Shown piece by piece: positions 1 to 47,074 of a stretch of DNA of 47,074 nt. The notes beneath the pieces were generated by a model, which saw nothing but the letters and a program-made list of their open reading frames with translations, was not told the DNA's origin and ran no database searches. Made by a program: the position numbers and the translations under genes. The number at the start of each line of letters is the position of its first letter. Positions within the stretch are counted from its first letter, which is position 1. This DNA is from Bacteroidota bacterium (lineage in GTDB: Bacteria; Bacteroidota; Bacteroidia; Palsa-965): NCBI GenBank assembly GCA_021299855.1, contig JAJTEY010000020.1, positions 1 to 47,074 of the forward strand, given 5' to 3'.

Positions 1-223
1 CAAATAACAATAAACAGGCAATGGTAATAGTAATGCCATCACCGATATCAGTAATATAAGGCATTAGGGAATCGAGCGCCGAACTGTTCCAAGAATTGAT
101 TTGTGTATGAGCCGAAATCCGTCCGACATTAGCCAACCATACAACACTTACAGCTACAAGAACAAGTTGTAGCACAATAAACAAACTTCCGGATTTAAAA
201 ACCGTTGCTAATGCGTTCCTCAC
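1..223 (-). CDS. PAP2-family membrane phosphatase, N-terminal part (truncated by window start)
   Basis: Reverse-strand reading from GTG at 223: VRNALATVFKSGSLFIVLQLVLVAVSVVWLANVGRISAHTQINSWNSSALDSLMPYITDIGDGITITIACLLLF. One TM helix followed by a motif resembling the N-terminus of Bacteroidota PAP2 proteins (NSWxSxxLDxxxxYITxxGDG). Open at the window edge. Confidence 0.6.
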   Translation of the reverse strand, partial: MRNALATVFKSGSLFIVLQLVLVAVSVVWLANVGRISAHTQINSWNSSALDSLMPYITDIGDGITITIACLLLF

Positions 224-248
224 GGAACAAATGTAGAGAATCGAATGA

Positions 249-1208
249 TTAATACGTGCCCATTGATTTCACCAAACGGTGAATCTGGGTGTCCCACAAA
301 CGGCGATTGGTTTCAATATCGTCTTCGCCGTCTCCGAAATCCGTAACAGTTAATGCCACTTCATTCGTCATTTCGTCCTGATCCAGACGGAACTCGAAAT
401 ACGTGTCTTTTGGCTTATCCAACCAACGCATACGGATATAACTATCCATCTTAGCATTCAGAATCTGCGCTTGTTGCGCCGCACCGTCCCATTTGAAAGT
501 ATAAATCTGAGTACGTGTATCCAGGTCAACTTCTTCAGCGAACCATTCTGCAAGTCCGTTTGGCGTTGTCAGAAAATCATAAATCAAAGAAATAGGTGAG
601 TGGATAATAAATTCCATCACGAATTTCCCTTTGGGTTCGGGCTTTCCGTTAAGTTCTTCGATGGGCTTATCCGTAATAACGTGATGCGTGATAACTTCAG
701 TTTTCACTAAACGTTTTTCGCCGGGCGCTAACTTTCCTTTTGGCTTTTTAATAGACAAATGGGAGGGAAGCTTTGGTAATTTGGATTTATCGATGGCCGG
801 AATTTCAGGCTGTACGATGCCTTTCACAGGTTTTTCTTTCTTTTTAGGTGCTGCAACAGGTGCTGCTTTTACTGCTTTCGGTTCAGCTTTAACTACAGGT
901 GCCGGAACAGTTTTTTTAGCTGCCGGTTGGGCTTTAGGAGTTGGTTTTGTCGCAACCACCTTCTTAGTTTGAACGGGCTTCGCTTTTGCCGGAGCAGCTT
1001 TTTTCTTCACCACCGGCCTCACTGCTTTTTTAGTAGCAGGCTTTGCAACAGGTTTACTCTTTGCAGGTTTACTCTTTGCAGGTTTCTTCGGCGCAGCTTT
1101 AGGCGTAGATTTTCCCTTAACTGCCTTTTTTACTGCAGTTTTGCCCGCCTTTGGTAAGGCTTTCTTCACATTACTTTTAACGCTCTTTTTCGCAACTTTC
1201 TTAGCCAT
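249..1208 (-). CDS. START-like/SRPBCC domain protein with long Lys/Ala/Pro-rich (histone H1-like) N-terminal tail
   Basis: ORF 249..1232; preferred start MAKKVAKKSVKSNVKK at 1208. C-terminal ~125 aa (KFVMEFIIHSPISLIYDFLTTPNGLAEWFAEEVD...RRLWDTQIHRLVKSMGTY) resembles the Bacteroidota START-like family. N-terminal ~170 aa is low-complexity K/A/P. Confidence 0.85.
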   Translation of the reverse strand: MAKKVAKKSVKSNVKKALPKAGKTAVKKAVKGKSTPKAAPKKPAKSKPAKSKPVAKPATKKAVRPVVKKKAAPAKAKPVQTKKVVATKPTPKAQPAAKKTVPAPVVKAEPKAVKAAPVAAPKKKEKPVKGIVQPEIPAIDKSKLPKLPSHLSIKKPKGKLAPGEKRLVKTEVITHHVITDKPIEELNGKPEPKGKFVMEFIIHSPISLIYDFLTTPNGLAEWFAEEVDLDTRTQIYTFKWDGAAQQAQILNAKMDSYIRMRWLDKPKDTYFEFRLDQDEMTNEVALTVTDFGDGEDDIETNRRLWDTQIHRLVKSMGTY

Positions 1209-1428
1209 TCTACTAAACTGTAGGGTGTACAATGAATTTTGGGGAAAAGTATAAAAAAAACTGAATATGACAAGTCGGGAAGTAAATTGTTTCCGAAGTA
1301 AAAATTACAAGCCCGATAGTACGGATAAATAAAATACTATATTTGCGTCCATTTTTAAGAAATCTGCCGATGAAATAAGCCCTGTAAATGCTCTTTCGGG
1401 AGTGTTTGAGGCACAAATTGCAGAAACG

Positions 1429-1468
1429 GCGCTCTAGCTCTAGCGACACTTCGGTATGGCTAGAGCGC
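1429..1468. repeat. Perfect 10-bp inverted repeat upstream of tRNA-Met
   Basis: GCGCTCTAGC (1429-1438) and GCTAGAGCGC (1459-1468), 20-nt loop. Confidence 0.9.
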
Positions 1469-1474
1469 AGGAAT

Positions 1475-1548
1475 GGCGAGATAGCTCAGCTGGCTAGAGC
1501 GCAGCACTCATAATGCTGAGGTCCCGAGTTCGAGTCTCGGTCTCGCTA
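1475..1548 (+). tRNA. tRNA-Met (CAT anticodon; tRNA-Ile2 or fMet not excluded)
   Basis: Cloverleaf: acceptor GGCGAGA/TCTCGCT with a terminal G-U, D-arm GCTCAGCTGGCTAGAGC, anticodon stem CAGCA-CTCATAA-TGCTG, T-arm CCGAGTTCGAGTCTCGG. Discriminator A, no encoded CCA. Confidence 0.93.
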
Positions 1549-1556
1549 CGAAAGGA

Positions 1557-1586
1557 AAGCCGATAGAGGAATCTGTCGGCTTTTTT
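1557..1586 (+). terminator. Rho-independent-like terminator downstream of tRNA
   Basis: AAGCCGATAGA-GGAA-TCTGTCGGCTT (11-bp stem with one G-U, GGAA tetraloop) followed by a T run. Confidence 0.8.
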
Positions 1587-1729
1587 GTTTGTATATGTGC
1601 CAAATTTCCGAAACGAATATTCTTCCGAATAGCCCAACAAGTTGTTTAGTGTATCATCGTGTAACTCCTCATACACGTGGTCAAGCATTTTTACGTCCAA
1701 TCCCTTTTCCCCTTATCTTCACACTTCAC

Positions 1730-2458
1730 ATGAACCGGCAAACAACTTTTTACTCGTTTTTGCGTCTGATACACAGTATCACTATGGTAAGAGTTGTTGC
1801 AGTAGTGTTGTTGCTTGTGCTTGGTGGCGTTCCGTCTATCAATGCACAGCAAAATCTTGCCCAAACACACCGCTTTTTTGTACGTGCAGCGGGTAGTGTG
1901 CCGCACCCGACTTCCAATAAAGCCTTTCGCAGAAGTTTTGTGGGTATTTACGACTTAACCGGATCGGTGAGCTATCGAATTTTCAGCGGATTTAACGCAG
2001 GTGCGGTATACAAGCATACACTATGGAAAACACCGGATAATAAAGTGCCGGGACTTAATCTTTACGGTCAAACGAATGCGTTTGGATTGCGTGTAGGTTA
2101 TGATCACATCTTGACGGAATCGGCCGTGTTCTTTTCTTCCATCGCATTCTATTCCTCAGAAACGTATTTCTACGGACTCGCTTGCGCACCACAAAATACC
2201 GTAGAAGAAAATATTCAAACAACCTACAACTACCGCATCATTGAAGGAGAAATGGGTTTTTATTTCTACACGGAAGGAAATTTCGCAATAGGTATGCAGG
2301 CGGCATTCGCGCACACCAACTTTAATTTCGACCCGCGTAAAGTGTGCCTCGATCAACAGAAAGCCTATATCCCGTCAGACTTTGAAGGCAACCTGACGCA
2401 TTTAAACATTGGCGTTACCGTTGTTTGCAGCTTCAAAAAAGCTCGAGGTAAAGAATAG
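1730..2458 (+). CDS. Secreted/outer-membrane beta-barrel-like protein of unknown function
   Basis: ORF track starts at 1589, but a signal peptide begins at M(1730) or M(1784): MVRVVAVVLLLVLGGVPSINAQQ. Alternating aromatic/polar strands and a C-terminal barrel-like pattern. Confidence 0.6.
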   Translation: MNRQTTFYSFLRLIHSITMVRVVAVVLLLVLGGVPSINAQQNLAQTHRFFVRAAGSVPHPTSNKAFRRSFVGIYDLTGSVSYRIFSGFNAGAVYKHTLWKTPDNKVPGLNLYGQTNAFGLRVGYDHILTESAVFFSSIAFYSSETYFYGLACAPQNTVEENIQTTYNYRIIEGEMGFYFYTEGNFAIGMQAAFAHTNFNFDPRKVCLDQQKAYIPSDFEGNLTHLNIGVTVVCSFKKARGKE

Positions 2459-2522
2459 CACTTTTCGCTTCGCTACTCGAGCCTTCACTTTGGTAAGAAA
2501 TCATCAAACTTAAAAAAACAAA

Positions 2523-2545
2523 AAGCTGTCCTAATGAGACAGCTT
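2523..2545 (-). terminator. Terminator of clpC
   Basis: AAGCTGTC-N7-GACAGCTT followed on the minus strand by a T-rich tract (TTTGTTTTTT). Confidence 0.7.
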
Positions 2546-2572
2546 CTTCATATTAATAATTGTACAAGATGA

Positions 2573-5122
2573 TTATTCTTCCTTCTTGTTCTTTTTGGTT
2601 TTAGGCTTCACGACATTGATGACGATTTCTTTTTTCTCTTCATCAAAATCTACATTCACCTGATCGCCTTCCGTAACACCGGATTTAATAATCTCTTCAG
2701 CCAGCGGATCTTCAATGTATTTTTGAATTGCGCGCTTCAACGGACGTGCACCATAGTTGGCATCGTAACCTTTTTCTACAATGTAGTCTTTCGCTTTATC
2801 CGTAACATCTACATGGTAACCCAACGTCTTGATACGACCCATCAGTTTATCCAATTCGATATCGATGATTTGATGAATGTCTTCACGACTCAATGAATTG
2901 AACATGATCACATCATCAATACGATTCAGGAATTCGGGAGCAAATGCCTTTTTCAACGCACCTTCAACAACACTCTTAGCCATGTCATCAGTGCTATCCT
3001 TACGCGCACCGGTTGAGAAACCAACTCCGGTTCCGAAATCCTTCAACTGGCGAGAACCAATATTGGAAGTCATGATGATGATGGTGTTTTTGAAATCGAC
3101 CTTTCTGCCAAGGCTATCGGTTAATTGACCGTCATCCAATGTTTGCAACAACAAGTTGAATACATCCGGATGCGCTTTTTCAATTTCATCCAACAACACA
3201 ACAGAGTAGGGCTTACGACGAACTTTTTCAGTCAACTGACCACCTTCTTCATAACCAACGTATCCCGGAGGCGCCCCCACCAAGCGAGAAACGGCGAATT
3301 TCTCCATGTATTCGCTCATGTCAATACGAATTAACGCATCTTCATTGTCGAATAAATATTTCGCCAGAATTTTCGCTAACTGGGTTTTACCAACACCTGT
3401 AGGACCCAAGAAAATAAACGAACCAATCGGTTTATTCGGATCTTTCAATCCTGCTCGGTTACGCTGAATGGCTTTTACCACTTTCTGAATTGCGTCATCC
3501 TGGCCAATTACTTTCCCTTTCAGCAATTCGCTCATCTTCGCCAGTTTGTCGCCTTCATTCTGAGAAACGCGTTGAACAGGAATACCGGTCATCATAGCCA
3601 CCACTTCCGCAACGTTTTCTTCGTTAACGGTTTCACGGTGTGAACGACTTTCTTCTTCCCACGCTTTTTTAGCAGCTTCTAACTGCTCTTGCAGCTGACG
3701 TTCTTTATCACGCAAGCGCGCAGCTTCTTCATAACGCTGGTTGCGCACCACCTGATTCTTCTCTTCTTTTACCTTCTCAATTTCCGCCTCTACATCCAGG
3801 ATTTGCTTAGGAACTTTAATGTTTGTAATGTGTACGCGAGATCCGGCTTCATCCAACGCATCAATTGCTTTATCCGGCAAATGACGATCAGTGATATAAC
3901 GTGAAGTCAACGTAACACAGGCTTTGATAGCATCTTCTGTGTACGTTACGTTATGATGATCTTCGTATTTCGCTTTAATATTGTGCAAAATCTGAACAGT
4001 CTCATCAATAGAAGTCGGTTCAACCAACACCTTTTGGAATCGACGTTCTAAAGCACCATCTTTTTCAATGTACTGACGGTATTCATCCAAAGTTGTTGCA
4101 CCAATGCACTGAATTTCTCCGCGTGCCAATGCAGGTTTAAACATGTTGGATGCGTCCAATGAACCGGAAGCACCGCCTGCACCAATGATGGTGTGAATTT
4201 CATCGATAAAAAGAATCACATCCGGAGACTTTTCCAATTCATTCATCACCGCTTTCATACGTTCTTCAAACTGACCGCGGTATTTTGTTCCTGCTACCAA
4301 AGAAGCCAGATCCAAAGAAACCACGCGCTTGTTAAACAACACACGAGAAACTTTTTTCTGAATGATGCGCAATGCTAGACCTTCTGCGATAGCGGATTTA
4401 CCAACGCCCGGCTCACCGATAAGAATCGGATTGTTCTTTTTACGACGCGATAAAATTTGCGATACGCGCTCAATTTCTTTCTCACGCCCGACAATCGGAT
4501 CCAACTTTCCGTCTTCTGCAGCCTTTGTTAAATCGCGACCGAAATTGTCGAGAACTGGAGTTTTAGATTTCGAATCAGTAATTTTCTTCTGACTGGAACC
4601 GAATGTTGCGTCACCATCATCATCATCGTCTGAAGCATTCGGAAATTCAGAACGTGGGCTCGATGTGTGGTCATCTTCGTTTCCCGGTAAACCGTTTTCC
4701 AGTTCGCCTTTTACGGTGTCGTAGTCCACACCAAACTTCATTAACGATTTGGTTGCTACGCTGTCATCATCTTTCAAAATAGAAAGTAGCAGGTGCTCGG
4801 TTCCGATCACGCTACTTTTAAATATTTTTGCTTCCAGATACGTAATTTTTAGAGCACGTTCCGCTTGTTTAACCAGCGGAATATTACCCAGATTATTATT
4901 TGTTTTGCGCGCAGAGCCTGCGGTTAACGCCTCAATATCTTTACGCAAATCCATCAGATTGACATTCAGCGCACGAAGCAATTTAACGGCACTTCCTTCA
5001 CCTTCACGGATAATACCCAACAACAAATGTTCGGTACCGATGTAGTCGTGACCCAAACGCAAAGCCTCTTCACGGCTATACGTAATGACATCTTTCACTC
5101 TCGGGGAAAACTTAGCTTCCAT
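2573..5122 (-). CDS. clpC: ATP-dependent Clp protease ATP-binding subunit ClpC
   Basis: 849 aa; N-domain (GHDYIGTEHLLLGIIREGEGSA), two AAA+ modules (GEPGVGKSAIAEG, GPTGVGKTQLAK), M-domain coiled coil. Confidence 0.97.
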   Translation of the reverse strand: MEAKFSPRVKDVITYSREEALRLGHDYIGTEHLLLGIIREGEGSAVKLLRALNVNLMDLRKDIEALTAGSARKTNNNLGNIPLVKQAERALKITYLEAKIFKSSVIGTEHLLLSILKDDDSVATKSLMKFGVDYDTVKGELENGLPGNEDDHTSSPRSEFPNASDDDDDGDATFGSSQKKITDSKSKTPVLDNFGRDLTKAAEDGKLDPIVGREKEIERVSQILSRRKKNNPILIGEPGVGKSAIAEGLALRIIQKKVSRVLFNKRVVSLDLASLVAGTKYRGQFEERMKAVMNELEKSPDVILFIDEIHTIIGAGGASGSLDASNMFKPALARGEIQCIGATTLDEYRQYIEKDGALERRFQKVLVEPTSIDETVQILHNIKAKYEDHHNVTYTEDAIKACVTLTSRYITDRHLPDKAIDALDEAGSRVHITNIKVPKQILDVEAEIEKVKEEKNQVVRNQRYEEAARLRDKERQLQEQLEAAKKAWEEESRSHRETVNEENVAEVVAMMTGIPVQRVSQNEGDKLAKMSELLKGKVIGQDDAIQKVVKAIQRNRAGLKDPNKPIGSFIFLGPTGVGKTQLAKILAKYLFDNEDALIRIDMSEYMEKFAVSRLVGAPPGYVGYEEGGQLTEKVRRKPYSVVLLDEIEKAHPDVFNLLLQTLDDGQLTDSLGRKVDFKNTIIIMTSNIGSRQLKDFGTGVGFSTGARKDSTDDMAKSVVEGALKKAFAPEFLNRIDDVIMFNSLSREDIHQIIDIELDKLMGRIKTLGYHVDVTDKAKDYIVEKGYDANYGARPLKRAIQKYIEDPLAEEIIKSGVTEGDQVNVDFDEEKKEIVINVVKPKTKKNKKEE

Positions 5123-5380
5123 AAACTATTTTTAACGTTTGTGCCACGGCACGGTTAGACTCTAAAGTTAAGCCATTCAACGGGCTTTTCAAATGTAGGT
5201 ACTTGCTTTTTTATTAAGTGTTATCAGCATGTGAATTATCCACCGATTTTTGTTAATAATTACAGGGTGTTTTTAACCCCGTTCACGTGTGGATTTTCAG
5301 TACTTTCGACCTCCTTATATTACTATTTACACGCAGACTGAATCAAACAGTGTGCTAAACTGAAAAGGTGACAAAAAGAC

Positions 5381-7948
5381 ATGGCTGAAGGCGAAAAAAT
5401 TATTCCGATTAACATCGAAGAAGAAATGAAAACCGCGTACATCGATTATTCGATGTCGGTTATTGTATCGCGTGCATTACCTGATGTGCGTGATGGTTTG
5501 AAACCGGTTCACCGTCGTGTGTTGTACGGAATGCTCGATCTGGGCGTAATGTCCAATCGTCCGTATAAAAAATCGGCAAGAATAGTAGGAGAGGTGTTGG
5601 GTAAATATCACCCGCACGGCGATAGTTCGGTTTACGACACCATGGTTCGTATGGCCCAAGATTGGAGCTTGCGTTATCCGTTGGTAGACGGGCAGGGGAA
5701 TTTCGGTTCTATTGACGGCGATCCTCCGGCAGCAATGCGTTACACGGAAGCTCGTTTGCGCAAAATTGCAGAAGAGATGGTAGGCGATATCGAAAAGAAC
5801 ACGGTTGATTTCCGTCCAAACTTCGACGACTCACTGGAAGAACCAACAGTAATGCCAACGCGTATTCCTCAGTTATTGGTGAATGGTGCTTCCGGTATTG
5901 CAGTGGGTATGGCAACGAATATGCCACCGCATAACTTGACTGAAATTATTGATGCCACAGTGGCATATATCGATAACCGCGAAATTGACATCGAAGGGTT
6001 AATGAAGTTCGTAAAAGCACCGGATTTCCCAACGGGCGGTACTATTTACGGATACAGCGGTGTAAAAGATGCTTTCGAAACCGGTCGTGGACGAATCGTG
6101 TTACGCGGCAAAGCAACGATCGAAACATTAGATGGTGGTCGTGAACGCATTATTGTAAGCGAAATTCCATATCAGGTGAATAAGTGGCAAATGATTAAAG
6201 CCACTGCAGACCTGATTAATGAAAAGAAATTAGAAGGAATTAGCGATATCCGCGATGAATCCGATCGTGATGGTATGCGCGTGGTGTACGAGTTGAAGCG
6301 CGATGCTGTAGCGAATGTTGTACTGAACAATTTGTACAAGTACACATCCCTGCAAACTTCCTTCTCCGTAAATAACATAGCATTGGTTGCCGGTCGCCCG
6401 GAGATGTTGAATCTGAAAAACCTGATTCATCACTTCGTGGAGTTCCGTCATGAAGTGGTGATTCGTCGTACCAAATACGAACTGGATCAGGCGGAGAAGC
6501 GTGCACATATCTTGCAAGGTTATTTAATTGCGCTGGATCATCTGGATGAAGTCATTCGTGTGATTCGTGAATCGGCCACACCAAATGAGGCGAAAGAAGA
6601 ATTGATGAAGCGATTCTCGTTATCGGAAATTCAGGCCGGAGCTATTCTTGAATTGCGTTTACGTGTGTTAACAGGCATGGAACGCGATAAGATTCGCGCG
6701 GAATACGATGAGTTGATGAAGCTGATTGACTACTTGAAGTCTGTATTAGCGGACGAAGGTTTACGGATGAAGATCATCAAAGAAGAATTGGCTGAGATCA
6801 AAGAGAAATACGGAGACGGACGCAGAACAGATATTGTATATGCTGCGGACGATCAGCGTATAGAAGACTTGATTGCCGATGAAGATGTGGTAATCACTAT
6901 CTCACATTTGGGCTATATCAAGAGAACTTTGTTGTCGGAATATCGTGCTCAAAACCGTGGTGGACGAGGATCACGAGGTTCTTCAACACGCGATGAGGAT
7001 TTTGTAGAACACTTATTTACGGCAACCACACACAATTACCTGTTGTTCTTCACCGAACAAGGCCGTTGTTACTGGATGCGCGCATACGAAGTTCCGGAAG
7101 GAAATAAAACATCCAAGGGTCGTGCAATTCAGAACATGATGAATTTGCCTCCGGGCGATAAGGTCCGCGCATACATTAATGTGAAGAACCTGAATGATGA
7201 AGAATATACAAATAACATGTCGATTGTGATGTGTACTTCTAAAGGTGTCATTAAGAAAACTTTGCTGGAAGCATATTCTCGTCCTCGCGCAAATGGCATC
7301 AATGCGATTACTGTTCGTGACGGCGACCGATTGCTGGAAGCGGCGTTAGTAGGAAAAAATGATCAAGTAATGCTGGCATCGAAGTTTGGTAAAGTGGTTC
7401 GCTTTAACAATTCTGATGTGCGTGAAATGGGTCGAACGGCCAGCGGTGTTCGTGGAATGACGTTGGGTGGTGCGGAAGATGAAATTATTGGCATGATCGT
7501 ACTGCCGAAAGAAAACGCGCCTCAGGTTTTAGTGACATCAGAAAAAGGCTACGGAAAACGTTCCAGCGTAGAAGATTATCGTCAAACGCGACGTGGGGGT
7601 AAAGGTGTCAAAACCATTAATATCACAGAAAAAACGGGCAATCTGGTTGCGATTAAGGCCGTAACGGATGACAATGATTTGATGATCATTACTGCTGCAG
7701 GAATCGTGATTCGTTTGAGAGTTGCTGACTTGCGTGTGATGGGCCGTGCAACACAAGGCGTTCGTCTGATTAATCTGGACAACAACGATGATATTGCTGC
7801 AATAACATCGGTGGAAACAGATCCTGAAGAAGAACATGCAGTAGTGGATGGAACCTTAGACACTACGATGGCAGACGCATCAGATGAACCGGAGACAGAC
7901 ACTGACGCGGACGGCACGGATGTTGATAATGAATCCGAAGAAGTATAA
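5381..7948 (+). CDS. gyrA: DNA gyrase subunit A
   Basis: 855 aa; [48 protein letters not shown], catalytic [11 protein letters not shown]-terminal beta-pinwheel with [10 protein letters not shown] GyrA box, acidic tail. Confidence 0.98.
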
Positions 7949-7971
7949 TACTGATTAGAAAACAAGATAAC

Positions 7972-9057
7972 ATGAAGAAAATTGCTCTCGTATTGGCAGC
8001 CACAATGGCGTTAGGTGTTGCAGGATTTGCCCAGAAAAACAAACGTACAACTGCTTACATGGCATTTGGCCGTTATCAGAAAGATAAGGATGCATCTGAA
8101 TTGATGAAGGCTAAAATCAATATGGACTTCACAGATAAGGTAAATTCCATTACTGACGTGACCGATGCGGGCAAAAAGCAAATGATGGCTTATACACTGG
8201 CGCCGCAAACCAATCTGATTGAAGCTAGTAATGCCTATCTGAAAACCAAGCAATTGGATACTAAAAAGGTATTCCCGGCTGAAACCAGCAAAGGCTTAGC
8301 CGACTGTTATACGTATACGCAGAATGTTGGTATTGCCAATTACAACCAGCAGAAGTACAACGAAGCATTACCAATGTTCGAAATGGCTGCAGATATTACA
8401 GCTTCGGCGGGAAAAACTGATACTTCCAACATTAGTAACGCTGCACAAAGCGCTTTTTACGGGAAAAATTGGGCAAAAGCTGAATCCCATTTCAATAAAC
8501 TGATTTCCATGAAATACGGCAAAGGCAACACGTACATGTTGCTGGCTAAAGTTTATGCAGAACAAGGCGATTCTATGAAGTATAAGTCAACTATCGCAGA
8601 CGGATTAAAAGCTTATCCAACGGACGGTGATTTGTTGGTAGAAGATGTGAACATTAAATTGAAAGAAGGTAAATCCAATGAGGCAATTCAACAACTGAAT
8701 GCTTTAACTGCTCAACGTCCGAACTTAATCAATAAATCGGCTGAACATTACAAAAAGGCGATCGAAATCAAGCCGGATTACTTTGACGCATATTACAATT
8801 TGGGCGTTCTATACATGAATCAGTCAGTAGAATATTACAACCGTAGTATTTCGACCATTAAGGATGCAGCGAAATATGGAACCATGTGGGAAAAGCCATT
8901 GCCAGATGCGATTAAATACCTGGAGAAGGCACACGAACTAAATTCGAAGGACCTGAACTGTATGCTGGCTTTAAAACAGTGTTACGGAAATGCCGGAGAA
9001 AACGACAAGTATGCCGCAATGAAGGAAAAGATCAAAGCTGCGCAAAACGGGAAGTAG
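7972..9057 (+). CDS. Secreted tetratricopeptide-repeat protein
   Basis: Signal peptide MKKIALVLAATMALGVAGFAQ followed by TPR-like helices (AIEIKPDYFDAYYNLGVLYMN). Confidence 0.85.
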   Translation: MKKIALVLAATMALGVAGFAQKNKRTTAYMAFGRYQKDKDASELMKAKINMDFTDKVNSITDVTDAGKKQMMAYTLAPQTNLIEASNAYLKTKQLDTKKVFPAETSKGLADCYTYTQNVGIANYNQQKYNEALPMFEMAADITASAGKTDTSNISNAAQSAFYGKNWAKAESHFNKLISMKYGKGNTYMLLAKVYAEQGDSMKYKSTIADGLKAYPTDGDLLVEDVNIKLKEGKSNEAIQQLNALTAQRPNLINKSAEHYKKAIEIKPDYFDAYYNLGVLYMNQSVEYYNRSISTIKDAAKYGTMWEKPLPDAIKYLEKAHELNSKDLNCMLALKQCYGNAGENDKYAAMKEKIKAAQNGK

Positions 9058-9076
9058 TTTCAACTAGCAAGTTAGT

Positions 9077-9107
9077 AAAGGCAATCTGAAAAGGTTGCCT
9101 TTTTTTA
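9077..9107 (+). terminator. Rho-independent-like terminator
   Basis: AAAGGCAA-N10-TTGCCTTT plus T run, directly downstream of the TPR gene. Confidence 0.8.
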
Positions 9108-9312
9108 TGACTTAATGCGAATACATAGAAGTACATTAAAACCTAATGTAGGGTATATAGTACTGTATTTCAGATTTATTCTATTTAACATAATATTAAT
9201 TATAGAGCTAAATGATAGATTACCGTTTTGCAGGAAATAACCATTCATTGGTATTTATTAACCAATTGCTAAACCATTTCAGCGACTTTATTTTTTACGG
9301 TTATCTTCGCTC

Positions 9313-11535
9313 ATGACATCTATCAAACGCTTCATCACATCAACTGTATTTACAGTTCTATCAATCGGATTTATTAATGCTGCCAATGGCGATACAACGA
9401 CTGTCCGTTCTCACCAAGCTGCACATTGGAATTGGTACGGATCCATTGATAATTGGGCAGTTTTTCCGGATTCAGGAACTTCGTACCGTAAAATTAACCT
9501 GATTTACACTTTAGGCTGTCCTACCGGCGGCTGCTCCGATTGGGATTATACCACACAGATTTTTATAAAAAAACGTACCGGCCGATACGATTCAACAGCA
9601 ACCAATTATCCATATTTCTCCGTAAACAGCACCAACCCCGATAGCTTATTATATGCAACCCAAGCAACATACACGTATTTTTATGATTCAATAAATAATT
9701 CTACTGACAGTACATTAAATCCTATTTTACAGATATTAATATTTAACGACAATCAAAATCCAAGCGTAATTACCGATACGTTATTCGGTTTCCCGGCCAA
9801 TTATTACAACTACGTTTATGATTCCTTAGGTATAGTTATCGATTCGGTTTGGGTAAATCCCGACACAACCATTTTCAACAGCTGGACAACGGTTTATAAC
9901 GTGTACGAGGTCATCGATTATATTCAGATTGCACGCTACATTACGCCGTATGGAGCAAACTTAACATCGGCCTGGTCAAACAAATGGGTGTTCGACATTA
10001 CAGATTATGCCCCGTTATTGCATGATTCCGTAGAAATCGGTGCGTTTTACAGCGGCTGGTCGGACGGATTTACCGTAACACTTGATTTTGAGTTCATTGA
10101 AGGTACGCCTCCACGCACTCCAATTCGGGTTGAGAAGCTTTGGAGTGGCTATTTCCCTTACGGAGATCCTAATAATTCTATTGAAAATTACCTAACGTCG
10201 CGAAATGTTCTCATCGGTTCCAATGAACCCAATGCGATTTTACGCGTGGATATTACCGGGCACGGTTTCGGTGGTAATCAAAATTGTGCGGAATTCTGCC
10301 CAAAGAACTATCATGTTTATCTGGATCAGACCTATCGATACCAAAAGCTTGTTTGGAAAGCCGATTGCGGATTAAATGCTCTTTATCCGCAACCGGGAAC
10401 CTGGTTGTATAACCGTGCTAATTGGTGTCCCGGTGACATGGTGTATTGGACCGACCACGAATTGACACCATTTATGACTTTGGGCGATTCGTTAAACATC
10501 AACGTGGACATGGATCCGTTTACAAATGTCAACAACAGTAATCCGGGTTACCAGTTTGATGGACAATTAATTACGTTCGGAACACCGAATTTCTCATTGG
10601 ATGCGGAACTGGTTTCAATATTTGCTCCGAACAACAATCCGAACTACAAGCGTATGAATCCGGTTTGCAAAAGCCCGATCGTGGTTATTCGGAACACCGG
10701 CTCTACTCCTTTAACGTCCCTTCAGATCGTTTATGGTGTTGCGGGAGCCGGAACTTCTACGTTTAATTGGGTTGGAAATTTACCTTTTCTCGCTTCCGAT
10801 ACGGTAGTTTTACCGGCACCAAATTGGTTCGGAACATCACCGGTATTTACGGCTACAATCCTAAATCCGAACGGTCAACAAGATCAACTTTTAGACAATA
10901 ACTCATTGACTGTAAATTATGTAGCGCCTCCGGCTTACACCAATAATATAGTATTCGAAGTGCGTACTAATAATACGGCATGGCAAAATTCATACTGGTT
11001 GGAGGACGAAAACGGAAATGTAATTTTCAGTCGCAGCGGTCTTAGCAATGCTACAACCTATCGCGATACGGTTAACCTGAATATTGGTTGTTACATTTTC
11101 CGATTACAAGATACAGGTGGAGACGGTCTGAGTTTTTGGGCTAATAATTCCGGAACCGGATATTGCCGAATGAAAAATGGAACTACCGGGATCATTTTCA
11201 AGACTTTCCAGGCTGATTTTGGCAGCGAAATCTATCAGGAATTCACTTCAGGGTACAATCTCACCGTGGATGAGCCTGTTGCTGCTCCTCGAGAATTGTT
11301 GGTTTATCCGAATCCCGCTGTAGAGCAATTGACTCTTGAATGGAATTCGGATGGTGATCCTTTTTCGGTTGAAATTGTAGATGTGAGCGGCCGAGTTTTG
11401 TATTCGGAACAGGTTAATAACAACAACGGTGCTTACCGTAAATCAATTTCACTCGGGGATTTTGCATCGGGATTGTATTTTGTCCGTATTATTGACCGTA
11501 AAGGCGTAACGGCACAAAAATTCATCCGTGAATAA
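9313..11535 (+). CDS. Peptide-N-glycosidase F-related secreted protein with T9SS type A sorting domain
   Basis: Signal peptide; PNGase F-like N-terminal region (INLIYTLGCPTGGCSDWDYTTQIFI); C-terminal VYPNPAVEQLTLEW...GLYFVRIIDRKGVTAQKFIRE typical of T9SS sorting. Confidence 0.8.
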   Translation: MTSIKRFITSTVFTVLSIGFINAANGDTTTVRSHQAAHWNWYGSIDNWAVFPDSGTSYRKINLIYTLGCPTGGCSDWDYTTQIFIKKRTGRYDSTATNYPYFSVNSTNPDSLLYATQATYTYFYDSINNSTDSTLNPILQILIFNDNQNPSVITDTLFGFPANYYNYVYDSLGIVIDSVWVNPDTTIFNSWTTVYNVYEVIDYIQIARYITPYGANLTSAWSNKWVFDITDYAPLLHDSVEIGAFYSGWSDGFTVTLDFEFIEGTPPRTPIRVEKLWSGYFPYGDPNNSIENYLTSRNVLIGSNEPNAILRVDITGHGFGGNQNCAEFCPKNYHVYLDQTYRYQKLVWKADCGLNALYPQPGTWLYNRANWCPGDMVYWTDHELTPFMTLGDSLNINVDMDPFTNVNNSNPGYQFDGQLITFGTPNFSLDAELVSIFAPNNNPNYKRMNPVCKSPIVVIRNTGSTPLTSLQIVYGVAGAGTSTFNWVGNLPFLASDTVVLPAPNWFGTSPVFTATILNPNGQQDQLLDNNSLTVNYVAPPAYTNNIVFEVRTNNTAWQNSYWLEDENGNVIFSRSGLSNATTYRDTVNLNIGCYIFRLQDTGGDGLSFWANNSGTGYCRMKNGTTGIIFKTFQADFGSEIYQEFTSGYNLTVDEPVAAPRELLVYPNPAVEQLTLEWNSDGDPFSVEIVDVSGRVLYSEQVNNNNGAYRKSISLGDFASGLYFVRIIDRKGVTAQKFIRE

Positions 11536-12121
11536 TTCGAACCTGCAGTATTTCCTGGTTTACAAACCATATGGAATGCTTTCTCAGTATACCCGGGAAG
11601 GCGACCACGCCACATTGGCTGAATTATTTAAGTTTCCGCGCGATGTTTATCCTGTTGGAAGACTCGATTCCGATAGTGAAGGTTTACTTATCATTACAAA
11701 TGACAAAGTTCTGAATAACAGAATTCTAAACCCTGATAAAAAGGTAGAAAAAACCTATTGGGCTCAAGTTGATGGCGCCATAACTTCGGATGCGGTGGAA
11801 CGATTACAACGCGGTGTTGAAATTCGAACTAAAGGGCAAACATTTACTACTCAACCGGCTAAATGCCAAATCATAGATGCGCCGGATATCGCGGAACGAG
11901 TTCCGCCGGTTCGTTTCAGAAAAAACATTCCGACTTCCTGGATTGAACTCAGCATCACGGAAGGTAAAAACAGGCAAGTTCGCCATATGACCGCAGCTGT
12001 AGGTTTTCCGACTTTGCGTTTGGTTCGTGTGGGCATTGGTAAGATGAAACGATTAGACCTTTTCCCCGGAGATGTGGTTGAAATCACCGGAATTGAGATC
12101 AAAAAAGCCATCGGAATATGA
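11528..12121 (+). CDS. Ribosomal large-subunit pseudouridine synthase, RluE/RsuA family
   Basis: GTG start overlapping the upstream stop by 8 nt; VYKPYGMLSQ, PVGRLDSDSEGLLIITND (catalytic Asp), EGKNRQVRHMTAAVGFPTLRLVR. Confidence 0.92.
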   Translation: MNNSNLQYFLVYKPYGMLSQYTREGDHATLAELFKFPRDVYPVGRLDSDSEGLLIITNDKVLNNRILNPDKKVEKTYWAQVDGAITSDAVERLQRGVEIRTKGQTFTTQPAKCQIIDAPDIAERVPPVRFRKNIPTSWIELSITEGKNRQVRHMTAAVGFPTLRLVRVGIGKMKRLDLFPGDVVEITGIEIKKAIGI

Positions 12122-12148
12122 AAAATGCCCCCATTTTGGAGGCATTTT
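12122..12148. terminator. Bidirectional hairpin between convergent genes
   Basis: AAAATGCC...GGCATTTT with inner CC/GG pairing, between convergent 11528..12121 (+) and 12169..13308 (-). Confidence 0.65.
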
Positions 12149-12168
12149 GTTCAATTTCAATGAATTTA

Positions 12169-13308
12169 TTACGCTTTTACTGCTACCGGAAATAACTCTT
12201 TCAGTTTAGTAACCGTGTAATCGATTTCCTCTTTCGTATTGTATTTGCTGAAAGAGAAACGCACTGAAGGACGACTCATATCAGTTCCGATTGAACGTAA
12301 CACATGCGAACCAACATTACTTCCCGAAGAACAAGCACTTCCGGCTGAAGCTGCAATACCGTTAATATCGAGATTAAATACCAACATTTCAGCGTTTTCC
12401 GTTGGAGGCAAGCACACGTTTAAAACGGTATACAAAGAATTGCCTTTGGCGTCTCCGTTAAATACTACGCCCGGGATGTGTTTCTCCAATTGTTGGATCA
12501 TGTAGGTTTTTAAACCTTGAATATGATTCTGGTGAGCGGTCAAATCTCGTTCTGCAATTTCCAGCGCTTTCGCCAAACCGATAATTCCATAAACATTCTC
12601 GGTTCCACCACGCATATTGCGCTCCTGCGCACCACCCCAAATTAAAGGTGCTACATGAATGTCACTGTTAATGTAAATGAAACCAATTCCTTTCGGTCCG
12701 TGGAATTTGTGAGCCGCACAATTGATAAAATGCACGTTAAGATCCTTTACATTAACGTGGTAATGACCAACAGTCTGCACCGTATCCGAATGGAAAATCG
12801 CATCGTATTTCTTGCAGATATCACCCACTTCTTTAATCGGCAGTAAATTCCCGATTTCATTATTGGCGTGCATCAACGAAACAAACGAACGCTCGTTGGT
12901 TTTTAAAAGTTCTTCTATATGCTTAAGATCAATATGACCGTTGGGCGTTAATTTAACCAGGCTGAGTTTAACTTCCCCACGTTCTGCCATTGATTCCAGG
13001 GTATGCAAAACGGCATGGTGTTCAATGGGTGAAGTAATGGCATGTTTAATTCCAAACTCCTGAATCGAGCACCGAATGGCCATATTATCAGCTTCCGTAC
13101 CGCCTGAAGTGAAAAACACTTCTGATGGAGAGCAGTTGATTAAACGTGCTACTGTTTTACGGGCTTGTTCAATTGCTGCGCGCGTCTGTCGCCCCCAGGC
13201 ATGAATGGATGATGGATTCCCGTAATGTTCGGTCATTACAGGTAACATCGCATCCAGCACTTCTTTGTCTAAAGGTGTAGTGGCAGCGTTGTCAAGATAA
13301 ACTTTCAT
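12169..13308 (-). CDS. Cysteine desulfurase (NifS/IscS-like, PLP-dependent)
   Basis: MKVYLDNAATTPLDKEVLDAM; FTSGGTEADN; PLP lysine region CAAHKFHGPKGIGF; Cys loop GSACSSGS. Confidence 0.95.
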   Translation of the reverse strand: MKVYLDNAATTPLDKEVLDAMLPVMTEHYGNPSSIHAWGRQTRAAIEQARKTVARLINCSPSEVFFTSGGTEADNMAIRCSIQEFGIKHAITSPIEHHAVLHTLESMAERGEVKLSLVKLTPNGHIDLKHIEELLKTNERSFVSLMHANNEIGNLLPIKEVGDICKKYDAIFHSDTVQTVGHYHVNVKDLNVHFINCAAHKFHGPKGIGFIYINSDIHVAPLIWGGAQERNMRGGTENVYGIIGLAKALEIAERDLTAHQNHIQGLKTYMIQQLEKHIPGVVFNGDAKGNSLYTVLNVCLPPTENAEMLVFNLDINGIAASAGSACSSGSNVGSHVLRSIGTDMSRPSVRFSFSKYNTKEEIDYTVTKLKELFPVAVKA

Positions 13309-13367
13309 GTTATTGTTTTAGTGTTGTTGAGCACCGTAAAAATAAGCATTCGACCAATACAGTTCTC

Positions 13368-14777
13368 TTATTCTGCAGGTTGTTTCTTAATCAGCTCTCT
13401 AATATCCTGCATTATTTTTTTTGCAAGATTCTCAGCGGTCGTTTCCGATTCACTTTCCGAATAGATTCGAATAATTGGTTCTGTATTAGATCGACGTAAA
13501 TGCACCCATTCTTTGTCAAATTCTATTTTCAGTCCGTCAACCTTATTAATCGGATGCTTTTTGTACTTCTTTTCAATACCGCTCAACACTTCATCAACAT
13601 TAACATCCGCTGTCAATTCAATTTTGTTTTTCGAAATGTGATAATTTGTAAAAGTAGCCCGTAACATGGATGTGCTTTTTCCGAACGTCGCTAAATGACT
13701 TAGGAATAACGCTATTCCTGCCAATGCGTCGCGACCGTAATGCAGCTCCGGCACAATAACGCCTCCATTGCCTTCACCACCAATAACGGCATTTACCGAC
13801 TTCATCATTTCCACCACATTTACTTCTCCTACCGCTGCTGCGCTATGTTTACCACCGTACTTTTCGGTAACATCGCGAAGGGCGCGGGTTGATGATAAGT
13901 TGGAAACCGTATTTCCACCTTTATTATGTTTCAGTACGTAGTCGGCAACTGCTACCAATGTGTATTCTTCCCCGAACATATCACCGTCTTCACAAACTAA
14001 CGCCAAACGGTCAACATCCGGATCAACAACGATTCCCAAATGCGCACGTTCCTTTTTCACCACTTTAGAAATTTCGGTCAGGTGCTCCGGCAAAGGTTCC
14101 GGATTGTGAGGAAAATCGCCGGTGGGTTCGCAATACAATTTGTGCACCTGCTGAACACCTAATGCTTCCAACAATTTAGGAACTGCTATTCCCCCACTCG
14201 AGTTAACCGCGTCCACCACAATTTTGAAATTCGCAGCTGCAATGGCGTCTTTATTCACCCATTTCATTTTCAAAATTGAGGCGATATGCTTGTCGAGATA
14301 CGTGTCATCCGTTTTAATCTTTCCCAGTTTAGTAACTTCAGCAAAACGAAAATCTTCACGTTCTGCAACATCTAAAACTGTTTGCCCGTCGTCCGCAGAA
14401 ATAAATTCGCCTTTTTCGTTCAATAATTTAAGCGCATTCCACTGCTTCGGATTGTGACTCGCAGTTAATATAATTCCACCTGCGGCTTTTTCCATGGGCA
14501 CAGCCATTTCTACGGTTGGCGTGGTTGATAAACCGACATCGGTAACATTGATTCCCAACCCGATTAATGTCCCGGAAACTAAACGATTGACCATGTCACC
14601 TGAAATACGCGCATCACGTCCAACAACAACTGTAAGTGTTGCGCCCGGGGAATGACGCTGTTGCAACCAGGTTCCGTATGCAGCCGTAAACTTTACAACA
14701 TCCACGGGGCTTAAGCCTTCTCCCGGCTTACCGCCAATTGTACCACGAATACCTGAAATTGATTTTATTAGAGTCAC
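13368..14777 (-). CDS. glmM: Phosphoglucosamine mutase / phosphohexomutase
   Basis: SISGIRGTIGGKPGEGLSP; active-site LTASHNPKQWNALK; metal loop DPDVDRLALV; GEGNGGVI; C-terminal RRSNTEPIIRIYSE. Confidence 0.92.
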   Translation of the reverse strand: MTLIKSISGIRGTIGGKPGEGLSPVDVVKFTAAYGTWLQQRHSPGATLTVVVGRDARISGDMVNRLVSGTLIGLGINVTDVGLSTTPTVEMAVPMEKAAGGIILTASHNPKQWNALKLLNEKGEFISADDGQTVLDVAEREDFRFAEVTKLGKIKTDDTYLDKHIASILKMKWVNKDAIAAANFKIVVDAVNSSGGIAVPKLLEALGVQQVHKLYCEPTGDFPHNPEPLPEHLTEISKVVKKERAHLGIVVDPDVDRLALVCEDGDMFGEEYTLVAVADYVLKHNKGGNTVSNLSSTRALRDVTEKYGGKHSAAAVGEVNVVEMMKSVNAVIGGEGNGGVIVPELHYGRDALAGIALFLSHLATFGKSTSMLRATFTNYHISKNKIELTADVNVDEVLSGIEKKYKKHPINKVDGLKIEFDKEWVHLRRSNTEPIIRIYSESESETTAENLAKKIMQDIRELIKKQPAE

Positions 14778-14962
14778 TTGATCTTGTTTTAAAAACGGGA
14801 CACAAAGTTAAATCCTATGAAATATTTCCCGCAGAACAGCCTTTGAAACATATAAACAGCCAAAATCATGAAATTGGTGATAACTTTGCAACCGGTTACG
14901 TCGTTAAGCAGAAGAAATAGCCCGGGTTGACGTTATATTTGTTAAGGACGTATCTGAAATTT

Positions 14963-16351
14963 ATGAGTGAATTAAATGCCCCTCTGGATGTTTTGATACA
15001 GCGATTTGAGAAAATGCGGGCTCAGGGGAATTACGGTTTTTTTGAGCAGGAAGAATTAGAAGACATCGCAGACTATTACATCAATCAAAAACAGTTTGTT
15101 AAAGCGACGGACGCCTCCGACTTGGGAAGACGCCAATATCCGTTTTCAGCTACATTTTTGGTACTGAAGTCGCATGTCCATATCCTAACGGGTGAAAATC
15201 GTATTGCGCTCGACTTGTTAAAACAAGCAGAACAAATGGATTCTTCGTTGGGTGAAATCTTCATGACTCAGGGAAATATTTACGGACAAATGGGGCTTCA
15301 CGAAAAAGCGATCATTGCTTATCAGAAAGCACTGGATACCGATATTCCAAAGGAAGAAGTGTTTTATTACATCGGTGTTGAGTTCATTAATTCGGGAAGT
15401 CCCGATGAAGCAATTCCTTTGTTTAAAAAAGCGCTGGCCATTGATCCGAATCATGAACCTTCGTTAAACGAAATTTCGTTCTGTTTCGAAAATACCGGTG
15501 AATTAGAGAAAAGCATTCAGTTTTTTTCGGCACTAAGCGATAAAAGCCCCTATAACTTTAACATTTGGTTCTTCTTAGGTGTTGCATATAGTCGTTCCGG
15601 CATGTTCGAAAAAGCTATTGATGCCTACGATTACGCACTGGCCATTAAAGAAGACTTTGCCTCTGCTCTTTTCAATAAAGCTAATGCGCTTTCAGCATTA
15701 GGACATTTGGAAGAAGCCATAGCCGGCTATAAAGAAACAGCTAATTACGAAGAACCCAAAGCAGAAACATTCTACTACTTGGGTGAATGTTACGAGCGGC
15801 TGAAACAACATGAACCGGCCTTGTTGAATTACAGCAAAGCAACGACGCTTGACCCGGAATACGCAGATGCCTGGTTGGGGCAGGGTGTTGTACTAGATCT
15901 ATTAGGTCGTTTGCAAGAAGGAATCCATTACATCAAGAAAGCTTTGGCATTGGAACCTCATAATTCAGAGTTTCTATATGTATACGGAGATACGCAAATG
16001 AAACTTGGATTCTATGAAGAAGCCGAAGCCGCTTATCGCAAAGTGATGGAACTTGAACCGGACAATCCTTTGATTTGGTTGGACTTGTCGCAGTTGCTGT
16101 TTACGCAGCAACAAACCGAAGAAGCACTGGAAATACTTCAGGTTGGCATAAAACACCATCCTGATAACGCCGAATTGAATTACCGCATGTCGGGTTACCT
16201 GTTAGCGTTAGGGCGTAAACAAGATGCCATGAGTTATTTGCATTTGGGCTTAAGTCAGGATTATGAAAAACACAATGCCTTGTTTGAGTTCTTGCCGCAA
16301 CTAAAGGAAAACCCCGGCATTAACGAGGTCATTGAATCTTATCGCAAATAA
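14963..16351 (+). CDS. Tetratricopeptide-repeat protein
   Basis: Many TPR units (AIIAYQKALDTDIP, AIPLFKKALAIDPNHEPSLNEISFCF). Preferred start MSELNAPLD at 14963. Confidence 0.88.
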   Translation: MSELNAPLDVLIQRFEKMRAQGNYGFFEQEELEDIADYYINQKQFVKATDASDLGRRQYPFSATFLVLKSHVHILTGENRIALDLLKQAEQMDSSLGEIFMTQGNIYGQMGLHEKAIIAYQKALDTDIPKEEVFYYIGVEFINSGSPDEAIPLFKKALAIDPNHEPSLNEISFCFENTGELEKSIQFFSALSDKSPYNFNIWFFLGVAYSRSGMFEKAIDAYDYALAIKEDFASALFNKANALSALGHLEEAIAGYKETANYEEPKAETFYYLGECYERLKQHEPALLNYSKATTLDPEYADAWLGQGVVLDLLGRLQEGIHYIKKALALEPHNSEFLYVYGDTQMKLGFYEEAEAAYRKVMELEPDNPLIWLDLSQLLFTQQQTEEALEILQVGIKHHPDNAELNYRMSGYLLALGRKQDAMSYLHLGLSQDYEKHNALFEFLPQLKENPGINEVIESYRK

Positions 16352-16427
16352 CCTGTTCGTAACATCCTAAGCAGCCATAATCCGCAAAACGAATTGTGCT
16401 TACTTTTGTATCGTTAATACCTGAACT

Positions 16428-17207
16428 ATGAACGTTAAGCTTTCCCATATTCCTGAACGCCCTGCACGTCCGCGCAACCATGGATTAACAATGGTAATGG
16501 ACAAAGGCATCGGAATCAAACAAGCCGAGCTGTATCTGGATGCACTGGCTGATCATATTGATATTATTAAACTGGGCTTTGGTACATCTGTCGTCTCAAA
16601 AAACGTTACTGAAAAGGTGAAGTTGTATAAAAGTGCCGGAATGCGCGTTTATTTGGGCGGAACATTATTTGAAGCATTCATTATCCGTAAGAAATTTGAT
16701 GATTACGTAAAGTTCGCAGAGAAGTTGGGGTTGGATCACGCTGAAGTTTCGGACGGATCGATTGTTATGCCGCATGACGAAAAGTGCAATTATATTTCGA
16801 AATTATCGAAGAACTTTACAGTATTATCTGAAGTTGGTTCCAAAGAAGAAGGCATTATCATTCATCCGAATAAATGGACGGCGATGATGCAAAGTGAAAT
16901 TCAGGCCGGCTCTTGGAAAGTAATTGCTGAAGCACGCGAAAGTGGCACCGTTGGTATTTATCACCGTAACGGTTCGCCACACACCATGCTGATGAATAAA
17001 ATCATTGCCAAAGTAAAACCCGAAAACATTCTTTGGGAAGCACCTCAGAAATCGCAGCAAGTGTGGTTTATCAAACATTTTGGCGCGAATGTCAATTTGG
17101 GTAATATCGGTTTTGATGAGGTTATTCCACTGGAAACATTACGCTTAGGATTGCGCGGAGATACCTTCTTCACCTTCCTTCCCAAAGAATTACAAAATCA
17201 ACCATAA
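16428..17207 (+). CDS. Phosphosulfolactate synthase (ComA) family protein
   Basis: MDKGIGIKQAELYLDALADHIDIIKLGFGTS; GGTLFEAF; VSDGSIVMP; SEVGSK; GDTFFTF. ComA family signature pattern. Confidence 0.88.
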   Translation: MNVKLSHIPERPARPRNHGLTMVMDKGIGIKQAELYLDALADHIDIIKLGFGTSVVSKNVTEKVKLYKSAGMRVYLGGTLFEAFIIRKKFDDYVKFAEKLGLDHAEVSDGSIVMPHDEKCNYISKLSKNFTVLSEVGSKEEGIIIHPNKWTAMMQSEIQAGSWKVIAEARESGTVGIYHRNGSPHTMLMNKIIAKVKPENILWEAPQKSQQVWFIKHFGANVNLGNIGFDEVIPLETLRLGLRGDTFFTFLPKELQNQP

Positions 17208-17219
17208 CAATTCATAATC

Positions 17220-17537
17220 ATGAAAGAAGTTACTGTTCAGGAATTAAAAACCATGATGGATAACGGTTCCGATTTTCAACTGATTGATGTACGCGAAACA
17301 TTCGAGGCGGAGGCTGCAAATATTGGTGGTGAATTAATTCCTATGGGTGAAGTTTTAAGCAACGTAGATAAAATTGCCAAAGACAAACCTGTTGTGGTAC
17401 ATTGCAGAAGTGGTGCGCGTTCTGCTACAATTATTAATGCGCTTCAATCGCAGCATGGTTTCGAAAACCTGCACAATTTAAAAGGCGGCATCATGGCATG
17501 GTCACGCGAAATTGATCCATCCATCACCGTTTCGTAA
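17220..17537 (+). CDS. Rhodanese-like domain protein
   Basis: QLIDVRETFEAEAANIGG...VVVHCRSGARSATIINAL...NLKGGIMAW with catalytic Cys loop. Confidence 0.93.
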   Translation: MKEVTVQELKTMMDNGSDFQLIDVRETFEAEAANIGGELIPMGEVLSNVDKIAKDKPVVVHCRSGARSATIINALQSQHGFENLHNLKGGIMAWSREIDPSITVS

Positions 17538-17540
17538 ATT

Positions 17541-18191
17541 ATGATTAAGGAATTACTCGATTTTATTCTGCACATCAACGATCACCTGACATCCATGGTT
17601 CAGGAATACGGAACGTTGGTATATGCTATTTTATTCCTGATCATATTCGTTGAAACGGGATTAGTAATAATGCCATTTCTTCCGGGAGATTCCCTGCTTT
17701 TTGCTGCAGGAGCGCTTTGTGCTAACGAAGCTACAGGGTTAAATATCGTTTACCTTATTGCACTGTTGTTTGTTGCGGCAGTTTTGGGTGATAACACCAA
17801 TTATTGGATTGGCCGAACACTCGGACTTCGCGTTACTACCATGACCATAGGAAAAAGGCGGATTGTTAAACAGGATTATCTGGATAAAACGCACGCATTT
17901 TTTGAAAAATACGGGACTAAAGCCATCATTATGGCCCGATTTGTACCAATTGTGAGAACATTTACTCCTTTTGTTGCAGGCGTAGGCAAAATGACTTACC
18001 GCACCAAATTCCTGCCGTATGACGTTGCCGGAGGATTTTTATGGATCGCGTCGATGTCGTTGGCCGGATATTTCCTCGGCACACACGAATGGGTAAAGAA
18101 ACATTTTGAAGGAGTAGTCATCGCGATTATCATTATTTCCGTAATGCCTATGTTGATTGCGTATTTGCGCCATCGTTTCAGCAAGAAATAA
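17541..18191 (+). CDS. DedA/SNARE-associated family membrane protein
   Basis: FVETGLVIMPFLPGDSLLFAAGAL; NYWIGRTLG; ARFVPIVRTFTPFVAGVGKM. Confidence 0.93.
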   Translation: MIKELLDFILHINDHLTSMVQEYGTLVYAILFLIIFVETGLVIMPFLPGDSLLFAAGALCANEATGLNIVYLIALLFVAAVLGDNTNYWIGRTLGLRVTTMTIGKRRIVKQDYLDKTHAFFEKYGTKAIIMARFVPIVRTFTPFVAGVGKMTYRTKFLPYDVAGGFLWIASMSLAGYFLGTHEWVKKHFEGVVIAIIIISVMPMLIAYLRHRFSKK

Positions 18192-18195
18192 GCTC

Positions 18196-18948
18196 GTGCG
18201 CCAGTTCGGACTCATCGGTTATCCGCTCACCCACTCGTTCAGTAAACGGTATTTTACCGAAAAATTTCAACGTGAATCGATTGTTGGTGCAACATATGAA
18301 CTGTTTCCGTTAGCACATATTCAGGAATTTCCCGAATTGGTTCATTCGCACCGACAATTAGTCGGACTTAACGTGACGATTCCATATAAGGGAACTGTAA
18401 TTCCTTTCCTGGACGAATTTGATGCAACTGCGGAAGGAATCGGAGCGGTAAATACCATCCGCATAATTCGGGAAGGAGACCGAGTAAGAATGATTGGTTT
18501 TAATACGGATTTCTTCGGATTTCTGAAATCACTAAAACCGTTTTTAACGTTGCATCATGATCGCGCGTTGATTATTGGAACCGGCGGAGGTGCGGCGGCT
18601 GTTGCATTCGGACTGAAATCGTTAGGGATTGATGTGTTGTTTACGGGAAGAAAATCTGCTGCAGATAAATCACCTTATTTACCCATTTCAGAAGTAAGTC
18701 CGGAATTATTAAGGCACTTCAAATTGATAGTGAACACCACTCCGCTGGGCATGTTTCCTGACGTAGATGGATTTCCGGATATACCCTATTCGTCCATGAC
18801 TTCAGAACATCTGGTATTTGATTTGGTGTACAATCCCGAATCGACAGTTTTTATGCAGAAAGCCGTCGCATTTGGTGCAACTGCCATGAACGGTTACGAT
18901 ATGCTCCGGTATCAAGCTGAAAAAGCCTGGGAAATCTGGAATAGTTAG
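18196..18948 (+). CDS. aroE: Shikimate dehydrogenase
   Basis: GTG start at 18196 just after the DedA stop: VRQFGLIGYPLTHSFSKRYF; LNVTIPYKGTVIPFLDE; GAVNTI; GTGGGAAAVAFGL; NTTPLGMFP; NGYDMLRYQAEKAWEIW. Confidence 0.94.
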   Translation: MRQFGLIGYPLTHSFSKRYFTEKFQRESIVGATYELFPLAHIQEFPELVHSHRQLVGLNVTIPYKGTVIPFLDEFDATAEGIGAVNTIRIIREGDRVRMIGFNTDFFGFLKSLKPFLTLHHDRALIIGTGGGAAAVAFGLKSLGIDVLFTGRKSAADKSPYLPISEVSPELLRHFKLIVNTTPLGMFPDVDGFPDIPYSSMTSEHLVFDLVYNPESTVFMQKAVAFGATAMNGYDMLRYQAEKAWEIWNS

Positions 18949-18955
18949 TATTGAT

Positions 18956-19672
18956 TTATTTCAACTCCAACAATGAATTAACCGCAGGAGTTCTGGTCAC
19001 AACGTAACCTTCACCGTATTCAACGCCCGCTTCACGTCCAACAACGCGCATTTTGGCTTTCACAAAATCCATAAAGTCCTGCCCCGAAATTGGAGTTGCG
19101 GGCTCAGCAGAATCGGGATTATAGAACTGGGAGGAATACGCCAGAATAGCACGCATCTTCGCATCAATTTCGGCAGTTACATCAACTACAACATCAGGTT
19201 TAATAAAACGATCTTGTATGTAATGATAAACCGCTTGAGGCCTCCATGGCTTTTGCTCTTCGCTATTATGATGTGTCTTAATTTTTACCAATCCCGAATA
19301 AAATGCGGCATCAGCAATCAATTTACCGGCTTTACCATGATCTGGATGGCGATCGTGTGGTGCATTACACAGAATAATTTCAGGTTGAAATAATCTTATG
19401 TAAGTCACTATTTGACGGATGTGTGCTTCATCATAAGTAAAAAAAACGTCGCGCATATTAAGAATAACACGACTACTAACGCCCATAAGTTCAGCAGCAG
19501 CAGCAGCTTCTTTCTTGCGTGTTTCCGCGTTACCGCGTGTACCGAGTTCGCCTTCCGACAGATCCAGAATCGCCACTTTTTTCCCGGCTTTGACTTCTTT
19601 AATCAACGTGCCGGCACAACTCAATTCCACATCATCCGGATGGATTCCGATAGCAAGAATATCAACTTTCAT
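18956..19672 (-). CDS. bshB1: Bacillithiol biosynthesis deacetylase BshB1 (LmbE/PIG-L family)
   Basis: MKVDILAIGIHPDDVELSCAGTLIKEVKAGKKVAILDLSEGELGTRGNAETRKKEA; APHDRHPDHGKAG. Confidence 0.92.
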   Translation of the reverse strand: MKVDILAIGIHPDDVELSCAGTLIKEVKAGKKVAILDLSEGELGTRGNAETRKKEAAAAAELMGVSSRVILNMRDVFFTYDEAHIRQIVTYIRLFQPEIILCNAPHDRHPDHGKAGKLIADAAFYSGLVKIKTHHNSEEQKPWRPQAVYHYIQDRFIKPDVVVDVTAEIDAKMRAILAYSSQFYNPDSAEPATPISGQDFMDFVKAKMRVVGREAGVEYGEGYVVTRTPAVNSLLELK

Positions 19673-19726
19673 GGTGCAAAACTAAGTAATATTCTGAGGT
19701 CATTAATTCCGTTAACTTTGAATCCA

Positions 19727-20236
19727 ATGAGAACTATTGCGGCTTTGAGTTTTATCGGTATTCTTATACTCGGATCATGTCAGCGTAACGACGAAAATTC
19801 GCTTTCAAAAAAGGAAACTGTGGTTCCGGCTGCACCTATTACAGATCTTGGCGCCATTCGTCAAATTATCATACGTAACCAGATTGACATTGGTAAACAC
19901 ATTAACGACGGTCGCGATTCGTCCATGGTGGCAAAATATTATCATACGGATGCGAAATTGTTAGTCGCGGGAGAACCTTTTCTTTCAGGACATGCCAACT
20001 TATTTCGCTTTTGGCGCGATGCCACAGCTTCGTTAAAAGGCTTGGAACGCGTCACTGTTTCGTGCGAAGGAAATGATCAGTTAGTATACGAAACAGGCAT
20101 TGCCACTGCGATTTACGAAGTGAAAGGTAAAAAAACATCAGGCACATATAAATACCTGACGATTTGGAAAAATGTAAACAACACGTGGCTGATTGCAGCC
20201 GATACTTGGAACAGCCTTCCGGAAATGCCTGAATAG
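19727..20236 (+). CDS. Lipoprotein with NTF2/SnoaL-like (DUF4440-type) domain
   Basis: Lipobox start MRTIAALSFIGILILGSCQRN at 19727, followed by an NTF2-like region (MVAKYYHTDAKLLVAGEPFLSGHANLFRFWRDA...YKYLTIWKNVNNTWLIAADTWNS). Confidence 0.8.
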   Translation: MRTIAALSFIGILILGSCQRNDENSLSKKETVVPAAPITDLGAIRQIIIRNQIDIGKHINDGRDSSMVAKYYHTDAKLLVAGEPFLSGHANLFRFWRDATASLKGLERVTVSCEGNDQLVYETGIATAIYEVKGKKTSGTYKYLTIWKNVNNTWLIAADTWNSLPEMPE

Positions 20237-20243
20237 AGAGGAA

Positions 20244-20792
20244 TTATTTTCCTTCCAGCCAATTTACAATCTTGTCGCAGGTAGGCTTTTCGCGAGGAGA
20301 AACATGCCCCACATAATTTCCGTTTTCATCGATCATAAACTTCTGGAAATTCCATGTTACGGCAGCATCTTCTACTCCATTTTCATCTTTTGTTGTCAAC
20401 CATTTGTAAAACGGGTGTATATCATCGCCTTTAACCGAGATTTTTTCCATCATCTGAAACGTCACATTGTATTCACCGGTACAAAAGGTTTTAATTTCTT
20501 TATTACTACCCGGTTCCTGACCGGCGAAGTTGTTAGCGGGAAAGCCCAATATCATAAACTTTCCGTCCTTGCCATACTTGTCGTACAACTTTTGTAACTC
20601 AGTGTATTGCGGCGTTAAACCACATTTAGAAGCCACGTTAACAATTAGCACCTTCTTGCCTTTTAATGAAGAGAAATCGTATTCCACACCGTCAATATTT
20701 TTTGCTTTAAAATCGTACAATGTTTTACGGGTTGTTTCGCCGTTGAAAGAAAGGGAAAGGAATGTAATTACTAATAGGATTAAAGATCTCAT
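20244..20792 (-). CDS. Glutathione peroxidase-family thiol peroxidase (exported)
   Basis: Signal peptide MRSLILLVITFLSLSFNGE; LIVNVASKCGLTPQYTELQKLYDKYG; LGFPANNFAGQEPGSNKEI; TWNFQKFMID. Confidence 0.93.
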   Translation of the reverse strand: MRSLILLVITFLSLSFNGETTRKTLYDFKAKNIDGVEYDFSSLKGKKVLIVNVASKCGLTPQYTELQKLYDKYGKDGKFMILGFPANNFAGQEPGSNKEIKTFCTGEYNVTFQMMEKISVKGDDIHPFYKWLTTKDENGVEDAAVTWNFQKFMIDENGNYVGHVSPREKPTCDKIVNWLEGK

Positions 20793-20916
20793 TGCTTTGG
20801 TTGTTATGATGGAATAACAAAAATGCATTATTAATGTTTAACTATTGCACTTTCTCCGGTATTACAGGACTCAAACTATTCCGTACTCGTCTTCTTACAA
20901 TATTTACCTTTGCTTC

Positions 20917-21576
20917 ATGTGGACACGCCAGATCGGTAAATTGGTAAAACGCGAATTGTTGAACGAAACTCGTCAGCAATATGCCGTTTTCGGTATTATC
21001 CTGTTCGTTGTGTCCACCATATTTATAGCGCGATTCAGTTTTAAAGCGGTTAAGGACATTCCAACTTGGAATGCGCTTTTTTGGATTATTATGCTGTTTG
21101 CCGCAGTTACAGGAATCGCCAGAAGTTTTGCCCAGGAATCGCGGGGAAAGTTATTGTATCTGTACACGGTTGCCGATCCTCGCGCGTTGCTGGTTGCAAA
21201 AATGATTTACAATAACATTTCGTTAGTCGCACTTGGACTGGCAGGCATAGCCATCTATGGTTTTCTCATTGAATTTCCGGTTCAAAATGTCGGGTTGTAT
21301 ATACTCGCTATTGTGCTGGGATGTTCCGCATTGGCATCGGGTTTTACGATGATTTCAGCAATTGCCTCGAAAGGAGGAAACAACTTCGCGTTGATGGCTA
21401 TTTTGGGCTTCCCGGTTTTGCTCCCGGTATTGATGGCAGGAATCCGCTTGTCGAAGTTTGCCGCAGATGGTTTAACAGGCGATGGCGCTTGGCAATATGC
21501 AGGATTGTTAATAGCTCTTAACGTCGCTGTCTCGGCACTTGCATACCTATTATTTCCTTACCTTTGGCGCGATTAA
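20917..21576 (+). CDS. ccmB: Heme exporter protein B
   Basis: MWTRQIGKLVKRELLNETRQQYAVFG; multi-TM CcmB pattern; first gene of the Ccm cluster. Confidence 0.9.
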   Translation: MWTRQIGKLVKRELLNETRQQYAVFGIILFVVSTIFIARFSFKAVKDIPTWNALFWIIMLFAAVTGIARSFAQESRGKLLYLYTVADPRALLVAKMIYNNISLVALGLAGIAIYGFLIEFPVQNVGLYILAIVLGCSALASGFTMISAIASKGGNNFALMAILGFPVLLPVLMAGIRLSKFAADGLTGDGAWQYAGLLIALNVAVSALAYLLFPYLWRD

Positions 21577-21589
21577 ATTATTCGCTTAA

Positions 21590-22612
21590 ATGCTGAGGAA
21601 CTGGTGGAAATTTTTGGGTGTGCTGTTATTAGCATACAGCATTTATGCAGGATTAGCAACGCCTTTGGCTCCGGGAATTATTTCCGCAAAATCTTCTGCA
21701 ACCTACACCTCTGATTCCACGTTCACCGTTACCGTTTTCGGTTACAATACCCGTTTCCAAACCGAACAATCGGGCCTTCATGCATGGTTAATGAACAACG
21801 ACAAGCCGGTGTGCGCAATTCGAGTGGAAGTTATCGATGAAACACACGCCGTTCTCCATTTTCCTCCGGTCGCTCCAATAAAAGATCCGCTATTCACGTT
21901 GAAGATGCACAGCACAGGCGATGGTTTACTCGTAATGGAAAATGCCATTTGGACAGCAGATACAGTTACTGCGGGATTAACTCAAGTGTGCCAACCGAAA
22001 GTGGCATCCGAGGATCAAAACTATCATGCTTATCCGTTTCGGTATATTTTGTACGAGTCGATCCGAAACCTGTTTCTGCATGTTCCGATGTGGTTTGCTA
22101 TGATCGCTTTATTGTCATGGTCATTGTATAACAACTTCAGATATTTGCGCGGTTTTAATATCAATTACGATCATCGTGCACACGAATCGGTTAAAGTGGC
22201 ATTGGTTTTCGGAATGCTTGGTCTAATTACCGGATCTATTTGGGCACGCAGCACTTGGGGCGCATGGTGGGTTGATGATACAAAACTGAATGGCACAGCC
22301 ATTACAATGCTTTCGTATCTGGCTTATCTCGTTTTGCGCAATAGTATTGAAGATGAACAAAAGCGTGCTCGTGTTTCTTCCATATATAGCATTTTCGCTT
22401 ACGTGATGATGTTGGTTTTAATCGGATTATTGCCACGCCTTAACGACTCCTTACACCCCGGCAATGGCGGAAATCCGGCATTCAGCAACTACGATTTGGA
22501 CAATACCATGCGACCTGTTTTTTATGCAGCAGTATTGGGATGGATTATTATCGGAATCTGGATCAGCGGAATTCGTTATCGCATGCGTAAACTAAAAGAA
22601 GCGCACACATGA
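21590..22612 (+). CDS. ccmC: Cytochrome c assembly protein CcmC/CcsA-like, with extra ~130 aa domain
   Basis: RNLFLHVPMWFAMIALLSWSLY; GLITGSIWARSTWGAWWVDDTK heme-handling motif; insertion between TM1 and the HVPMWF helix. Confidence 0.88.
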   Translation: MLRNWWKFLGVLLLAYSIYAGLATPLAPGIISAKSSATYTSDSTFTVTVFGYNTRFQTEQSGLHAWLMNNDKPVCAIRVEVIDETHAVLHFPPVAPIKDPLFTLKMHSTGDGLLVMENAIWTADTVTAGLTQVCQPKVASEDQNYHAYPFRYILYESIRNLFLHVPMWFAMIALLSWSLYNNFRYLRGFNINYDHRAHESVKVALVFGMLGLITGSIWARSTWGAWWVDDTKLNGTAITMLSYLAYLVLRNSIEDEQKRARVSSIYSIFAYVMMLVLIGLLPRLNDSLHPGNGGNPAFSNYDLDNTMRPVFYAAVLGWIIIGIWISGIRYRMRKLKEAHT

Positions 22613-22839
22613 AAAAATTAGCACTGCTTGTTATACTACTGATTTCATTTACCGGAACAGCTTTTTCACAAAGCAGCATGGATGAAGAGATCTTTAAAAC
22701 ATTGCGCGGTAACGCGTCCATGAATGTCGTGATTGTAGTTGCCATGCTGATTCTGGCAGGAATATTTTTCTATTTATTCCGTCTGGATCGCAAACTCAAT
22801 AAGTTGGAGCAAGAAGTTAATGAAGGGAAGAAATCATGA
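22609..22839 (+). CDS. CcmD-like small membrane protein
   Basis: 76 aa; ATGA overlaps on both sides; signal/TM, then VVIVVAMLILAGIFFYLFRLDRKLNKLEQEV. Confidence 0.75.
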   Translation: MKKLALLVILLISFTGTAFSQSSMDEEIFKTLRGNASMNVVIVVAMLILAGIFFYLFRLDRKLNKLEQEVNEGKKS

Positions 22840-23231
22840 AGAAGACGCACATCATTGCTATTGTAATTATTGCGGTTGCCATTGCCAGCATGTTTACCAT
22901 GTTGAACAACTCCAGTACCTATTCTGATTTCGAAGACGCGAAAGATGCTAACCCGGAAGAGAGTGTTCATATTGCCGGAACGTTGGTTCGCGAAAAAGCC
23001 ATGGAGTATCGTCCTGAATTGGATCCCAATAAATTCACGTTCTACATGGCCGATCAAAAAGGCAATCAGCAAAAGGTGGTATTATTAAAATCAAAACCTC
23101 AGGACTTTGAACGTTCGCAGCAGGTTGTGATCATCGGTAAAATGAAAGGCGATCATTTTGAAGCTAAAGATGTTTTGATGAAGTGTCCGTCGAAATACAA
23201 TGACGGTAAGAATACTGTTGCAAATCCTTAA
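22836..23231 (+). CDS. ccmE: Cytochrome c maturation protein CcmE (heme chaperone)
   Basis: N-terminal TM, then OB-fold-like VHIAGTLVREKAMEYRPELDPNKFTFYMADQKGNQQKVVLLKSKPQDFERSQQVVIIGKMKGDHFEAKDVLMKCPSKYND. Confidence 0.92.
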   Translation: MKKTHIIAIVIIAVAIASMFTMLNNSSTYSDFEDAKDANPEESVHIAGTLVREKAMEYRPELDPNKFTFYMADQKGNQQKVVLLKSKPQDFERSQQVVIIGKMKGDHFEAKDVLMKCPSKYNDGKNTVANP

Positions 23232-23254
23232 AGGAATTAACGCTTACAAGTTTT

Positions 23255-25942
23255 ATGAAAAGTATCGACTACATCGGAGAGCAGGCATGGTGGGGACAAT
23301 TAGGTCATGCTTTAGTAATTGTCGCATTTGTTACAGCGTTTTTCTCGGCATTAATCAACTATTTCCGAACTAAAAGTCCGGAGCACAATGAGACCTGGAA
23401 AGGTACGGCGCGTCTCTTTTTTAATATTCATGCTTTAGCTGTTGTTGGCATTTTCCTGACACTGTTGCTGATGCTGATTAATCATCGCTTCGAATACCAA
23501 TATGTGTGGCAGCATTCGAAACGGGATCTTTCGATGAATTATATCCTGGCCTGTTTATGGGAAGGTCAGGAAGGCAGCACATTACTTTGGTTGCTATGGC
23601 ACAGTGTGATCGGGTTGGTATTGATGCGGACAGCAAAAGATTGGGAAGCTCCTGTGCTCAGCGTATTATCGATGGTTCAGGTCTTTCTTGCCATGATGCT
23701 TCTGGGTTTGTATATCGGCGATACGCATATTGGCGCTTCACCATTTACATTGATTCGGGAGCGGGAAGAAAATATCGGATTACCATGGACACAACTTGCT
23801 GATTATTTACAGCGCGTTCCCATGTTTAAAGACGGGCGCGGATTAAATCCATTACTACAAAACTATTGGATGACCATCCATCCTCCTACGCTGTTTCTGG
23901 GATTTGCGTTGGTAACTGTTCCATTTGCTTTTGCGGTTGGAGCATTATTAACCAATCGTTTATACGATTGGCAGAAACCCGCATTGCCATGGACATTTGC
24001 AGGAGTTGCTATTTTGGGAACCGGCATTTTGATGGGTGGTGCATGGGCATACGAATCATTAAGTTTCGGCGGATTCTGGGCTTGGGATCCTGTTGAAAAC
24101 GCATCACTGGTGCCGTGGTTAACATTGGTTGGAGCTGCCCACGTGATGCTGATTTATCGTATTAAAGGGCAATCGCTGTACACGACATTTTTTCTTACCG
24201 TCATTTCTTTTCTGCTGATCGTTTACTCCACATTTCTTACGAAAAGTGGTGTCCTAAGTGAAACGAGCGTTCACGCATTTACGGAAGACGGCCTCAATCA
24301 GGAGCTCGTATTGTTCATGGGATTTTTCCTGTGGTTTTCTATCGTATTAATGGCTAAGAAAAATTGGTTACGATGGGCGTACACCGGTGTTACAGTTTTG
24401 GTGTTGATCATGTTTATTCAAAACATGGTTGCTGTAGGTATGTTAATTTTACTGTTGACATCCATAACCGCGCTTATTATCGGTCATCGTTACTTCCCGA
24501 AAGAAGACAGGGAAGAAGAACTGTGGTCGAGGGAATTTTGGATGTTTATAGGAGCAATAGTTATGCTGGTGGCATCCTTTCAAATCATATTTTACACGTC
24601 GTCTCCGGTCGTAAACAAATTTTTGCGAATTGATTTCTTACACAACTTTTTTGTTTCCATACACGAATCGCTGGGATGGAAATGGTTGAATACCTTGGCT
24701 GAAGCACGCATTGCACCTGATGAAAACGTAGTGTATTTCTATAACAAGTGGCAAATTCCATTCGCGGTTTTAGTTACGGTTCTTATTGCAGTAACGCAGT
24801 TTTTCAAATACAAAAAAACCGACACGAAGCAATTACGTAAACAACTCTTCTGGCCTTTTGTGTTGGCGTTATTTGTTTCGGGAGTTTTATCTGCCATTAT
24901 ATATTTCAATGAATCCTTCGGGACATTGACAGCAAATAAGCAACGCATCATCTTGATGAGTTCTGTTTTATTTTTCTCTACCGTATTTGCTGTGTTGGCA
25001 AATGGCAGCTATTGGCTAAGTATTTTAAAAGGTAAGATTAAAAGTGCGGGTGCCAGTATCGCGCATATTGGTTTTGGCTTGTTACTGTTAGGTGCATTGA
25101 TCAGCACATCGAAGAAAGACACAATTTCTCAAAACACTTCCGAAACCGATGTCACTTCCATTGCGCAAGAAGGCAATAACGCCGAGAATATTTATTTACG
25201 CAAAGGAGATACTTTACCCATGGGTGAATATCTGGTTACCTACAGTAATCGCAGTCGTGAAATAAAAGACGGAACACCTTACGTTTACTTTGCGGTAGAT
25301 TTTCTGAAACCACAAGAAACCGGAATGGCGGAATATCAATTCACGTTACGTCCGTTTATTCAGCTTAACCCGATGATGGGTAATGCGGCAGAACCGGACA
25401 CCAGACATTTTTTACATAAGGACATTTATACATTTATCAAATTCGTACCGATGACTTCATTGGAGGATTCGGCTTCTTCCTCCGGTGATCAATTTGACGA
25501 TCCAAAGAATTACACCATCGCCGTTGGAGATACGATTGCAGCTAACAGTAGTATTGCAATTTTGGACAGCGTGCGCAAGGTAAGCGAGTCACATGCGTTG
25601 TATAAATCGGAAGAAATTGGAGTAAGTGCACATTTTACGGTTATTGACAACAACATGCAACGCAGCAATCTTGTTGCTTATTATTTTGTAAATACCACAA
25701 CCGGAAGCACTTCACAACTCGACGCCAAAGATCCAAATACAGGTCTGAAACTTACCTTCTGGAAAGTGCGTCCTGAGAATGGAAAGATTGATGTTTACAT
25801 GGCCGAATTGTTGTCGAAGAAAAGTGATTTCATTGTTATGGAAGCTTCCGTTTTTCCGGCAATCAATATTTTGTGGATTGGCTGTTTGGTCATGATTATT
25901 GGTACATTCATCGCGTTGCGCGAGCGCATTCGCAGGAATTAA
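23255..25942 (+). CDS. ccmF: CcmF-like cytochrome c heme lyase subunit
   Basis: 895 aa; WEGQEGSTLLWLLWHSVIGL; WWD motif GGFWAWDPVENASLVPWLT; multi-TM. Confidence 0.94.
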   Translation: MKSIDYIGEQAWWGQLGHALVIVAFVTAFFSALINYFRTKSPEHNETWKGTARLFFNIHALAVVGIFLTLLLMLINHRFEYQYVWQHSKRDLSMNYILACLWEGQEGSTLLWLLWHSVIGLVLMRTAKDWEAPVLSVLSMVQVFLAMMLLGLYIGDTHIGASPFTLIREREENIGLPWTQLADYLQRVPMFKDGRGLNPLLQNYWMTIHPPTLFLGFALVTVPFAFAVGALLTNRLYDWQKPALPWTFAGVAILGTGILMGGAWAYESLSFGGFWAWDPVENASLVPWLTLVGAAHVMLIYRIKGQSLYTTFFLTVISFLLIVYSTFLTKSGVLSETSVHAFTEDGLNQELVLFMGFFLWFSIVLMAKKNWLRWAYTGVTVLVLIMFIQNMVAVGMLILLLTSITALIIGHRYFPKEDREEELWSREFWMFIGAIVMLVASFQIIFYTSSPVVNKFLRIDFLHNFFVSIHESLGWKWLNTLAEARIAPDENVVYFYNKWQIPFAVLVTVLIAVTQFFKYKKTDTKQLRKQLFWPFVLALFVSGVLSAIIYFNESFGTLTANKQRIILMSSVLFFSTVFAVLANGSYWLSILKGKIKSAGASIAHIGFGLLLLGALISTSKKDTISQNTSETDVTSIAQEGNNAENIYLRKGDTLPMGEYLVTYSNRSREIKDGTPYVYFAVDFLKPQETGMAEYQFTLRPFIQLNPMMGNAAEPDTRHFLHKDIYTFIKFVPMTSLEDSASSSGDQFDDPKNYTIAVGDTIAANSSIAILDSVRKVSESHALYKSEEIGVSAHFTVIDNNMQRSNLVAYYFVNTTTGSTSQLDAKDPNTGLKLTFWKVRPENGKIDVYMAELLSKKSDFIVMEASVFPAINILWIGCLVMIIGTFIALRERIRRN

Positions 25943-25957
25943 ATCAAATCCGGAAAC

Positions 25958-26752
25958 ATGAGTACTTCAAAAATTCATGGACTTCGAGTATGTCTGCTTG
26001 GCTCCGGCAATGTTGCAACTCGTCTAGGTATCGCGTTAAAGCATGCAGGTTCCGAAATTTTGATGGTGTACTCTCCTACCCGAAAAAATGCAGAAAAGCT
26101 TGGCAAGTTATTGGGTGCATCGGCGATTGACAATTTGCACAACTTACCGGATGATGTTGACGTATTCATCATTTGTACAAAAGACGATGCAATAGCGCCT
26201 ATTGCCCGATACTTGAGAAAAAAAAACGCCTGTGTTATTCATACAGCCGGAAGCGTAAATATGGATGTACTGCGCTCCTGTAAATGGCATGGCATATTGT
26301 ATCCGGTGCAAACATTTTCGGCTCAGCGGGAAGTTGATTTTGGTGCGATACCGATGCTGATTGAAGCGAACGGTTCGAAGTCCAAAACAGTTATTCGCAA
26401 AATTGCATCTTCATTATCCGGCAAGGTATATTGGATGAATTCAAAGCAACGACTTCATGTGCACCTGGCTGCAGTTTATGCCAACAATTTTGTGAATTAT
26501 ATGTACCAGGCAGCAGGAAAAATTTTGGAGGCACAGGACATTCCTTTCGACATACTTCAGCCATTAATAGAAGAAACGGCGAATAAAGTAAAGAAGCTCT
26601 CCCCTGCCGATGCACAAACAGGTCCTGCCGTTCGTAACGATCAGCGGATTCAGAAAATTCACAATGTTGCTTTGAAACCATCACCGCGGTTACGAAAATT
26701 ATACAAGGAAATTTCTCAAGCTATATATTTAGAGGCCTCAGGCCGAAAGTAA
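25958..26752 (+). CDS. Rossmann-like and DUF2520 domain protein
   Basis: LRVCLLGSGNVATRLGIALKHAG; HTAGSVNMDVL; GILYPVQTFSAQREVDF; NFVNYMYQAAGKILEAQDIPFDILQPLIEETANKV; GPAVRNDQRIQKIH. Confidence 0.9.
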   Translation: MSTSKIHGLRVCLLGSGNVATRLGIALKHAGSEILMVYSPTRKNAEKLGKLLGASAIDNLHNLPDDVDVFIICTKDDAIAPIARYLRKKNACVIHTAGSVNMDVLRSCKWHGILYPVQTFSAQREVDFGAIPMLIEANGSKSKTVIRKIASSLSGKVYWMNSKQRLHVHLAAVYANNFVNYMYQAAGKILEAQDIPFDILQPLIEETANKVKKLSPADAQTGPAVRNDQRIQKIHNVALKPSPRLRKLYKEISQAIYLEASGRK

Positions 26753-26753
26753 G

Positions 26754-27144
26754 ATGGTGAACTTTAAACAACGACTTACTGCTGTTAAGGCTGTGCTGTT
26801 TGATATAGATGGTGTATTAACTGATGGACGCCGAAGAAATTCTCAGGGAACGATTCCTGAAACTCGGAATTCATAATGTAATCCTGAACTGTAACGATAA
26901 ATTAGCAGCTTACGATGAACTAAAATCTTCGTACGGTATATCTGACTCTGAAGTGCTTTTTATGGGCGATGATTTACCCGATCTTGAAGTAATGCGAACT
27001 GTTGGAATTCCCGTATGCCCGGATGATGCAGTTCATGAAATACGTGCTGTGAGTATTTACATTTCGCCGAATAATGGTGGCGAAGGTTGTGTTCGGGATA
27101 TAATTGAGCAAGTATTAAGAGCGCAAGGAAAATGGAAAATTTAA
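26754..27144 (+). pseudogene. Degraded KdsC-type HAD phosphatase (internal loss plus frameshift)
   Basis: Frame from 26754: MVNFKQRLTAVKAVLFDIDGVLTDGRRRNSQGTIPETRNS*. Shifted frame from 26824: MDAEEILRERFLKLGIHNVILNC...FMGDDLPDLEVMRTVGIPVCPDDAVHEIRA...GGEGCVRDIIEQVLRAQGKWKI*. The ~40 residues normally between DVDGVLTDG and the TGxxSE...R..LGI region are absent. Confidence 0.75.
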
Positions 27145-29231
27145 TGCGCTCCGTTTCGCTTTCGTAAAATCCATTCTACAGTCCATAAAGTAACCGCGAT
27201 TAGTAATATCCACCAGAAGTCGATTAAATCGGTCAATTTTCTGGAATAGTAAATCACAGGACGAACGTCTTCACGGGCATTCAATCGTTTAGCCAACTGA
27301 CTAATTTCTTTAGGATAAATCATCTCACCATTGTGTTCTTTGGCCAATTGATAAAGAATACGATGGTTCGCGGTGGTAGATGTAATTTCAGCTACCAGGG
27401 GTGTTACGGTAAATTGCCCTTCAGCAGTATGAGCTTTATTGTTTTGTTTGGTTCTGGCAACATAGCGATATTCACCCGGGGCCATCATACCGATATCCAG
27501 GCGATAGGCACTTCCTGATTTCGAAAACGTGTATGGAAAGCGTTGTCCTGTGCCGTTAATAATTTCTATCGTCACATCTTCTGTGTTTACTGCTTCATAA
27601 CTCGCATTGTAAACTTCAGCATCAATTATTACAGGTTCATTCTCTTCGTAAAAGGATTGGGCATTAACACGGAAAAAACTTTTGTTTTCACGAACCGCCA
27701 AATATTGTATGGTTTTACTCACCAATTCAGAAAATAAATCTGCATTCCCCTTAGCGGCGTAATCCGCAAGCTTCCATTTCCAAATACCTTCGCCTATCAT
27801 TACCGCCGACTTCACTCCTTCTTTTTCGCTGAACAACATAAACGGAAAATCGGTTTTTAACGCTCCTATTTTTTGCTTCAGAAAAATTCTTGCTCCCGGG
27901 GCTGTTGGGAAATTCCCGAAAGGAACTGCTATGGCCGGCCATTTGGAAATCCCTTGTTGCAATTCCGGAGAAAGCGTGAATAGTCCGAATGTTGGTTCAG
28001 TAACACCTTCTACATCATTGGCTTTACCGGAGCGAGATTCAATTGTCACACCCAATTTTCGATTGTTGATCTGATTGTAGCGCAACTGATTGCCGGTTAT
28101 GTACCAAACAGGAATTCGTGCATTGTCAATCTTACTCATTAAATCATCTGCTGCTGCTGACTCAGAAGGAATTCCATGAAGTATCACTACATTATATTCT
28201 GCCGGACTTCCTTTAAAATCGTCAGCAACAAATGTTTCCACCTGATAATTATCATTGAGCTCAATGGTGTTTTTCAATGCACTGACATCAGGATGCGGAG
28301 CGTCGGAAACAATCAGCACTTTCTGGCGGGCATCCAATACATCAACATAAAAGTTTGAAGTATTATTTAAAACATTTCTCTCCCCATCAATTACACTCAA
28401 CGCTACGGTATATTTTTGCAAACCGACAACATCTGCGCTTAACTCTGCAGGCACTGTCATTACGAAAGGATCTTCCCTAATTTCGATCTTTTGAGAAAAC
28501 AACACTCGAGAACCTTTACTGATAGTGGCGACCGTTGATTTTCCTTTACAACGATCTGCTTTGATAACCAACTCAACCGGGAACGTATTGCCCAAAAATG
28601 CGAGTTTATTGTGCACCACTTTTTCCAGAATCAAATCCTGGTAAACGGTAGTATCTCCCAAAGCAATTGTAAATACAGGCGATTTTATTGGCGTAGAAGC
28701 ATAAACAGGATTTAATCCCCGATTGTAAATACCGTCGCCGGCAACAACAACAGCGCCCAAATTACGCCCCGCGTAACGAGCTTCCAGTTCACGAAATAAT
28801 TCCCCGTAATCGGTTTGTTTATCCCTGAATTGTCCTGTAAAATTTTCGCGGAAGTGATCGCCAAAACTATACGTCCGTACTTCGTAATTATCGCCAAGTA
28901 CTTCTTGTAGCTGCTCCAGTTGTTTCAGATATTCTGTTTTGTAGAACACAGAATCTTTATTCAACACTACTGACGCAGAGAAATCTTGAGCAATAACCAC
29001 CACCGGCTTTTCGACCTTTCTGAATTCCGTGTTTAGGACGGGTTCCAACAAAAGAGAAGAAATCAGGAACAACGCCACAAAACGTAAAGATCCCAGCAAA
29101 ACAATCATTCGTTTGCTGAGATCTTTGAGTTTGGAATTTCTATAATACAGCAACATCGTTCCACCTGCCGCAAAAACGACACACAGTACTAAGAACCATG
29201 GAGATGATTCTGTAACGATGCTTGCCTTCAA
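27141..29231 (-). CDS. Large membrane protein with VWA/BatA-like architecture
   Basis: 696 aa; two N-terminal TM helices, extracytoplasmic region beginning VVVIAQDFSASVV, C-terminal TM IDFWWILLIAVTLWTVEWILRKRNG. Stop overlaps the kdsC-like stop (TTAA). Confidence 0.75.
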   Translation of the reverse strand: MKASIVTESSPWFLVLCVVFAAGGTMLLYYRNSKLKDLSKRMIVLLGSLRFVALFLISSLLLEPVLNTEFRKVEKPVVVIAQDFSASVVLNKDSVFYKTEYLKQLEQLQEVLGDNYEVRTYSFGDHFRENFTGQFRDKQTDYGELFRELEARYAGRNLGAVVVAGDGIYNRGLNPVYASTPIKSPVFTIALGDTTVYQDLILEKVVHNKLAFLGNTFPVELVIKADRCKGKSTVATISKGSRVLFSQKIEIREDPFVMTVPAELSADVVGLQKYTVALSVIDGERNVLNNTSNFYVDVLDARQKVLIVSDAPHPDVSALKNTIELNDNYQVETFVADDFKGSPAEYNVVILHGIPSESAAADDLMSKIDNARIPVWYITGNQLRYNQINNRKLGVTIESRSGKANDVEGVTEPTFGLFTLSPELQQGISKWPAIAVPFGNFPTAPGARIFLKQKIGALKTDFPFMLFSEKEGVKSAVMIGEGIWKWKLADYAAKGNADLFSELVSKTIQYLAVRENKSFFRVNAQSFYEENEPVIIDAEVYNASYEAVNTEDVTIEIINGTGQRFPYTFSKSGSAYRLDIGMMAPGEYRYVARTKQNNKAHTAEGQFTVTPLVAEITSTTANHRILYQLAKEHNGEMIYPKEISQLAKRLNAREDVRPVIYYSRKLTDLIDFWWILLIAVTLWTVEWILRKRNGAH

Positions 29232-29243
29232 ACGATTAAAAAA

Positions 29244-29993
29244 TTAGGTCAACATGCCACCGCAAACATTCAACACCTGGCCGGTAATGTATCCGGACAA
29301 ATCACTCGCAAGAAACAAGCAAGCGTTGGCCACATCTTCCGGCGATCCGCCGCGTTTCAGAGGGATTCCTTCGCGCCACTGCTCCACTACCTTTTGATCC
29401 AGAGCACCCGTCATTTCTGTTTCAATAAATCCTGGAGCAATTACATTGCAACGAATATTTCGAGAACCTAATTCCAAAGCAACTGATTTTGAAAACCCAA
29501 TAATACCTGCTTTAGAAGCCGCATAATTCGCCTGACCCGCATTTCCTTTCACACCAACTACAGAACTCATGTTGATAATAGATCCGCTGCGCTGTTTCAA
29601 CATCGGGCGTTGCACCGCTTTTGTTAAGTTGAACACAGACTTTAAATTCGCGTTAATCACTTCATCCCATTGTTGTTCGCTCATGCGCATCAGTAATGTG
29701 TCACGCGTAATACCGGCGTTGTTAATCAGAATGTCAATCGTTCCGAAATCGGCCACAACAGCAGTTACCAGTTCATCAGCGGCTTTGAAATCGGCAGCAT
29801 CCGAGCGATAACCTTTTGCATTAACACCAAATGCTTTCAATTCGTTCTCTAATTCCAAACCCTTCTCTACAGAAGAAAGATAAGTGAAAGCAACGTTAGC
29901 TCCGTGACGGGCAAAAAGAACTGCAATACCGCGACCAATGCCGCGAGATGCTCCGGTGACCAGAACAACTTTTCCGGTTAATAATTGAGTCAT
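29244..29993 (-). CDS. fabG: 3-oxoacyl-[acyl-carrier-protein] reductase (SDR)
   Basis: VVLVTGASRGIGRGIAVLFARHGANVAFTY; NNAG; YAASKAGIIGFSKSVALEL; FIETEMT; SGYITGQVLNVCGGM. Confidence 0.93.
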   Translation of the reverse strand: MTQLLTGKVVLVTGASRGIGRGIAVLFARHGANVAFTYLSSVEKGLELENELKAFGVNAKGYRSDAADFKAADELVTAVVADFGTIDILINNAGITRDTLLMRMSEQQWDEVINANLKSVFNLTKAVQRPMLKQRSGSIINMSSVVGVKGNAGQANYAASKAGIIGFSKSVALELGSRNIRCNVIAPGFIETEMTGALDQKVVEQWREGIPLKRGGSPEDVANACLFLASDLSGYITGQVLNVCGGMLT

Positions 29994-30126
29994 AGGTTAA
30001 TTTTTGTTGAAGGTTCAAATATACACATTACGCAACTGACAGGATGACGCAAACTGTGCAGTTTTGACGGATTTATACACTTGGTGCAACGTTTGTACTA
30101 ACTTTCGTAATTATAAACTTTAAGAT

Positions 30127-30828
30127 ATGTTTTTCGATCCTTTGTATTTGATTTTGATGGGCGCTATGATGCTGATTGGATTTGCTGTTCAGGCAAGACT
30201 TAAAAGTGTTATCAATAAAGCGTTAACTGTTCCATTGCGTAATGGAATGACCGGTAAGCAAGTTGCCGAGCGTATGCTGCGTGATCATGGCATTAGTGAT
30301 GTTCGGGTAATTTCGGTGGAAGGTCGACTTACTGACCATTATAACCCTAAGGATAAAACGGTCAACCTGAGCAATGATGTATTTCACGGTGTATCTGCGG
30401 CATCTGCGGCAGTTGCAGCTCACGAGGTTGGTCACGCTGTTCAACATGCCACCGCTTACCGTTGGTTACAAATGCGTTCTGTATTGGTACCTGCTGTAAA
30501 CGTTGCAAATACATTGATGAATTTTTTGTTCATTGGTATGGCTTTTCTTGCGTTCTCATTCGAAATGTATAATCAGGCATTGGTATTAATTATAATTGCG
30601 CAAGCAGCAATTACACTTTTTACTTTAATTACACTGCCGGTTGAAATTGATGCCAGCAAACGAGCTTTGGTGTGGCTTGATGGAGCGGGCTTAACTTATG
30701 GGGAAGAACATGAACAGGCAAAGTCTGCATTGCGCTGGGCAGGAATGACATATATCGTTGCCGCATTAGCAGCTACAGTTCAACTTTTATATTTCATTCT
30801 TCAATTTATGGGGCGTCGGGATGACTAA
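30127..30828 (+). CDS. Zinc-dependent membrane metallopeptidase (YugP-like)
   Basis: HEVGHAVQHATAYRWLQMRS zinc motif; hydrophobic segments; LPVEIDASKRALVWL. Confidence 0.92.
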   Translation: MFFDPLYLILMGAMMLIGFAVQARLKSVINKALTVPLRNGMTGKQVAERMLRDHGISDVRVISVEGRLTDHYNPKDKTVNLSNDVFHGVSAASAAVAAHEVGHAVQHATAYRWLQMRSVLVPAVNVANTLMNFLFIGMAFLAFSFEMYNQALVLIIIAQAAITLFTLITLPVEIDASKRALVWLDGAGLTYGEEHEQAKSALRWAGMTYIVAALAATVQLLYFILQFMGRRDD

Positions 30829-30904
30829 TTTAACAGTATTCAGGCTATTCATAAATAAAAAATAAGCACATTTGCACTGTTCTGCCGCTAGGCAGAACAA
30901 CACA

Positions 30905-30948
30905 GAAGGGCGGCGCTTTTGGGGTTAAGCGTTGCCCTTCGCTTTTTT
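30905..30948 (+). terminator. Strong hairpin terminator preceded by a second hairpin
   Basis: GAAGGGCGGCGCTT-N8-AAGCGTTGCCCTTC (14 bp with two G-U) followed by GCTTTTTT. Confidence 0.75.
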
Positions 30949-31003
30949 AGTATGTTAGCATACATCTGTATTTGATTTTCTATTTTCGTTTCAAATACAG
31001 CTA

Positions 31004-32911
31004 ATGAAAAGAAAGATTTCCTTCCGCGAAAAAATCCGATATCGTTTTGATAATACACTTTCAGCCGGCCCGATTGCAATAATAGGTTGGTTGGCTATAG
31101 TATCGTGTATCATAGTAATCGTAGCTGCCGGAATCATAACCGCGCTTCATATCCCATCAGATCCGGAAACAGGTACGGAATGGTCGTTTATTGAAGCCGT
31201 ATGGAATAATTTTATGCGCGCAATTGATGCCGGTAATCTTGCAGGAGATAATGGATGGGGATTACGTGCAATAACCTTCGTTGTAACAGTTGGCGGAATA
31301 TTTATCGTAAGTACGCTTATTGGTACCATAACGAGTGGTATGGAATCGAAAATTGAGGAATTGCGAAAAGGACGTTCGCGGGTTCTGGAGTCCAATCATA
31401 CGTTGATATTGGGATGGTCACCAAAAATATTTACCATTCTTTCCGAATTGATAATTGCCAACGAAAGCGAACGCAAGGCTAAGATCGTTATCATGGCAGA
31501 TATGGATAAAGTGGAGATGGAAGATGAAATTCGATCGAAGCTGCCGGATACAAAATCGACCAAAATTATTTGCAGAACAGGCAGTCCATTGGATCTGGAT
31601 GATCTGGAGGTGGTAAACCCACACGAAGCAAAATCTATTATTATCATCAGTCCTGAGCAGGCTGAACATCCGGATATTTATACTATTAAGGCGGTACTTG
31701 CAATTACGAACAATCCTAACCGAAAGAAAGAAAAGTATCACATTGTTGCGGAATTACAGGATGAGAAAAATCGCGAAGCCGCTGAATTGGTTGGTGGAGA
31801 TGAAACCACACTTGTGCTTTCTGCTGATCTTATCGCACGCGTAACAGCACAAACTTGCCGTCAGGCCGGGCTTAGCGTGGTTTATACAGAGTTGTTAGAT
31901 TTTGATGGTGCCGAAATTTATTTTAAACACGATAAAGTTTTGACCGGCAAAAGCTACCGCGAAGTAGCAAACTCTTTTGAAAGCAGTACCGTTATTGGAA
32001 TTTATACCGGTGAACAGCAAGTATTGATTAATCCACAATCGGATTACATTTTAAAGTCCGATGATCAGGTTATCGCAATTGCGGAAGACGACTCCACACT
32101 GAAAATAGACGGACAAGTAGATCCCGTTATTCAGACTGAGCATGTGACCCAAGGAACCAAACCTATATCTGAACCGGAACATACTCTAATTCTGGGCTGG
32201 AACAGCAAAGGAAAATCTATAGTTGAGGAGCTGGATAATTATGTAGCAAACGGTTCAACGGTTACAGTAGTAACTCCTAATGAAGAGCATGAAAGTGAAA
32301 TAGCAGAATTACCGGCGTCATTGAATAGACAACAGTTGAAGTTCATTCAGCAATCCTTTACGCAAAGGGCTACCATTGAAAGTCTGAATATTATGCAATA
32401 CAGTCACATTATAGTTTTGTGTAATGACAAAGCTGAAGTTCAGGAAGCGGATGCGGAAGTATTAATTACACTGTTACACATACGTCATATCGGCGAACAA
32501 ACCGGACATGATTTTAGTATTGTCAGTGAGATGCGAGATAGTCGCAACCGAGCTTTAGCAGAAGTTGCAAAGGCCGATGACTTCATTGTAAGCAACAAAT
32601 TGGCCAGTTTAATGATTTCTCAGATTTCGGAAAACAAACATTTATCTCGAGTTTTTTCGGAACTATTCAAATCTGAAGGATCAGAAATATATATTCGCCC
32701 GGTTACTGATTACGTAAATGCCGGAGTTCCTGTATCATTTTATACGGTGCTTCATGCAGCATTATCGCGTGGAGAAACAGCAATTGGGCATCGTCTTGCG
32801 CGTTATTCAAGTGATGCGAATAAAGGTTATGGAATCAATGTAAATCCTATCAAATCTGCTCTAACAACCTATAGCGAAGAAGACATGATTATTGTGTTGG
32901 CAGAAGATTAA
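31004..32911 (+). CDS. CASTOR/POLLUX (DMI1)-like ion channel with two RCK/TrkA-N-like domains
   Basis: KISFREKIRYRFDNTLSAGPIAIIGWL; pore region AIDAGNLAGDNGWGLRAITFVVTVGGIFIVSTLIGTITSGMESKIEELRKGRSRVLESNHTLILGW; second TLILGWNSKGKSIVEEL. Confidence 0.88.
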   Translation: MKRKISFREKIRYRFDNTLSAGPIAIIGWLAIVSCIIVIVAAGIITALHIPSDPETGTEWSFIEAVWNNFMRAIDAGNLAGDNGWGLRAITFVVTVGGIFIVSTLIGTITSGMESKIEELRKGRSRVLESNHTLILGWSPKIFTILSELIIANESERKAKIVIMADMDKVEMEDEIRSKLPDTKSTKIICRTGSPLDLDDLEVVNPHEAKSIIIISPEQAEHPDIYTIKAVLAITNNPNRKKEKYHIVAELQDEKNREAAELVGGDETTLVLSADLIARVTAQTCRQAGLSVVYTELLDFDGAEIYFKHDKVLTGKSYREVANSFESSTVIGIYTGEQQVLINPQSDYILKSDDQVIAIAEDDSTLKIDGQVDPVIQTEHVTQGTKPISEPEHTLILGWNSKGKSIVEELDNYVANGSTVTVVTPNEEHESEIAELPASLNRQQLKFIQQSFTQRATIESLNIMQYSHIIVLCNDKAEVQEADAEVLITLLHIRHIGEQTGHDFSIVSEMRDSRNRALAEVAKADDFIVSNKLASLMISQISENKHLSRVFSELFKSEGSEIYIRPVTDYVNAGVPVSFYTVLHAALSRGETAIGHRLARYSSDANKGYGINVNPIKSALTTYSEEDMIIVLAED

Positions 32912-32922
32912 GAAAAAAGATT

Positions 32923-32940
32923 TTATACCATATGGTATAA
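32923..32940. repeat. Perfect 18-bp palindrome
   Basis: TTATACCATATGGTATAA equals its own reverse complement; 12 bp after the stop of 31004..32911. Confidence 0.9.
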
Positions 32941-33014
32941 TACCACAAGGTGTAAAATATTATAAATTGGTTGCAACGCTTAAAGTTGTATTACAGACCA
33001 AGATATACCAATAA

Positions 33015-33045
33015 AAAGCCCGCTTCGGTGTGCTTCGCGGGCTTT
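33015..33045. terminator. Bidirectional hairpin terminator between convergent genes
   Basis: AAAGCCCGC-N13-GCGGGCTTT in the gap between 31004..32911 (+) and 33081..34649 (-). Confidence 0.75.
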
Positions 33046-33080
33046 GAACGCTCATTCCGGTCAGGTATGTGGTGAGCGTG

Positions 33081-34649
33081 TTAGTTCTTTAATGGAAAAT
33101 CCATCTGCAATTCAGGCACGTAGGATGATTTGTCCAAAATACCAATTTGTTTCGTTACCGGCGCATAACCATCTGCTTCAATTACCAGATCGTAATTGCC
33201 CGGAGGTAAAATTACTACGAAGCGCCCTGTATTTCCGTTAGGCACATAATTGCCTACCAACTCATTGGTTTTCTTATCGTATGCTGTTAAGAATACTGAA
33301 TTAAACGCCGGTTTAGAACTTCCTTCAAACTTAATTTCGCCCGTTATAACGGTATATCTGGGCTCAACATCATTAAATGTAACACGGTAAATATCGAGGT
33401 CACCCATACTGTCTTCGCGCTTCGCAGCCAAATAACCGTAACGACCATTTTCAGAAATTCTGAAATTGGAATTGTCCTCCGGCGTATTAATCGGGAATCC
33501 AAGATTTCTAGCGCCATTGAAGCTATTCGAAGCTTCCTCCCACTCGCTCTTAAAAATATCGTAGCCACCCATGCTGCTGTGTCCTTTTGAACTGAAGTAC
33601 AACGTTTTTTCGTCGGGTGACAAACTCGGAAAATCCTCGTCAAACGGCGAATTCACCTGCGTTCCTAAATTAACGGCAGGTCCAAACTTTCCGTTAGGCA
33701 AACGCTTACTTAAATACAAATCCATACCGCCTAACCCACCGGGTCTGTTACTGGCGAAGTACACCGTATTGCCGTCATTGGTAATACAAGCTGCAATTTC
33801 AAAACCTTTACTGGAATTGATATTTTCGTCGAGTTTAACCGGTTTTTTATAAATATTCCTCTGCTTGTCATATTCTGCAATGTAGATATCGTTAATACCT
33901 GTTTCATTATCATAATACAACACCATGTAATTACCATTGGCACTCATACCAACAACTTCTACATTCCCGGATGCAGAACTGACGGGATTACCGATATTCC
34001 TTGATTTCGTAAAACCACCATCCATTACGCGAGAGATATAAACCGCAGAATAATACGATCCATCATCACGACGCAAATTACCGCCATCGGAACGTTTTGT
34101 ATTATAAACCATAAACGATTCATCCGTTGTAATAAACGGATAATACTCCGGAAACTGCGTATTTACTGAACTTCCCAAATTTTCAAATGTCACATTTAAC
34201 GGATATTTCATCAACTCTTTCGCATTATAACAGTTCTGGATCTCACGATCTACGTCAGCGAGATTTTCAGGAGTTCCTTTACCAATGCGTTTGAAGTCGT
34301 TATAGCAACGCAATGCATCATCAAAGCGATAAGCAAAGTGATAAGTACGACCTAATAAAAACATCGCATCGGGTTCGTATTTCGGCTGACGTGTAACAAG
34401 TTCCAGATATGGGATTGCTTTTGCCTTATTGATATTGGTATTCAGATAACAAATTCCGATGCGATAATTGTATTCCACGTTACGATTATCATCTTCCAGC
34501 AAATCGAGATAAGCCGTTAACGCCTCTTCGTAGTTCTCCTTTTTGAATTTTTCTTCGGCAAGTTTTCTATCGGCATCAGCATCGTCTTGAGCAAACAAAT
34601 TGATCGCGGTCAACATCACACCTAAGGCAAGAAAATTTCGGATTATCAT
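33081..34649 (-). CDS. TPR - PD40 beta-propeller - carboxypeptidase-regulatory-like domain protein (PorE-like, no OmpA domain)
   Basis: Signal peptide MIIRNFLALGVMLTAINLFAQ; TPR; WD40-like PD40 repeats (VYFASNRPGGLGGMDLYLSKR, LYFSSKGHSSMGGYDIFKS); CRD-like end (LPPGNYDLVIEADGYAPVTKQIGI). Confidence 0.82.
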   Translation of the reverse strand: MIIRNFLALGVMLTAINLFAQDDADADRKLAEEKFKKENYEEALTAYLDLLEDDNRNVEYNYRIGICYLNTNINKAKAIPYLELVTRQPKYEPDAMFLLGRTYHFAYRFDDALRCYNDFKRIGKGTPENLADVDREIQNCYNAKELMKYPLNVTFENLGSSVNTQFPEYYPFITTDESFMVYNTKRSDGGNLRRDDGSYYSAVYISRVMDGGFTKSRNIGNPVSSASGNVEVVGMSANGNYMVLYYDNETGINDIYIAEYDKQRNIYKKPVKLDENINSSKGFEIAACITNDGNTVYFASNRPGGLGGMDLYLSKRLPNGKFGPAVNLGTQVNSPFDEDFPSLSPDEKTLYFSSKGHSSMGGYDIFKSEWEEASNSFNGARNLGFPINTPEDNSNFRISENGRYGYLAAKREDSMGDLDIYRVTFNDVEPRYTVITGEIKFEGSSKPAFNSVFLTAYDKKTNELVGNYVPNGNTGRFVVILPPGNYDLVIEADGYAPVTKQIGILDKSSYVPELQMDFPLKN

Positions 34650-34724
34650 AGCTTTTGTTTTAAGGCTGCAAAGGTAGGTAATGAAGTCTTCCTTTCGACG
34701 AAACACAAGAATACATCGACAAAA

Positions 34725-35405
34725 TTACGGCAACAGAATTCTTCGCTCTTGACCTAAATCGTTTTCGATCAGTATTGACACCGGATAACGTTGAGCTTCA
34801 ATTTCAGACATGAACCACTTGCGCCCAAACGGAACCAATAAAAGCAATCCTTCATCATTGCCCAAAGCCGTAAAGGTTTCGGAATTTTCTTGTCTCGTAA
34901 ATCCGCTCACGCCGTGGGTTGCGGAAATCCATTCCGAAAAAAGCATAACATCATCTACACCAATTCCAATTTCGCTAACGCCTAGCACAGCATTTGCAGA
35001 AAAACGTGGTGAATTGCGCGCAGGGGCAATCGCAGCTCTTGCAATAAATTCTACAATGTTTCCACTTCCGGCATCCGGAATATCATTGCAAAAGATGGAA
35101 CGCGCTTTCCATGCTGGAAATTCCACAACACCGTCACGTGCATCTTTACCATCAAGAATTGGAACACCTTTGGAATTCAACCACAGTTGGGCATCGGGCA
35201 ATTGGTCGGGACGAATGTTAAATGCAAAGTGATAAGCCGCATCATTGGGACCGGGAACAAAATTCACCCGTGTATATCCTGCCTGAAACGATAGTCCGTC
35301 TGTTTCCCCAACAACAGGAATTTCAGGGAATCCGAGTAACTCACAATAAAACGATTTCATTTCCGAGATAGCACCGGAAGCTAATGTGAGTTCTTTAATT
35401 TTCAT
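34725..35405 (-). CDS. VOC (glyoxalase/dioxygenase) superfamily protein
   Basis: MKIKELTLASGAISEMKSFYCELLGFPEIPVVGETDGLSFQAGYTRVNF with a second VOC half (VSEIGIGVDDVMLFSEWI). Confidence 0.8.
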   Translation of the reverse strand: MKIKELTLASGAISEMKSFYCELLGFPEIPVVGETDGLSFQAGYTRVNFVPGPNDAAYHFAFNIRPDQLPDAQLWLNSKGVPILDGKDARDGVVEFPAWKARSIFCNDIPDAGSGNIVEFIARAAIAPARNSPRFSANAVLGVSEIGIGVDDVMLFSEWISATHGVSGFTRQENSETFTALGNDEGLLLLVPFGRKWFMSEIEAQRYPVSILIENDLGQERRILLP

Positions 35406-35410
35406 GTGGT

Positions 35411-36829
35411 TTAATTTTTATCAGCGTACATGATTTTGCCCGGATTTAATATGTTATTTGGGTCGAACACATTTTTAATTCCTTTCATAAGATTGATGCG
35501 CGTGCTATCCACCGCGATCGGCAAATAAGGTTGTTGCACTAAACCAATACCGTGTTCACCCGAAATCGTTCCGCCCAATTTCACGCACAATTCAAATATT
35601 TCACGAATGCCTTTGGGTAATTCATTTTCCCAGGAATGTACATCCAAATCACCGCGTATAATATTGACATGCATATTTCCATCACCGGCGTGTCCGTAAC
35701 AAACGGATTTAAACCCATACCGTGCACCAATTTCTTTAACACCTTTCAGCAGAGCAGGCAATTCGGCACGTGGCACAACAGTATCCTCTTCTTTGTAAAC
35801 ACTATTCGCTTTCACTGCTTCAGCTACTTTGCGGCGCATTTTCCACAGCATGTCTTTTTGATCGGCACTTTCGGCAAACAACAACTCTCCTGCTTCATAT
35901 TGCTCCATAACGGTAGCTATACGCTCCATTTCTTTCATCAAAACTTCGGATTCGTTTCCGTCTACTTCAATTAATAAATGCGCCTGAACATCATCCGTAA
36001 CAGTGACATTAATATCATCGTGAAAACGCATCACCCAATCGATGGCATCACGCTCCATAAATTCTAATGCAGATGGTGTCATTCCTGCGCGAAACACAGC
36101 ACTCACGGCTTCACAAGCTTTCTCAGCACTACTGAACGGCGCGAGCATCAACAAACTGTGCTGTGGCATTGGTATTAATCGAAACACAATTGCCGTGATA
36201 ATGCCTAAGGTGCCTTCACTGCCGATCATAAGGTGAGTTAGGTTGTAGCCGGTAGAATATTTGAGCACATTGGCTCCTGTCCAAATAATTTCTCCTGTTG
36301 GTAAAACCACTTGCATGTTCAACACATAATCGCGTGTGGTGCCGTATTTCACTGCTTTAGGACCGCCCGAGCTATGCGCTAAATTACCACCCAAAAAACA
36401 GCTTCCTTTGGATGCGGGATCAGGAGGATAAAACAAGTTTTTCTCTTTTACCGCATGCTGAAATTCTTCATTTATTACTCCGGGCTGAACCGTGGCTTGC
36501 AAATTCCGCTCATCAATATTTAGAATGCGATTGAAGCGTTCCATGCTGATCACAATTCCTCCGAATACAGGAAGCGCTCCACCACTTAATCCTGTTCCTG
36601 CGCCTCGCGGAGTAACCGGAATTCGATGCGCATTAGCCAATTTCAGAATTTCACTTATTTGTTCCGGTGTTTGAGGTTTAACAGCAACTGCCGGTTTAAA
36701 CACTAAATCTTCGGTTTCATCACTGGAATAATTCAACAAGCGTTCTTCATCCACAATCACATTTTCTTTACCACAAATTTGTGTTAATGCTGAAATGATA
36801 TCCGGAGTTACCGTGCCGTAAGAATTCAT
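35411..36829 (-). CDS. FAD-linked oxidase, glycolate oxidase GlcD / D-lactate dehydrogenase family
   Basis: PVTPRGAGTGLSGGALPVFGGIVISMERFNRI; GEILWTG-like VLPTGEIIWTGANVLKYSTGYNLTHLMIGSEGTLGIIT; YGHAGDGNMHVNI; GEHGIG; FDPNNILNPGKI. Confidence 0.93.
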   Translation of the reverse strand: MNSYGTVTPDIISALTQICGKENVIVDEERLLNYSSDETEDLVFKPAVAVKPQTPEQISEILKLANAHRIPVTPRGAGTGLSGGALPVFGGIVISMERFNRILNIDERNLQATVQPGVINEEFQHAVKEKNLFYPPDPASKGSCFLGGNLAHSSGGPKAVKYGTTRDYVLNMQVVLPTGEIIWTGANVLKYSTGYNLTHLMIGSEGTLGIITAIVFRLIPMPQHSLLMLAPFSSAEKACEAVSAVFRAGMTPSALEFMERDAIDWVMRFHDDINVTVTDDVQAHLLIEVDGNESEVLMKEMERIATVMEQYEAGELLFAESADQKDMLWKMRRKVAEAVKANSVYKEEDTVVPRAELPALLKGVKEIGARYGFKSVCYGHAGDGNMHVNIIRGDLDVHSWENELPKGIREIFELCVKLGGTISGEHGIGLVQQPYLPIAVDSTRINLMKGIKNVFDPNNILNPGKIMYADKN

Positions 36830-36919
36830 ACCGTTTGTACTGTTTTTTATCCTCCCATACCGCTTCTATTCAGGTATTGTTCAGATTACGTATTTTCACC
36901 AAAATTAAAGGAATATCAC

Positions 36920-39109
36920 ATGAATAGAACTCATCGCCTGATTTTACTGATCGCAATTTTTATTGGTACCGCAGGGCCTTTCATTGCTCAGAACAACATT
37001 ACGCTGGAAGATATTTACGTTAAACGAACCTTCCGGCAGGAAATGGTTTTTGGCTTTAACTGGTCTAATGACGGACAGCGTTACATGATGTTTGATGCTG
37101 ACGAAGATGGCAATCAGGGATTGTATTATTTCTCTGCGGCAACGGGAAAACGGGAGAAATCTATTTTCATGATGCATGAACTTACTCCGCAAGGTGGCGG
37201 AAAACCAATCGAATTGGAAAATTTCACCTTTAGCCCGAACGAGCAATTGGTGATGATTTCAACAGGAACTGAAAAGATTTATCGCTACTCCACAACAGAA
37301 GAAAATTACATTTTCGATTTGAAGACACGTCAGTTAAAGCCGTTATCCAAAGGCGGGAAACAACGTCTGGCTCAGTTTTCCCCGGATTCAAAACAGGTTG
37401 CATTTGTTCGTGATAACAACATTTTCGTGACAGACATTGCCACCGGTAAAGAAACTCAAATCACGTTTGACGGTGAATGGAACAAAATCATTAACGGTGG
37501 AACGGATTGGGTGTATGAGGAAGAATTTGCTTTGCCTAACGGTATTTATTGGTCGCCGGACAGCAAGAAAGTGGCATATTACCGCTTTGATGAATCGCGG
37601 GTAAAGGAATTTCAAATGACGATGTACAACACCGGTTTATATCCGGAACCATACACGTTTAAATATCCGAAAGCCGGCGAAGAAAATTCTATCGTGAGCA
37701 TTCATATTTACGATGTAACGTCGGGAAAAACTACAACCGTTGATGTTGGTCCGGAAAAAGACCAGTACATCCCACGCATCATGTGGACACGCAATCCGAA
37801 TCAGTTGTGCGTGTATAGAATGAATCGTTTGCAAAACAAGTTGGACTTGTTACTCGCCAATGCAGCTGACGGGAAATCCAATTTGATCATGACGGAAACA
37901 AGTCCGCAGTACATAGAAGTACACGACCACATGACTTTTCTGAAGGACGGTAATTCGTTTGTGTGGAGCTCGGATCGAGATGGACATACTCATCTGTATG
38001 TGTTCACTTTCGATGGTATGATGAAATACCAGTTAACCAAAGGCGATTATGATGTGATCAGCGTTTACGGTGTTGATGAAAATACGGATCAGATTTATTA
38101 TCAGTCCAACAAAGAAGGTGTTACACAACGTCACGTCTACAGCGTTAAACTGAGCGGTTCCCAAGAAAAGAAATTGGTAACACGTCCCGGAAACAATTCG
38201 GCCAATTTTGGAACCGGCATGAAGTATTTTATCAATACACATTCTTCTGCCAACACTCCGGCATTTATCACTTTGCACAACGGCACCGGTAAAGAAGTTC
38301 GCGTGCTGAAGACGAATCAGAAATTGCAGGAAACCGTTCAACAATTCGGATTCAGCAAAAAGGAGTTTTTTACTTTCAAAAACCGCGACGGTATTGAATT
38401 ACACGGATGGATGATCAAACCGGCAAAAATTGATCCGGCGAAAAAATATCCGGTTCTGATGCATGTATATGGAGGTCCCGGACACAATACAGTTGTTGAT
38501 CAATGGGATCGTGATCTGGCGTGGCATCAAATGTTGGCTCAGAAAGGATACATTGTTGTTTCTGTAGACAATCGTGGTACAGAATATCGCGGTACTGCTT
38601 TCAAAAAAGCGACGTACGGAAAGATGGGAGAATTAGAGAGTGCGGACCAGATTGATGCCGCAAAACATTTGGGCTCATTACCATTTGTAGACAGTAAACG
38701 TATCGGTATTCAGGGGTGGAGTTACGGAGGCTACATGTCCAGTTTGTGTTTAGGTGTTGGTGCGCAATACTTCAAAATGGCCATTGCTGTTGCACCTGTC
38801 GGTAACTGGAGATTTTACGATTCTATCTATACCGAGCGTTACATGGGACTTCCAAAAGATAATGCTAAAGGATATGATGCCTTCTCTCCTACTCACAACA
38901 TGAATAAGGTGGAAGGAGAATTGCTGCTGGTGCATGGTACTGCAGATGACAATGTGCACTTCCAGAATTCGGTGGAAATGGTAAACGCGCTTATTAAAGC
39001 CAATGTGCAGTTCGAATTTTACATGTATCCCGACCAGGATCACGGCATTGGTGCGGGGCGTTACCACTTGTATACCAAAATGACCGATTTTATTTTGGAG
39101 AATCTTTAA
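36920..39109 (+). CDS. S9 family peptidase (dipeptidyl peptidase IV-like)
   Basis: Signal peptide; DPP4 propeller (WVYEEEFALPNGIYWSPDSKKVAYYRFDE); catalytic GWSYGGYMSSLCLG; GTADDNVHFQNS; DQDHGI. Confidence 0.94.
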   Translation: MNRTHRLILLIAIFIGTAGPFIAQNNITLEDIYVKRTFRQEMVFGFNWSNDGQRYMMFDADEDGNQGLYYFSAATGKREKSIFMMHELTPQGGGKPIELENFTFSPNEQLVMISTGTEKIYRYSTTEENYIFDLKTRQLKPLSKGGKQRLAQFSPDSKQVAFVRDNNIFVTDIATGKETQITFDGEWNKIINGGTDWVYEEEFALPNGIYWSPDSKKVAYYRFDESRVKEFQMTMYNTGLYPEPYTFKYPKAGEENSIVSIHIYDVTSGKTTTVDVGPEKDQYIPRIMWTRNPNQLCVYRMNRLQNKLDLLLANAADGKSNLIMTETSPQYIEVHDHMTFLKDGNSFVWSSDRDGHTHLYVFTFDGMMKYQLTKGDYDVISVYGVDENTDQIYYQSNKEGVTQRHVYSVKLSGSQEKKLVTRPGNNSANFGTGMKYFINTHSSANTPAFITLHNGTGKEVRVLKTNQKLQETVQQFGFSKKEFFTFKNRDGIELHGWMIKPAKIDPAKKYPVLMHVYGGPGHNTVVDQWDRDLAWHQMLAQKGYIVVSVDNRGTEYRGTAFKKATYGKMGELESADQIDAAKHLGSLPFVDSKRIGIQGWSYGGYMSSLCLGVGAQYFKMAIAVAPVGNWRFYDSIYTERYMGLPKDNAKGYDAFSPTHNMNKVEGELLLVHGTADDNVHFQNSVEMVNALIKANVQFEFYMYPDQDHGIGAGRYHLYTKMTDFILENL

Positions 39110-39172
39110 TCAGCAGTATCTCGAAACAGGTACAATGTTATATTCGCAGATCATTAATTAAATAATCACGAA

Positions 39173-40546
39173 ATGTCTGAGACAAAAAAAGGTCATCCGC
39201 CCGGGCTCTATTTGCTTTTTGCAACAGAGATGTGGGAGCGCTTCAGCTATTATGGAATGCGCGGATTGTTGATGCTTTATTTAACGAAAGCAGCTATTGA
39301 AGGAGGTTTAGGATTTGAAGATGGAGACGCGGGTCTTATCTATGGAATCTATACCGGTTTGGTTTACTTAACGCCCATTTTTGGTGGATGGTTAGCCGAT
39401 AATTACCTCGGACAACGTAAATCAATTACAATAGGTGGTATTACGATGGCATTGGGCCAGTTTGCCTTGTTTTTCTCTTCTCAGGAAAACCTTGGCATGT
39501 TTTACGCCGGCTTGGTGTTGTTGATTATCGGTAATGGTTTCTTTAAGCCCAACATTTCTACCGTTGTTGGACAACTGTATCCTCCGGGAGACAGTCGCAA
39601 AGATTCTGCGTTTACCATTTTCTATATGGGTATCAACCTAGGTGCTTTCCTTGCACCGTTGGTTTGCGGAACATTGGCTGAAGATACTTTCGCCGTTAAA
39701 GACGCAGCAGGAAATATCACTTCATACGGCTTCAACTACGGCTTCCTCGCAGCCGGTATCGGTATGGTTTTAGGTCAATTGATGTTCAATTTGCTTGGGC
39801 AAAAGTATCTGGGTGATTTAGGTGTTGAAGCAGGTGCCAAACAAAGCAAAGCTGAAGCAGCCGTTCAACCGCCTTTGACGAAAGAAGAGAAAAATCGCTT
39901 GACGGTTATCATTATCATGATGTTGTTCAACATCTTCTTCTGGGCAGGATTCGAACAAGCGGGAAGTTCTATCAGTTTATACACCGACCGCTACATTGAT
40001 CGACATGTAGATTTCCTGGATTGGACGATTCCAACTTCTTTCTTCCAGTCCGTAAACCCTTTGTTTATAGTATTGTTAGGACCTGTGTTTACTTTATTGT
40101 GGATGCGCTTAGGAAGCCGCGGTAAGGAACCGAATACAATTGTGAAAATGGCCCTTGGAATGATTTTATTGGGCGTTGGTTTCTTCTTTATGATTGGTGC
40201 AGGTGTTGCCCGCGGTGGAGATGACGCTCCTGATACCGCAAAAGCAGGCTTGATGTGGTTGGTTGGAACATACCTTATTCATACCATGGGTGAATTGTGT
40301 TTATCGCCTATCGGTCTTTCTATGGTTACGAAACTGGCTCCACTTCGCTTAGGCTCGTTGATGATGGGCGTATGGTTCCTCAGTAGCTTCGTAGCGAATT
40401 TTCTGTCCGGGTATCTGGTACAGTTCTTCGGTAAAATGGGAGCTATGACCATTTTCGGATTAATTGCATTGATTGTAATTGTTCTTGGAATTGTGATCTT
40501 ATTGTTATCGAAAAAGTTGTTGCAAATGATGCACGGCGTAAAATAA
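39173..40546 (+). CDS. Peptide MFS transporter (POT/PTR2 family)
   Basis: EMWERFSYYGMRGLLMLYL (E1xxE2RFxYYG); GNGFFKPNISTVVGQLY; FYMGINLGAFLAPL; multi-TM. Confidence 0.94.
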   Translation: MSETKKGHPPGLYLLFATEMWERFSYYGMRGLLMLYLTKAAIEGGLGFEDGDAGLIYGIYTGLVYLTPIFGGWLADNYLGQRKSITIGGITMALGQFALFFSSQENLGMFYAGLVLLIIGNGFFKPNISTVVGQLYPPGDSRKDSAFTIFYMGINLGAFLAPLVCGTLAEDTFAVKDAAGNITSYGFNYGFLAAGIGMVLGQLMFNLLGQKYLGDLGVEAGAKQSKAEAAVQPPLTKEEKNRLTVIIIMMLFNIFFWAGFEQAGSSISLYTDRYIDRHVDFLDWTIPTSFFQSVNPLFIVLLGPVFTLLWMRLGSRGKEPNTIVKMALGMILLGVGFFFMIGAGVARGGDDAPDTAKAGLMWLVGTYLIHTMGELCLSPIGLSMVTKLAPLRLGSLMMGVWFLSSFVANFLSGYLVQFFGKMGAMTIFGLIALIVIVLGIVILLLSKKLLQMMHGVK

Positions 40547-40567
40547 CGGCATACGCTTTGATATGAA

Positions 40568-40596
40568 AACAGGGGTCTAAAGCCCCTGTTTTTTTT
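40568..40596 (+). terminator. Rho-independent-like terminator
   Basis: AACAGGGG-N7-CCCCTGTT followed by a T run. Confidence 0.82.
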
Positions 40597-40608
40597 ATAA
40601 CTTTACGG

Positions 40609-41217
40609 ATGATGAAAAAAGTACTACTTCTTGTCGGCGTTGCTTTTGTATCAACTATTGGGTGGATGAGCTTCGGAAAAAGTGATGCTCAGGCGCAACA
40701 ACCTGCTCCACCTGAAACTATCAAATGGTATTCGGTGGAAGAAGCCGAAACACTAATGGATAAAGCACCGCGTAAAATGTTCATCGATTTTTATACCGGC
40801 TGGTGCGGCTGGTGTAAAGTGATGGACGCTAACACCTTTGCCAATCCGGTAATTGCTAAATACATGAACGAACATTATTACTGTGTGAAGTTCAACGCAG
40901 AAAGCTACGATACGGTAAGGTTTGCAGGACAAACATTTGTTAACCGTGGTAATAATCAACCCCGTTTCCCTCACGATTTTGCCGGCACTATAATGCAAGG
41001 CAAAATGTCTTATCCTACATATAGTTTCATTTCTAAAGGCACACAAGGCATTGGTATTATTTTAATGCCGGGGTATTATCCGCCGGAACAATTTGAACCG
41101 TATTTGCATTACTACGGCGAAAACAATGAAACCGTAATGACGTTTGAAGAGTTCAAGAAAACCTTCAAATCACAATTACCATCTGCACAACCCGCTCCTG
41201 CACCAACAGGCAAATAA
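40609..41217 (+). CDS. Exported thioredoxin-family protein
   Basis: N-terminal signal; MFIDFYTGWCGWCKVMDANTFANPVIAKYMNEHYYCVKFNAES (CGWC motif). Confidence 0.9.
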   Translation: MMKKVLLLVGVAFVSTIGWMSFGKSDAQAQQPAPPETIKWYSVEEAETLMDKAPRKMFIDFYTGWCGWCKVMDANTFANPVIAKYMNEHYYCVKFNAESYDTVRFAGQTFVNRGNNQPRFPHDFAGTIMQGKMSYPTYSFISKGTQGIGIILMPGYYPPEQFEPYLHYYGENNETVMTFEEFKKTFKSQLPSAQPAPAPTGK

Positions 41218-41218
41218 T

Positions 41219-41614
41219 ATGGATATTCAGGAACATTCTCCGGTTCTTAAAGAACGTATCATTGCTGTGCTTAATGCGCGTAATTTAAGCTATAAGCAAC
41301 TGGTAGATTATTTAGGCACTACTGAAGCGGAGTTGGATCAGGCGTTGGCCGATAATACGATTGAAATTCGTACGCTGGAGCTTATTTCGAAAGAATTACG
41401 AATTCCTTTGTACAGCTTCTTCCGCCATCACGAGCATCCTCAAAGTGAAGAAATACCGTATTACAACGTGAATATATGGGCACCCGCTCAAATGCAATTA
41501 CAGCAACAAAACGAACATCTGGTTGCAGAACTGGAACGTATGAAACTGGAAATCGCTAAAAAAGAACTGCTCATTCAGGCATTGGAAGAGCAGCTCAAAA
41601 AAGAAGGTCAATAA
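41219..41614 (+). CDS. Small HTH-like protein with C-terminal coiled coil
   Basis: ATG at 41219 just after the thioredoxin-family stop; KERIIAVLNARNLSYKQLVDYLGTTEAELDQALADN (HTH-like), then MQLQQQNEHLVAELERMKLEIAKKELLIQALEEQLKK coiled coil. Confidence 0.75.
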   Translation: MDIQEHSPVLKERIIAVLNARNLSYKQLVDYLGTTEAELDQALADNTIEIRTLELISKELRIPLYSFFRHHEHPQSEEIPYYNVNIWAPAQMQLQQQNEHLVAELERMKLEIAKKELLIQALEEQLKKEGQ

Positions 41615-41620
41615 ATAGGG

Positions 41621-42172
41621 TTAAGGCTTTTTCGGCTCACCTGCCGGATCTGTTTCTTCTCCGAACCAAACACAGGCATAGCCGTCTTTCATTCCGATTC
41701 CGATAGCACCCCACTTCATATCTTTCCAAATTCCCTGATTCATGAACACGGCGTTGTGAGGCTTACTGCTCTTCCAGCCATCAAGTGAACTTTTGGGTGT
41801 TGCTTTGTATCCGTTAGAAGCGCCGTGTGCACATTCATATCCATTACCCGTATATGTTGTACGTTTCTTCGGCTGGTCCCACATGCATGAAAACGTTGAT
41901 CGATCGGCAGGATTATAATTACAATCGCTCCATGCGTGGGTTAAATGTCCGATCTTATAAACGAGATCTTCACAATGCTTTTGTGCAACATAAGTCAGCG
42001 ATGCTGAAAACGGAATTTCGCTCAGGTTGTTTTCTTTCCTGTATTTATTGATCAGGCGATACAACTCCCATTCGTCCGAAGAGGCAGTAACTGCAACAGC
42101 CTTTTTGGGCGCATCCTGAAATCCGCTAATGATTACGAACACAGGGATAATCAACCACAATAATTTCGTCAT
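41621..42172 (-). CDS. Exported CAP (SCP/PR-1) domain protein
   Basis: Signal peptide; LYRLINKYRKENNLSEIPFSASLTYVAQKHCEDL; YECAHGASNGY; SKPHNAVFMNQGIWKDMKWGAIGIGMKDGYACVWFG. Confidence 0.85.
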   Translation of the reverse strand: MTKLLWLIIPVFVIISGFQDAPKKAVAVTASSDEWELYRLINKYRKENNLSEIPFSASLTYVAQKHCEDLVYKIGHLTHAWSDCNYNPADRSTFSCMWDQPKKRTTYTGNGYECAHGASNGYKATPKSSLDGWKSSKPHNAVFMNQGIWKDMKWGAIGIGMKDGYACVWFGEETDPAGEPKKP

Positions 42173-42402
42173 AATAAATCAATTATTGTACAACAATAAG
42201 ACCCGACTGCGGCACTCCGTTTTCTATAATACATTTTAACTCCTACATTTTCACTGTTGTACCTGTGCACTAATTGATGCACTTATTAATACCGGGCTAA
42301 AGAGTAAAGTAGTTTTTGTAGATTCCTTAATTGTCTAATAAAGTTATTCAATTAAGTTGTTAATAGGGTTTAAGCAGTTGGGATAAATTCCTATTTTGCA
42401 GC

Positions 42403-44040
42403 ATGGCAAATAAACACCCGAAAGGACTACCGTACTTGTTTTTCGCCGAAATGTGGGAGCGTTTCGGATACTACCTGATGATTGGAATTTTCGTCTTATA
42501 CCTTACCGATACGCAAACCGGTGGTTGGGGCATGGAGCGCAGTCAGGCTTCGGATATTTACGGAACATTCATTGCACTGGTATTCTTAACGCCTTTTCTT
42601 GGCGGCCTTTTGGCAGATCGTGTTTTGGGTTATCGATTGTCCATAACCATTGGAGGTTTGCTGATGGGCGCGGGATACTGTTTACTTGCAGTGAAAGGTG
42701 AATTTGCTTTTTACACAGCATTGGTTTTGATCATTCTTGGTAATGGTTTCTTCAAACCGAACATCTCCACATTGTTGGGTAACACGTACAATGAAGACCG
42801 ATACCTTTCTCTGAAAGATGCCGGCTATAACATTTTCTACATGGGCATTAATATTGGTGCCTTGATCTGTAATTTCTTTGCTGCTGCTTTGCGCAACAAC
42901 TATGGTTGGGGCTACGCTTTTGTTGCGGCGGGAATCGGGATGTTTATCGGAGTAATTATTTTCTGGGCCGGAATGAAGCATTACAAACATGCCGATGTAT
43001 TAAAGCCTGCAAAACCCGAAGACCAGCCATTGTCGCGCATTTTAGGATTGACAATCGTTCCGGCAGTTGCGGCAGGAATTGTAGGCTGGTTAATTCCGGG
43101 CTCTATTTTCGGAAGTGATTCGACGGATGCTTTCATCTTCGGCTCATTGCCGGTGGCATATTTCTACTTTTCACTATGGAAAAAATCAAGTCCAGAGGAA
43201 AAAAAGCCGATTGGTGCCATGCTTGCAATTTTCGGGGTGGTGATCATTTTCTGGGCGGTATTTAAACAAAATGGTACTGCGCTGACCACGTGGGCAGAAT
43301 ATTATACCGATCGTGAAATGCCGGCTGCAATGGTGAAGCCTGCCGAAAAATTATTCCTCGTACAAAACGTGGAAATGAAAACCGATTCAGTGATGCTGAC
43401 CGACGAACAATTCCGAAAAATAAAAGATGAAAACGAAAAGCCCATTAAAGCTATCGGCACACCGGATTATTTTAAAAATGTTCCATTAGCACAGCGACCT
43501 GCAGAAGGAGAAAAACTTCCGCTCATCAGCACGGAATTGTTCCAGTCCGTGAATCCGTTTTGGGTAGTTGTACTTACGCCGCTCGTGGTCATGTTTTTTG
43601 TGTTCTTGCGTAAGCGCGGGAAAGAACCGACAACGCCTGCCAAAATTGGCTGGGGACTTGTTGTGAGTGCTTTATCAACACTTGTAATGGTGGGGGCTGT
43701 AGCTTATTGTCATAATGGCGCGGAGAAGGCAAGTCCGTGGTGGTTGATTGCGTCGTATGGAGTGATTACTGTTGGTGAGTTATTCCTGAGCCCTATGGGA
43801 TTGAGTTTGGTTTCCAAACTTAGTCCGGCACGATTAACAGCTTTGATGATGGGCGGGTGGTTTTTATCGACTTCCATTGGAAACAAGTTGTCGGGGATTC
43901 TTGCAACGATGTGGGACAAGTACGACAACAAAACGTATTACTTTCTGGTAAATTTCGTGCTGCTGATATTAGCCGCAGTCGCAATTTTCATGATGTTGCG
44001 CTGGCTGAACAGAATCTTTAAAGAACACAAAGCAGCGTAA
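42403..44040 (+). CDS. Peptide MFS transporter (POT/PTR2 family) with inserted hydrophilic loop
   Basis: FAEMWERFGYYLMIGIFVLYL; GNGFFKPNISTLLGNTY; FYMGINIGALICNFFAAALRNNYGWGYAF; inserted loop ~ residues 310-385. Confidence 0.94.
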   Translation: MANKHPKGLPYLFFAEMWERFGYYLMIGIFVLYLTDTQTGGWGMERSQASDIYGTFIALVFLTPFLGGLLADRVLGYRLSITIGGLLMGAGYCLLAVKGEFAFYTALVLIILGNGFFKPNISTLLGNTYNEDRYLSLKDAGYNIFYMGINIGALICNFFAAALRNNYGWGYAFVAAGIGMFIGVIIFWAGMKHYKHADVLKPAKPEDQPLSRILGLTIVPAVAAGIVGWLIPGSIFGSDSTDAFIFGSLPVAYFYFSLWKKSSPEEKKPIGAMLAIFGVVIIFWAVFKQNGTALTTWAEYYTDREMPAAMVKPAEKLFLVQNVEMKTDSVMLTDEQFRKIKDENEKPIKAIGTPDYFKNVPLAQRPAEGEKLPLISTELFQSVNPFWVVVLTPLVVMFFVFLRKRGKEPTTPAKIGWGLVVSALSTLVMVGAVAYCHNGAEKASPWWLIASYGVITVGELFLSPMGLSLVSKLSPARLTALMMGGWFLSTSIGNKLSGILATMWDKYDNKTYYFLVNFVLLILAAVAIFMMLRWLNRIFKEHKAA

Positions 44041-45717
44041 TTACTGCTTGATAATTTTTTCGGAAAGCACCTGATCGAAACTGATAACAGAAAGCGTATA
44101 AACGCCTTCAGCAATGCCGTTGGTATTTATCACAAACCGATTCACGGAAGAACCTGCGGCTTGCATGGTCTGTTCTAACACCACACGTCCTGTAATATCT
44201 GTTAAGCGCACAGTAACATCTTTGTTGTACAAAGAATAATAGCTGAACGAAAAATCTGCAGTAAAAGGATTGGGTTTAACGTCGTATAACACATCATTCT
44301 CTGTATTTGCAATCGGTGATGCGTCCAGAGTTAAATTGGCCGCACACAAATCAGGAATTCCGAATCCCAAGTACGTATCCGGATTGAAGAAAAGGTGACT
44401 GCTCAACAACACCGCCTCACGAATATCCATGTTCGTTAAATTCGGATGCGCCTGCCACAAACAAGCCACAGCACCACACAATACCGGCGAAGCGAAAGAA
44501 GTGCCGTTCCCTCCCATTACACCGCCATTCGTCGGATTAGCAACAATAGTAGCTTGTCCCTGAGCAGCGCATTCCGGCTTCACTTGTCCATCGGACGAAG
44601 GTCCACGAGAGCTAAATGAGGCATATTGCTCCGAAGCATCCACAGCACCAACTGCAAGAATGCTATCGGCATCGGCCGGCGCACCTATGTAAAACCATGA
44701 GTTAGAACCTGAATTTCCTGCGCTGTTACATACCAGTAATCCTCTGGAAGCTGCGAAATCAGCTGCACGTGAACATGGTGTCACATTTCCGTTCATGTCC
44801 TGGTAGGTGTGATTTTGTGCAGGATCATCGAAAGTTGTATAACCCAATGAAGAGTTAATCAAATCAGCTCCTACACTATCGGCAAACTCAGCTGCTGCTG
44901 CCCAAAAATATTCTTCCACGATATATTCTGTTGCCGCTTCTTCACTTCGCAACAACCAATAGGACGCTTCAGGCGCTGTTCCTACAAGCTGCCCGTCGAG
45001 ATAACCGCCCATGCATGAAAGTACCATCATGCCGTGTGTATTGTCTTCAAACACCATGGTATCGCCGGTTACAAAATCTCGTGTACCTAAAATTCTGTTG
45101 TTGGCCCATAACGAATCGAAAATACGCATCGTATCTACACCCCAAAATCCGGCATCAATAACAGCGATGACCATTCCTTGACCTTTGTAACCACTATTGT
45201 GCAAACAAACCGCACCAATCATTTCTGCCTGATTGTAAGACTGACCGTAATTCAGCATCGTAGTATGCACTGTCGCATTACGTTCTGTTTCCGGCTGAAC
45301 TTCTTCAAATGTTTCATCTGCAAACTTGTCGCTTGTAGTTATTGAAGTTCTCAATCCAACCGTATTTAAAGCCTGCACAAATGGCAATTGATTGATTTGG
45401 TTTAACGCAGCGGTGTCCGATGTAATAATAACAACTCCGTTTAACCATTTAGATACAGCACGAACCGTAATGCCGGTTTGCGCTACCGCCGTGATGTAAC
45501 TTGGAGTTACCGGTAAATCTGCCGAATCCAGGGCAATGTTGAAATTCGTCCGGCGTTGAATGGCATCTGCTGATAAATAGGCGGAAGGATTGGAAAGCGA
45601 ATACGGATTATTGCCTTTATCGGTGAATTGAATCCAATACTTTACCGGACTTTGCGCAACAACCATTTCGGAAATCAGAATAGCGACAACAATTAATAAC
45701 CGCTCATATTTTTTCAT
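44041..45717 (-). CDS. Secreted S8 (subtilisin-like) peptidase with T9SS sorting domain
   Basis: Catalytic VIAVIDAGFW, NTHGMMVLSCM, GNGTSFASPVLCGAVACLW; C-terminal DVKPNPFTADFSFSYYS...GVYTLSVISFDQVLSEKIIKQ. Confidence 0.94.
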   Translation of the reverse strand: MKKYERLLIVVAILISEMVVAQSPVKYWIQFTDKGNNPYSLSNPSAYLSADAIQRRTNFNIALDSADLPVTPSYITAVAQTGITVRAVSKWLNGVVIITSDTAALNQINQLPFVQALNTVGLRTSITTSDKFADETFEEVQPETERNATVHTTMLNYGQSYNQAEMIGAVCLHNSGYKGQGMVIAVIDAGFWGVDTMRIFDSLWANNRILGTRDFVTGDTMVFEDNTHGMMVLSCMGGYLDGQLVGTAPEASYWLLRSEEAATEYIVEEYFWAAAAEFADSVGADLINSSLGYTTFDDPAQNHTYQDMNGNVTPCSRAADFAASRGLLVCNSAGNSGSNSWFYIGAPADADSILAVGAVDASEQYASFSSRGPSSDGQVKPECAAQGQATIVANPTNGGVMGGNGTSFASPVLCGAVACLWQAHPNLTNMDIREAVLLSSHLFFNPDTYLGFGIPDLCAANLTLDASPIANTENDVLYDVKPNPFTADFSFSYYSLYNKDVTVRLTDITGRVVLEQTMQAAGSSVNRFVINTNGIAEGVYTLSVISFDQVLSEKIIKQ

Positions 45718-45724
45718 AAAGCTA

Positions 45725-46432
45725 CTAGTGACGATATTCTATTAACCGAATAGAGTAAATAACACCACTTTCAATGCGATCCAAAAGTGGAACAGATAAA
45801 TTTACCGCATTGTCTTTTACATCAATTACACGTTTTTCAATAAGTCCAACGTGTTTTGCGTAAAGCTCAACATACTCCCGATGTTCAATTGCATTAATAC
45901 GACGTATCTGCTGGACGGCAAGTGTAGAATCAAAAATCATATTATTTAAACTATAGGGAACATCACTCGAAATGTATTTATAATTCCATTCTTCCTGATT
46001 ATTAAAAGAATTACCATTCCAATACTTGGCATTCTTGACAGGAAATGCCAATCGCACGTAACGAATATTTTCTTCTAGTTTCTCAGCACGGTCATTAGTG
46101 CGTGTGAAGGACCAAATACGACTCAGGTGCCACGGAACATCATTAATTGAAATAGAATCATTGTAATCGCGACGATAACGTTCAATGCGCATTGCGGTCC
46201 TACCTTCATTATCTGTGAAGTATGACTCTATAACTTCTTTCACCTGATAATGAAAATTAAACGTATCACCAGTAAAGTCATCATAGACTGTGGAATCGAC
46301 ATCGTAAATGCAGTAATGTCCTAATTGGTTTGGGAAATAATCATAACCCGGATCCGTAGGTACCGGTTGATCTTTTTCGCAAGCGACAAGTAATATGCTT
46401 GTTATAAGAAAGACGACATAACTTCGAATCAT
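45725..46432 (-). CDS. Hypothetical lipoprotein
   Basis: Lipobox SILLVACEKDQPVP; single intact ORF just downstream of mnmA. Confidence 0.7.
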   Translation of the reverse strand: MIRSYVVFLITSILLVACEKDQPVPTDPGYDYFPNQLGHYCIYDVDSTVYDDFTGDTFNFHYQVKEVIESYFTDNEGRTAMRIERYRRDYNDSISINDVPWHLSRIWSFTRTNDRAEKLEENIRYVRLAFPVKNAKYWNGNSFNNQEEWNYKYISSDVPYSLNNMIFDSTLAVQQIRRINAIEHREYVELYAKHVGLIEKRVIDVKDNAVNLSVPLLDRIESGVIYSIRLIEYRH

Positions 46433-46463
46433 ATACCGAAGTTACAACAAACCGCACTTCAAA

Positions 46464-47074
46464 TCAATTGTGATTCACGTTAATAGGCCGTGGTCGATCA
46501 ATAAATCCACCACCAACCAAATCATTTCCCTCGTAAAACACAGCTGATTGTCCCGGAGCAACACCCATAACAGGTGCATGGAATAAGGCTTTCAATCGAT
46601 TGCCTTCGGTATTAATGGTAGCTATTGTACCCGGATCTTTGTAACGAATCTTGGTTAACGCTTCAAAATTTTCAGGAAGCTGCGCATACTTTACCAAGTT
46701 GTAATCGCGGATAAACATCTCCTGCTTTTCCAGGTCTTCTTTGGTGCCGATAACGACTGTGTTTGTTTCAGGATCAATTTGTGTAACGAACATGGGTTGT
46801 CCTAATGCAATTTCCAATCCTTTTCGCTGACCAATGGTGTAAAACGGATAACCGCGGTGTTTACCTACAACAGAGCCATCAGGCAAAACAAAATTTCCGC
46901 CGTCTACTTTAGCTTCCAGTTCCGGATTGCGTCGTTTTAAGAAAGCCCGATAATCGTTATCAGGAACAAAGCAAATTTCGTAGCTCTCGCTCTTGTTGGC
47001 CAACTCCTGATAACCGGCATCAGCAGCCATTTGGCGAATTTGTTGTTTACGATAACCGCCCAATGGAAAAATGG
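46464..47074 (-). CDS. mnmA: tRNA-specific 2-thiouridylase MnmA, C-terminal part (truncated by window end)
   Basis: Frame continues beyond 47063 to the edge (IFPLGGYRK). YEICFVPDNDYRAFLKRR, GKHRGYPFYTIGQRKGLEIALGQPMFV, GVAPGQSAVFYEG. Confidence 0.93.
   Translation of the reverse strand, partial: IFPLGGYRKQQIRQMAADAGYQELANKSESYEICFVPDNDYRAFLKRRNPELEAKVDGGNFVLPDGSVVGKHRGYPFYTIGQRKGLEIALGQPMFVTQIDPETNTVVIGTKEDLEKQEMFIRDYNLVKYAQLPENFEALTKIRYKDPGTIATINTEGNRLKALFHAPVMGVAPGQSAVFYEGNDLVGGGFIDRPRPINVNHN

Follow-up and report, generated by a model that had tools for sequence, protein, structure and literature searches.

Anatomy of the START-like protein

The window analysed here, a stretch of 47,074 nucleotides from a Bacteroidota bacterium, carries near its beginning an open reading frame (positions 249-1208, minus strand, 319 aa) with its ATG at 1208 and its stop ending at 249, which encodes a START-like protein with a Lys-rich N-terminal extension. 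Three parts, all on the minus strand, can be distinguished: a low-complexity tail of K, A, P and V (aa 1-140, positions 789-1208), a conserved linker (aa 141-192, positions 633-788) reading LPKLP...KGKLAPGEKR..KTEVITHHVI, and a START_2 (PF19569) domain (aa 193-317, positions 258-632) identified by Pfam, PDB entry 2LIO, AlphaFold2 and Foldseek. Residues 1-192 consist of 28% K, 16% A and 15% P, carry a net charge of +45 and lack F, W, Y and C. The initial annotation had described a START-like domain and a Lys-rich, H1-like extension fused in one polypeptide, and this fusion is confirmed. Its two-part layout with about 170 low-complexity residues was too simple, as the tail ends at about residue 140 and is followed by the separate linker. 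The linker, the strong acidity of the domain and the envelope-lipid neighbourhood had all been overlooked.

Identity of the tail to seven relatives of the family (35-46%) is close to that of shuffled controls (30-39%), with composition kept. The linker is 58-75% identical to that of five orthologs of the same genus, in which the START domain reaches 63-72%; against two further genera of this family, the linker drops to 44% and 31% and the domain to 60% and 51%. Within the main tailed clade, portions of the linker also align to orthologs of other families. Family models gave no match to the tail in a profile search, Pfam gave no match to Hc1 (PF07432) in the 319-aa protein, and a search of the 72%-complete assembly with the tail as query matched no second Lys-tailed protein. 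The DNA of the tail contains a single short tandem repeat (15 bp x 2.5). As Lys-rich open frames precede the domain in many families, and given this single short repeat, the tail goes beyond what chance would produce.

The START_2 match scores 117.3 bits against a curated cut-off of 23.6 (E 5e-34, profile positions 4-125 of 126), and the protein is a single-copy Bacteroidia START_2 protein of the AHSA1-like helix-grip type. A sequence search against the PDB matched Bacteroides fragilis 2LIO to aa 193-317 (E 3e-18), while the match to AHSA1 (PF08327) in Pfam was marginal (23.6 bits, cut-off 22.1). In the AlphaFold2 model, which left out the tail itself, the domain consists of strands and a long C-terminal helix at a pLDDT of about 95, and parts of the linker reach 72-86. 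Foldseek retrieved 2LIO (E 2.5e-09), Aha1 (2M89, TMt 0.77) and Aha1-type folds, so that model and fold search together give a helix-grip START-type fold. The domain has a net charge of about -10; means are -9.5 for tailed and -11.6 for tail-less orthologs. START_2 domains are strongly acidic across the class, with or without a tail.

Translation start and upstream element

A candidate promoter-like element, TATACTTTTC (positions 1244-1253, minus strand), lies 35 nt before the ATG; it is proposed from related elements in orthologs and is not a mapped promoter. Elements of the TATAnATTGC type precede the ATG by 17-54 nt (median 27 nt) in 25 of 38 tailed orthologs and by 23-53 nt (median 25.5 nt) in 10 of 42 tail-less ones, with 0.8 and 0.9 expected from shuffles of the respective sets; this excess is descriptive, since the pattern was written after inspecting these same upstream sequences. 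The tail could in principle be an annotation artefact, the true start lying near the domain so that the tail would not be made. GTG and TTG codons are present within the frame, and among 39 tailed orthologs, 8 contain a Met in the last 20 residues before the domain. Yet in this protein the first Met after the initiator is residue 198, the upstream element is about equally far from the ATG whether or not an ortholog is tailed, and long open Lys-rich frames recur in many families. Translation from inside the frame, which had been named as an observation that would speak against the fusion, is unlikely because the promoter-like element precedes the ATG of the tail and the next Met comes only at residue 198. 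An artefact is accordingly the most improbable of the explanations considered here.

Distribution of tailed and tail-less orthologs

Of 296 class genomes sampled, 252 have START_2, almost always in one copy. When 198 genomes were drawn from across the phylum, 49 had it, every one from the same class, and no match was obtained outside the class among these sampled genomes. The domain was unmatched in 44 of the 296 class genomes, including several families without a match in all sampled members. N-termini are bimodal, being mostly 0-13 residues long or else Lys-rich and about 50-380 residues long, with tails spanning 49-378 aa; a few tail-less N-termini read as 18-52 residues where the script took an upstream start. 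The tailed arrangement is real and widespread: besides the present genome, twelve further families of the sample have it.

The START tree has 88 rows, 31 of which, belonging to eight families (f1, f6, f7, f16, f19, f21, f40 and f43), group at 97/85. There are no tail-less rows within this main tailed clade, although a contig end truncates two of its members, L009 and L011, and for L009 leaves the linker only. The other tailed rows (f4, f9, f28, f29 and f70) lie elsewhere, with seven changes in all, and both states are found within f28 and f29. Resolution in this short tree is weak, and a single origin of all tails is not rejected (AU p 0.075). The expectation of the initial annotation that the tail is restricted to certain clades and that tail-less orthologs exist agrees with both the ortholog N-termini and the tree.

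Charge and lysine spacing of the tails

Across 39 tails (L025 and L107 were excluded as doubtful starts), the K+R fraction is 0.32 +/- 0.04 and correlates weakly with locus GC (r -0.23) over a range of 0.31 to 0.68, whereas the K:R ratio tracks GC (r -0.67), with K and R about equal in the high-GC f9 tail. D+E amount to 0.06 and aromatics plus Cys to 0.01, and net charges reach +92. The near independence of K+R from GC, while K:R follows it, suggests selection on charge, and the pattern points to conservation of the charge of the tail rather than its sequence. Lysine spacing, for which L031 and L106 were also excluded, differs from shuffles, with KKx3KK enriched (z 8.3), K.K (z -13.5) and KKK (z -7.4) depleted, and an excess of lysines at lags 4 and 8; these z-scores are overstated because related tails were pooled. 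KPAA is weakly enriched (z 1.8; 7 copies across all tails tested).

Gene neighbourhood

A gene fragment (positions 2-223, minus strand; first 74 codons, cut by the contig end) follows the START gene by 25 bp on the same strand. It is a PAP2-superfamily phosphatase homolog by BLASTP (E 7e-11) against a gene from a relative in the same genus, itself PAP2 by Pfam; the 74-codon fragment had no Pfam match of its own. Of 45 loci, which include several genomes per family and five from f60, 21 have an LptF/G homolog and 18 a PAP2 homolog, both mostly downstream of the START gene on the same strand; GT-C (ArnT/PMT-like) proteins are encoded in 10 and a PEMT-like methyltransferase in 6. These counts represent linkage, not function. 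A hand tally by family associates the tail with PAP2 adjacency (Fisher p 0.007); no association is claimed, as the families are related and independent pairs on the tree are too few.

A separate gene for the tail, the other observation named in advance as contradicting the fusion, is not adjacent in the loci read. In three f60 genomes (L126, L127 and L128) a stand-alone Hc1 gene of 61-63 aa lies upstream of the START gene on the same strand, and was considered as one half of a split fusion; this was rejected, as that Hc1 has no K/A/P tail. Hc1 occurs in 93 of 296 class genomes, and the idea that its presence excludes tails was dropped because it is scattered and also occurs in f6, f16 and a single f1 genome. 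Polyphosphate kinase was likewise discarded as a discriminator, being present in 244 of the 296.

Elsewhere in the window, at 1430-1510, reading by eye shows two copies of ggctagagcgcag beside a gctctagctctagc stretch, one shortly before a tRNA-Met gene (1475-1549, plus strand) and the other within it. This repeat looks like a partial tRNA duplication.

Possible roles of the tail

Both parts of the protein are known, and their arrangement is unusual; no paper on the tail-START_2 architecture and no functional study of START_2 were found in the open-access literature searched. Beyond the observed anatomy, distribution, conserved charge, promoter-like element and gene neighbourhood, we infer polyanion binding, the identity of the polyanion, the ligand and any benefit. 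Tentatively, we favour the view that electrostatic attraction tethers an acidic START-type protein to a polyanion, which would most likely be nucleic acid, in the manner of PhaF or AlgP, to which the protein is unrelated. The START_2 protein is probably cytoplasmic, as no N-terminal signal or hydrophobic segment is visible, and its gene is grouped with those of inner-membrane lipid proteins (the LptF/G LPS-export permease, the PAP2 lipid phosphatase and an ArnT-like transferase). The Lys-rich, presumably disordered tail on the acidic domain would bind the polyanion without sequence specificity, with nucleic acid (nucleoid or RNA) the likeliest target, and may thereby concentrate or tether the START domain there, a service that the Lys-rich tails of PhaF and AlgP perform for other folded domains. 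The held charge, non-random lysine spacing, fully tailed main clade, acidic domain and lipid-gene neighbours are all consistent with this. Against it, DNA is not the only partner open to K/A/P tails, which can also bind RNA, polyphosphate and acidic lipids or proteins; tail-less orthologs manage without a tail, and the tail could fold back onto the acidic domain.

Alternatively, the tail could bind the anionic inner-membrane face and hold the START domain beside LptF/G or PAP2 proteins, with acidic phospholipid, lipid A or undecaprenyl phosphates as candidate ligands and nucleic acid not the target. The envelope-lipid neighbours and a fold akin to lipid- and ligand-binding START/AHSA1 proteins (Foldseek) would suit such a role; however, the tail is nearly without aromatic anchoring residues and LptF/G also adjoins tail-less orthologs, which leaves membrane binding rather unlikely. 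Perhaps the tail instead masks the acidic domain until a polyanion displaces it, or holds acidic partners. The opposite charges of domain and tails and the conserved, partly well-modelled linker between them would fit an arm of this kind, but tail-less domains are at least as acidic as tailed ones and the AlphaFold2 model lacks the tail, and we regard it as unlikely. That the tail is near-neutral low-complexity sequence without a function of its own seems quite unlikely: its near-shuffled identity among relatives and variable length point that way, yet charge is held over the whole GC range, lysine spacing is non-random and the main clade has no tail-less row. Very unlikely is a further possibility, in which a START protein found throughout the class, and linked through gene order with LPS export and lipid phosphatases, repeatedly gained an H1-like tail tying it to the nucleoid, and envelope-lipid state would be sensed at, or coupled to, the chromosome.

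If the polyanion tether holds true, another class of folded domain would join the PhaF/AlgP theme of bacterial H1-like tethers. Most of the Bacteroidia genomes sampled carry START_2 in one copy, and for this protein, otherwise a blank, the recurring Lys tail, conserved linker and envelope-lipid neighbourhood provide concrete entry points.

A protein of known structure, B. fragilis BfR322 (2LIO), belongs to the same START_2 family by sequence and predicted fold; with 136 residues and a match from residue 3 it has no Lys-rich tail, unlike the present protein. In AlgP of Pseudomonas aeruginosa, a disordered extension rich in K, P and A has been compared to histone H1; AlgP fragments bind DNA, and the protein acts in polyphosphate-granule spacing (PMC9239181). 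AlgP combines a helical N-terminal domain with a C-terminal KPAA-repeat tail (PMC9239181), whereas the present protein has its tail at the N-terminus and START_2 as its folded part, and tails of this kind seldom contain KPAA; the protein thus lacks a C-terminal KPAA-type repeat domain of the AlgP/PhaF type. The phasin PhaF of Pseudomonas putida joins a cargo-binding part to a disordered Lys-repeat part that binds DNA, with tail repeats of 4-5 aa (PMC3574117). The lysine excess at lags 4 and 8 is in line with these repeats and with the KPAA repeats of AlgP. PhaF differs in its fold, in the opposite order of its parts and in its PHA-granule cargo, and the likeness is one of analogy, not homology. 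Hc1 is likewise called H1-like, and in f60 it is a separate, unfused protein. Within Bacteroidota, a charged disordered region of Bacteroides thetaiotaomicron Rho drives RNA-dependent condensates; that region is KE-rich (PMC13269538), in contrast to the K/A/P tail carried by the START domain here.
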